Source: an uncultured Alcanivoracaceae bacterium (GTDB taxonomy: Bacteria > Pseudomonadota > Gammaproteobacteria > Xanthomonadales > Marinicellaceae). Taken from it: a stretch of 44,808 bases of DNA. The stretch covers positions 1 through 44,808 of the forward strand of contig CAJXVJ010000004.1 of assembly GCA_913061105.1 (NCBI GenBank). Direction: 5' to 3'. Below the pieces are notes generated by a model that saw only the letters and a program-made list of their open reading frames with translations, was not told the origin of the DNA and did not search any database. The position numbers were made by a program, and so were the translations under genes. Shown here piece by piece: positions 1-44,808 of the stretch (position 1 is its first letter; the number at the start of each line of letters is the position of its first letter).

Positions 1-43
1 TTTCTGCCTGTCTCGTGGGCTCGGAGATGTGTATAAGAGACAG
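1..43. other. Illumina Nextera i7 adapter (artefact)
   Basis: Bases 10-43 match the Nextera read-2 transposase adapter, including the 19 bp mosaic end at 25-43. Bases 2-9 (TTCTGCCT) match Nextera index oligo N703 as I remember it, and base 1 fits the end of the P7 primer. This is library-construction sequence, not genome. Genomic sequence begins at about 44. The stretch 44-309 that follows holds no gene that I can see; it is AT-rich and presumably carries the promoter of the next gene. Confidence 0.97.
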
Positions 44-309
44 TTATTATTCATTGAATATCAATTAAACCTTGTAATTACCGCTGGTTAGAGCTAATTT
101 ATAACCTAATTTATAAATAATATTGATGAGCAAAAGTGTGATTTATTATCATATGAATTAGATTGGTGGTGGTTTTTCTAACTTTTTACGATTTTTTTTC
201 ACTAAATTGCCAGTATTTCACTGTATCTAACAAAGTTTTAACACAGTCAAATAAAAAAGCAGTTAAAATGCGCCTAAATGTTAAAACACAACACAAAGAC
301 TATTAAAAA

Positions 310-2523
310 ATGAAAAAACCAATACAAAGACTAAATTTTAAATTCAACCCCAAATTACTGTTTGCTATTACAACTGGCATGCTTACTTTATCGAGCACTA
401 GTTCAGCAGTAGATGTATCAATCAATGGATCAAACAACTTATCACTGACCGGAAACGTAGTTTATAATTATCAAACAAATCCTCGCAGCCTTGGATTTCA
501 AGTTGATGCTCCTTTTTTATGTACCAGTATTTTTAACTCCGGGAGTCCAACAATTCTGAATGTTAATGATCCAAATGGTGCAAGTGTTTCTACTAACAAT
601 GACGGGATTTTATCAACCATTTATGATTTAAGTAATAATCAAATTAAGATTGTAACTGATAACAGCATACAATGCGCCAGTGAATCTGGTATGCACAGAG
701 AAACCATATATAATCACAGTTTTGAAAGTTTTGAAAATGACCTTGAGATAACTATTTTAGATGAATTTGGTAGCCCATTGGCCAATGATATTGCATTTAC
801 AAATGGCCAAACCTTTAATTATCAATATGTGATTAAAAACAACAGTAACGTATCTTTGATTGCTGATGTAGTAGAATTTTATAGAATTGATGCAAGTATC
901 CCATTTTTTCAAGGTGTCAGTGGTGATGAGTGGATATGTTCAGAAAATACTTCATTTGCAGGATCTAATACAAGTTGTGGTGACACATTACCTGGTAATG
1001 GTGAAGACAACGTCAATTTGAAGAATGCCCGAATTGATGCTGGAGAAGAATTAATTGTTGATGTATCGCGTATTGCAAATGTGCCAGCCAATATGATTGG
1101 GGTTGGTATTGAGTTGTTAGCTGCTGTTTTTACTACAGTTAGTTCAGATTCTGACACAGAAAATAACATTATTTTCGAAGTATTTAATACCACCGACAAT
1201 GTTGCGCCAGAGATTACTACTTTTTTTAATCAAAACATTAATGAAGACAGCTCTAGCTCGGTATTAAATTTTTCAGTTTCAGACTCAGAAACACCAAGTA
1301 ACGCATTGGTTGTTACGGCCAGCTCTTCAAATCAATTTATGCTACCAAGCTCAAGTTTGATATTGGGTGGAGTTGGATCTAATCGCACACTCCAAATTGT
1401 TCCACCTGCAAATATTAATACAGTATTGTTACCATTAAGTGTTACTGTTAGTGTCAATGATGGTTCTACCATAACAGACACAAATTTCAACTTAACAATC
1501 AACCCTGTTAACGATAAACCAACATTTAATTTAGATTTCATCCCTGATCATTTGGCTGGTTCTACAGGGTTGTTTGTAGAAAAATCATTTATAAAAAGGT
1601 TAGATACGGGCGGTGCATCAGATGAAAATAATCAAGCCATAATTAATTCTTCGGTGGTATTTCAATCTGGGACATCAGGTATCTTTGTACAAGGTGGTGA
1701 GCCTCAATTAACCAATAATGGTGTGTTATCCTATTTCTTATCAGGTGCTGGTGGAACTGCAGTTTTTGATGTAATTCTCCAAGATAATGGTGGCACATCC
1801 AATGGTGGGGAAAACACATCAGACCCTGTGTCATTTAGTATTACTGTATTGAATACATTGCCTGAAATTAGTCCAATGAATAATATTAGTCTTGATGAAG
1901 ATGATGTATCTTCATTATTACCATTTACAATATCTGATGCTGAAACAAGTGCCAATGCTTTAGTTATGACAGCAATCAGTTCAGACAATAATATTATTGA
2001 TACCAATGATATTCAGTTTTCTGGAACTGGTGAAAATCGTTTTGTTCAATTAACTCCAAACTCTAATCAGAATACAGTTGTGGATGGAGATGTCACAATT
2101 ACATTAATTGTTGATGATGGTTCTAATACTTCTGAATCAAGCTTTGATATGACAATAAACCCAATAAATGATGCACCTTCATTTTCATTGCAAGGTGATA
2201 TCACACCTTGGGCGGAAGGTACTACTGGCCTTAGGCAACATCCCAATCATGCAGAAAATATATCTATGGGCCCAACATCCGATGAAGATATTTCACAAAC
2301 AGTTGATACGTTTAATGTGAATATTACAGGAGATGCTATCTTTGCACAATTTGGTGAACCTGTATTGGATACCAGTGGTAGTTTGGCTTATGTACTTAAT
2401 GGAACTTCTGGTGTAGCTACGGTTGAAGTTAGCTTGTCAGATGATGGCGGTACAGCTAATTCTGGTGTGGACACTTCAGGATCTCAGTTTTTTACTATCA
2501 CAGTATTAGATCCTATACCTTAA
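310..2523 (+). CDS. Secreted protein with tandem Ig/cadherin-like modules
   Basis: A 737-residue exported protein, probably surface-bound or released. It has a Sec signal peptide (basic N-terminus, then a hydrophobic stretch ending near residue 34 at SSAV). Residues about 35-295 form an unassigned N-terminal region with several cysteines and a DUF11-like stretch. From about 297 the chain is an X-Y-X-Y repeat. Unit X (about 297-403 and 518-624) has NEDS/DEDD, a DSET/DAET stretch and ends in INPxND. Unit Y (about 404-516 and 625-737) ends in a GGTxNxG turn and a final beta strand (SITVL/TITVL). Such Asp/Asn-rich beta folds occur in adhesins and calcium-dependent surface proteins, but the exact function is unknown. 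The protein stops straight after the second Y, without an anchor or sorting tail. The minus-strand protein at 25947-28007 shares the Y unit. The ATG at 310 is the only start that leaves a complete signal peptide. Confidence 0.8.
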   Translation: MKKPIQRLNFKFNPKLLFAITTGMLTLSSTSSAVDVSINGSNNLSLTGNVVYNYQTNPRSLGFQVDAPFLCTSIFNSGSPTILNVNDPNGASVSTNNDGILSTIYDLSNNQIKIVTDNSIQCASESGMHRETIYNHSFESFENDLEITILDEFGSPLANDIAFTNGQTFNYQYVIKNNSNVSLIADVVEFYRIDASIPFFQGVSGDEWICSENTSFAGSNTSCGDTLPGNGEDNVNLKNARIDAGEELIVDVSRIANVPANMIGVGIELLAAVFTTVSSDSDTENNIIFEVFNTTDNVAPEITTFFNQNINEDSSSSVLNFSVSDSETPSNALVVTASSSNQFMLPSSSLILGGVGSNRTLQIVPPANINTVLLPLSVTVSVNDGSTITDTNFNLTINPVNDKPTFNLDFIPDHLAGSTGLFVEKSFIKRLDTGGASDENNQAIINSSVVFQSGTSGIFVQGGEPQLTNNGVLSYFLSGAGGTAVFDVILQDNGGTSNGGENTSDPVSFSITVLNTLPEISPMNNISLDEDDVSSLLPFTISDAETSANALVMTAISSDNNIIDTNDIQFSGTGENRFVQLTPNSNQNTVVDGDVTITLIVDDGSNTSESSFDMTINPINDAPSFSLQGDITPWAEGTTGLRQHPNHAENISMGPTSDEDISQTVDTFNVNITGDAIFAQFGEPVLDTSGSLAYVLNGTSGVATVEVSLSDDGGTANSGVDTSGSQFFTITVLDPIP

Positions 2524-2548
2524 TTTATAACAATTTATTCCACATAGA

Positions 2549-2572
2549 AAAGTGCCCATGGATGGGCACTTT
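2549..2572. terminator. Bidirectional hairpin terminator
   Basis: A perfect 11 bp inverted repeat: AAAGTGCCCAT at 2549-2559 and ATGGGCACTTT at 2562-2572, separated by GG. It has A/T runs on both sides and lies between the convergent genes ending at 2523 (plus) and 2609 (minus), so it could end transcripts from both sides. Confidence 0.75.
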
Positions 2573-2608
2573 AAATGTTTGATTGATGGTTTAGTTGAAT
2601 TTCAGGAC

Positions 2609-3058
2609 TTATCTGAACTTTAGATTATCACCAGGGATCAAGTGCAATACTGACTTTTCATATACACCTTCTGATCCTCTGTCGTAGTTCAAGTTACAAT
2701 TCAATGAATATTCAATAGTATCAGTATTTAATAACACCTCATGATTGATGATATTGATAGAATTAAATTTGAGTATTTCTGTTGAAAAAGCATCTAAATT
2801 TATATCGGGTATTTGATTAATACTTAAAGATGCTGATTTTCCTTTAAAATCAATATCACAACTGATTTCTTCCAGTGTCCTTTTACTGTATGTTCTGTAT
2901 TCAAATCTAAGATTAATAGATTTATCATCAAGATTTAAATGGCTTATTTTTATGTCGCTTGGTGTGCTTTGTTTTTCATTTACCCGAGAGTAGTTAGATT
3001 GACATGCGGTCAAACCAATGATTGAAACAACAGAGCAAGCAACAAGCACACTTCTCAT
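2609..3058 (-). CDS. Small lipoprotein of unknown function
   Basis: A 149-residue protein with a lipoprotein signal: MRSVLVAC start, hydrophobic core and lipobox LTAC with the modified cysteine at residue 19. The mature part looks beta-rich, with alternating polar and hydrophobic residues and two further cysteines that could pair. I do not recognise the family. Its ATG begins on the base after the stop codon of the upstream ABC permease (3059), so it is almost certainly the last gene of that operon and translated from the same mRNA. An accessory envelope role beside the peptide transporter is possible but rests on position alone. Confidence 0.7.
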   Translation of the reverse strand: MRSVLVACSVVSIIGLTACQSNYSRVNEKQSTPSDIKISHLNLDDKSINLRFEYRTYSKRTLEEISCDIDFKGKSASLSINQIPDINLDAFSTEILKFNSINIINHEVLLNTDTIEYSLNCNLNYDRGSEGVYEKSVLHLIPGDNLKFR

Positions 3059-3958
3059 TTAACTTACCTTTTTAGGATCTAACGCATCCTGCATCGAATC
3101 AGAAAACATATTAAAGGCAATAACCAGGATAAACAAAAATATAGATGATGAGGCAAAGTTGTTGAAATGCCCTGCCAAAACGTCTTGTGTGGATTCTGAG
3201 ATCATCATGCCCCAACTCACGCCATCTTTAACACCAATTCCCAAGAAGCTTAGGATCACTTCTGATTTAATCGCTGCAACAAAGGCAATGGTTGATTGCA
3301 CCAGTAAAATATGAGATGTGTTTGGCATGATGTGTTTGAATATGATTTTATTTTCAGTGACACCAATTGACCTAGCGGCTTCAACAAATTCTTGACCTTT
3401 TAATTTAATGACTTCACCTCTGACTACTCTAGAGGTCAATGTCCAAAAGGTTGATATCATGGCAATGTGCATGGCAAAAGAATTGCCTTTTAAAGCAAAT
3501 GCAACAGCGGCAACAAACAAGTAAAATGGGATTGAGTCGAGAACACCCATTAGCCATAAAATGACAGAATCAATCCATGAGCCACTGTAAAAGCCCGAAA
3601 TAGCTCCTAATATTGCTCCCAGTGCTGTGGATAGAACTGCGACAATAAATCCAACTTCAAATGCAACTTTAGTACTGTAAATAACCCGTGTTAGAACATC
3701 TTGTCCAATAACATTGGTACCAAACCAATGCTGCCAAGATGGTCCTTGCCATAGATCATCAGTTGTGTCGCTCCAGTTTCCGCCCCATAAACCAATCCAA
3801 ACACCTAATGCGATAATTAGGTATATTAATACGATGACTGCACCAGTTTTCCCCATTCCATCGTGCTTGAATTTGTACCAAGCTTTGTTCCACAGAGAGT
3901 CACCCTTTTTATATTCAGTGATTGATGAACCCATGGTGGTTGTAATATCTTGACTCAT
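3059..3958 (-). CDS. ABC peptide transporter permease, DppC/OppC type
   Basis: Inner-membrane permease of 299 residues, normal for the DppC/OppC family. A cytoplasmic N-terminus is followed by one membrane segment (about residues 38-58), a periplasmic stretch containing the family signature GTNVIGQDVLTRVI, then five more hydrophobic segments. The cytoplasmic EAA loop that contacts the ATPase is visible as EFVEAARSIGV, followed by HIMPN. With the permease encoded upstream it should form the membrane channel for a peptide-like substrate delivered by the binding lipoprotein at 4942-6759. Its ATG overlaps the upstream stop by one base (TAATG), indicating translational coupling. No ATPase gene lies in the operon. 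Confidence 0.9.
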   Translation of the reverse strand: MSQDITTTMGSSITEYKKGDSLWNKAWYKFKHDGMGKTGAVIVLIYLIIALGVWIGLWGGNWSDTTDDLWQGPSWQHWFGTNVIGQDVLTRVIYSTKVAFEVGFIVAVLSTALGAILGAISGFYSGSWIDSVILWLMGVLDSIPFYLFVAAVAFALKGNSFAMHIAMISTFWTLTSRVVRGEVIKLKGQEFVEAARSIGVTENKIIFKHIMPNTSHILLVQSTIAFVAAIKSEVILSFLGIGVKDGVSWGMMISESTQDVLAGHFNNFASSSIFLFILVIAFNMFSDSMQDALDPKKVS

Positions 3959-4929
3959 TATTTTAACTCCACTCTAGGATCAAATACTCTGTACAATATG
4001 TCAGTGAATAATAAGACAATCACAAACAATACAGCGGTTAAACCGACAATGGCTTTTAATATATTTTGATCGCCAGCCAAAATAGCTTCATAGGTTACTT
4101 TTCCGACACCAGGAATACCGAAATAACCTTCAATTAATAAACTACCACTAACAACAACCAAGGGTATTGAAAACATGATACGTGTTGTTATGGGGACCAT
4201 GGCATTCTTTAGTACTCCTTTAAATAATAAGGACATAGTCGAATGACCAAAAGCTTTGGCTGTTCTTACATGGTCTTTTGTCATTTCTTCAACCAAAACA
4301 GCGCGATAAAAACGCGTGTTATATCCCAAGGCTACAAACACTGTTGCTAATGTCGGAACGGTGACGTATTTTATATACTGAGACCAAATTATGTTTCCTG
4401 TAGAGTCATAGACTTCCCAACCCCTAACAGGAAATATATCTAAACCATAAGATGAGCAAAAAATTAGTTGGAAGAAAATGATAACTATAAGGAAGGAGAT
4501 GCTCATGCCAACAACAGAGCCAGTCATGATTAATTTGTCCACCCACGACCCTCGCCGATAAGCGGCAAACAATGCCAGTGCTATGGCAATGACATTTCCT
4601 AAAATAAAACCAGGAATGATCAAATGCAATGAAACAGGCATGGTTTCAGTGAGGATTGATGAAACTTTTTTATCTAATACTTCTGAATTGCCAAAATCAA
4701 AAGTCACCAATTGTTTAAGATAGGTAGAATATCTTTTGATGAAAGGTTGGTCATATCCGAGCTCATGTCGTACATCTTGGATTTCTTGTGCTGTGGGGTT
4801 TTTACCTAACTTATCATAGGTTAAGTCTGGTCCAAAATAAACCATTAGTAAAAAGGAAATGAAGGTAACGCCCAAAATTAAGGGAACACCACCCATTAAT
4901 TTGCGCAATGAAAATTTTAATATATCCAA
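3958..4929 (-). CDS. ABC peptide transporter permease, DppB/OppB type
   Basis: Inner-membrane permease of 323 residues, typical DppB/OppB length. It has the N-terminal membrane helix, the periplasmic region with LGYDQPFIKRY (the usual LGLDxP motif), and the EAA-loop equivalent DHVRTAKAFG followed by the conserved NAMVP. It ends with FDPRVELK, close to the family's usual DPR ending. It is the second gene of the binding-protein operon, 12 bases after the binding protein gene, and pairs with the DppC-type permease. The substrate is probably an oligopeptide, dipeptide or similar; the sequence does not decide which. Confidence 0.9.
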   Translation of the reverse strand: MDILKFSLRKLMGGVPLILGVTFISFLLMVYFGPDLTYDKLGKNPTAQEIQDVRHELGYDQPFIKRYSTYLKQLVTFDFGNSEVLDKKVSSILTETMPVSLHLIIPGFILGNVIAIALALFAAYRRGSWVDKLIMTGSVVGMSISFLIVIIFFQLIFCSSYGLDIFPVRGWEVYDSTGNIIWSQYIKYVTVPTLATVFVALGYNTRFYRAVLVEEMTKDHVRTAKAFGHSTMSLLFKGVLKNAMVPITTRIMFSIPLVVVSGSLLIEGYFGIPGVGKVTYEAILAGDQNILKAIVGLTAVLFVIVLLFTDILYRVFDPRVELK

Positions 4930-4941
4930 CTCTGTGACTCC

Positions 4942-6759
4942 TTATTTAACGTCAACATAACGGGCGAAAAAGCCGCCAAGAATTTGTCTATCTGGAAACA
5001 TGATGACATCGTGGTGCCACAAATGTATTTTGTTTCTTGATAAACCTGACAACACAACACAATCATCTAAAACAATTTGATTTAATTCTTGATACAAGGC
5101 TGTTCTTTCTGGTGAGGGAAGTAAAACTTTAGCCTTTTCAAATAATGAATCGAACTCAGGATTGACATAGTTAAAATTATTTGAGCCTGGTGATTTATTT
5201 GGGCCATAGAATAATTGTAAAGTGTTTTCTGCATCTGGATAATCTAATCCCCAAGCCAGAGAGAAAAAAGGTGTGTTGCCATCTTTCATTGCTTTATTAA
5301 ATGAACCAAAGCTAGGGTATGGGTTGTATTTGACTTTATTGACAGGGTAGCCAATTTTTTTCAAAAAGCCTCTAAATTGTTCAAAGAATTGACGGTTGGT
5401 TACGTTGCCAGATGTGTGGTACTCCAGTTCAGGTAAATTATCATCATTCCAGCCAGATTCTGCCATTAATTTTTTAGCGCCTTCAATGTCAAGGGTAATT
5501 GCATCTTGTGACATATCAGGGTCAAACTCAGCAACAGCTGGTGTAATAACGCCTGGGAATATTGAGCCTAATCCAAAATAAAATGCGCGGTTTCTTTGAT
5601 CCCAATTAAATGCCTTGCGTATGGCACAACGCAGGTTTTTGTTTTTGGCATCATGTTCCGGGTCGCCATTGTTGCCGAATGTTGGGTTCATCATATCAAA
5701 TCCAGAATAAACAAATCCTGCCTCTACTGCATACATGTGGTGGTATGAATCCGTAATTTGTGGATATAAGGCCAGTGGCTTTTTACTCATTATCACTGAG
5801 TTGGCCTGTTCTTTTGGCACTGTTGTGTATTGAATCTCATTGCCTTTTGTAAATGAATTCCATCGAGATGATGTTTCTTTTATAAATTGAATTTCCATCA
5901 CATCTAAGTATGGGGGTGATTTTCCAGCTAAATCTTTTATGCCTGTAAAATCATGTTTGTTTGCATCATAGCCTTCGAAATCTAGATCCAGTGGTTCTTT
6001 TCTGAATTTTGGGTTTTTAATGAGAATGGCTTTCTCTTGGCTGAATGATTTCAGTGAAAACGGTCCTGAGCCAACAGGGTTAGAACCGAATTCTTTGCCA
6101 TAAAATTCAACAGCTTCACTTGGAACAATGGCACTAAAACCCATTGCCAATGTATAAATAAGTTGAGGGTAGGGCTCTACCAGTTTTATTTGTATGGTGT
6201 AATCATCTAACGCTTGAAGGCCTTCAATGGTTTGTGAATAATCTGATCCTTGGGTTTTCCAATCATCAAGACCAACAATACGTCCTGAAAATAACCATGA
6301 ACCTTGTGATTTAAACTGTTTATCAAAATGGCGTTTCAAAGAGTAAACAAAATCACTGGCATGAACTTCTCGGCCTTTACCATTGGCAAAAGCCTCGTGA
6401 TCATGGAATTCAACGCCTTGTTTAATTGATATCCTATAGGTGAGACCATCTTCACTGACTTCTGGCATTGAAGTGGCTAAATTAGGTTTTAATATATAAG
6501 GTCGGGCCAGATATTTATAGGAATACAGCGTATCAAAAACATTTAGCACTACAAAATTGGAATAGATAACCGCAGCCCTGACAGGATCTAATGTGGTTGG
6601 TGTGCCGTCCATGGAGTGTAAATAGGCTTTTTGACCAGGATATCGGTTGTTTTCTTTTTTAGGTTTGGGATCACCTTCTTCATTGGAATTCTGACTCCCA
6701 CATGAGATAAGAGTCGCAAAACACAATGTGATTAAAATCGAATAGAGACCTTTTGCCAT
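4942..6759 (-). CDS. Peptide-binding lipoprotein, OppA/DppA family (SBP_bac_5)
   Basis: Periplasmic solute-binding component of an ABC importer, 605 residues. The signal peptide ends in lipobox LISC (Cys20), so the mature protein is lipid-anchored. Family hallmarks: the early PTTLDPVRA segment, NPVGSGPFSLKSF in the middle, and CAIRKAFNWDQRN. At 605 residues it is somewhat longer than E. coli OppA (543) and close to YejA-like members. It heads a four-gene operon (binding protein, DppB-type, DppC-type, small lipoprotein), with a promoter at 6795-6823. An AGGT sequence lies six bases before the ATG. Lack of adjacent OppD/F ATPases means the transporter must borrow ATPases encoded elsewhere. Confidence 0.9.
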   Translation of the reverse strand: MAKGLYSILITLCFATLISCGSQNSNEEGDPKPKKENNRYPGQKAYLHSMDGTPTTLDPVRAAVIYSNFVVLNVFDTLYSYKYLARPYILKPNLATSMPEVSEDGLTYRISIKQGVEFHDHEAFANGKGREVHASDFVYSLKRHFDKQFKSQGSWLFSGRIVGLDDWKTQGSDYSQTIEGLQALDDYTIQIKLVEPYPQLIYTLAMGFSAIVPSEAVEFYGKEFGSNPVGSGPFSLKSFSQEKAILIKNPKFRKEPLDLDFEGYDANKHDFTGIKDLAGKSPPYLDVMEIQFIKETSSRWNSFTKGNEIQYTTVPKEQANSVIMSKKPLALYPQITDSYHHMYAVEAGFVYSGFDMMNPTFGNNGDPEHDAKNKNLRCAIRKAFNWDQRNRAFYFGLGSIFPGVITPAVAEFDPDMSQDAITLDIEGAKKLMAESGWNDDNLPELEYHTSGNVTNRQFFEQFRGFLKKIGYPVNKVKYNPYPSFGSFNKAMKDGNTPFFSLAWGLDYPDAENTLQLFYGPNKSPGSNNFNYVNPEFDSLFEKAKVLLPSPERTALYQELNQIVLDDCVVLSGLSRNKIHLWHHDVIMFPDRQILGGFFARYVDVK

Positions 6760-6794
6760 AGATTACCTGTTTTAAGGAATTTCAAAGAAAAATT

Positions 6795-6823
6795 ATTATA
6801 CATAGAAATAGTTAATATGTCTA
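6795..6823 (-). promoter_or_regulatory. Sigma-70-type promoter of the peptide transporter operon
   Basis: Read on the minus strand: -35 TAGACA (6818-6823), 17 bp spacer, -10 TATAAT (6795-6800). The -35 matches five of six consensus bases and the -10 is perfect. Transcription should start near 6788, giving a short leader before the ATG at 6759. Confidence 0.6.
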
Positions 6824-6868
6824 AAAACAAATTCAAAAAGCCTGTTTCATGGGCAAGTATCAATAGTA

Positions 6869-7015
6869 AGCCCGAATATTTCATACAAGATATGAAGCGA
6901 TTTTCTACATAAAACCATTCAGGTACAAACTGTAACTATAACAATATACTCATAAACAATTGAAATTTATAAGAAGAATAGCTATTTTGTACCGATTGTA
7001 TGAAATATTCGGGCT
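6869..7015. repeat. 147 bp element with perfect 20 bp inverted repeats (MITE-like)
   Basis: AGCCCGAATATTTCATACAA at 6869-6888 recurs as its exact reverse complement at 6996-7015. The 107 bp between them is AT-rich, non-coding and not clearly self-complementary. No convincing target-site duplication flanks it. Size, terminal repeats and position between two genes (nine bases from the pilU stop, and upstream of the transporter promoter) suit a miniature inverted-repeat element or the remnant of an insertion sequence. Alternatively the arms could be two operator copies or a long-loop mRNA structure at the end of the pilU transcript. I saw no other copy in the window. Confidence 0.6.
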
Positions 7016-7023
7016 AAAGTGTA

Positions 7024-8145
7024 TTAGAAAAAACTGTCTTCCGAGGTTTGAATGCCATTCATTTCATCTTCTTCATCACCTTTACTGTCTTGGCTCAAAC
7101 TGATTTTCACTTGTAAACCTTGTGCTGAATCGGCATTTTGTAAAGTTTCATCCAAAGAGATAATGTCCTTTTTATAAAGGTTATACAAGGCAGTATCAAA
7201 GGTTTGCATGCCATCATCCAAAGAGTTTTCCATCGCTTCTTTGAGTTTGTTCACTTCTCCGCGGCGAATCATTTCACGTATCATCGGTGTGTTGATTAAA
7301 ATCTCAATGGCTGGTCGTCTTAATCCTTGTTTATCTTTGACCAACCGTTGTGCAATAATCGCTTTAATGTTGAGTGCCAGATTCAATAGGATATTTTTAT
7401 GTGAATCACTTGGGAAGAAATTTAAAACACGCTCAATTGCCTGATCAGAATTATTGGCATGTATTGTGGCCAAACATAGGTGACCAGTTTCAGCAAATGA
7501 TATGGCAGCTTCCATTGTATCGCGGTCACGAATCTCACCAATTAAAATAACATCTGGTGCTTCTCTTAATGCACTTTTGAGTGCTTGCTTGTATCCATGC
7601 GTGTCAGATCCTATCTCACGTTGGTTTACAATGGATTTTTTGTGACGATGCATGAATTCTATTGGATCTTCAACGGTAAGAATGTGCCCCGTCATTTGTT
7701 CATTTCTGTGGTTGATCATTGAAGCCATGGTCGTTGATTTACCAGAACCTGTTCCACCTGCAACCAAAATAAGTCCCCGTTTTTCTAATATTAATTCATT
7801 AACGAGTTCTGGAATTTTTAAATCTTTAGCACTGGGAATTTCTGTTTCAATGGTACGAATGACCATGCCCACTTCATTTCTTTGTTTGAATACATTCACC
7901 CTAAATCGACCTATGCTGGGTAAAGAAATGGCCAGATTCAACTCTTGCTCTCTTTCGAATTCAGGTACCTGGCCTTCGTTCATAATTGAGTAGGCGATTT
8001 TTTTCACCAATCCATTAGGCAAAGCTGTACTTCCTAAAGGCTGTAAAACACCTTCAACTTTAATGTTAATGGGTGCCCCTGTACTCAAAAACATATCAGA
8101 ACCATTTTTCTCTTTCATTATTTTTAGAAAATGGGTTAAATCCAT
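7024..8145 (-). CDS. pilU: Type IV pilus retraction ATPase PilU
   Basis: Cytoplasmic hexameric ATPase of the PilT/PilU family; PilU assists PilT in depolymerising the pilus. Length 373 residues (P. aeruginosa PilU is about 382). It shows Walker A GGTGSGKST (about 130-138), the Asp box VEDPIE, Walker B VILIGEIRD (about 199-207), the His box with HANN (about 229-232), and the C-terminal MQTFDTALYNLY. An acidic C-terminal tail favours PilU over PilT. The open frame extends upstream to a GTG at 8154, but that GTG lies inside the ribosome-binding site AGGTGG, which sits five bases before the ATG at 8145, so I chose the ATG. The gene follows the TerB-like gene within ten bases. No pilT is in the window; the other pilus genes are at 33058-38093. 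Confidence 0.88.
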   Translation of the reverse strand: MDLTHFLKIMKEKNGSDMFLSTGAPINIKVEGVLQPLGSTALPNGLVKKIAYSIMNEGQVPEFEREQELNLAISLPSIGRFRVNVFKQRNEVGMVIRTIETEIPSAKDLKIPELVNELILEKRGLILVAGGTGSGKSTTMASMINHRNEQMTGHILTVEDPIEFMHRHKKSIVNQREIGSDTHGYKQALKSALREAPDVILIGEIRDRDTMEAAISFAETGHLCLATIHANNSDQAIERVLNFFPSDSHKNILLNLALNIKAIIAQRLVKDKQGLRRPAIEILINTPMIREMIRRGEVNKLKEAMENSLDDGMQTFDTALYNLYKKDIISLDETLQNADSAQGLQVKISLSQDSKGDEEDEMNGIQTSEDSFF

Positions 8146-8154
8146 AGTGTCCAC

Positions 8155-8604
8155 CTATTTAATTATTTTGCATATTTGATTCAATTGTGACTTTGAAATG
8201 CCTAATTGTAAAGCAACTTCATTTATCATATTAAATTCAAGTTTATGTAATTCATTGTCTATATTAGCTAATACCCATAAATTTTGTATGAGTGTTTGTT
8301 TTTCTTCATTCGAGAGAAAATTATTAATCACTGCCGTATGTGACTGTAATGAAATAGTGAAATCACTGTTTATTTCAGCATTTTCGATTAATTTATCAGC
8401 TTCGGAATCGGATAAATCCATGCTCGCAGTTATCACTTCATGCATAATTTTCTTTTCTTTTTGCAATTCAACAAAATCCGCTCGGATCATTTCAATCATC
8501 AAAGTCGATATTGCTAATTGTAATTGTTCCGATTCTTGGCTTGTTAATTCTTTAGAGATAACAGATAATCTCATTAACTTTTTAATTGAAGTCAAAATAT
8601 TCAT
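8155..8604 (-). CDS. TerB-like helical protein
   Basis: A 149-residue, apparently all-helical soluble protein without signal peptide or membrane segment. Its layout resembles the TerB (tellurite-resistance B, DjlA N-terminal) fold: an N-terminal helix pair (LQLAISTLMIEMIRAD), a central region, and a closing segment LIQNLWVLANIDNELHKLE followed by IxxVAxxLGIS. The acidic DNELHKLE stretch is the kind that TerB proteins may use to bind metal. Function is unknown. It lies directly upstream of pilU and shares its transcript, so it may be an uncharacterised helper of the pilus motor, though that is positional inference. The ATG at 8604 lies in the divergent gap shared with mltD. Confidence 0.65.
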   Translation of the reverse strand: MNILTSIKKLMRLSVISKELTSQESEQLQLAISTLMIEMIRADFVELQKEKKIMHEVITASMDLSDSEADKLIENAEINSDFTISLQSHTAVINNFLSNEEKQTLIQNLWVLANIDNELHKLEFNMINEVALQLGISKSQLNQICKIIK

Positions 8605-8665
8605 GTAATATTGCCCCTTACAGGCTAATTATAATACACAATAAAAACGAAACTGCAAAACAATC

Positions 8666-9979
8666 ATGAAAAAATTATTATTAACATTTGTCTCTCTTAT
8701 CGTACTTAATGCATGTCAAAGCCCTACATCAAAGAAATTGGATTCAGCCCCATTAGCTGTTGAGCCCAAAATTGTTGATGCAAATGAGTTGCTTATTTCA
8801 CTAAACAAATGCCACCTAGATGATGATTGTAAAAGTACCCTTGATAGTCAATTTAATAACTGGTTGATTGAGAAAAATTACATCCCTACAAATGAACAGG
8901 TTAAGACTGATGAAGATGTCGATGAGAATGTGACAAAAATTGTCAAGGCATCAGCTAAAGAAAATATGAGTCAAGTCAAATTGTCTGCTAACTACATGAA
9001 TAATCAACTCATTAAAGGTGCAATCAATGAATGGTTAACTTGGAAAAGACCACAGCTGATTAATACTTGGCAATACTACCAGTTTTTAAAAGCAGACATG
9101 TTACCTGCATTCGAAAAATACAAGATTGATGAAGCTTTTATCTTGGCTATTATGGCTCAAGAAAGTGGTGGAAAAGTCCATTCATCTTCCCGAGTTGGTG
9201 CAGGAGGTCTGTTTCAATTAATGCCAGCAACGGCAAAAAGGTTGGGACTATCTGGTAAAAGTGGAGCCTATGATTTGCGCTACAATCCTGCTGATTCTGC
9301 CATGGCAGCATCAAAATATATTGATGAACAATGGCAATTGTATGATGGTGACGAAGCCAAAATTTTAGCCGCCTATAATTCCGGTGAAAATAGATTTGCC
9401 AGGCTTAACAGAAAATACAAAAATAAATCATTGTGGGAAACAAATTTTTATTATGAATTGCCAGGTGAAACACGCCATTACATACCAGTGGTATTGGCTG
9501 CAAAGCTGATTTTCCAAGATCCAGTAAAATTCAACTTTAATTTGGATAAAGTTGATGTTGAAGTGATACAGGTTAAATTTCCCAACAAATCATCTCTTAG
9601 TGAATTGGCCATATGCCTTGGGCAAGATCAACGAGTCGATGGTTGGTTTAGAATATTAAGAAACCTCAATTCAGGTATCAAAGCAGATAAAAGCATTGAT
9701 GCCAACACAGAGCTAAGGATCCCAAAAATTCTGGCCGAAACTTTTGAAAAAAACTGCAAAAATCAGTCACTAATGTCCTTGGCAAAATCCTTTCATGAAG
9801 CTGATTTTAATGGCAATACTGGCTTGATCAGTTACAAAGTTCGTTCTGGAGATTCTTTGAGTACCATTGCCAGAAAATTCAGGTGTACCAGCAAAAGAGA
9901 AATTGCCAGTTTAAACCGCATTAAAGGACCAAGATATTTAATTCGAGCAGGCAAACACCTCAAAATCCCTCAGTGTTGA
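8666..9979 (+). CDS. mltD: MltD-type membrane-bound lytic murein transglycosylase with LysM
   Basis: Cleaves the glycan strands of peptidoglycan between MurNAc and GlcNAc with 1,6-anhydro product formation, at the outer-membrane side of the periplasm. The 437-residue protein has a lipoprotein signal with lipobox LNAC (Cys17). After a variable region comes a family 1 SLT domain (about 145-290): catalytic Glu166 in MAQESGG, then GAGGLFQLMPATAKRLGL and AAYNSGENR. The C-terminus carries one clear LysM (about 388-435, from VRSGDSLSTIARKF to the end); a degenerate one may precede it (about 305-355). A -10-like TATAAT at 8632-8637 lies in the short gap shared with the divergent TerB-like gene. The 3' end overlaps the glycosyltransferase gene by seven bases. 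E. coli MltD is similar in architecture and length. Confidence 0.88.
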   Translation: MKKLLLTFVSLIVLNACQSPTSKKLDSAPLAVEPKIVDANELLISLNKCHLDDDCKSTLDSQFNNWLIEKNYIPTNEQVKTDEDVDENVTKIVKASAKENMSQVKLSANYMNNQLIKGAINEWLTWKRPQLINTWQYYQFLKADMLPAFEKYKIDEAFILAIMAQESGGKVHSSSRVGAGGLFQLMPATAKRLGLSGKSGAYDLRYNPADSAMAASKYIDEQWQLYDGDEAKILAAYNSGENRFARLNRKYKNKSLWETNFYYELPGETRHYIPVVLAAKLIFQDPVKFNFNLDKVDVEVIQVKFPNKSSLSELAICLGQDQRVDGWFRILRNLNSGIKADKSIDANTELRIPKILAETFEKNCKNQSLMSLAKSFHEADFNGNTGLISYKVRSGDSLSTIARKFRCTSKREIASLNRIKGPRYLIRAGKHLKIPQC

Positions 9980-11772
9980 ATAGCGTATTAAAAAAAACAA
10001 TCACAGTCTCAGTGACTGTTCTTATTGGCTTACAATTGTGGCTGGTTTTTTATTTACAATTATTTGGTGATGAAGCTTTTTATTGGCTAGAGGGTCAGTA
10101 TTTAGCGCTGTCTTATTCAGAACTACCAGGCTGGACTGCATGGATGATACGTTTAGGCACTTCTGTTTTTGGCAACCATTATTTTGCGGTAAGATTCATG
10201 TCATATGCCGCTTTTTTAAGTATTTTTATTGCTTTATATTTGATTAATTCAAGACTGAATAATAAAAATATTCGCAGCATTAATTCTTTGGTTTTGCTAT
10301 CAATGCCATTGCTTGTTTTGATTGCGGTTATGGCGTTGCCCGATGTGTGGTTAATATTTTTCACCCTTTGGATTGTTTATTATTTTTTAAAAGCCAGCCA
10401 AGACAATAATATAACTGATTGGATTGTTCTCGGGATTATTTTGGCCTGTAGTATCAATGTCCATGTGCGCATGTGGATTTGGTTGTTTTTTGCAGGTCTT
10501 TCATTTTTGGTTTGTTTTCGATCACATCCAAAAATTATTAAGCCCTTATTATTGATAACGTTGCCTTTGACTTTACTGGGTTTGGTTCCTGTATTGATTT
10601 TTAATTACCACAATGATTTTGCTTTATTCGCCTTTCAATTTGGTCAGCGACATCCTTGGCAATTTCAGTCCCAAAACTTTAGCTTTTTGTTTTCACAATT
10701 ATTGGTAATTACTCCGGTAGTCTTCTATTTGTGGCTAAAAAGTGTGTTTACAATTAAACACTATTTTAAGCAAACACCAATAGTTGGCTGGATTCTATTA
10801 ACAGCGATGATGCATTGGTTGTTTTATGTTGTAATGAGTTTGTTTGTAGATGGTTTACGAACCACTGTTCATTGGTTGTTGATTTCATATGTTCCTGTAT
10901 TGGCGCTATCTACTTATTTAATTAAGAATAAAATATTGCTGAGGGTGGCAGTTTTTTCTGGAGGTTTGGTTTCACTGTGCCTTTTGTTGTTTTTAAGTTT
11001 AAATAAGCACACCCAATCAAATTTACAAGCCAGAATGTTAGATAATTCTATGGGATGGTATGAACTTTCAGAGTCTGTTAGACGACTACAAGAACAACAT
11101 AATACCGAGTATCTTATTGCTGATTATTTCATGACAGCATCAGAGTTGGCTTTTGAGTTAGGTCATCCTAATTCAATGAAGGTTTTGCCGCATTCAAAAA
11201 ATCAAAAACATGGACGCCAAAAGCAATTACAAATCATGAACAGGTTATTGCAGGATCCTAAAGATTTTAAGCACAGAGCATTATTGGTCATAGAAGATTC
11301 TGGTTTGAAATTACAAGACAAAGGCAAATATTATATACAGCTGTGTGATTATTTTAATCAGTTAGTGTTTTTAGAATCGGTCAATATTGACAACAGTAAA
11401 AAACAGTTTCATCTATTTGAAGTTAACAATGATACTAAGCAAGGGAATTCCTGTCAATTTCCTCCACTTTTTTATATAGATCACAAAATTGACGACCAAT
11501 TCATTGAAATATCTGGATGGTCAATTATACACAATTCAAGCATTCAATCATTATCAGTGGTCTCTGCAAATGATACTTATCCAGTTGAAAATACAAAGAT
11601 AACAAATAATGGCATTGCTGATATGTTTCCAGAAATTAAAGATAATAACCTGCCAGATAGCGCCTTTAACATCAGGCTTCCGATAACAAGTATTAAAAAC
11701 AATACATACAAATTTATTGTCGTCAGCAGTGACAATAATAAATATTTATCACAAAATTATTTTTTAGATTGA
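9973..11772 (+). CDS. GT39/ArnT-like membrane glycosyltransferase
   Basis: Polytopic inner-membrane protein of 599 residues. After the first helix it has the acidic GDEAFYW motif on the first periplasmic loop, the hallmark of GT-C enzymes (PMT/ArnT/GT39) that transfer sugars from polyprenyl-phosphate carriers. About ten further hydrophobic segments reach to about residue 340; the remaining 260 residues form a soluble, presumably periplasmic domain with a beta-rich end. The acceptor could be a glycolipid, lipid A or protein; sequence alone does not tell. The likely start is GTG at 9973 (or TTG at 9976), overlapping the mltD stop, without a clear Shine-Dalgarno sequence, which suggests coupling to mltD translation. 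The sigma factor gene follows 32 bases downstream. Confidence 0.78.
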   Translation: MLNSVLKKTITVSVTVLIGLQLWLVFYLQLFGDEAFYWLEGQYLALSYSELPGWTAWMIRLGTSVFGNHYFAVRFMSYAAFLSIFIALYLINSRLNNKNIRSINSLVLLSMPLLVLIAVMALPDVWLIFFTLWIVYYFLKASQDNNITDWIVLGIILACSINVHVRMWIWLFFAGLSFLVCFRSHPKIIKPLLLITLPLTLLGLVPVLIFNYHNDFALFAFQFGQRHPWQFQSQNFSFLFSQLLVITPVVFYLWLKSVFTIKHYFKQTPIVGWILLTAMMHWLFYVVMSLFVDGLRTTVHWLLISYVPVLALSTYLIKNKILLRVAVFSGGLVSLCLLLFLSLNKHTQSNLQARMLDNSMGWYELSESVRRLQEQHNTEYLIADYFMTASELAFELGHPNSMKVLPHSKNQKHGRQKQLQIMNRLLQDPKDFKHRALLVIEDSGLKLQDKGKYYIQLCDYFNQLVFLESVNIDNSKKQFHLFEVNNDTKQGNSCQFPPLFYIDHKIDDQFIEISGWSIIHNSSIQSLSVVSANDTYPVENTKITNNGIADMFPEIKDNNLPDSAFNIRLPITSIKNNTYKFIVVSSDNNKYLSQNYFLD

Positions 11773-11804
11773 AATATTTTTATATCCATTAGGTCTTATG
11801 TAGC

Positions 11805-12320
11805 ATGAAACAAAAAGAAAGAAAATTTGATGCCTTAATAGGTCACCTAAGCGATGATTTGTATCGTTTTGCTTTTTGGTTGTGCAAAAACGATGCCTTG
11901 GCCAAAGATTTGGTGCAAGAAACCTATTTGCGCGCCTGGAAAGCATTGGACTCATTGAGAAATGAAAAAGCTGCCAAAAGTTGGATATTTATGATTCTCA
12001 GAAGAGAGTTTGCCAGGTTATTTGAGCGCAAAGTACCACCGATTAGTTCATTAGATGATTTAGAGTATGACATCGAAGATACGAAACATCACGGACCTGA
12101 TGACAAATTAGAAATCGACATTGTTAGAGATGCCATATTAAATTTAGACAAAAAATACTCAGAACCACTCATGTTACAAGTTGTTGGGGGATTCAGTTGT
12201 GATGAAATTGCCCAACAATTAGATATTTCTAAAAGCGCTGTCATGACCCAACTATTTCGCGCACGATCCAAACTACAAACAGCTTTGACCAGAGAAAGCA
12301 AAATTGGCAAATCACTATGA
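11805..12320 (+). CDS. ECF-type RNA polymerase sigma factor
   Basis: A 171-residue sigma-70 family factor made of region 2 and region 4 only. Region 2 (about 10-80) includes LYRFAFWLCKNDALAKDLVQ and the core-binding TYLRAWKALDSLR; region 4 (about 110-165) is the DNA-binding helix-turn-helix, with GGFSCDEIAQQLDIS and VMTQLFRARSKL. It directs RNA polymerase to a stress or envelope regulon that cannot be named here. Its stop overlaps the start of the following gene (ATGA), the usual arrangement of an ECF factor with its anti-sigma factor. It follows the glycosyltransferase gene closely, so the regulon might concern the envelope. Confidence 0.88.
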   Translation: MKQKERKFDALIGHLSDDLYRFAFWLCKNDALAKDLVQETYLRAWKALDSLRNEKAAKSWIFMILRREFARLFERKVPPISSLDDLEYDIEDTKHHGPDDKLEIDIVRDAILNLDKKYSEPLMLQVVGGFSCDEIAQQLDISKSAVMTQLFRARSKLQTALTRESKIGKSL

Positions 12321-13009
12321 ATTATTTTGAATTTAAACAACAATTAATGAAAGACTCGTTTACTAAAGACGAAGAGTTTCACCGACTGCGCAAAGAAGAC
12401 CTCAGGTGCGCCAAAGCCTATGAACAAGCCATGATATTTGAAAAAACACTAAAAAATGCCTTAACCATTAAAGCGCCAGATAATTTAAGAGATTCGATTG
12501 TATTACGTCAATCTACCCAGCAAACCACAAAATGGTCAATGCAAAAGTATGCCATTGCTGCCACTGTTTTTCTTACATTCATAATTGCTTCAACGACTTG
12601 GTATATGAAGAGGCCTCAGACCGTTGAACAGTTTATTAGTAATTCTATTGCTTGGGAATCAAATGTACCTATGACAGAACAGCCCATACCATTAAATGAA
12701 GTACAAAAAGTATTTGCTGAGTTTCAAGCGAAGCTAGATGACAATATAGGCAATGTGCATTTTATTCATGATTGTCACACACCCGGAGGAACAGGTGTGC
12801 ATATGGTGGTGGCCACTTTGCAAGGGCCAGTGACTATTTATTACATGCCCAAAACTACCATTGAAGAAGGCAGAGTCAACTTTGAAATTGACGATGCAAA
12901 AGCTGTTTTGGTTGCGATGGAAAAAGGTTCTATGGCCATTATTGCAGATACCCAACAACAATTGGCTTCAATTGAACCTATATTGCAAAATAATTTGTCG
13001 TTTTTATAA
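12317..13009 (+). CDS. Membrane protein, probable anti-sigma factor (DUF3379-like)
   Basis: A 230-residue protein with a cytoplasmic N-terminal part of about 75 residues (FKQQLMKDSFTKDEEF), one membrane helix (about 77-95, YAIAATVFLTFIIASTTW) and a periplasmic C-terminal domain of about 130 residues containing the conserved-looking HDCHTPGGTGVHMV. The topology and the ATGA overlap with the ECF sigma gene suggest that it holds the sigma factor at the membrane and senses a periplasmic signal. The N-terminal pattern resembles DUF3379 proteins as I remember them. No classical zinc anti-sigma HxxxCxxC motif is present. It ends the plus-strand run; mnmC converges 44 bases later. Confidence 0.7.
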   Translation: MNYFEFKQQLMKDSFTKDEEFHRLRKEDLRCAKAYEQAMIFEKTLKNALTIKAPDNLRDSIVLRQSTQQTTKWSMQKYAIAATVFLTFIIASTTWYMKRPQTVEQFISNSIAWESNVPMTEQPIPLNEVQKVFAEFQAKLDDNIGNVHFIHDCHTPGGTGVHMVVATLQGPVTIYYMPKTTIEEGRVNFEIDDAKAVLVAMEKGSMAIIADTQQQLASIEPILQNNLSFL

Positions 13010-13053
13010 TTTTATAGGAAAAATGCCAAAACTGACATCTAATGTTAAAAAGT

Positions 13054-14982
13054 TTAACCTCTCATCAAGGATCTATACAAAAACCGATTGGGATTAATGG
13101 TTTTTTGCATGTGTATATCTATCGGAGTAATATGACCAACAATTTGGTTGCATAAAAACTCAGCCAATAATGGGGCCGAGGTAAAACCTCTTGAACCCAA
13201 GCCAGTAAAAACATACAAGTTATTCAAATGTTGGGGAGCAGGATAAGCTTTCCATTTTTTTCCATGGCGAATATCGTGATAATCCTTTTTGAATTGCTGC
13301 TGATCGATAACTGGCCCACAAATTGGCAAGTGATCGGGTGTAGTGACACGTATGCCAGCTCTAGAGTTATAGCTGGTAAGATATTCAACGAGATCGGCAT
13401 AATCTGATCCTGCCCATAATGCTTGGTTTCTTTGCCAATGATCACCATAGTTTTGAGCGGGTTTAAAATAATCACTTTTGTGCATGGGATCAAATGTGGC
13501 GCCAAATGTTTGTATGCCATTGAATTGAGGAGTGATGTAACCTTTATTTAATTGTACATGTGGGCAATCGGATATTTGGGGATGTGTGTTTTCAGATTTA
13601 ACATAACTGATTTCACCATGTTTGGCTGTGGTGGGCAAATCATAGCCTGGTAACAATTGTTTTGTGCTGATACCATTGGCTAAAACCAAACAATCCGCCT
13701 GAATCACATCTCCATCTTTACTGTGCAGGAGCCAGTGTTTTTCCTTTGAATCAAACTCGATTGATTTGATATCTGCCTGGATGTAATTTTCTAGATTTGA
13801 AAAAATATGTTGGGCATGGCCTTGTGTGTCCAACCAACCTGCTTGAGGATACAATAATCCCTTACGAACTTTATGGATCAATTCATTAGGTAAATCAAAT
13901 CTAGATAATAAGGACTTTTGCCAATTCTTTTGTTTTTCAGAAAAGGCCAGTTCTAACACACCATCATTGTAAAAGTAATTGTTAGAATAATACCTGATGG
14001 CGAAAAGAAAAGCAGACAGATAAAACCGCGCCTCAGGTGAATCATTTAAATCAAAGGAGGGCATAACCATGGCTTGCGGGTTGCCAGATGTTTCTAGACA
14101 TGGTCGCTCCTGCCTATCGATTATTGTCACTTGTTTACCGGCTTGTTGTAATTTATCAGCTAAAGTTAGTCCAGCAATGCCTGCTCCGATTATAACAATG
14201 GAGTCTCTGGTATTTGCTTTGAATGTTTGATCCCAAGGTTGTTTTTTAATCGCAATATTTTTTTTTGTAAAATGCGCGGTTAACATTTCACGTTTCTGCC
14301 CAAAACCGGCGACCTTCTTTATCTCAAATCCTACGGTTGATAAGCCATCTCGGATAGCGCGTGCAACAGTAAAAGTGGCAGCGGTTGTCTTAGGGTGAGA
14401 AAGATTGGCGATTGCACTGAATAATGGATCACTCCACATGTGAGGGTTTTTGCTTGGTCCAAAGCCGTCCAGAAACCACGCATCAAATTTGGCATCTATA
14501 TTTTCAAAGGCATCAATACAATCGGAAAATATTAAAGTCAGGGATGCATTGTATTGTTCGAAATTTATTCTGTGTGTTCCATAGATAAGAGATTCTGGGT
14601 ATTTTTTGATTAGCTCATTTGAATGCCCATCTAATTCAGGAAATTGCGAAAGTGCCTTTGCCAATTGACCTTTGTTCAATGGGTGCAACTCACAACTAAC
14701 ATAATCTAAATGCTGATGGTCTTTTCTGGTTTTGTTCCACAGCTGCAAAGTGTTTAAAAAATTCAAGCCTGTGCCAAATCCTGTTTCTGCAATACTAAAC
14801 CGTTGTTTCTCATTCCAATTTTCTGGCAAATGATTGCCATTCAAGAAAACATGTCTCTTTTCATCCAAACCAATGCCCGGTTGAAAATAAATATCAGCAT
14901 AATTATTTGAATAAGCAGAACCCATCTCATCAAATGTAAGATCGAGTGTGTTAACTTGTTTGATTGGAAATGGGCTTGGCAT
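13054..14982 (-). CDS. mnmC: Bifunctional tRNA mnm5s2U modification enzyme MnmC
   Basis: Completes the wobble uridine (U34) modification: the FAD domain removes the carboxymethyl group from cmnm5(s2)U to give nm5(s2)U, and the methyltransferase domain makes mnm5(s2)U. Length 642 residues (E. coli 668). The N-terminal SAM-dependent domain (about 1-240) shows ETGFGTGLNF (66-75) and DAWFLDGFGPSKNPHMW (about 167-183). The C-terminal oxidoreductase begins with the dinucleotide fold VIIGAGIAGL (about 263-272) and ETSGNPQAMVMP, and ends with GLGSRGFTSAPLLAE. Both halves look intact. The gene is monocistronic as far as can be seen: glnE ends 180 bases upstream and the next gene is convergent. Confidence 0.95.
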   Translation of the reverse strand: MPSPFPIKQVNTLDLTFDEMGSAYSNNYADIYFQPGIGLDEKRHVFLNGNHLPENWNEKQRFSIAETGFGTGLNFLNTLQLWNKTRKDHQHLDYVSCELHPLNKGQLAKALSQFPELDGHSNELIKKYPESLIYGTHRINFEQYNASLTLIFSDCIDAFENIDAKFDAWFLDGFGPSKNPHMWSDPLFSAIANLSHPKTTAATFTVARAIRDGLSTVGFEIKKVAGFGQKREMLTAHFTKKNIAIKKQPWDQTFKANTRDSIVIIGAGIAGLTLADKLQQAGKQVTIIDRQERPCLETSGNPQAMVMPSFDLNDSPEARFYLSAFLFAIRYYSNNYFYNDGVLELAFSEKQKNWQKSLLSRFDLPNELIHKVRKGLLYPQAGWLDTQGHAQHIFSNLENYIQADIKSIEFDSKEKHWLLHSKDGDVIQADCLVLANGISTKQLLPGYDLPTTAKHGEISYVKSENTHPQISDCPHVQLNKGYITPQFNGIQTFGATFDPMHKSDYFKPAQNYGDHWQRNQALWAGSDYADLVEYLTSYNSRAGIRVTTPDHLPICGPVIDQQQFKKDYHDIRHGKKWKAYPAPQHLNNLYVFTGLGSRGFTSAPLLAEFLCNQIVGHITPIDIHMQKTINPNRFLYRSLMRG

Positions 14983-15162
14983 GATACTCTGGTTATTATG
15001 GATAAATGCTCATGTTTTTGTTAAGGATGAATCAGGAAATTATACTACCCACAACTGTATATTCATACAAGTTTATGTTATCAAATTGAGAACCATATAA
15101 CATTGTTAAATACTAAAAAGTTTTAATAAATTATATGTTTTTACACAGTTTGATAAGTTGTA

Positions 15163-17523
15163 TTATTTTAATATTGATAGATTAAGCTTGGTTTTGTAAT
15201 CAATATTTTGTATTAATAACTTTTCCGTTATATCAGGATTGTAATGTGCTTTTATTAAGATTGTGCCTAAAACATCAAATTCATTTTGGTGGTTACTGGT
15301 AGATTTATTTAACTTTTTAGCCATATCTTGCAATGCATTTTTTACGATTTCAGGGTCTCTTTTCTGATTAATGATGGATTGTCGAAAAGAATTAAACCAG
15401 TCGTATTGATGTTGATTGGCGAAAACCGCACGGCTTTTTATAAGCGCAGCATGTTCCCATAACCATGCTTGATTGAGTTGATAATTTTCAAAATTTGTTT
15501 TGGTTACTATGGCAGCACCTGATTTGCCATTGGGGCGCAATTGGGTGTCTAATTGATATAGACTGCCAGAATAAGTTTTTACAGACAACAAGTGCACGAT
15601 GCGTTTGATCCAACGCATAACAAATTGGTGGTTAGCTTCAGTAATATCATGGTCAAGTATAAAAACAAGATCAAAATCTGAATTTAAATGCATGTTTTTC
15701 ATAGCCAAAGAGCCATATCCAATCACGATGAGATCTTCAGGTTTAAGGCTACATTGAGATTTTTTTTGAGTTATACCCCATGCCAACTTAATGATAAGCG
15801 CTAATATAAACTCTGCTAAATCTGTAAGCACCTCACAGGTTCTTTTGGCATCAAGTGTATGGTCAATATAGGCCATTATGGCTTTAAATTGTAATCGTTG
15901 TTTAAATTGACAGAGAATATCTAAATAGCTTTCTTCATCATTGGTATTGAATTTTTTTGAAAAATTACGCCATTGTTGAGACATGACAAATTCACTGTCA
16001 TGAACTCCATCAAATAATATTTCTAATAATGAGGGGGTTTTACTGATGGCATCGCAGAAATAATTACTATATGACAACTGTTGTATTAGCTTTTCTAAAA
16101 CCAAAGGAGATTCAATTAACATTGATAAATAATTTGGACGTTTGCTGACAGCAAAAACAACTCGCTGGTAACGATGCAATAATTGAATATTGTTGTCTTT
16201 ATCTAAATAAGGTGCTAAAGCATCGAGAGCTGCGTACATTTTATGTTTGTTAGATTTAGGAAACTTTTTTTCAGAGATATCGTCTTTTAGTTGTTGTATA
16301 CCAGAATGATTGGTCATATTTTTTGGTGTTTGATTATTTGATATAAATAATTTTTCAAAAATACAATTGACGTTTTGCCTGTGCTGATTTAATTTTTTGA
16401 TTAATAAAGTTTCGTTGTCATAATCCATACTAACGGCCAGAGCATTCGCATCATTGGGTAAATGATGACTGTCACTGTCGTTAATGATTTGGCATAAGTT
16501 TTCAAGCTTTCGTAAAAATAACCACGCAGCTGTCAACTGTTGCAATTCCTTTACACTTAAATGATGGTTGTCATGTAAGTAATGCATTTGTTGCCATAAA
16601 TCATTGCCACGTAATTGTTTATTTCTGCCAGCGAATGTTATTTGTAGGGTTTGAATAATGAATTCAATTTCACGAATTCCTCCTGTCCCTAATTTTATGT
16701 TTTCTTTGTCATCAACTTGCTGCCGGGCAATTTGTGTTTTTATTTGACGTAAGGATTCGAAAATATTGTAATCCAAGTATTTTCTATAAATAAAAGGTTG
16801 TATTTGATTTAGTGTTTCGTTGGCTTTTTTTTCATCACCTGCTATGAAACTGGCACGTAACCAAGCATAGCGTTCCCAATCTCTGCCTTCGGTTTCAAGG
16901 TAATCTAATAAATTAGAACAGCGACATACTAACGGAGCAGCGCTGCCAAAAGGTCGCAAGCGCATGTCAACACGATAGACAATTCCATCGTTTGTGAATG
17001 AATCTAATATTTGAATTATTCGTCTGCCCAATCGATTAAAATAATTTTGAGCATCTATTGATTTCTTTCCATCTGAAACGCCGTTACCTGTGTAGCAAAA
17101 AACCAAATCTACATCGGAGCTATAATTTAATTCATTGCCTCCCAGTTTTCCTAATGCGAAGATGATTAAATTTTGAACAATACCATTACTGTTTAAAACC
17201 TCACCATGTTTTAATTTGAACTCTTTTGTGGCTGTTTCATAAGCAAATTTAATCATTAATTTTGCCAACTGACTGGTAATCTTTAACGTTTTTATGTGGT
17301 CAATAGGATTTTTGAATTGTGTATCGCGTGCAGCAATTAATGCCAAGCGTGATTGACGATAGAGGCGTGGAAGCGAAAAAACATCCAACTGTGAATTGCA
17401 CTTTTTAAAAGATTTCCAATCAATTTCTAAATCGAAATTTGTTGTTGTTAGCAACTTTGCCAATTCTGGTGACAATTTGAACTGTTTATCTACAAAAGGA
17501 CTGAGTTTTAAAATATTTTTCAT
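15163..17523 (-). CDS. glnE: Glutamine synthetase adenylyltransferase GlnE, short form
   Basis: Controls glutamine synthetase by attaching and removing AMP. The family norm is about 945 residues with two nucleotidyltransferase halves; this one has 786. The N-terminal (deadenylylase) half is well conserved: GKLGGNELNYSSDVDLVF (125-142), MRLRPFGSAAPLV, and the helical-bundle signature GTGGIREIEFI (279-289). The C-terminal (adenylylase) half keeps the metal-binding SDFD (615-618), RPNG and the WLWEHAALIKSRAV block, but its GKLGG motif reads GSLAMKNM and the chain stops about 150 residues early, without the second DIEF-type helical bundle. Only 180 bases separate its stop from mnmC, so a frameshift cannot hide the missing part. 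The TRAP binding protein gene lies 64 bases upstream. Deadenylylation may be retained while adenylylation is doubtful. Confidence 0.88.
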   Translation of the reverse strand: MKNILKLSPFVDKQFKLSPELAKLLTTTNFDLEIDWKSFKKCNSQLDVFSLPRLYRQSRLALIAARDTQFKNPIDHIKTLKITSQLAKLMIKFAYETATKEFKLKHGEVLNSNGIVQNLIIFALGKLGGNELNYSSDVDLVFCYTGNGVSDGKKSIDAQNYFNRLGRRIIQILDSFTNDGIVYRVDMRLRPFGSAAPLVCRCSNLLDYLETEGRDWERYAWLRASFIAGDEKKANETLNQIQPFIYRKYLDYNIFESLRQIKTQIARQQVDDKENIKLGTGGIREIEFIIQTLQITFAGRNKQLRGNDLWQQMHYLHDNHHLSVKELQQLTAAWLFLRKLENLCQIINDSDSHHLPNDANALAVSMDYDNETLLIKKLNQHRQNVNCIFEKLFISNNQTPKNMTNHSGIQQLKDDISEKKFPKSNKHKMYAALDALAPYLDKDNNIQLLHRYQRVVFAVSKRPNYLSMLIESPLVLEKLIQQLSYSNYFCDAISKTPSLLEILFDGVHDSEFVMSQQWRNFSKKFNTNDEESYLDILCQFKQRLQFKAIMAYIDHTLDAKRTCEVLTDLAEFILALIIKLAWGITQKKSQCSLKPEDLIVIGYGSLAMKNMHLNSDFDLVFILDHDITEANHQFVMRWIKRIVHLLSVKTYSGSLYQLDTQLRPNGKSGAAIVTKTNFENYQLNQAWLWEHAALIKSRAVFANQHQYDWFNSFRQSIINQKRDPEIVKNALQDMAKKLNKSTSNHQNEFDVLGTILIKAHYNPDITEKLLIQNIDYKTKLNLSILK

Positions 17524-17534
17524 AAATTAATATG

Positions 17535-17549
17535 ATGGGCAATGCCCAT
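17535..17549. other. Short palindrome between TRAP gene and glnE
   Basis: ATGGGC at 17535-17540 and GCCCAT at 17544-17549 with a three-base loop, in the 64-base gap between the TRAP gene and glnE. It could be a weak terminator or a mRNA processing hairpin that lowers glnE expression relative to the upstream gene. No T run follows on the minus strand, so read-through is likely. Confidence 0.3.
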
Positions 17550-17587
17550 TTTACTCAATTTCATGAGAATGATTTAACAACAATAAA

Positions 17588-18682
17588 TTATCGGGCTTTA
17601 AAATATGCATTTTCTGAAATATCTAGCCAGTCTTTTGATTGTTCAGCAAATGATTTATAGGATTGAAAAATGCGATTGCCAATTTCTGAACTGTCCCCTA
17701 ATTCATTAAGTACATCATTTGCATGTCGTTTAAATTCTTCAAGTACAGCTGTTGGATATTGACGCAATTGAACATTGTGCTCGTTAATAAGCGTTTCTAG
17801 CGCATTATTGTTTTTTGCAGTAAAATTAGAAAGCATGTTCTGATTTGAAGCCATACAAGCAATTTTTACAATTTGTTTTAAATCATCAGGCAAGTTATCA
17901 TAAGCCTCTTTATTAATAGTGGCCTCAAGACAGGCTGTGGGCTCATGCCAACCAGGATAATAATAGTATTTTGCCGCTTGATAAAAACCAAATGCCAAGT
18001 CATTGTATGGACCAACCCATTCTGTGGCATCAATATTGCCAGTTTGTAATGATGTAAATACTTCAGATCCGGGTAATAATTTTGGAGAACCTCCAGCCCG
18101 TTTTAAAACATCTCCACCTAAGCCGGGAATCCGCATAACCAACCCTTGGATATCTTCGAGTGTGTTGATTTCTTTATTAAACCACCCACCCATTTGCACC
18201 CCTGTTTGGCCAGCAGGGAAGGGCACAAGATTGTGTTTCTGGTACAATTCTGTCCATAATTCCAACCCTCCACCATGGTATAACCAGGCATTCATTTCTT
18301 GAGCGTTCATTCCAAATGGAATCGCTCCAAAAAATTGTGCTTCAGGGACTTTGCCTTTCCAATAATAACTGGCTGCATGACCCATCTCTGCGGTACCATT
18401 AGAAACAGCATCAAATACTTCAAGAGCTGGGACCAATTCCCCACCACCATAAACAGTGATATTGATCCTACCACCGCTCATTTCATTAATGGTTTTTGCT
18501 AAAAAATTAGCACCAGTGCCAAGGGCTGGAAAGTTTTTAGGCCAGGCTGTGACCATCTTCCATTCAAATGATTGGTTTTGTTCTTGTGTGTCTGAACATT
18601 CTTGTTGTTTAGGTTTACAAGCAACTAGACCACCTGTAAGAGTAGTAGCCCCAATGGCTTTAATTAGGTTTCTTCTTTTCAT
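17588..18682 (-). CDS. TRAP transporter solute-binding lipoprotein (DctP family, TakP-like)
   Basis: Periplasmic binding protein of a TRAP-type secondary transporter, 364 residues. The N-terminus MKRRNLIKAIGA looks like a twin-arginine signal (RRNLIK) and is followed by lipobox LVAC (Cys22), so it may be exported folded and lipid-anchored. The mature part has WKMVTAWPKNFP, GGELVPALEVFDAV and EMGHAASYYWKGK, which closely match 2-oxoacid-binding TakP-like proteins as I recall them, and the substrate-arginine motif VMRIPGLGG. No DctQ or DctM membrane genes are nearby, so the permease must be encoded elsewhere. It starts one base past the stop of the upstream-transcribed DUF4124 gene, with glnE downstream in the same direction. 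Confidence 0.88.
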   Translation of the reverse strand: MKRRNLIKAIGATTLTGGLVACKPKQQECSDTQEQNQSFEWKMVTAWPKNFPALGTGANFLAKTINEMSGGRINITVYGGGELVPALEVFDAVSNGTAEMGHAASYYWKGKVPEAQFFGAIPFGMNAQEMNAWLYHGGGLELWTELYQKHNLVPFPAGQTGVQMGGWFNKEINTLEDIQGLVMRIPGLGGDVLKRAGGSPKLLPGSEVFTSLQTGNIDATEWVGPYNDLAFGFYQAAKYYYYPGWHEPTACLEATINKEAYDNLPDDLKQIVKIACMASNQNMLSNFTAKNNNALETLINEHNVQLRQYPTAVLEEFKRHANDVLNELGDSSEIGNRIFQSYKSFAEQSKDWLDISENAYFKAR

Positions 18683-18683
18683 G

Positions 18684-19136
18684 TTATTTGCACAACGTCC
18701 TAATGGCTTTATTGACCTCTTTTAATTTATTGGTTATTTCTGATTTGTCCATTTTTATGTATTCACCCGTGGCTGGATTTTTCTTTTTTACAGAAAAGGA
18801 TTTTTCTAAAGTGACTTTGTTCTTTTTTGCAATGATGCAGTTTTCTCTGTCTTGGATTTCTTTGACGCGTTGTTGTTCTGATCGGTTGTACTCAATCGCG
18901 GCTTTTTGTTCTGCCGTCAGTTCTTCATTTGGTATTTCGGCTTTGGTCTCGTCTTGTGCTACATTAATTTTTGTGGATTTACTGTTATAAACTTTGACTT
19001 CATCAGTTTCAATATTCTTAGGTTTTTTTTCTGTGTAATGGGTGTTGCCATTTTCATCAGTCCATTTATAATATTTTTCCTTGGCATCTGCTTGCATGGA
19101 GCAAAAAAGTGCGGTAATTATTATTAAATATTTCAT
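18684..19136 (-). CDS. DUF4124 periplasmic protein
   Basis: A 150-residue exported protein. The signal peptide ends at about residue 18 (MQADA), followed at once by the DUF4124 hallmark YYKWTDENGNTHYTEKKP. The rest is charged and probably coiled-coil (about 75-100, AEQKAAIEYNRSEQQRVKEI), with cysteines at about 100 and 149 that could form a disulfide. DUF4124 proteins are widespread in gamma- and betaproteobacteria with no settled function. Its TAA stop lies one base before the ATG of the TRAP binding protein, so the two are probably co-transcribed. Confidence 0.8.
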   Translation of the reverse strand: MKYLIIITALFCSMQADAKEKYYKWTDENGNTHYTEKKPKNIETDEVKVYNSKSTKINVAQDETKAEIPNEELTAEQKAAIEYNRSEQQRVKEIQDRENCIIAKKNKVTLEKSFSVKKKNPATGEYIKMDKSEITNKLKEVNKAIRTLCK

Positions 19137-19168
19137 ATTGGTTCTCTATTTTAGGTCTGTGGTGTTAT

Positions 19169-19189
19169 TTATAGCATAATTTGCTATAA
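19169..19189. other. Inverted repeat between ywbE and the DUF4124 gene
   Basis: TTATAGCA at 19169-19176 and TGCTATAA at 19182-19189 with a five-base loop. On the minus strand this includes a -10-like TATAAA 35 to 40 bases before the DUF4124 start. It may be part of that gene's promoter or a protein-binding palindrome. It is not followed by a T run, so a terminator is less likely. Confidence 0.3.
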
Positions 19190-19200
19190 AATGCCCATAA

Positions 19201-19395
19201 TCAGGCTTGAATCTGTTTAACTCTTCCAACAATACCTGACTCTAGCCGGACTTTGATTCCATGTGGATGTGTGGCTGAATTGGTTAAGATGTCACTGACA
19301 ACTCCCTCAGTTAATTCGCCACTGCGCTGGTGGTGTTTTTGCACTATTGATACTTTAGATCCTTTCTTGATGTTCTTTCTGTTATTACCATTCAT
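19201..19395 (-). CDS. ywbE: YwbE family protein
   Basis: A 64-residue basic protein matching the YwbE (DUF2196) family in length and sequence: an N-terminal KKGSKVSIVQKHHQRSGELTE-like block (read in two parts: KKGSKVSIVQK, QRSGELTEG), then GVVSDILTNSATHPHGIKV and RLESGIVGRVK. The fold is likely a small beta barrel of KOW/SH3 kind that may bind nucleic acid; no function is established to my knowledge. Its ATG overlaps the alaA stop (ATGA), so it is translated from the alaA message. Confidence 0.85.
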   Translation of the reverse strand: MNGNNRKNIKKGSKVSIVQKHHQRSGELTEGVVSDILTNSATHPHGIKVRLESGIVGRVKQIQA

Positions 19396-20609
19396 TTACT
19401 ATTCTCTTGTTTGTAATTGTCAAAAAATTCTTCCATACGGGTGATGGCTTGATCTAAAATTTCTATATGGGGCAAATACACCAATCGAAAATGGTCTGGT
19501 TTTGGCCAGTTAAAACCAGTTCCATGAACCAATAAAATGTGTTGTTGTTTAAGTAAATCAAGTATCATCAACTCATCATCAGTAATGTTAAAACGCTGAA
19601 TATCAACTTTGATGAAATTATACAATGCCCCTTTAGGTTTGGTGGTGGACAATCCAGGAATATTGTTAATGCGTTCATGTGTTAATAACCTTTGTTGATT
19701 TAGTCTACCGTTTACGTCGGTTAATTCATATATGCTTTGAAAACCACCAAGAGCAGTTTGGATGGCATATTGGCTCGGGACATTGGCACATAATCGCATC
19801 GATGCAATCATTTCTAACCCTTGAATATATCCACTTGCGTGAAAGGTTTTACCACTGATAACCATCCAACCAGTTCGGTAGCCGGCAGATCTGTATGTTT
19901 TTGAAAGCCCATTAAAAGTCACAAACATTAAATCATTTGCTAGAGAAGCAATGGAAGTAAATTTTTTCTCATCATATAGAATCTTGTCATAAATTTCATC
20001 ACTATAAACGATTAAATTGTGTGTTCTGGCTAGTTCAATGATATCTAATAACGTTTGTTTGGTATAAACCGCTCCAGTTGGATTATTGGGATTAATAATA
20101 ACAATGCCTTTTGTATTTTTGTTTAGTTTGGATTTAATGTCTTCAATATCAGGGGCCCAATCCTTGTCTTCATTACATAAATAATGAACCGCTGTACCAC
20201 CTGATAGATTGACTGCAGCTGTCCACAATGGATAATCTGGTGCAGGAATTAAAATTTCATCCCCATTATTCAATAAGGCTTGCATTGACATGAGTATTAA
20301 TTCACTCACACCATTGCCAATGAATATGTTTTCAAACTCGAGTCCTGAAAAGCTTTGTTGATAATGTTGATAAATCGCTACTCTTGCTGAATATAAACCT
20401 TTTGAGTCACAGTAGGCATCTGCTTTTGGCAGATTATGAATCACATCTTTAACTATGTCATCAGGTGCATTTAATCCAAATATGCCAGGGTTGCCGATGT
20501 TTAGCTTAAGTATATTGTTGCCACTGTCTTCTAGTTTTTTTGCCGCATCAAGTACTGGGCCACGAATGTCATAACATACACCTTGAAGCTTTTTAGACTT
20601 GTTTATCAT
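19392..20609 (-). CDS. alaA: Alanine-synthesising aminotransferase AlaA
   Basis: PLP-dependent class I aminotransferase, 405 residues, the size of E. coli AlaA (YfbQ), which makes alanine from pyruvate and glutamate. Signs: KLNIGNPGIFGLNAPDDIV near the N-terminus, NPNNPTGAVY (173-182), YSDEIYDKILYD (202-213), and the PLP lysine at about 237 in NGLSKTYRSAGYRTGW; the conserved arginine that binds the substrate carboxylate is in FRLVYLP near the end. The N-terminal Y-D-I-R-G-P segment is typical of the AlaA/AlaC group. The gene overlaps ywbE downstream and is divergent from pssA, sharing a symmetrical promoter region. Confidence 0.9.
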   Translation of the reverse strand: MINKSKKLQGVCYDIRGPVLDAAKKLEDSGNNILKLNIGNPGIFGLNAPDDIVKDVIHNLPKADAYCDSKGLYSARVAIYQHYQQSFSGLEFENIFIGNGVSELILMSMQALLNNGDEILIPAPDYPLWTAAVNLSGGTAVHYLCNEDKDWAPDIEDIKSKLNKNTKGIVIINPNNPTGAVYTKQTLLDIIELARTHNLIVYSDEIYDKILYDEKKFTSIASLANDLMFVTFNGLSKTYRSAGYRTGWMVISGKTFHASGYIQGLEMIASMRLCANVPSQYAIQTALGGFQSIYELTDVNGRLNQQRLLTHERINNIPGLSTTKPKGALYNFIKVDIQRFNITDDELMILDLLKQQHILLVHGTGFNWPKPDHFRLVYLPHIEILDQAITRMEEFFDNYKQENSK

Positions 20610-20640
20610 TGAATGAAGTGATTGAATTGGATTTAAAATA

Positions 20641-20672
20641 GCATTATATCAGCCTTCTTGGTGTTATAATGC
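20641..20672. promoter_or_regulatory. Symmetrical divergent promoter, alaA/pssA
   Basis: GCATTATA (20641-20648) and TATAATGC (20665-20672) are perfect inverted repeats. Each contains a consensus -10 TATAAT: one at 20665-20670 on the plus strand for pssA, one at 20643-20648 on the minus strand for alaA. The two face away from each other, and each occupies the place where the other's -35 would be. The -35 sequences (CATTAT) are therefore poor. Initiation near 20677 would exclude the upstream TTG start for pssA. Confidence 0.5.
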
Positions 20673-20696
20673 TTGTTTAGGACAAAAATAATAAAT

Positions 20697-21479
20697 ATGA
20701 CAAAAATTTCAGAATCAGCAAAAAAAGGCATTTACTTGCTGCCGAACTTATTTACTACTGGTGCATTGTTTGCAGGGTATTATTCTATTATTGCTGGTAT
20801 AAATGGCAAATATGAAATTGCAGCCATTTCGATTTTTATAGCAGCGTTATTGGATGGTTTGGATGGCCGTGTGGCGCGTTTAACCAATACCGAAAGTGCA
20901 TTTGGTGAGCAATATGATTCATTGTCAGATTTAATTTCTTTTGGTTTAGCACCCTCTTTACTTATGTACAATTGGTCATTGCAATCATTAGTCGATATTC
21001 ACCCAATCATGGGCAAAATTGGTTGGCTAGCCGCCTTTATTTATGCGGTCAGTGGTGCATTGCGATTGGCGCGATTTAATGTACAAATTGGATCTGCTGA
21101 CAAAGCCTATTTTCAAGGTTTGCCCTCTCCAGCAGCGGCAGCACTAATTGGTGCTTTTGTTTGGGTTGCAGTTGATCATGAATTTACCGGTGAGTCATTG
21201 CGGTTTGTTGCCTTGGTTGTTACTTTGGTATCTGGTTTGTTAATGGTTTCTCGTTTCAGGTATTATTCATTTAAAACTTTACCATTTAAAGAAACAGTGC
21301 CTTTTGTCTGGATTTTATTGTTAGTGTTGATTTTCGTTTTATTGGCTTTGGCGCCTGCAAAAGTCTTATTTGTTGTGTTTTCTTTGTATACCATTTCAGG
21401 TATTTTAATGACAATGCTAAGCATAAAACAAAAACGTGCGGCCAAAAAACAACCAAAATCATCAGAAACTAAGGAATAA
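20697..21479 (+). CDS. pssA: CDP-diacylglycerol-serine O-phosphatidyltransferase
   Basis: Integral inner-membrane enzyme making phosphatidylserine from CDP-diacylglycerol and L-serine, the first step to phosphatidylethanolamine. The 260-residue protein carries the CDP-alcohol phosphotransferase signature from LLDGLDGRVARL through SAFGEQYDSLSD (DGxxAR then GxxxDxxxD, with one-residue variation), early in the chain, and about seven to eight hydrophobic segments. The family is the integral-membrane type 2 (Bacillus-like), not the peripheral E. coli enzyme. An in-frame TTG at 20673 would add eight residues, but it lies at or before the predicted transcription start, so I chose the ATG at 20697. 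The phosphatase gene follows after five bases. Confidence 0.9.
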   Translation: MTKISESAKKGIYLLPNLFTTGALFAGYYSIIAGINGKYEIAAISIFIAALLDGLDGRVARLTNTESAFGEQYDSLSDLISFGLAPSLLMYNWSLQSLVDIHPIMGKIGWLAAFIYAVSGALRLARFNVQIGSADKAYFQGLPSPAAAALIGAFVWVAVDHEFTGESLRFVALVVTLVSGLLMVSRFRYYSFKTLPFKETVPFVWILLLVLIFVLLALAPAKVLFVVFSLYTISGILMTMLSIKQKRAAKKQPKSSETKE

Positions 21480-21484
21480 TACAG

Positions 21485-23176
21485 ATGTCCCAAGAGCAAT
21501 CGTTACAAACAGTAGAAAACAATTCAGCAGGAACACTGGATCAATTAAAACTTTTGGCTGATTTGTCTCAAGCATTTGTACAAACATTGAACATCGATGA
21601 AACATTAGATTTGGCAGTAGAACAAATTGCTGGGCACATGAATGCAGAAGCTTCTTCAGTATTTCTATTTAATATAAAGAACAAGAAACTTATTTGTCGG
21701 GCCAGTTTTGGCCCAGTAGACATAAAAGGCATTGATGTCGATGTCGATAAGAGCATCGTCGGTAAAACTTTAAATTCTGGTCACTGCCAGATGATTCGTG
21801 ACGCTAAACTAGATCACAGCTATAATTGTTCAGTTGATCGATTAACTGGATTTCAAACCAAATCTGTTTTGTGTACACCTTTGATAGCTGCGGGAGAGAG
21901 CATTGGTGTTTTGCAAGTTTTAAATAAAGAAGCTGATATTTATTTTGACAGAAGAGACCGTGATATTCTGCGGGTTTTGGCTTCACCTTTGGCATTGGCA
22001 ATCAATAATGCCCGTTTAACTATTCGATTGGTTGAACAAAATCGCCTAAAAAAAGAAATTACCTTGGCACGTCGCCTTCAACGATCATTACTCCCACCAA
22101 GAAAAAAACCTCCATTTCCAGTGGTTGGAACCAATGTGCCAGCTTACGAAGTATCTGGTGATTTTTATGATTACTTTTCTTTGAGTGAAGATTGTGTTGG
22201 ATTTGTTGTTGGAGATGTTTCTGGTAAAGGACTGGATGCATCCATGTTGATGGTCAGAGCCAGCAGTTTACTCAGATGGATTGGTAAAGACAGGTTGCCG
22301 CCTTCAAAATGGTTAGAAAAAGCCAATAAAGAATTGTGTGAAAGTGCTTCACGTGGCATGTTCGTCTGTGCAGCAGCAGGTTATTTTTACCCCAAACAAG
22401 ATAAAGTAGTGTGGTCCAATGCAGGATTGCCCCCAGTGATTCATAAATGTTCAGAAAGCAATAAAGTACATACTTGGATAGCCGATGCTCCGCCACTGGG
22501 TATTGATGCTGATTTAGATTTTCCAGAAAAAGAAACCTCAATTGGTGGTGGAGGCTTGTATTTCTTTACTGATGGACTAACAGATGCCAGATTGGAAAAT
22601 GGTGAACAGTTAGGAACTGAAGGATTAATAAATTACATCAATACAGTTGAAGCAGAAAGTGCGGAAGTCAGAGTCGGAAAAATCATTACTTATGTTCGTC
22701 GCCAACAATTGGCAGATGATGCAACCATGTTATTGGTTGAGAGGCGAGATAATATACATGAACATTATTTAGATGGTATCAGTTTTCAAGCAGATCCTGT
22801 TAATTTAAAAATGGTAAGAACGAAAGTCTCTGAAATTGTTAAAGAATTAGAATTTGATGATAAGTCTGAGCAGCAATTGGTGCTATGTTTAGATGAAGCA
22901 GTGACCAATATTTATCGACATGCTTATAATAATGATGGTAGCGGAGAAATTGATTTATCATTTAAGTTACAAAATAACACATTGGTATTTTATTTGCGTG
23001 ATTACGCAGCTTTAGTATATGACAATTCAATTAAGCCAAGAGACTTGACCCAAACAAGACCTGGCGGACTGGGCATTAACATCATAGACAGTGTGATGGA
23101 TTCATGGGAATTTGCGACACCAAAAGATGGATACGGTAACCTGCTTATCATGAAAAAAGAACTCTGTCACAAGTGA
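21485..23176 (+). CDS. GAF - SpoIIE phosphatase - HATPase signalling protein
   Basis: A 563-residue cytoplasmic regulator with three domains. Residues about 33-178 form a GAF sensor domain. Residues about 190-412 are a PP2C/SpoIIE (RsbU-like) serine phosphatase with metal-binding motifs GDFYDY (225-230), GDVSGKG (243-249), FFTDGLTDA and DDATML. Residues about 425-560 are a histidine-kinase-like ATPase of the RsbW anti-sigma type, with N-box DEAVTNIYRHAY and G-box PGGLGINI. A linker coiled coil (RLVEQNRLKKEI) joins GAF and phosphatase. Having phosphatase and kinase in one chain suggests a partner-switching switch acting on a STAS-domain protein, but none is encoded in the window. It lies five bases after pssA and has an AGGA ribosome-binding sequence. 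Confidence 0.85.
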   Translation: MSQEQSLQTVENNSAGTLDQLKLLADLSQAFVQTLNIDETLDLAVEQIAGHMNAEASSVFLFNIKNKKLICRASFGPVDIKGIDVDVDKSIVGKTLNSGHCQMIRDAKLDHSYNCSVDRLTGFQTKSVLCTPLIAAGESIGVLQVLNKEADIYFDRRDRDILRVLASPLALAINNARLTIRLVEQNRLKKEITLARRLQRSLLPPRKKPPFPVVGTNVPAYEVSGDFYDYFSLSEDCVGFVVGDVSGKGLDASMLMVRASSLLRWIGKDRLPPSKWLEKANKELCESASRGMFVCAAAGYFYPKQDKVVWSNAGLPPVIHKCSESNKVHTWIADAPPLGIDADLDFPEKETSIGGGGLYFFTDGLTDARLENGEQLGTEGLINYINTVEAESAEVRVGKIITYVRRQQLADDATMLLVERRDNIHEHYLDGISFQADPVNLKMVRTKVSEIVKELEFDDKSEQQLVLCLDEAVTNIYRHAYNNDGSGEIDLSFKLQNNTLVFYLRDYAALVYDNSIKPRDLTQTRPGGLGINIIDSVMDSWEFATPKDGYGNLLIMKKELCHK

Positions 23177-23211
23177 GATTCAGATAAATTACACAATTTC
23201 ACCTGCAAAAC

Positions 23212-23239
23212 TTGTATTTATTCTAATAAAACCCATAAT
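23212..23239 (+). promoter_or_regulatory. Promoter of rnpB
   Basis: -35 TTGTAT (23212-23217), 16 bp spacer, -10 CATAAT (23234-23239). The -10 lies eight bases before the predicted 5' end of RNase P RNA at 23248. Confidence 0.5.
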
Positions 23240-23247
23240 CCGTAGCT

Positions 23248-23603
23248 GAAGTTGGCCTGACAATCGCGGTGTAATATTTTACATCGAGGAAAGTCCGGGC
23301 TCCACAGGATACAGTGCCAGATAACGTCTGGGAAGCGTGAGCTTACGGCTAGTGCAGCAGAGAGAAGACCGCCATCCCTTAATCGGGTTGGTAAGGGTGA
23401 AAGGGTGTGGTAAGAGCACACCGCATGACTGGTAACAGTTCATGGCAAGGTAAACCCCACTGGGAGCAAGACCAAATAGGAAAACAGACTTCGGTCATGC
23501 GTGTTCCGCGCAGTTTTCGGGTAGGTTGCTTGAGGCATGCAGCGATGTATTGTCCAGATGAATGATTGTCTTAAAAACAGGACCCGGCTTACTGGCTAAC
23601 TTC
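23248..23603 (+). ncRNA. rnpB: RNase P RNA, bacterial type A
   Basis: Catalytic RNA that removes 5' leaders from pre-tRNAs. Recognised by universal core blocks in order: GAGGAAAGTCCGGGCTCCAC (from about 23284), the GCAGAGAGAAGACCGCC block, GGTAAGGGTGAAAGGGTG, GGTAAGAGCACACCGC, GGTAACAG, GGTAAACCCCAC, GAGCAAGACCAAATAGG, GGGTAGGTTGCTTGAG, GATGAATGATTGTC and ACAGGACCCGGCTTAC. Helix P1 pairs GAAGTTGGCC (23248-23257) with GGCTAACTTC (23594-23603), defining both ends and a length of about 356. Helix P3 is short compared with E. coli (gene about 377). A run of six T follows at 23604-23609 and may serve for termination. It sits between the SpoIIE-type gene and relA. Confidence 0.96.
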
Positions 23604-23760
23604 TTTTTTGCATTGTCTTTTACTCCAGCACTGCGTTGCTTAAGTATTTTATAATGATTATGTATTTGATATACACTCACATTCTAAAATAAATAAGCGC
23701 CTTGTTCTGAAGAAAATAAATCGCAAAATACACTACATAAATATACAAATGCATTAAGTT

Positions 23761-25914
23761 ATGGCACAAGCAGATTTAAAAAATTGGTGGTCAGAACAAG
23801 CCTTTAATTTTCCTGATGAAAAACTGGCAATACTAGGCCGTGCCATTGATATTGCGGACAACGTTTCTTCAGAATTAATTTTGAATCAGCAATGCCAATC
23901 TAAAAATCACTTACTTGAAACCATAAAAGTCCTAACCAATTTAAAAGCAGATGACGAAGTCATTACTTCCGCATTATTGTTTCATGTTTTGAGGCAAGGC
24001 GAATCAATTAATGTAGATCAACGAAGTCAATTCTCAGAAGGCGTTTTGTTTATTTTGGATGAGATTTATAAAGTGAGCCAAATGGAGTGGATGACAAACG
24101 CACAAGCGTTAATGAATAATGGTGAATCTTTAAGGCGTTTATTATTTGCCATGATCAAAGATGTTCGATTGGTGTTGATCCTATTGGCAGATCAACTTGT
24201 AAAACTACGGGCTGCAGTAGATTGTTCTGAGGAGATTCAATTAGAGTTGGCACAATTGTCTCAAACATTACATGCGCCATTGGCCAATCGCTTGGGTGTT
24301 TGGCAAGTTAAATGGGAATTAGAAGATTTTTCTTTTAGGTATTCACAACCCAACGAGTACAAAGAAATTGCTAAATTATTGGCCGAACGCCGTGTTGATC
24401 GTGAGCAGTTTATTCAACATTCAATTCACCAATTGACAGAAAAATTATCTGAAGTACACATCAAGGCCGATATTGTAGGCAGACCCAAGCATATATATAG
24501 CATTTATAAAAAAATGCAAAAGAAAAATTTAAGTTTTGATGGTCTCTATGATATTCGAGCGATCAGAATATTAGTCGATGATTTGTCTCAGTGTTATGCG
24601 GTTTTGGGGATGGTCCATGCTTTGTGGAAGCACATCCCAAAGGAGTTTGATGATTATATAGCGATGCCAAAAGGCAACAATTATCAATCATTGCATACTG
24701 TCGTTATCGGTGAAGGTGGTAAAACACTAGAGGTGCAAATTAGAACCCATGAGATGCATGAGCACGCAGAATTAGGTGTGGCGGCTCATTGGCGTTACAA
24801 AGATGGTTCGAAACAAGATGTTGGGTATGACAATAAGGTAAATTGGATGCGCCAATTGTTGTCATCTAATGATAAAGACAGTGATGATTTATTGGCTCAG
24901 TTCGAAACCGAAACAGAAGAGGAGCGTATATATGTTTTTACTCCCGCTGGTGATGTGGTTGATTTATCTGTAAATTCTACTGTTGTTGATTTTGCTTACC
25001 ATGTTCATACAGAAGTGGGGCACAGAACTCGAGGTGCCAAGGTCAATGGCAATATAGTGCCGCTAAGCACTGTACTTGAAACTGGCGATAGGGTTGAAAT
25101 TTTAACATCTAAGATTTCAAAACCAAGCCGAGATTGGTTAAGTGAACAAGCGGGTTACCTTAATTCTGCTAAAGCCAAAGCCAAGGTTCGGCATTGGTTT
25201 AGAGAAAATGATTTTGATCAAAATGTCATTGTTGGTAAAGAAGCTCTGGATAAAGAGCTAAAGAAATTTGCATTGGAGTCTGTTGATTTAAAGGGGTTTC
25301 TTAAGAGATATAATTTACATGAGGTGGATAAATTATATGCCAGAATTGCAACTGGTGACATTTCAGTCAATCAAATATTACGTTTGGCTGAAGAACAATT
25401 AAACCCAAAAAAAGCCGAACCATTTAAATTAACCAAGACAATACCAGCTGATCAAAAACGTTCACACAATCCTTATGTTATTGAAGGCCTGGCCAATGTT
25501 ATGGCAACCCAAGCCAGTTGTTGTCATCCAGTTTTGGGTGATACCATTGGTGGTTTTATCACACGAACTCGTGGAGTTAGTGTTCACGGCATGTCGTGTG
25601 AAAATTACACACGCATGATTACTGATGAGCCAGAGAGAATTATTGCAGTCACTTGGAGAAATGATACCAGTATCAGTTTTCCTGTTGAAATTGAAATCAC
25701 GGCATATGATCGCAAAACATTTATTAAGGACTTATCAGCGGTTTTGGCAAATTTAAAAGCCAATATTGAAGCTTTAACGGCTCAACCAGATAATATTCAT
25801 GGCACCAATCACATTCAACTGACTATCCGAGTCAATGATTTTGAGCACCTTAATGTGGTATTAAGCCGTATCAGCACCATAGAGCATTTGATCTCTGTAA
25901 GGCGCATTGCTTAA
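23761..25914 (+). CDS. relA: (p)ppGpp synthetase RelA
   Basis: Ribosome-associated enzyme that makes (p)ppGpp from ATP and GTP/GDP during amino-acid starvation. Length 717 (E. coli RelA 744). Domains: degenerate hydrolase region (about 20-160) where the HD pair of SpoT is replaced by FH in ALLFHVL; synthetase domain (about 230-345) with GRPKHIYSIYKKM and the acidic EFDD (295-298) typical of monofunctional RelA rather than the RxKD of bifunctional enzymes; TGS (about 390-452); a helical region; a zinc-finger-like domain with QASCCHPVLGD; and a C-terminal ACT/RRM domain. The lost HD motif predicts no hydrolysis, so the genome should also encode SpoT. The 157-base gap after rnpB should hold its promoter; none is clear. 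Confidence 0.93.
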   Translation: MAQADLKNWWSEQAFNFPDEKLAILGRAIDIADNVSSELILNQQCQSKNHLLETIKVLTNLKADDEVITSALLFHVLRQGESINVDQRSQFSEGVLFILDEIYKVSQMEWMTNAQALMNNGESLRRLLFAMIKDVRLVLILLADQLVKLRAAVDCSEEIQLELAQLSQTLHAPLANRLGVWQVKWELEDFSFRYSQPNEYKEIAKLLAERRVDREQFIQHSIHQLTEKLSEVHIKADIVGRPKHIYSIYKKMQKKNLSFDGLYDIRAIRILVDDLSQCYAVLGMVHALWKHIPKEFDDYIAMPKGNNYQSLHTVVIGEGGKTLEVQIRTHEMHEHAELGVAAHWRYKDGSKQDVGYDNKVNWMRQLLSSNDKDSDDLLAQFETETEEERIYVFTPAGDVVDLSVNSTVVDFAYHVHTEVGHRTRGAKVNGNIVPLSTVLETGDRVEILTSKISKPSRDWLSEQAGYLNSAKAKAKVRHWFRENDFDQNVIVGKEALDKELKKFALESVDLKGFLKRYNLHEVDKLYARIATGDISVNQILRLAEEQLNPKKAEPFKLTKTIPADQKRSHNPYVIEGLANVMATQASCCHPVLGDTIGGFITRTRGVSVHGMSCENYTRMITDEPERIIAVTWRNDTSISFPVEIEITAYDRKTFIKDLSAVLANLKANIEALTAQPDNIHGTNHIQLTIRVNDFEHLNVVLSRISTIEHLISVRRIA

Positions 25915-25946
25915 TATAAGTATTTTTTTGTGCTGGGAATATTGTT

Positions 25947-28007
25947 TCATTCAAACCCATTTTTAAATATAATTGATTCAATGGCTTCTATCGTAAAGTC
26001 TACAGTGGTAGAAAAATCTTGGCCACCATTACTGGTACCACCAGAATCTTTTAATACCACAGATACATTGGCTATACCTGATGCACTATTTGAAATTGTG
26101 AAAGTTAAATCTCCAGTGTTAAAGTTTACTTTTGGTTGCTCTGAAAAGAACCCACTCGCAGGGAAGGTTGTGATAATAAAACTAGCTGTTTGTGAATTTT
26201 CGTTAATGGGGCCGACACTGATTTCTGAAGCCCATTCTGGCAATGTTTGAAATTGATCCAATGGGGCGTTGATTACAAGTTCATCAGCAGTAAATGAAGG
26301 CGCATCATTAACGGGTAAAATGTCCAAATGCATGTTAGCCATTGCCTTGTTGCTTTGGTCAGTGATGGAATATTCTAGTTGAGCTTGTCCATTGGTATCA
26401 AGGTTGTTAGTCACAAATTGGATATCACCATTAATACCTATAATGCCCACCCCTGGAATACTGCTGGTATTGAAATCGAAAGCAAATGGCTCTAATACGA
26501 TTAATGGATTATTGTCGGTGTCGTTACTCAGTAACCCATTTGCAACAGATATTAACAGTGACTGACCTTCTAATATCTGATAGTTATCGTCAATTGCATC
26601 AGGAACTGGGTTGGCAGAATTGGTATCTAGCTCTATGGCTCCAATATCGCAACCATTTAATGAGTTGTTTATATTGGGATTATCAAAAATTCTGTTTCCC
26701 GAATTAAGATTGTGAAAATTTCTTTGGTCAGCGGTTTCCGTGTCACATTTACCATGGTCTACTACAACACTATTACTCATTGGCATATGCGTTAGAGTAG
26801 GGCCGCCATTATTGCTAATAATTGTTAAAAGCGGATCCAATGGAGTAATTGAGTCACCAACTAAATCATTATTAATGTTTGGCTGGCCACTTGGAAATTC
26901 ACCAGAAACTGTTGAATTGTCTCCAATTAAGTTATAGCCCAAGCTATCAAAGTTTCCTGTTAAATCAGGAGCGTTATTGGTGCTGTTGTCACTATTTTCT
27001 GCAACAATTGTATTAAGCATTTGTAAGTTAAAAGTCGAGCTGTTGAAAATTGCGCCACCAGTTGCATTTGTTTCTTGGTCTTGGACATCAGATTTATTCT
27101 TGGTAAATGTAGAGTGTTTAATCGTGACCTCTGAGCTATCAATGACTGATGACAAGGCACCCACAGCAACGGCTCCTCCGCGTCCGGTAGTTCGGTTATT
27201 AGAGAAAGTAGAGTTTGTTATTGAAGTAGTTGTGAGGAATAAATCGTTAGACCTAATAAGTATTGCACCCCCAGCAACAGTTTCAGGGCTAACACTCGTA
27301 TTTCGAGCTGCATTATTTAAAAACGTTGAATTTTCAATCTTGACATTCAAACTTGCACCCACTAACACAGCTCCTCCTCCAAATAAGGTTTCATTGTTTG
27401 AGTCGACATCGTTATTTGAAAATTGACAGTTTTTAATAAAAACCCTGTTATTATTTGAAGGAAATCCAGCAAGGCTTACTGCACCACCACCAGAATCTGC
27501 ACGGTTGTTGTCAAAATACAGGCGGTTTAATGTTAACTGTGTGTCAGCAGAAATTATGGCATACAAGGCGCCACCATCTGTATCAATATTTGGATCTAAA
27601 ACGTTGTTTATTAAAGAAAGGTCAGATATTAAAAATTCTGCCAGTCCTGCCGTGTTTTGGATTTTAAATACACGAGTACCAAGTTGATTTGTAAACGACA
27701 AAAGGTCTCTTCCTGGGCCACGGATTGCTACAGACTCACTAATTTCTATTGGGTCGGCTAAATCTATGTGTGCTGGTAGAATAATTGCATCGAATTCTAT
27801 GATATCAATTATTGGTGCAATCTCACCTGCTACACATTCTCCAATTGTAGCTCCAGAAGCGATATTATCATTCGCAGCTGCAATGGCTTCATGCATAGTA
27901 CATTTACCATCATCTGCTGCAGCCAATAAAAATTCAGTGGTATTAACCACAATGGTGGCTGCAGGCGTTCCTGTAGTAATAATTAATAATAGCAATATTT
28001 TCTTCAT
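25947..28007 (-). CDS. Secreted CSLREA/beta-helix-like protein with GFE tail
   Basis: A 686-residue exported protein. After a signal peptide (MKKILLLLIITTGTPAATI) comes a CSLREA-like segment (KCTMHEAIAAAND, near residue 35), then a right-handed parallel beta-helix region of about 300 residues with many Asn-rich turns (FSNNRTTGRGGAV, STFNLQMLNTIVAENS), a LTHMPMSNS / CDIGAIELD choice-of-anchor-like end, a cadherin-like stretch ending ILPVNDAPSF, and one copy of the Y module seen in the protein at 310-2523 (SGGTSNGG turn). It ends in IFKNGFE. The role could be adhesion or polysaccharide binding; no catalytic site is evident. The frame opens at a TTG (28019), but the ATG at 28007 gives the natural signal peptide and lies close after an AGG. 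The promoter at 28048-28076 has phased repeats. Confidence 0.8.
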   Translation of the reverse strand: MKKILLLLIITTGTPAATIVVNTTEFLLAAADDGKCTMHEAIAAANDNIASGATIGECVAGEIAPIIDIIEFDAIILPAHIDLADPIEISESVAIRGPGRDLLSFTNQLGTRVFKIQNTAGLAEFLISDLSLINNVLDPNIDTDGGALYAIISADTQLTLNRLYFDNNRADSGGGAVSLAGFPSNNNRVFIKNCQFSNNDVDSNNETLFGGGAVLVGASLNVKIENSTFLNNAARNTSVSPETVAGGAILIRSNDLFLTTTSITNSTFSNNRTTGRGGAVAVGALSSVIDSSEVTIKHSTFTKNKSDVQDQETNATGGAIFNSSTFNLQMLNTIVAENSDNSTNNAPDLTGNFDSLGYNLIGDNSTVSGEFPSGQPNINNDLVGDSITPLDPLLTIISNNGGPTLTHMPMSNSVVVDHGKCDTETADQRNFHNLNSGNRIFDNPNINNSLNGCDIGAIELDTNSANPVPDAIDDNYQILEGQSLLISVANGLLSNDTDNNPLIVLEPFAFDFNTSSIPGVGIIGINGDIQFVTNNLDTNGQAQLEYSITDQSNKAMANMHLDILPVNDAPSFTADELVINAPLDQFQTLPEWASEISVGPINENSQTASFIITTFPASGFFSEQPKVNFNTGDLTFTISNSASGIANVSVVLKDSGGTSNGGQDFSTTVDFTIEAIESIIFKNGFE

Positions 28008-28047
28008 ACCTAATCTCAATTTTTAAAATTCATGATTTGAGAATTAT

Positions 28048-28098
28048 AATATACACATTGTTTTGAATCATGACAACACTATGACAATATCCTGACAA
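28048..28098 (-). promoter_or_regulatory. Promoter with three helically phased direct repeats
   Basis: On the minus strand, -35 TTGTCA (28071-28076), 17 bp spacer and -10 TATATT (28048-28053) precede the secreted protein gene. The -35 hexamer recurs exactly at 28082-28087 and 28093-28098, so TTGTCA occurs three times at 11 bp spacing, one helical turn. This is the arrangement used by OmpR/PhoB-family regulators; the Pho box also repeats TGTCA every 11 bp. The -35 to -10 distance is that of an ordinary sigma-70 promoter, unlike classical Pho promoters. Confidence 0.55.
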
Positions 28099-28238
28099 GA
28101 CTGAATCTAGCAGGTAAATATGCACAGAAACAATTTTAAATTATGGTATTTTTTGGTGTTTATAGTATTTAATTGATTCGTGTCAATGTCATCATATGTT
28201 TTTCAATTTAATATGAACCAATAATTTGGAGAAATCAT

Positions 28239-28559
28239 ATGTACAAAAATGCCGAAAAAAATTTAAAAAAAATCAAAAAAGAACTTAAAACCAGAATTAA
28301 ACACATTAAAAAATCTCTCACAGCTACTCGCAGTAAAGATTGGGAAGAAGCGGCAATCGAGGCTGAAAATGACGAGGTGTTAGAGGGTATCTATTCCGAA
28401 TCTACAGCTGAACTAATACAAGTAAAATTTGCGCTGAAAAGAATCAAATCTGGAGATTATGGCGATTGTGCTGAATGTGGTGATGGCATTAATAAAAAGC
28501 GTTTGCAAATAATGCCATATACGTCATTGTGTATACAATGCGCACAGAAACTAGAGTAA
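28239..28559 (+). CDS. TraR/DksA-family zinc finger protein
   Basis: A 106-residue, highly basic protein shorter than DksA (151). A lysine-rich N-terminal helix (1-30) and a helical hairpin with an acidic stretch DWEEAAIEAENDEVLEG (34-50) precede the C4 zinc finger: Cys77, Cys80, Cys98 and Cys101 (CAEC...CIQC). This is the TraR/DksA/YbiI fold, which inserts into the RNA polymerase secondary channel; the short form resembles TraR or stress-linked DksA paralogues. The hairpin-tip residues DxxDxA of DksA are not clearly conserved, so activity on polymerase is uncertain. A good ribosome-binding site (GGAG, seven bases before ATG) is present. It is monocistronic: divergent from the secreted protein gene and convergent with gmk through a terminator. 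Confidence 0.8.
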   Translation: MYKNAEKNLKKIKKELKTRIKHIKKSLTATRSKDWEEAAIEAENDEVLEGIYSESTAELIQVKFALKRIKSGDYGDCAECGDGINKKRLQIMPYTSLCIQCAQKLE

Positions 28560-28575
28560 TAATTAAATATAAAGA

Positions 28576-28604
28576 TAATGTCAGTTGACTGACTATTATT
28601 TTTT
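28576..28604. terminator. Terminator between dksA-like gene and gmk
   Basis: TAATGTCAGT (28576-28585) pairs with ACTGAC plus ATTA (28588-28598) with one bulged T, followed by six T (28599-28604). It serves the plus-strand gene ending at 28559 and overlaps the gmk stop codon (28596-28598), so it can act on both strands. Confidence 0.65.
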
Positions 28605-29231
28605 AAAATTGCTGAGCAGTTTTTTTATGATTGGCTCATTAATAACTGCTTGTTTTGCTGTTTCTAATCGGTGAGCTCTGACTATTGTTTTTAAGCCTTT
28701 TAAGGCATCTTCAAAATCATCGTTAATAACCAAATAATCGGCTTCACCGTAATGCGAGATTTCATTCATTGATTTTTTCATTCGAGATTCAATCACTTTT
28801 TGGCTGTCTTGACCTCGGCTTTCTAGTCTTTCTCGTAATGCTTCAATTGTTGGAGGTAAAATGAAAATACTGATGGCATCTTTGCGGCGTTTTTTTATTA
28901 ATTGCGCTCCTTGCCAATCAATTTCTAGCACCACATCATGGCCTTCATGTAACATTTTATCAACAGATTCTTGTGATGTACCATAATAATTACCAAACAC
29001 TTGGGCATATTCTAAAAAATCGCCTGCTGTAATTTTTTGTTGAAATTTTTCTTCTTCGATAAAATGATAGTGATAACCATCAATTTCTCGCGGGCGTATG
29101 GTTCTGGTGGTTGACGAGATGGATAATTTTAAATGATTGGTGTCACGCACTAGTGCGTTAACCAGGCTGGTTTTTCCAGTTCCAGATGGAGCTGAAACGA
29201 TAAATAATGTGCCTATTAATTTTCCTATCAT
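28596..29231 (-). CDS. gmk: Guanylate kinase
   Basis: Phosphorylates GMP to GDP with ATP; essential for GTP, dGTP and (p)ppGpp precursor supply. 211 residues, normal for the family. P-loop SAPSGTGKTSLV near residues 13-24, the GMP-binding segment STTRTIRPREIDGYHYHF (about 39-56), YYGTSQESV, and the catalytic core segment VVLEIDWQGAQLIKK. It lies five bases downstream of yicC and is co-transcribed with it, the arrangement found in many proteobacteria. A bidirectional hairpin ends the operon. Confidence 0.95.
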   Translation of the reverse strand: MIGKLIGTLFIVSAPSGTGKTSLVNALVRDTNHLKLSISSTTRTIRPREIDGYHYHFIEEEKFQQKITAGDFLEYAQVFGNYYGTSQESVDKMLHEGHDVVLEIDWQGAQLIKKRRKDAISIFILPPTIEALRERLESRGQDSQKVIESRMKKSMNEISHYGEADYLVINDDFEDALKGLKTIVRAHRLETAKQAVINEPIIKKLLSNFKK

Positions 29232-29236
29232 AATAC

Positions 29237-30109
29237 TTATTCTATATTTTGTACTTGTTCACGCATTTGCTCAATGGCTACTTTCAGATTGATGCTAGAT
29301 TGTGAGGTCAGTATGGTAGCAGATTTTGAGCCAATGGTGTTAGCTTCACGGTGTAATTCTTGAATCAAAAAATCCAATCGTCTGCCTACAGGTTCATCCA
29401 GTTCTATCACGCGTTGAACTTCGGTAATGTGGGTATTTAAACGATCAGTTTCTTCAATGATGTCTGCCTTTTGTAATAACATCGCCAACTCTTGTTCAAA
29501 TCGGTCTTCGTTGTGGTCAACATCTATTTCTTCTAATTTTGCCAATAACCGGTCTTTTAAGCCTTTTTGAATTTCAGGAATGTGTTTTTCCACCAAATCA
29601 TTGGTTTCAATTATTGTTGTTAGTTTTTCTAATAAAACTGTTTTCAGTGACTCACCCTCTCTGATGCGGGCATTAAGTAATTTTTTGGTTACTTTTAGAA
29701 TCAAGTCCAAAGTTGTTTGTTCCAATTCTGAAGTATCCTTAGGAGTTTGAATCACCAATTGTGGCCATTTCAATATATCCATCGTATTAAAATCTGTTTT
29801 AACACCTTCGACCTTTTTGTTGATTTCGCTGTTACATTGCAATAATTGTTCAAGCATTGGAATGTTAATACTCAGTTCATTAATGTCAGCATTTGGATTG
29901 GGGTAATATTTAATGAAAATTTCAACTTTCCCTCTACTAAGGTGTTTGCTTAATAGCTTTCGAATGTCACCTTCTGATTTACGTAAAAAATCAGGTTGTC
30001 TTATTGTGATGTCTAAGAAACGTTGGTTCACAGACCGCATTTCGCAGGTAAATCGTCCAAACTCAGTTTGAATGTCGCCATTGGCGAAAGCTGTCATTGA
30101 TTTAAGCAT
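29237..30109 (-). CDS. yicC: Endoribonuclease YicC/YloC family
   Basis: A 290-residue member of the YicC family; E. coli YicC is an endoribonuclease that affects small-RNA turnover. Conserved blocks: MLKSMTAFANG start, CEMRSVNQRFLDI, LSRGKVEIFIKY, and near the end ELDEPVGRRLDFLIQELHREANTIGSKS with the final acidic VEQMREQVQN-like helix (here AIEQMREQVQN). An in-frame ATG at 30145 would add 12 residues, but a -10 sequence at 30137-30142 lies downstream of it and every YicC I recall begins near MxxSMTA, so the start is 30109. The gene is divergent from rph and forms an operon with gmk. Confidence 0.92.
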   Translation of the reverse strand: MLKSMTAFANGDIQTEFGRFTCEMRSVNQRFLDITIRQPDFLRKSEGDIRKLLSKHLSRGKVEIFIKYYPNPNADINELSINIPMLEQLLQCNSEINKKVEGVKTDFNTMDILKWPQLVIQTPKDTSELEQTTLDLILKVTKKLLNARIREGESLKTVLLEKLTTIIETNDLVEKHIPEIQKGLKDRLLAKLEEIDVDHNEDRFEQELAMLLQKADIIEETDRLNTHITEVQRVIELDEPVGRRLDFLIQELHREANTIGSKSATILTSQSSINLKVAIEQMREQVQNIE

Positions 30110-30136
30110 AATGATTTTAGAAAATATAAAAAATGC

Positions 30137-30142
30137 ATTATA
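30137..30142 (-). promoter_or_regulatory. -10 box of the yicC-gmk operon
   Basis: TATAAT on the minus strand, preceded by TG, about 28 bases before the yicC ATG at 30109. No good -35 is visible 16-18 bases further upstream. The 235-base gap between yicC and rph holds no gene; no clear rph promoter was identified. Confidence 0.4.
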
Positions 30143-30344
30143 CATGAAATCATTTGCCTTAGCAGTAAAGATGAAACCGAGTGTCTGTCAATTATAGATC
30201 TCACTTTTGCAAGCTCTTATAACATCATGCCATTATCTCTAATATACTTGAATGAATTCATGCCCAATCCAATATGTAGGGTCGTTACGCTTGTTAAAGG
30301 TCTTGATTATCAGTAAAATGTTTCTTTTTTAAAACAGATTATCT

Positions 30345-31064
30345 ATGCAAAGACCAAGTCAAAGAGAGTTTAACCAATTAAGAGACATAAAAATCACCCG
30401 AAACTATACCATTCATGCTGAAGGATCAGTGTTAATTGAATGTGGGAACACCAAGGTTTTATGTAATGCTTCAGTCGAGGACAGAGTGCCAGTTTGGTTA
30501 AGGGGCAAAGGCAAAGGATGGGTGACTGCTGAATATGGCATGTTACCGCGTTCGACCGGATCGCGCATGCGCCGAGAAGCATCCAGCGGTAAACAAGGAG
30601 GTAGAACTTTGGAGATACAAAGATTAATTGCCCGCTCATTGCGTGCGGTTGTTGACTTAAAAGCATTAGGTGAACGCATTATCACAGTTGACTGTGATGT
30701 GATTCAAGCAGATGGTGGAACCAGAACAGCTTCAATAACAGGTGCTTATGTGGCAATGGTTGATGCTGTTAATAAAATGATAGAAAAAGGAATACTTAAA
30801 AAGAGCCCTATTTTTGGTGAAATTGCAGCAGTCTCAGTCGGTATATATGAAGGTGAAGCTGTATTGGATCTGGATTATCCTGAGGATTCTAATGCTGAAA
30901 CTGATATGAATGTTGTGATGAATGATCAAGGACATTATATAGAAGTTCAAGGAACTGCTGAAGGGCATGCTTTTTCTCGTGATGAAATGAATCAAATGTT
31001 AGATTTAGCAGATCATGGGATTAAACAATTATTAACCGCTCAACAAGATGCATTATTAAAGTAA
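30345..31064 (+). CDS. rph: Ribonuclease PH
   Basis: Phosphorolytic 3'-5' exoribonuclease trimming the 3' ends of tRNA precursors; forms a hexameric ring. 239 residues, full length (E. coli 238). Conserved sequence: [15 protein letters not shown] start, [33 protein letters not shown], the phosphate-binding arginine region [36 protein letters not shown], and the catalytic [16 protein letters not shown]. It is intact, unlike the frameshifted rph of some E. coli K-12 strains. Its TAA overlaps the rdgB ATG by one base, starting an rph-rdgB-hemW operon. Confidence 0.95.
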
Positions 31065-31669
31065 TGAACAAAATAATTCTGGCCAGTGGAAATAAAGGAA
31101 AATTGCAAGAGTTGCAAACTATTCTGGCAGATTTTGCCATTGAATTAATGCCACAGCCAAAAACTCCTGAATATGAAGTCGAAGAAACCGGCACAACATT
31201 TATTGAAAATGCCATCATAAAAGCCAGGCATGCTTGCGCTTTAAGTGGACTACCCAGTATTGCAGATGATTCAGGTTTGGTTATTAAAGCATTAAATGGA
31301 GAGCCAGGAGTCAAAACAGCCCGCTATGCTGGAATTGGTTGTTCGGCACAAGATAATATGGATTTAATTTTAGAAAAACTCATGCCTTATGATGATAAAG
31401 AGCAGCGTAAAGCCACGTTCGTCTGTGCTCTTGTTTTTATGCGTTCAGCGACAGATCCCTTGCCGATAATAGCTGTAGGGCAATGGCATGGAGCCATTAC
31501 CAGAGAAAAACATGGCGATAAAGGCTTTGGGTATGATCCTGTTTTTTGGGATTTTAAACACAAACAGACAGCGGCACAAATGCCAAATGCCTTGAAGACT
31601 CAATTGTCTCACCGTGGCCAAGCCTGTGTAAAGTTAAAATCCAAGCTCACATTATTGTGGAACAATTAA
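31064..31669 (+). CDS. rdgB: XTP/dITP pyrophosphatase RdgB (Ham1 family)
   Basis: House-cleaning hydrolase that removes dITP, XTP and related non-canonical purine nucleotides by splitting off pyrophosphate. 201 residues, standard size. Signs: N-terminal nucleotide-binding SGNKGKLQEL, FIENAIIKARHA, the metal-binding IADDSGLVIKAL, GVKTARYAG, the GFGYDPVF motif, and the closing SHRGQA. It starts within the rph stop codon (TAATG) and its end overlaps hemW by 13 bases, so the three genes are translationally coupled. Confidence 0.95.
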   Translation: MNKIILASGNKGKLQELQTILADFAIELMPQPKTPEYEVEETGTTFIENAIIKARHACALSGLPSIADDSGLVIKALNGEPGVKTARYAGIGCSAQDNMDLILEKLMPYDDKEQRKATFVCALVFMRSATDPLPIIAVGQWHGAITREKHGDKGFGYDPVFWDFKHKQTAAQMPNALKTQLSHRGQACVKLKSKLTLLWNN

Positions 31670-32805
31670 TACCGCCTCCACTAAGTCTGTATATTCATTT
31701 TCCTTGGTGCGTTAAGAAGTGTCCCTACTGTGACTTTAATTCTCATCAATTAAAAGGTTCTATTGATGAAGAGCGTTATATAGATAATTTGATTGCGGAC
31801 TTAGAACAAGACGTGGCCAAAGTGTGGGGCAGACCTGTTCATTCTATATTTATGGGCGGCGGAACACCCAGTTTGTTTTCTGCAGAATCTATTACAAGGT
31901 TGCTTAATGCAGTTCGAGCCTTGTTACAGTGTAAACCTGATATGGAAATCACCATGGAAGTCAACCCTGGCACAGGTGAGTATGACAATTTTGTAGGTTA
32001 CAAACTAGCTGGTGTTAATCGTTTGTCAATGGGTATGCAAAGCCTTAAAGATTCTAATTTAAAAGCATTGGGGCGGATACATTCTTCAGATCAAGCCATT
32101 TCCGTATATCAAAAAGCGCGTCAAGCAGGTTTTGATAACATCAATTTAGATATGATGTTTGCATTGCCAAACCAATCATTGGAGGATGCAAAAGCCGATT
32201 TAGTATCATTGATTGAATTAAAACCAAATCACATTTCTTATTATCAATTGACCATAGAAGCCAATACACTCTTTGCGGTAAAAACTCCTAAAAACATCCC
32301 CAATGATGAGAGTTTGGAATCTATGTATCTGCAGGGAGTACGATTATTAGAAGAAAGTGGCTACAAACAGTATGAAGTTTCAGCTTATGCAAAAAGCAAC
32401 CACAGAAGTCAACACAATGTAAATTATTGGAAATTTGGTGATTACTTGGGAATAGGTGCAGGTGCGCACAGTAAAATTTCATATGGTGCAGACAATAAGA
32501 TTGAAAGGCAGGTTAAATATAAACATCCTCAAATCTACCAAACCTCAGAAGACGGATTTATTCAAGAAACTAAGATTTTAACAACTTCTGATTTGTTGTT
32601 TGAATACATGTTAAATGCTGTTCGCCTTAAACAAAAGATTAATCTCTCGGATTTTTCTGTAAGGACAGGTATTTCATCTGAAAAATTAACAACAAAATTA
32701 GATTTTGCAAATCAAATGAATTGGATAGAAATACAGAAAAATACCTTAATAATCACGCCAAAAGGGTATTTGTTGAGTGATGAAATCCTCAAATTATTGT
32801 TATAA
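31657..32805 (+). CDS. hemW: HemW, radical SAM heme chaperone
   Basis: Cytoplasmic, membrane-associated radical SAM protein that transfers heme to client proteins; often misnamed coproporphyrinogen III oxidase. 382 residues, the usual HemW size. The iron-sulfur cysteines 18, 22 and 25 lie in WCVKKCPYCDFN, followed by FMGGGTPSLF and EVNPGTGEYDNF; no HemN-type extension is present. The GTG at 31657 gives VEQLIPPPLSLYIHFPW, which matches the expected N-terminus, while no ATG lies nearby. It overlaps rdgB. The 252-base gap that follows before pilM contains no gene and no terminator I could recognise. Confidence 0.93.
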   Translation: MEQLIPPPLSLYIHFPWCVKKCPYCDFNSHQLKGSIDEERYIDNLIADLEQDVAKVWGRPVHSIFMGGGTPSLFSAESITRLLNAVRALLQCKPDMEITMEVNPGTGEYDNFVGYKLAGVNRLSMGMQSLKDSNLKALGRIHSSDQAISVYQKARQAGFDNINLDMMFALPNQSLEDAKADLVSLIELKPNHISYYQLTIEANTLFAVKTPKNIPNDESLESMYLQGVRLLEESGYKQYEVSAYAKSNHRSQHNVNYWKFGDYLGIGAGAHSKISYGADNKIERQVKYKHPQIYQTSEDGFIQETKILTTSDLLFEYMLNAVRLKQKINLSDFSVRTGISSEKLTTKLDFANQMNWIEIQKNTLIITPKGYLLSDEILKLLL

Positions 32806-33057
32806 ATCCAATCTTTACAATAGCCATTGCTTATAACTATTAAAATATATTTAATCAAAAAAGCTAATTTATTTTTAAATAATTCTTGCTTTTTCAATGC
32901 TTTAAGAGTTATTCTTACAACAAATTCTTAAAAGAGTTTGATGAAGATGTAAAACTGTGATGAGTTACACAAAAAAAAATCAGTTAATTTGTTTTCATAG
33001 GAATCAAGATATTTAAGAATAATAATGAATAATTTAATCATTCAATGAGAGAAGATT

Positions 33058-34116
33058 GTGGGATTGTTTTCAAACAATAAAATGCAACTATTTGGTGTTG
33101 ATGTCAGTTCATCGGCAGTTAAGGTAGTTCAATTAAGTAAATCTGGTGATAAATATAAGGTTGAATACTACGGTGTTGATCCGTTACCAGCAAATGCAGT
33201 AGTAGAGAAAAACATTACTGAAGTTGATTTTGTTTCAGCTGCGATTAGTAATGCTGTTCGCCGAGCTGGAATAAAAAGAAAAAGTGCTGCCATAGCCGTT
33301 TCTGGTTCTGCTGTCATAACAAAAACCATTAAAATGCCGTCTGATTTATCAGAAGATGAACTAGAGCAACAATTATCACTAGATGCCAATCAATATATTC
33401 CTTATCCAATTGAAGAAGTTAGCTTGGATTTTAATGTATTGGGACCAGTTGAAAATTCACCTGAGTTATCTTATGTTTTAATCGCTTGTTCAAGATCTGA
33501 AAATGTTGATGTCTGTGAGGAAGCTTTAGTAGGAGCAGGATTAACACCGGTGATAATCGATGTTGAATCATTCGCTATTGAAACCACTTACAATCAAATG
33601 CAAAAGGACATAGATATTTCAGATGAAGAAATTGTGGCATTATTTGATATTGGTGCAACAACCACAACCTTACATGTTATGTATCAAGGACGCAGTATTT
33701 ATACAAGAGACCAAACTTTTGGTGGAAAACAGTTAACAGATGAAATTATGCAAAGATATGGTCTGTCTATGGAAGAAGCCGGATTAGCAAAAAGACAAGG
33801 TGGATTACCTGAAAGTTATGAATCAGAAGTTTTACAGAGTTTTATTGATTCATTAATACAACAAATTAGTCGCGCACTACAATTTTTCTTCTCCGCAACA
33901 GAATTTAATAATGTTGACAGAATATTATTGGCAGGTGGCACTTCTTCAATTGAAGGATTAGATGACTTAACAGAGCAACAAATTGGTGTTCCAGTACAAA
34001 AAGCAAATCCAATAAGTGGATTTAACTTGGCGTCTAGAATTGATGACATTGCCATTCGTGAGGATTCTCCTGCATTAATGACAGCGATAGGTTTAGCAAT
34101 GAGGACTTTTGATTAA
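33058..34116 (+). CDS. pilM: Type IV pilus inner-membrane platform protein PilM
   Basis: Actin-like cytoplasmic ATP-binding protein that docks on PilN and forms the base of the alignment complex. 352 residues, typical. N-terminal LFGVDVSSSAVKVVQL is the phosphate-1 motif; FDIGATTTTLHVM is phosphate-2 and ILLAGGTSSIEGL the adenosine-binding part. The start is a GTG preceded by GAGAGAAG, giving the family-typical MGLF beginning. It heads the pilMNOPQ operon; each junction overlaps or nearly so. Confidence 0.95.
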   Translation: MGLFSNNKMQLFGVDVSSSAVKVVQLSKSGDKYKVEYYGVDPLPANAVVEKNITEVDFVSAAISNAVRRAGIKRKSAAIAVSGSAVITKTIKMPSDLSEDELEQQLSLDANQYIPYPIEEVSLDFNVLGPVENSPELSYVLIACSRSENVDVCEEALVGAGLTPVIIDVESFAIETTYNQMQKDIDISDEEIVALFDIGATTTTLHVMYQGRSIYTRDQTFGGKQLTDEIMQRYGLSMEEAGLAKRQGGLPESYESEVLQSFIDSLIQQISRALQFFFSATEFNNVDRILLAGGTSSIEGLDDLTEQQIGVPVQKANPISGFNLASRIDDIAIREDSPALMTAIGLAMRTFD

Positions 34117-34694
34117 TGGTTAAAATTAACTTATTACCATGGCGTGAAGAGAGACGCCAACAATTAACAAAAGAGTTTTATGTTTTGTTAGGGATTGGTA
34201 CTGCAATTGCTTTAGCAATAGTGATATCAGTATACATGATTTATGATCACAATATACAATTTCAGCGTGACAGAAATACCATAATTGATGATGAAATAGC
34301 AATACTAGATGTGCAAATAAAAGAAATTGAAAATCTAGAAAAAACCAAAAATGATTTATTAGCACGTAAAAAAGTAATCGAAGAATTACAAGCCAATAGA
34401 ACTCAAATGGTTCATTTGTTTGATGAGTTGGTCACTACCATTCCTAATGGTGTGTTTCTTGAAAATATAAAACAAAATGGAAACACGATTTCTCTTGAGG
34501 GTTATGCACAATCTCATTCACGTGTTTCGGCTTATATGCGAAAACTTGAAAAATCAGAATGGTTTAAAACCCCTGTAAATGTAGAATACATTAGTGCAGA
34601 TGAATCATATGATACACATGAACAAAAATTTAAATTATTGGTAAAATTAACTAATCCATTAACGAAAAACAATCAAAATGAAGGAGAAGAATAA
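34116..34694 (+). CDS. pilN: Type IV pilus assembly protein PilN
   Basis: Bitopic inner-membrane protein, 192 residues. The short cytoplasmic N-terminus begins KINLLPWREERR, the conserved PilM-binding motif (INLLPWR), followed by one membrane helix (about 23-44), a coiled coil (about 48-95) and a small periplasmic ferredoxin-like domain. It joins PilM in the cytoplasm to PilO in the periplasm. The ATG overlaps the pilM stop (TAATG). Confidence 0.95.
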   Translation: MVKINLLPWREERRQQLTKEFYVLLGIGTAIALAIVISVYMIYDHNIQFQRDRNTIIDDEIAILDVQIKEIENLEKTKNDLLARKKVIEELQANRTQMVHLFDELVTTIPNGVFLENIKQNGNTISLEGYAQSHSRVSAYMRKLEKSEWFKTPVNVEYISADESYDTHEQKFKLLVKLTNPLTKNNQNEGEE

Positions 34695-35341
34695 TGAGTT
34701 TTGTTGAAGATTTTCAGAACCTTGATTATTCGAATCCTGGTGGATTGCCATCTTGGTTTAAACTTTCATCAGTAATATTACTCATGATTGTTATTATCGG
34801 CTTAGGTTATTATTTACAAATTAACGATCAAACATTATTGTTAAAAGAAGAAGAGGCCAAAGAAAGATCAGCAAAAGGACGATATAAAATAAAAAGAGAA
34901 AAGGCAGCTCAATTACCTGCGTATAAAGCTCAGTTAGAAGAGATGAAGATAATTCTTAATTCTATGTTAAGGCAGTTGCCAAGTAAAAATCAAATATCAG
35001 ATATAATAGTTGATGTATCACAAACTGCATTGGCAAGTGGAATCGATAATGAATTGTTTAAGCCTGGAGCAGAAACGTTAAAAGATTTTTATGCAGAGAA
35101 ACCTATTTCTTTAAAAATGGTTGGTAAATATCACCAGTTTGGAGAATTTGTTAGTGGTGTGGCATCTTTGCCAAGAGTTGTCATCTTAACTATGCACGAT
35201 ATATCACTGAAACCAGTTACTGAAGGTGAGAATGGCGTCCTTTTGCTTGAAGGGACAGCTAAAACTTATCGGTATCTAGATGATGATGAACAAGCTGCAA
35301 TGGATGATAAATTGGCAAAAGAAGCTGCGGGTGGTAAATAA
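34694..35341 (+). CDS. pilO: Type IV pilus assembly protein PilO
   Basis: Bitopic inner-membrane protein, 215 residues. One membrane helix (about 24-44, VILLMIVIIGLGYYLQI), a coiled coil (about 50-100) that pairs with PilN, then the periplasmic domain with PSKNQISDIIVDVSQTALASGI and PISLKMVGKYHQFGEFVSGVASLPRVV, the classical PilO signature. Its ATG overlaps the pilN stop and follows an AAGGAG ribosome-binding site. Confidence 0.95.
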   Translation: MSFVEDFQNLDYSNPGGLPSWFKLSSVILLMIVIIGLGYYLQINDQTLLLKEEEAKERSAKGRYKIKREKAAQLPAYKAQLEEMKIILNSMLRQLPSKNQISDIIVDVSQTALASGIDNELFKPGAETLKDFYAEKPISLKMVGKYHQFGEFVSGVASLPRVVILTMHDISLKPVTEGENGVLLLEGTAKTYRYLDDDEQAAMDDKLAKEAAGGK

Positions 35342-35343
35342 TT

Positions 35344-35874
35344 ATGAAAATTATTAAAATACTTTCATTGTTTCTTATTTTTATATTATTGGTCTCTTGT
35401 AATAAGGACAAATCAGATCTAGATAGATTTTTTAATGATGCTAAGGCGATTCCTGCAAAGCAAATTGAACCTCTTCCAGAAATTAATTCTCCAGAGGTTT
35501 TTGTTTATCAAGCAGAGAATCTTAGAGATCCTTTTTCAAATGATTTAGAAATTTTAGAAACGCTTAATACTGATGATGTCCCTTTAGTTGAAGGTGAAGG
35601 ACCTGATTTAAATAGAAGAAAAGAAACATTAGAAAACTTTCCATTAGATGGACTATACATGGTAGGAACATATAATCAAAATAATACTTTTTGGGGCTTG
35701 GTTCAAGATCCTGAAAATGTTATACATCGGGTATCTTTAAATGAGCACATAGGCCAAAATTATGGTGAGATAGTCCAAATTTCAGAAGATCAAATTGATG
35801 TATCTGAATGGGTGGCTGATGGTTTAGGTGGGTGGATAAAAAGAGAAGCTAGTATTGCGTTGAGAGAAGAATAA
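35344..35874 (+). CDS. pilP: Type IV pilus lipoprotein PilP
   Basis: Inner-membrane lipoprotein of 176 residues that links PilN/PilO to the secretin PilQ. The signal peptide ends in lipobox LVSC (Cys19). A flexible part contains RDPFSND (the usual RDPF motif), then the beta domain: LENFPLDGLYMVGTYNQN (PilP signature), WGLVQDPENVIHRVSLNEHIGQNYG. It starts two bases after the pilO stop and its stop overlaps the pilQ start. Confidence 0.93.
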   Translation: MKIIKILSLFLIFILLVSCNKDKSDLDRFFNDAKAIPAKQIEPLPEINSPEVFVYQAENLRDPFSNDLEILETLNTDDVPLVEGEGPDLNRRKETLENFPLDGLYMVGTYNQNNTFWGLVQDPENVIHRVSLNEHIGQNYGEIVQISEDQIDVSEWVADGLGGWIKREASIALREE

Positions 35875-38093
35875 TGAATATATTAGTGGGTATTGCAAAA
35901 ATAATTGAATCAAAAACTGTTAACAAAAGGCTTGAAAATAGAATGAAAACAAGAACTTATACACATAACAAATTATATAATAAATTGTTAATATTAGTGC
36001 TCATGTTAGCATCTACATCAATAATGGCTCAGCTGAAATTGGAATCTGTAGATTATAATAGTAACTTGGATGGCAGTGTAGAATTTCACTTGAAATTCGA
36101 TGGCGACATTGATAAACCTGATGTGTTCCAAACAGCTCAACCTGCTCGTTTAGCATTTGATATGTTGGGAGTACAGAACGAATCTGGTGTTAAGGTCTTA
36201 CCCGTTTCAAAAGGTGTGACTAAAAGTATGAGAATCGTTTCAGCTAATAATAAAACAAGGGCTGTGATTGATTTGATTAAATCAGCACACCATGAATTAA
36301 GTGTTAGTGGTAATGAGTTGACAGTGACTATTTTTGGTTCTTCAGGTTCTGAATTGTCAAATAACAACTCTCAAGATAATTCATATTCTATTAATAATAT
36401 CGATTTTAGACGTGGTAAAGATGGCCAAGGAAGAGTGATTGTTACATTCAATAAACCAGGTGCATTGGTTAATCTGAGAGAAACTGCTGATACAATTCAA
36501 TTAGACATGAAATCAACTGCCTTACCAGAACGCCTAGACAATAAATTAGATGTCATTGATTTTGCTACTCCTGTCTCTTTTGTAGATGTTAAGACTAGAA
36601 ATGGCGATGTTAAAGTTGTTATTAATGCAGAAGGTGCTTATGAACACTTTGCTTATCAAACGGGAAATCAATATGTTATTGAAATCAGTGAATTAGAAGA
36701 GGAAGTTGAAAATAATGCATCCTTATTGGTAAAAGACATAGTTTATGAAGGACATAAAGTATCCTTTAATTTTCAAGACATTGAAGTAAGATCTGTCTTA
36801 CAATTGATTGCAGATGCTTCTCAGTTGAATCTTGTGGTAGCTGATACGGTTGAAGGTAATGTCACTTTAAGATTAAATGATGTTCCATGGGATCAAGCTT
36901 TAGACATTGTGCTAAACAGCAAGCAATTAGATAAACGCAGAAAAGACAATGTTATTTGGATTGCACCTGCAAAAGAAATAGCAGATAGAGAACAACAAGA
37001 ATTAGAAACATTAAGAGGCAAAGAAGAATTTGAACCTTTAAGAACTATTTATATTCAAATTAATTATGCTAAGGCTGAAGAATTTGCAGTATTACTTACA
37101 GGCGGAAAAGAATTGGAAGGAAATCGAGTACCTGGCGATGTTCAAGCCAGTGGTTTATTATCTCCAAGAGGTTCAGTATCATTTGATGAAAGAACAAATA
37201 CATTGTTGGTATCTGACATATCAGATAAATTAAGAGAAGTTGAAGAAATTGTAAGGAAACTAGATATACCAGTTAGACAAGTTCAAATTGAATCTCGAAT
37301 CGTCATAGCCACTGATAAATTTGGTGATGAATTGGGTGTAAAATTTGGTGTTACTGGGTCTAAGGAGGACTCTCATGGAAACATCCTTAGTACAGGTGGA
37401 TCTCTTGATGCATTGGATAGACTAAATTCTCGTGCAATTACAAATAGAAATAATAGTGCCAGTGGATCTGGATTACCAAACTTTGATCCAGGCAGTCCAT
37501 CTCTGGGTGAGAGGTTAAATGTTAATTTACCAGCTGTGGCTGGTAATGCAGGAGGTTGGGCGTTCAGTATTTTAGCTGCAGATTATTTACTTGATCTTGA
37601 GTTAACGGCATTAGAAACTGAAGGTCGCGGAGAAGTTATTTCAACACCTAGAGTGGTTACTACAAATCAAAAAGAAGCTACTATTAAGCAAGGTGTACAA
37701 ATACCATATGAAGAAACTGCTGCTTCACCAACTGGTGTCCCCACTATTAGTTTTAAGGATGCTGTCTTAGAATTAAAAGTAACTCCACTTATTACTCCTG
37801 ATGATCGTGTAGATTTAACACTTAAAGTGACAAAAAATACTGTTGGGCAGTTTTTCAATGGTGTACCATCGATAGATACCAGAGAAATAGATACAAGGGT
37901 ATTGGTAGGAAATGGTCAAACAATCGTGTTAGGTGGAGTTTATGAACAAGTTAAATTAGTCAATAAATCTAAAGTTCCCATATTAGGTGATATACCAGGA
38001 TTAGGCGCATTATTTAGAAATAAAGCTGTTCAAAATGATAAAGCGGAATTGTTAATATTTATCACCCCAACAATTATTAAAGAGAGTCTATAA
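35874..38093 (+). CDS. pilQ: Type IV pilus secretin PilQ
   Basis: Outer-membrane secretin through which the pilus exits, 739 residues. Order: signal peptide ending SIMA, two AMIN domains that bind peptidoglycan (first begins KLESVDYNSN), secretin N0/STN (SFNFQDIEVRSVLQLIAD), N1 (IQINYAKAEEFAVLL) and the C-terminal gate/barrel region (GEVISTPRVVTTNQKEA, VPILGDIPGLGALFRN, ELLIFITPTII). The ATG at 35874 overlaps the pilP stop and follows GAGAGAAG, as at pilM, but gives a long N-region before the hydrophobic core; the ATG at 35943 would give a normal signal peptide, and I cannot decide between them. The next gene begins within 36 bases instead of the aroK that often follows pilQ. Confidence 0.94.
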   Translation: MNILVGIAKIIESKTVNKRLENRMKTRTYTHNKLYNKLLILVLMLASTSIMAQLKLESVDYNSNLDGSVEFHLKFDGDIDKPDVFQTAQPARLAFDMLGVQNESGVKVLPVSKGVTKSMRIVSANNKTRAVIDLIKSAHHELSVSGNELTVTIFGSSGSELSNNNSQDNSYSINNIDFRRGKDGQGRVIVTFNKPGALVNLRETADTIQLDMKSTALPERLDNKLDVIDFATPVSFVDVKTRNGDVKVVINAEGAYEHFAYQTGNQYVIEISELEEEVENNASLLVKDIVYEGHKVSFNFQDIEVRSVLQLIADASQLNLVVADTVEGNVTLRLNDVPWDQALDIVLNSKQLDKRRKDNVIWIAPAKEIADREQQELETLRGKEEFEPLRTIYIQINYAKAEEFAVLLTGGKELEGNRVPGDVQASGLLSPRGSVSFDERTNTLLVSDISDKLREVEEIVRKLDIPVRQVQIESRIVIATDKFGDELGVKFGVTGSKEDSHGNILSTGGSLDALDRLNSRAITNRNNSASGSGLPNFDPGSPSLGERLNVNLPAVAGNAGGWAFSILAADYLLDLELTALETEGRGEVISTPRVVTTNQKEATIKQGVQIPYEETAASPTGVPTISFKDAVLELKVTPLITPDDRVDLTLKVTKNTVGQFFNGVPSIDTREIDTRVLVGNGQTIVLGGVYEQVKLVNKSKVPILGDIPGLGALFRNKAVQNDKAELLIFITPTIIKESL

Positions 38094-38128
38094 AAGTGTT
38101 ATTCAAAAATTATACAGGTATTAATACA

Positions 38129-40837
38129 ATGAAAAAATCAATATATGCATTTTTGTTATTTGCAGTAGTTATAACATTATCTTCATGTGGCGGAGGTGGT
38201 GGTGGTGCAACTGGCGGTGGTAACCCTATAGATCCACCAGCAGATGGTTTTAATGTTCAATTGGTTCCATTGGCATTTAGTCTGCCAGCAAATACTTTGG
38301 ACTATCCAGCGTTTTTAGGCTCTCCCTTTTTAACACAATTACAAGTGAGAGTGTCATTTCCAAATGGTTCTGTAGCTCCAGATGGCACTACGGTTAATTT
38401 AAGCACATCTAATGCCTCAGTGGCGTTTATTTCATTATCTGATGATCTGAATACTCCACTTTCTGCTGCCAATTTAACAACCAATGGTGGCGTCGCCAAC
38501 TTTTTTATTAACAGTTTAAATCCGGGTAATGCAACATTTACAGCATCTGCTTCGACTGGAGGAAGGTCTTATTCTGGAAGCTTAATTTTTGCTGTTACAG
38601 AAGGACCTGATCCTGAATTTCAGCAATTGGCTGTAGTTGCTCCAAGAACAACATTGCCAGTGAACGATTTAAATGTTGCGTATTTTCCAGGAACGCCTTT
38701 CACGATGGAAGCTGACATACAATTTAGAGATGTATTTGGTAATTTCACAAATCCTTTAGGTGATGGTGATTCTTCATCAGTTGCCGTATCTGTAAATCCT
38801 GTTAGTGTATTGTATTTTACAACATTGGATGATCCTGCAACACCAGATATAAATGAATTTTTTGAAGGACTCGGACAAGGGCCTGTAAATATGGTGGCAG
38901 GTCATGGCACAATATTTTTATGGTCTCAAGAGATTCCTGGAACAGCAACAGTGACTGTTAACGCTGTTGAAGTAGGTTCTGAAAGACAATTAGAAACTAC
39001 TTTTACAGTAGAGGTAGTTGACGGTACTGATCCTCAAATACCAACAGATGTTAATATCAATTCTACTGGAGCTTTATATGTCAATGGATCTGGTGGCACA
39101 ACCAGTCAACCTATCAGTGTTGTTGTACAAAGCGGAAATCTACCAGTTGCTGATCCACAAGTAAATAATGTTCAATTGACCATGATTACAGATGGAGCCA
39201 ATAGTGGTGAAACACTTTCTGGAGTTAATTATGCTGGCAACAGTGTTCAAGGAACCAGTATTAATATTGCAACAGTTAATGGAGTTGCTAATGCACTTGC
39301 CAATAGTGGTACAAATCCCAATACAATAACAGTCACCTCAACAGTGGATAAAGCTGACAATAATGTTGATAACGGAATTCAAGAACCACTTTCATCAGTA
39401 GCATCAATTATTGTAAGTGATGGTGTATTATGGGGGTTAGAAATCACAAATTCTACTCTAGATGTCTTAACTGTAAATGGTAGTTCAACTGGTGAAGGTG
39501 TAAATTTAGTTTATGATTTCCAAGATGGTACTTATAGTTTTACTTTAAGTGCAAGTGCAACAGATAAAGCCGGTAACCCAGCTCTGCCACAAACGGTACA
39601 ATTTGGTATGATAAATAGCCCGATATCAGGATATCCATTAGAGGGATCAGGACAATTTGATATTTCTGGTTTTAATGGTGATCCACAAGAAGGAGGTTCA
39701 AGTTTTACCGCAGTCGATGGTAATTTCTTTACAGCTGGTGGTGGTGTACAAATAAGTGACACATTATTAGTATTCGGAGAAGAGTTACAAGGCAATGAAG
39801 ACTTAGAAAGTGCCGTAACAGTTGAATCAATTAATACATCATCAAGTTTAAGTATTGTTGAAACATTCAATAGAAATGATGAAACGGGTTCAATTAATAA
39901 TGATTTTGGAATTTTTCCTTATGCAATTGGCCGAAATGTAGATGGTAATATTACTGGAACAGCTTTTATTAACGAACTAGGTGTGGCTACGACAACAATG
40001 AATTACCCTGTTTCACAATTAGGAAGAATAGCTGCTGTTTATGTAAAAGGTCAAGGAGCCATTAATAACAATGTTGCAAAATCTGTTACGGATGTTGAGT
40101 TCATAGCATTCCCTGGAGTAGAGGGTTTTGGTGGTAACAGTAGTACGTTAACTGTTTCACCTAGTATAATTCCAGGCAATACAAGCGTTGGAATTAATGT
40201 CTGCTTAAGAGATTCAGCTCAAAATCCTTTACCAGGAAGGTTTGTTTCTTTCAATTTTGTAGGTCAAGGTCAAGGGTCGATTGACGGAGTTTCTGGAGCT
40301 GGAACAATGCCCACAGCAACTGGTTTTAACGGCTGTACGTTTGGTGTTGTTACTACTTCAGCAATATTACCAGGAAATGAAGGTTCTGGTTTTAATTTTG
40401 CATCAGGTAATGTTACATGTGATTTAGAAAATTCAAACAACACGAATTGTTTAGATGTAACGGCTTCAGATAATGGGGTGTTAAATGCAAATCCTTCTTC
40501 ATATATTGGTAGAGGTTCAATTAAAATAATCTTAACCTTATATGATGGATCAGGAAACCCAATAGCAGGCGCGCCACTTTCAGGTACGTGTGATCAAGTT
40601 GCTGGCGGATCTTTATCATTGGTTGCTGGGCCTTCCTTAACAAATGCAGATGGAAGATCATCTGTGACTGTCTCAGTTTCATTAGATGCGCCAATGGGAG
40701 GTTTGAGTGGATCTTGTACATTTGCTACTCCAAACGGTACACCGACTGTAGATGTTCACTTTAGTGGTGGAGATGCTTGTTTAACTCAAAACCCAAGTCC
40801 ATTGCCACCAAATGATGCATGCCCTGTTGTTCCATAG
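38129..40837 (+). CDS. Large Ig-like lipoprotein in the pil operon
   Basis: A 902-residue lipoprotein: signal peptide with lipobox LSSC (Cys20) followed by a glycine run. The mature chain is a series of Ig-like beta units resembling bacterial Ig-like (Big_1/invasin) domains. Two early units are related to each other (about 45-157 and 166-305; compare LPANTLDYPAFLGSPF with LPVNDLNVAYFPGTPF). Later units include VSFNFVGQGQGSID and SLTNADGRSSVTVSV. The C-terminal 200 residues hold about eight cysteines (CLRDSAQNPLPG, CDLENSNNTNCLD, CDQVAGG, CTFATPNG), so disulfides are likely. It lies 36 bases after pilQ and before a strong terminator, so it should be made with the pilus machinery. An in-frame GTG at 38096 is possible but would spoil the signal peptide. 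Role unknown: adhesion or secretin stabilisation are guesses. Confidence 0.82.
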   Translation: MKKSIYAFLLFAVVITLSSCGGGGGGATGGGNPIDPPADGFNVQLVPLAFSLPANTLDYPAFLGSPFLTQLQVRVSFPNGSVAPDGTTVNLSTSNASVAFISLSDDLNTPLSAANLTTNGGVANFFINSLNPGNATFTASASTGGRSYSGSLIFAVTEGPDPEFQQLAVVAPRTTLPVNDLNVAYFPGTPFTMEADIQFRDVFGNFTNPLGDGDSSSVAVSVNPVSVLYFTTLDDPATPDINEFFEGLGQGPVNMVAGHGTIFLWSQEIPGTATVTVNAVEVGSERQLETTFTVEVVDGTDPQIPTDVNINSTGALYVNGSGGTTSQPISVVVQSGNLPVADPQVNNVQLTMITDGANSGETLSGVNYAGNSVQGTSINIATVNGVANALANSGTNPNTITVTSTVDKADNNVDNGIQEPLSSVASIIVSDGVLWGLEITNSTLDVLTVNGSSTGEGVNLVYDFQDGTYSFTLSASATDKAGNPALPQTVQFGMINSPISGYPLEGSGQFDISGFNGDPQEGGSSFTAVDGNFFTAGGGVQISDTLLVFGEELQGNEDLESAVTVESINTSSSLSIVETFNRNDETGSINNDFGIFPYAIGRNVDGNITGTAFINELGVATTTMNYPVSQLGRIAAVYVKGQGAINNNVAKSVTDVEFIAFPGVEGFGGNSSTLTVSPSIIPGNTSVGINVCLRDSAQNPLPGRFVSFNFVGQGQGSIDGVSGAGTMPTATGFNGCTFGVVTTSAILPGNEGSGFNFASGNVTCDLENSNNTNCLDVTASDNGVLNANPSSYIGRGSIKIILTLYDGSGNPIAGAPLSGTCDQVAGGSLSLVAGPSLTNADGRSSVTVSVSLDAPMGGLSGSCTFATPNGTPTVDVHFSGGDACLTQNPSPLPPNDACPVVP

Positions 40838-40856
40838 GCATATTTCATAATTCGTT

Positions 40857-40889
40857 AAAAATGCAAACTTTCGGGTTTGCATTTTTTTT
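40857..40889 (+). terminator. Strong intrinsic terminator of the pil operon
   Basis: AAAATGCAAAC (40857-40867/8) pairs with GTTTGCATTTT (from 40875) around a TTTCGG loop, and eight T follow the last A (40882-40889). It sits 20 bases after the stop of the Ig-like lipoprotein gene and closes the pilMNOPQ transcription unit. Confidence 0.88.
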
Positions 40890-40947
40890 GTCTATGAGTT
40901 TTAATGCCATAAATGTTAGACTAAGCTATTTACCAACCAAAGAATAA

Positions 40948-41838
40948 ATGAATTACCCAACCATAAAACAGTTGAGATACTATATCGCTTTAGTTGAGCA
41001 TAACCATTTTGGTCAAGCCGCTCAAAGTTGTTTTGTTTCACAATCTGCCTTCTCTGTTGCGATAAAAGAACTAGAAACAATTCTTGATGCCAATTTGGTA
41101 GATAGAACAAATAAATCTGTAACAGTGACTACTATTGGAAAAGAAACTTACACACAAGCTAAAGTTGTTATTCAAGAATTATCACACTTAGTTGAATTGT
41201 CTCACGGTAATAAAAAGCCTTTGTCTGGAAAACTATCTTTGGGAATAATACCAACGATTGCTCCATTCCTATTATCAAAATTTGTATTCAATTTACAAAA
41301 AGAATACCAAAATTTAGAGTTATACTTAAATGAGGGCATGACTTTAAACCTTTATGATAAATTAATAAATGGAGATTTAGATGTCATTCTCATTGCTTTG
41401 CCTTATGCATTGAAACAAGTAGAATCTATGTCTTTATTCAAAGACAATTTCAATCTGGTATATAAAACAAACAGTAAATGGATTCAATCAAATAAGCAGT
41501 ATAATATTCCATTAGATGAAAGCGTTTTACTATTAGAAGATGGTCATTGTATGCGCAATCATGCCTTAAGTGCTTGTAAGTTTGAAAGCTTAGATAAAAT
41601 TAGTAATTATTCTGCAAGCAGTATATTGACCTTAGTTGAAATGGTGAAAAGTGATATTGGCGTCACGTACCTTCCTGAAATGTCACTTGACTCTCATTTG
41701 ATTGCTCAATCAGAACTCGAAATACAAAAATTAGACAAAGAAAGCTATCGTGAAATTGGATTGGTTTGGAGAAAAGGCAGTTCAAGAGTCAATGAATTTA
41801 AATTGTTAGGTGAGTTTATTAAGGCAAACCACTTATAA
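40948..41838 (+). CDS. oxyR: LysR-family regulator, OxyR type
   Basis: A 296-residue LysR-type activator. The N-terminal winged helix-turn-helix (about 1-62) reads TIKQLRYYIALVEHNHFGQAA and SQSAFSVAIKELE. The effector domain contains LLEDGHCMRNHALSAC: Cys201 and Cys210 are separated by eight residues exactly like the redox pair Cys199/Cys208 of E. coli OxyR, and the GHC motif is diagnostic. It should sense hydrogen peroxide by disulfide formation. No peroxidase, catalase or dps gene is adjacent, so its targets lie elsewhere. Its stop overlaps the start of a DMT transporter gene (TAATG). Confidence 0.87.
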   Translation: MNYPTIKQLRYYIALVEHNHFGQAAQSCFVSQSAFSVAIKELETILDANLVDRTNKSVTVTTIGKETYTQAKVVIQELSHLVELSHGNKKPLSGKLSLGIIPTIAPFLLSKFVFNLQKEYQNLELYLNEGMTLNLYDKLINGDLDVILIALPYALKQVESMSLFKDNFNLVYKTNSKWIQSNKQYNIPLDESVLLLEDGHCMRNHALSACKFESLDKISNYSASSILTLVEMVKSDIGVTYLPEMSLDSHLIAQSELEIQKLDKESYREIGLVWRKGSSRVNEFKLLGEFIKANHL

Positions 41839-42713
41839 TGGGATTAGGGGAGTTTTACTCATTGCTGTGCGCTCTCTTGTGGGCATTCGCAGTAATTTTT
41901 TATAAAAGAGCTGGAGATCATTTCAATGCCTATGAAATGAATTTATTCAAGTCTGCCTTTGTTCTACTTTTAATGATACCAACTGTATTAATTACAGATG
42001 GCTTGACTATCCCTGATATAGAGCAATCCCAATTTTGGTTGATATTTGTCAGTGGTTTTTTTGGCATTATGTTAGCCGACTTTTTCTATTTACGTGCCTT
42101 ACAATTAATTGGTGCAAGTCTTACTGGGATTACTGGTAGTTTATACAGCCCGTTTGTAGTCGGATTATCCTTGTTGTTTCTCAGTGAAAGTTTATTGTTT
42201 TCGCAATACATTGGGATGATACTGGTTCTTGCTGGTGTTGTTCTTGTTGGGTATCGAAAAAAATCACTAATTATTGAGCACCCTCCTATAAAAGGTTTTG
42301 TCTATGCAACCCTAGCAGTTTTTTTCACTGCATTAGGAATAGTAATGATCAAACCTGTCAGTAATGAATTGCCATTCTTTTGGATTATTCTAATCCGTTC
42401 TTTTGCTGGATATATCACCATGGCAGCCTATGGTTTAATACTTAAAAAACCCCAATCAATACTCCACGTAATAAAAGCAAAAGGTGGCAAGTGGCTAATC
42501 ATTGGTGCATTCATTGGTCAGTATATATCTATGATGGTGTGGGTAGCAGGATATAAATATACCAGTGCTTCAATTGCATCGATCTTGAATGAAACTGCAT
42601 CAGTATTCATTTTGATTCTATCTTGGTTAATGTTGGGAGAACACTTAACCAAAAGAAAAGTCTTAGGTGTAATGATAACAATTAGTGGCGTAGTCATGGT
42701 ATTAAATTTATAA
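41838..42713 (+). CDS. EamA/DMT-family transporter
   Basis: Inner-membrane protein of 291 residues with ten predicted membrane helices arranged as two EamA repeats (about 1-137 and 150-291), the second ending ASIASILNETASVFILILSW and GVMITISGVVMVL. Members export metabolites such as amino acids, purines or cofactors; the substrate cannot be read from sequence. It is translationally coupled to the OxyR-like gene, so it may help during oxidative stress. No terminator is visible before the next promoter at 42721. Confidence 0.88.
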   Translation: MGLGEFYSLLCALLWAFAVIFYKRAGDHFNAYEMNLFKSAFVLLLMIPTVLITDGLTIPDIEQSQFWLIFVSGFFGIMLADFFYLRALQLIGASLTGITGSLYSPFVVGLSLLFLSESLLFSQYIGMILVLAGVVLVGYRKKSLIIEHPPIKGFVYATLAVFFTALGIVMIKPVSNELPFFWIILIRSFAGYITMAAYGLILKKPQSILHVIKAKGGKWLIIGAFIGQYISMMVWVAGYKYTSASIASILNETASVFILILSWLMLGEHLTKRKVLGVMITISGVVMVLNL

Positions 42714-42720
42714 ATAGGTA

Positions 42721-42762
42721 TTGACAATCAATATAATAGTGTATTAATATACTAATACACTA
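42721..42762 (+). promoter_or_regulatory. Promoter and palindromic operator of the GntR-ABC operon
   Basis: A consensus -35 TTGACA (42721-42726) is followed at about 15-18 bp by -10-like TATTAA/TAATAT (42742-42750). Overlapping the -10 is a perfect inverted repeat: TAGTGTATTA (42737-42746), six-base spacer, TAATACACTA (42753-42762). A further half-site, CTAATACA, follows directly at 42760-42767. Position and symmetry fit autorepression by the GntR protein encoded 17 bases downstream. Confidence 0.7.
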
Positions 42763-42778
42763 ATACAAGTTAATAATA

Positions 42779-43180
42779 TTGTCACCACCAATCATACATC
42801 TATTTTCACTCAATCCAGGTTCTGGCGTGCCGATCTTTAGGCAATTGATTGACCAAATCAAACAAGCCATCCGCATGAATCTATTGGTTAATGGTGAACA
42901 GTTACCTTCAGTTCGAGTCTTGGCCAGTGCATTACAAATCAACCCCATGACAATATCTAAAGCTTTTTCACAATTAGAAATTGAAGGCGTACTCATTCGT
43001 AAACGGGGTGTTGGTATGTTGGTAGCTGAAGTACAAGAGAATGGCCATATTTCTTCATCAATCGAAACACCATTGCAAAAGTTTATTGAGAATGCACACA
43101 AAGAAAATCTCTCAAATGATCAAATCATGGCATTGGTGCAACAATATTTATCCATCCAATCACAAGAGAAATCAAAATGA
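42779..43180 (+). CDS. GntR-family regulator, YtrA subfamily
   Basis: A 133-residue transcriptional repressor. The N-terminal winged helix-turn-helix has the YtrA pattern: GSGVPIFRQLIDQIKQAIR, NGEQLPSVRVLASALQINP, TISKAFSQLEIEGVL and KRGVGMLVAE, followed by a short dimerising helix region (about 90-133) and no large effector domain, as in YtrA. The only sensible start is TTG at 42779; the next ATG (residue 33) would cut the DNA-binding domain. YtrA-type regulators usually repress the ABC genes that follow, and here the ATPase gene overlaps its stop (ATGA). Confidence 0.88.
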   Translation: MSPPIIHLFSLNPGSGVPIFRQLIDQIKQAIRMNLLVNGEQLPSVRVLASALQINPMTISKAFSQLEIEGVLIRKRGVGMLVAEVQENGHISSSIETPLQKFIENAHKENLSNDQIMALVQQYLSIQSQEKSK

Positions 43181-44064
43181 ACAACTCAGTTATTTCAATA
43201 AAAAACATGTGCAAATCCTACAAAGAGAAACAGGTGTTAAAAGACCTCAATTGGGAAATTGAAAAGGGCGATATTATTGCCTTATTAGGAAAAAATGGAG
43301 CGGGTAAAAGCACGTTGATAGAATCTATTATGAACTTGCGTGACCACCAATCTGGAGAATTAAAAATTTGGGGCAATCAATGGAAAAACTTACCACAAAC
43401 CAGGTGTGAAAAAATTGGATTTGTTGCTCAAGATATCGCAGGTTTTGAATGGATGCGTGTTCACGAATTTTTGAATTACTTGGGCAGTTTTTTTCCTTCC
43501 TATGACAAGGCTTATTGTGATGAGCTAAGGTCTCGTTGGGACATTGATGCCAAACAAAAAGTAGCAGAATTGTCGGGTGGTCAAACCCAGATTCTGCATG
43601 TAATACAAGCGATATCATGTAATCCAGAGTTATTAATTCTAGATGAGCCAGTTGCACATTTAGATCCAAATATGCGCAGAAAATTCATATCTGAATTGAT
43701 TAACCTTTGTGCTAAAAATGAAACAACCATTATTTTCTCAAGTCACATAATATCTGATTTAGAAAGGGTGGCCAATAAAGTGGCGCTATTAAAAGACGGT
43801 AAAATTCAGGTGAATTATGATATAGAAGAGTTAAAAGCCAATATAGCCCATTTGAAAATATCTGCTGAAGCACCCTTAGAACAAAGTGAATACTACTCAC
43901 AGTTAAGAAGTTGGCATGCTTATACCAATGGTGCTACAGCAAAACTGGTTGTTCCGATGCAGCAATCAATTCAAGAGTTTATTAACAATGCACCCCATGA
44001 AATTGAAGCCACTCCCATTTCTCTGGAAGATTGGTATTTAGAGGTGAGTCATGAGTCCGATTAG
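43177..44064 (+). CDS. ABC transporter ATP-binding protein
   Basis: Cytoplasmic ATPase subunit, 295 residues. Walker A GKNGAGKST (38-46), Q-loop VAQD, signature ELSGGQ (131-136), Walker B LLILDEP (152-158) and switch His190 in FSSHI. The C-terminal 80 residues form an accessory region typical of drug- or lipid-type exporters (YtrB/CcmA-like). The gene is sandwiched between the YtrA-type regulator and a membrane protein gene, both overlapping, so the three form an exporter operon induced by whatever the GntR protein senses, plausibly a cell-envelope stress. Confidence 0.92.
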   Translation: MNNSVISIKNMCKSYKEKQVLKDLNWEIEKGDIIALLGKNGAGKSTLIESIMNLRDHQSGELKIWGNQWKNLPQTRCEKIGFVAQDIAGFEWMRVHEFLNYLGSFFPSYDKAYCDELRSRWDIDAKQKVAELSGGQTQILHVIQAISCNPELLILDEPVAHLDPNMRRKFISELINLCAKNETTIIFSSHIISDLERVANKVALLKDGKIQVNYDIEELKANIAHLKISAEAPLEQSEYYSQLRSWHAYTNGATAKLVVPMQQSIQEFINNAPHEIEATPISLEDWYLEVSHESD

Positions 44065-44759
44065 ACAATCTATCTGGTTTTTATTAAGCCATTCAAAATT
44101 ATATATTGGCGTATTGTTGTTATATACCGTGTTCATCATTGTCTTAATAATGTCTGACACCATGAAAAATCTACAAATAATGGGATTGATTGTTCAATTT
44201 TCATTATTTCTAGGCGTTTATCTTGGCGGTTCTGTAGCAAAGTTAAAGCAAAATCATTTGTGGAAAAATAATAGAAAATACAAAAACAACATACTCAATG
44301 CCTATTTTATCATTGTAATGCTAACAGGTGTTTGTATGATACCGTTGATATATTCATTGAAAGACATTAGTTTGTTAATACTGTTGATGCCAATAAGCAT
44401 TTGTGTCTTCTCTTCTCATTTGGTATTGGGTAAAAACATAATCTATAAAATCATTATTCCAGCAATACCCATAATACTATTTCAATTGACATATCTTAAA
44501 GTAAATTTAGATATTGTTTTATTATTAATCGTTATAGCGACAGTGGTGTTGTCAGTCTTTATGTATAAAAATATTTTTTATCAATACCAATCCATGGCAC
44601 CATCATTACAAACTGACAACAACAATAAAATGGCATTTATGACCACAGGTTTAAATTACTCTCAAATGAACAAAATAAATGGGATGTTGGGGTTGTTTTT
44701 ATCAAAATGGATTTTATCAGGTAAGAAGAAAGTAGATTGGTCAATACTGATGCCTCATA
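44051..44759 (+). CDS. Membrane subunit of the ABC exporter, cut by contig end
   Basis: An open frame from ATG 44051 runs for 236 codons to the adapter junction without a stop, so the gene continues beyond the contig. It encodes about six hydrophobic segments (for example LYIGVLLLYTVFIIVLIM, LLILLMPISICVF, IIIPAIPIILFQL, VLLLIVIATVVLSVFM) and basic loops. It overlaps the ATPase gene by 14 bases, with GAGGTGAG ending two bases before its ATG. It is most likely the permease of the GntR-regulated exporter. The specific family is not recognised. Confidence 0.78.
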
Positions 44760-44808
44760 CTGTCTCTTATACACATCTCCGAGCCCACGAGACAGGCAGA
44801 AATCTCGT
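44760..44808. other. Illumina Nextera i7 adapter, reverse complement (artefact)
   Basis: Mosaic end in reverse orientation at 44760-44778, the rest of the read-2 adapter at 44779-44793, index AGGCAGAA (reverse complement of the index at the left end) at 44794-44801, and the start of the P7 primer complement at 44802-44808. It is not genomic; the open frame reading through it is false. Confidence 0.97.

Follow-up and report, generated by a model that had tools for sequence, protein, structure and literature searches.

A TCA-centred 11-bp repeat array upstream of a secreted protein gene as a putative operator of a winged-helix activator other than PhoB

Operators of regulators with the OmpR/PhoB-type fold (PF00486) are built of repeats that follow one another head to tail, at intervals of about one helical turn, close to a promoter. 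The 44,808-nucleotide stretch of DNA analyzed here (the window) carries such repeats upstream of a gene for a secreted protein: TTGTCA begins at 28098, 28087 and 28076 on the minus strand, at a spacing of exactly 11 bp. The original prediction had described these three phased copies, and we confirmed all three positions and the spacing. It had proposed that an OmpR/PhoB-type regulator acts there at a Pho box, possibly under phosphate starvation, with the proviso that another member of the family could be responsible. As in PhoB-activated promoters, 11-bp direct repeats with a TGTCA core lie upstream of a -10 element. The question here is whether PhoB or a different winged-helix protein reads this array.

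The exact TTGTCA triple occurs once in the whole genome (3,585,364 bases) and its reversed-pattern control does not occur; the numbers expected under a first-order Markov model are 0.0011 for the genome and 1.4e-5 for the window alone. Even when up to 3 mismatches are allowed, no second triple appears in the window (0.15 triples expected). Pairs of the form YTGTCAN5YTGTCA number 7 in the genome, versus 8 for the control, so TTGTCA pairs are at chance level and weight is carried only by the triple and its context. The units differ outside TTGTCA, so the array is not a recent tandem duplication. Counted from the T of the last TCA, AATGTG lies at +14, TATATT at +20 and TATAAT at +25 (Table 1), and the site thus has the layout TCA-N8-TCA-N8-TCA-N22-TAnnnT, with period 11 and TAnnnT at +25. 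This TATAAT, a perfect -10 hexamer 22 bp after the last TTGTCA, was not mentioned in the original prediction. The promoter scan returned a sigma-70-like promoter, TTGTCA-17-TATATT, in which the last repeat matches 5 of 6 positions of the -35 consensus, in agreement with the earlier view that this copy doubles as a -35 element.

Table 1. Features of the array and its flanking genes in the window
Feature	Position	Strand	Remarks
Unit 1, TTGTCAGGATA	28088..28098	-	without Y at position 7 of the Pho-box pattern
Unit 2, TTGTCATAGTG	28077..28087	-	units 2 and 3 together match the genus Pho-box pattern
Unit 3, TTGTCATGATT, then CAA	28066..28076	-	
TATAAT, probable -10	28043..28048	-	starts 25 nt after the T of the last TCA
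TATATT, alternative -10	28048..28053	-	promoter scan, 10/12 matches; 17 bp after the last TTGTCA
Secreted protein gene	25947..28007	-	686 aa from ATG 28007; 690 from TTG 28019
Divergent 106-aa DksA/TraR-type zinc-finger protein	28239..28559	+	

The Pho box of the genus is clear, and the window fits its pattern. The perfect pattern, YTGTCAYANNNYTGTCAY, has 12 sites in 11 genus genomes versus 2 control matches, and 11 of the 12 are at phosphate genes (six at pstS, one at a pst/phoU remnant and four at DUF47-pit); the remaining one is the window, where units 2 and 3 match without mismatch and so provide two direct 11-bp repeats with the [CT]TGTCA[TC] core, the minimum for a Pho box. Recurrence upstream of pstS, a check set by the original prediction, was borne out in this genome by TTGTCATAATGTTGTCAT, one spacer base off YTGTCAYANNNYTGTCAY. 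The genome also encodes a PhoB-like regulator (TIGR02154, 280 bits, below the cut-off of 296) in a pst-phoU cluster, directly after pstB-like and phoU-like genes (those two assigned by eye), and a Na/Pi cotransporter gene has a one-mismatch site some 60 bp upstream. The DUF47-pit sites, in four genomes (G000, G010, G005 and G002; loci L110/L008, L139, L142 and L143), are inverted relative to the gene; DUF47 was assigned by Pfam for the G000 copy, and the other three copies and pit by eye. In the pst/phoU remnant (L145, G005:C77), whose PhoU tail was assigned by NCBIfam, the transporter gene downstream is degraded, but a perfect Pho box and -10 remain. Boxes of three units precede some pstS genes in the family. 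An array of three TGTCA copies before a DUF3450 gene (L327, G008:C41:4534), with pstS on the same contig, is perhaps a true Pho box.

Exact TTGTCA triples are present in only two of 33 family genomes (G000 and G008), and a wide bacterial scan of contigs found them in at least 115 stretches. Thirteen proteobacterial loci were examined among the matches listed in that scan. They include pstS-pstC in Thiothrix (by eye), phospholipase C in Acinetobacter, 5'-nucleotidase in a member of the Alteromonadales and an ABC permease in Enterovibrio (the last three by Pfam); several others are plain tandem repeats. Pho boxes can thus take the triple form, which supports the idea that the window holds a true Pho box, from which PhoB~P would activate the secreted protein gene under phosphate starvation at an unusual distance.

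It is this distance that argues strongly against an ordinary Pho promoter. Of 20 pstS promoters of the family, 18 have TAnnnT at +14, counted as above, versus AATGTG at the window site, where the -10 is one unit further downstream; the remark in the original prediction that the -10 gap is unlike that of classical Pho promoters was thus well founded. The 20 boxes come from 18 of 27 examined loci, the pstS of this genome (L005, at the same position as L049) and the pst/phoU remnant L145; eight further loci (L081, L083, L092, L097, L100, L101, L107 and L108) were dropped for lack of a box or of a readable pstS start, or as near-copies of another locus. When all boxes but L087 were used to train a position-weight model, the window pairs scored 15.2 and 14.4 and each of the 19 training sites at least 19.3; some 12-18 pairs with scores like those of the window are expected by chance in the genome, and the model alone did not settle the assignment. 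Also unlike the Pho box, units 1 and 3 have spacers that are not A-rich, and the gene has no phosphate link: domain searches with the secreted protein (query starting one codon after the ATG, as in the homologue searches) found no phosphate-related domain.

Homologous promoters point the same way. At 40% identity or more, the 11 genus genomes hold five genes for this protein, window gene included, and four have a readable upstream region, the G003 homologue being cut off by a contig end. All four show three TCA copies at 11 bp and TAnnnT at +25, a kind of combination for which the expected fraction of such upstream regions is about 0.0005. The hexamers are TATAAT in the window, TAGAAT before the G008 ortholog (which adjoins a wHTH-TPR gene), TAGTAT in G004 and TAATCT before the genome's own paralog on C18, where the +25 fit holds in one of two registers. 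The TTGTCA triple is absent before the G008, G004 and own-paralog genes and present only in the window copy, so the Pho box is not conserved before orthologous genes. As these three homologues keep the layout without the triple, PhoB would not account for them. On geometry and conservation, the site probably does not belong to the PhoB regulon, and we regard a true Pho box as unlikely. As for the original prediction, the fold class of its regulator is probably right, and its PhoB and phosphate part is probably wrong: with +14 vacant and a +25 layout typical of a different group of 11-bp arrays, phosphate induction is not favored and another family member is.

This other group was apparent in related DNA. 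Among the 33 family genomes, TTGTCAKNNTN in three copies with up to 3 mismatches was also found before secreted proteins in G008 (C31 and C8) and G047 (C91). The 29 stretches taken were G000 contigs with lone wHTH matches or secreted-protein relatives, array loci and a few others. A de novo repeat scan of 32 sequences yielded 14 arrays of three units with period 11, every one of them intergenic; for periods 8, 9, 10, 12, 13 and 14 the counts were 4, 9, 2, 15, 0 and 2, of which 2, 0, 0, 0, 0 and 2 were intergenic. Pattern searches had already located four of the period-11 arrays, in L318, L320, L321 and L326 (one each). Several of the arrays adjoin genes for long wHTH regulators with Trans_reg_C and TPR domains, once with PD40. 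The window array is not among the 14. TCA-N3-TTCAA of its unit 3 is common to arrays in L320, L365 and L306.

The position of the -10 element was then counted in 104 stretches (1,693,701 bases; the window, L053 and L326 left out). TCA-N8-TCA-N8-TCA occurs 39 times, overlapping triples of one array included, with TAnnnT at +25 in 11 (3 of them from L320 and L321, which were fetched for their arrays). No other of the 47 offsets has as many; a smaller peak, of 7, lies one repeat unit on, at +36. The controls of period 9 (5/117 at +25) and period 12 (6/139 at +25) had no sharp peak. The binomial tail is 1.3e-7, or about 6e-6 after 47 offsets, in a sample in which many stretches had been chosen for wHTH genes or secreted-protein relatives. 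Matches at +25 occur in 6 of 17 stretches with a long wHTH gene versus 2 of 87 others (4 of 15 versus 2 of 87 without L320 and L321, p 0.004), and two of the eight stretches with such matches have no wHTH gene. These arrays mostly precede secreted proteins, several with FxNGFE-like tails. In the wide bacterial scan, +25 stands out little among the matches listed: non-identical arrays have +25 in 5/62, +14 in 3/62 and +15 in 4/62, and identical-unit arrays have +14 in 7/51 and +25 in 2/51.

Period-11 arrays as a genome-wide class were rejected, as they are not enriched in unselected sequence: 56 content-blind stretches of G008, G009 and G010 (884,604 bases) hold 4 intergenic arrays of period 11, 10 of period 9 and 5 of period 14. 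The strongest unselected array (L365) is followed after 94 bp by a 1261-aa gene; L388 holds another, next to a wHTH-TPR gene. In 400 kb of G008:C40 devoid of wHTH genes no period-11 array was found, nor any array at the eight FxNGFE-type genes there (one lacks a readable upstream region). These results indicate that the arrays go with regulator neighborhoods and not with the protein tail.

PhoB could also act in the window as a repressor or competitor, since the last unit overlaps the -35 element of TTGTCA-17-TATATT, with its near-consensus hexamer and 17-bp spacing. PhoB has been described as a dual regulator depending on site position (PMC10294691), and the inverted Pho box before DUF47-pit is likewise an unconventional placement. 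Such a role leaves unexplained why homologues and other secreted protein genes have the same +25 layout upstream, and we consider it improbable. A chance repeat or a plain constitutive promoter with no regulator is more improbable still: pairs are at chance level, and 81 of 152 sites (110 stretches) among the matches listed in the wide scan are plain tandem identical 11-mers, but the rarity of the exact triple, the differences among its units and the layout conserved in homologues contradict it.

A candidate for the non-PhoB activator emerged from G008:C31, in a sister species. Here, four units, ATGTCAGGCTC TTGTCATGGTC TTGTCAGGGTT TTGTCATTATT-CAA, lie between a 755-aa wHTH-TPR gene and the gene for a 1042-aa secreted protein ending in FVFRDDFE; the last three units with CAA are identical to the window array in 29 of 36 bases. 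The G008 regulator has an ortholog in the window's own genome, on G000:C94, to which it is 60% identical across 673 aa; the relative ranked next reaches about 25%. The two DNA-binding domains agree at 78 of 103 residues and, near the presumed recognition helix, at 17 of 20. The candidate has the composition of a ToxR-like protein, i.e., PF00486 (Trans_reg_C), a hydrophobic span seen by eye that would cross the membrane, and TPR as the sensor part; PADLOC returned a TPR match only. No wHTH-TPR gene was found within the window. From these comparisons, the wHTH-TPR regulator on C94 is the likeliest regulator of the window array. Contig C94 ends inside the regulator gene, in adapter-like sequence. 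In this assembly, contig ends (L005 bases 1-72, L302 bases 1-36 and the end of L120) bear sequences resembling Nextera adapters, which truncate pstS and the C94 regulator gene.

ToxR-like one-component regulators, as described in PMC7496328, are also membrane-anchored wHTH proteins that use direct repeats near the promoter; at ompU, the ToxR boxes are TNAAA-N5-TNAAT at -51 to -37. In contrast, the arrays here have period 11 instead of 10, a TCA core and three to four units, and the candidate regulator has a TPR sensor part. The genus arrays before FxNGFE-type genes next to wHTH-TPR genes are closer: they share with the window the period of 11, the TCA core, TAnnnT at +25 and a first unit roughly 70-110 bp before the ATG. 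They differ in that the window's regulator is not adjacent, and unit sequence varies from pair to pair. Literature searches found no published description of such arrays.

Overall, the window site probably works like an OmpR/PhoB-fold operator. We think it likely, judging from sequence comparisons, that the array is the operator of a non-PhoB winged-helix activator of this fold, most likely a membrane-anchored wHTH-TPR regulator of the ToxR/CadC-like type. Responding to a presumed signal, activator monomers would bind head to tail at the TCA-centred units on one face of the DNA, recruit RNA polymerase to the TATAAT and turn on the gene for the secreted choice-of-anchor Q protein. The C94 regulator would be the likeliest activator, given that the gene neighboring its G008 ortholog carries a near-identical TTGTCA array. 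Several observations count against this reading. Units 2 and 3 fit the Pho pattern, whose other perfect matches are all at phosphate genes; no wHTH-TPR gene turned up within the window, whose array, at 11.3, fell short of the score of 14 required of the other arrays in the de novo scan, and the C94 contig end hides the neighboring gene. In addition, the supporting stretches were selected, 885 kb of unselected sequence has no period-11 excess, and the C40 genes are without arrays.

More tentatively, the genus may have an expanded set of membrane wHTH-TPR regulators, each reading its own TCA-centred 11-bp array upstream of one or a few genes for secreted proteins, in co-diverging pairs; the window operator could then have been re-tuned between paralogous regulators with the -10 geometry fixed. 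A convincing Pho-box match can mislead, as it passes a pattern search and even the test of recurrence at pstS; only promoter geometry and homologous promoters separate the window site from a Pho box. Beyond this site, the results suggest a family of paired regulators and operators whose units can be read and whose -10 distance is fixed. Such pairs would be a natural set for decoding the DNA code of PF00486 recognition helices, and may reveal what controls large secreted proteins in these bacteria.

The flanking genes were also considered. The array lies about 140 bp from the start of the divergent DksA/TraR-type gene, inverted relative to it. A tie to this gene was rejected: none of six genus orthologs (65-75% identity), whose neighbors are mostly different, has an 11-bp TGTCA array upstream. 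The window secreted protein has beta-helix-like repeats, a choice-of-anchor Q domain and the C-terminal sequence IIFKNGFE, and had no match in PADLOC. F-x-N-G-F-E-like C-terminal tails (25950-25967, minus strand, in the window) are frequent in secreted proteins of the group at many loci and are possibly a sorting signal. Upstream of an HTH_3 gene in L318/L166 (G000:C2 near 31857-31884) is an array of four YTGTCA-like units, and an HTH gene of similar appearance in G014 (L292) also has an array next to it. Finally, L305 has two divergent +25-type arrays back to back near 10793-10855, flanked by a 202-aa ORF (a lipoprotein by eye) and the gene for a 1049-aa secreted protein.
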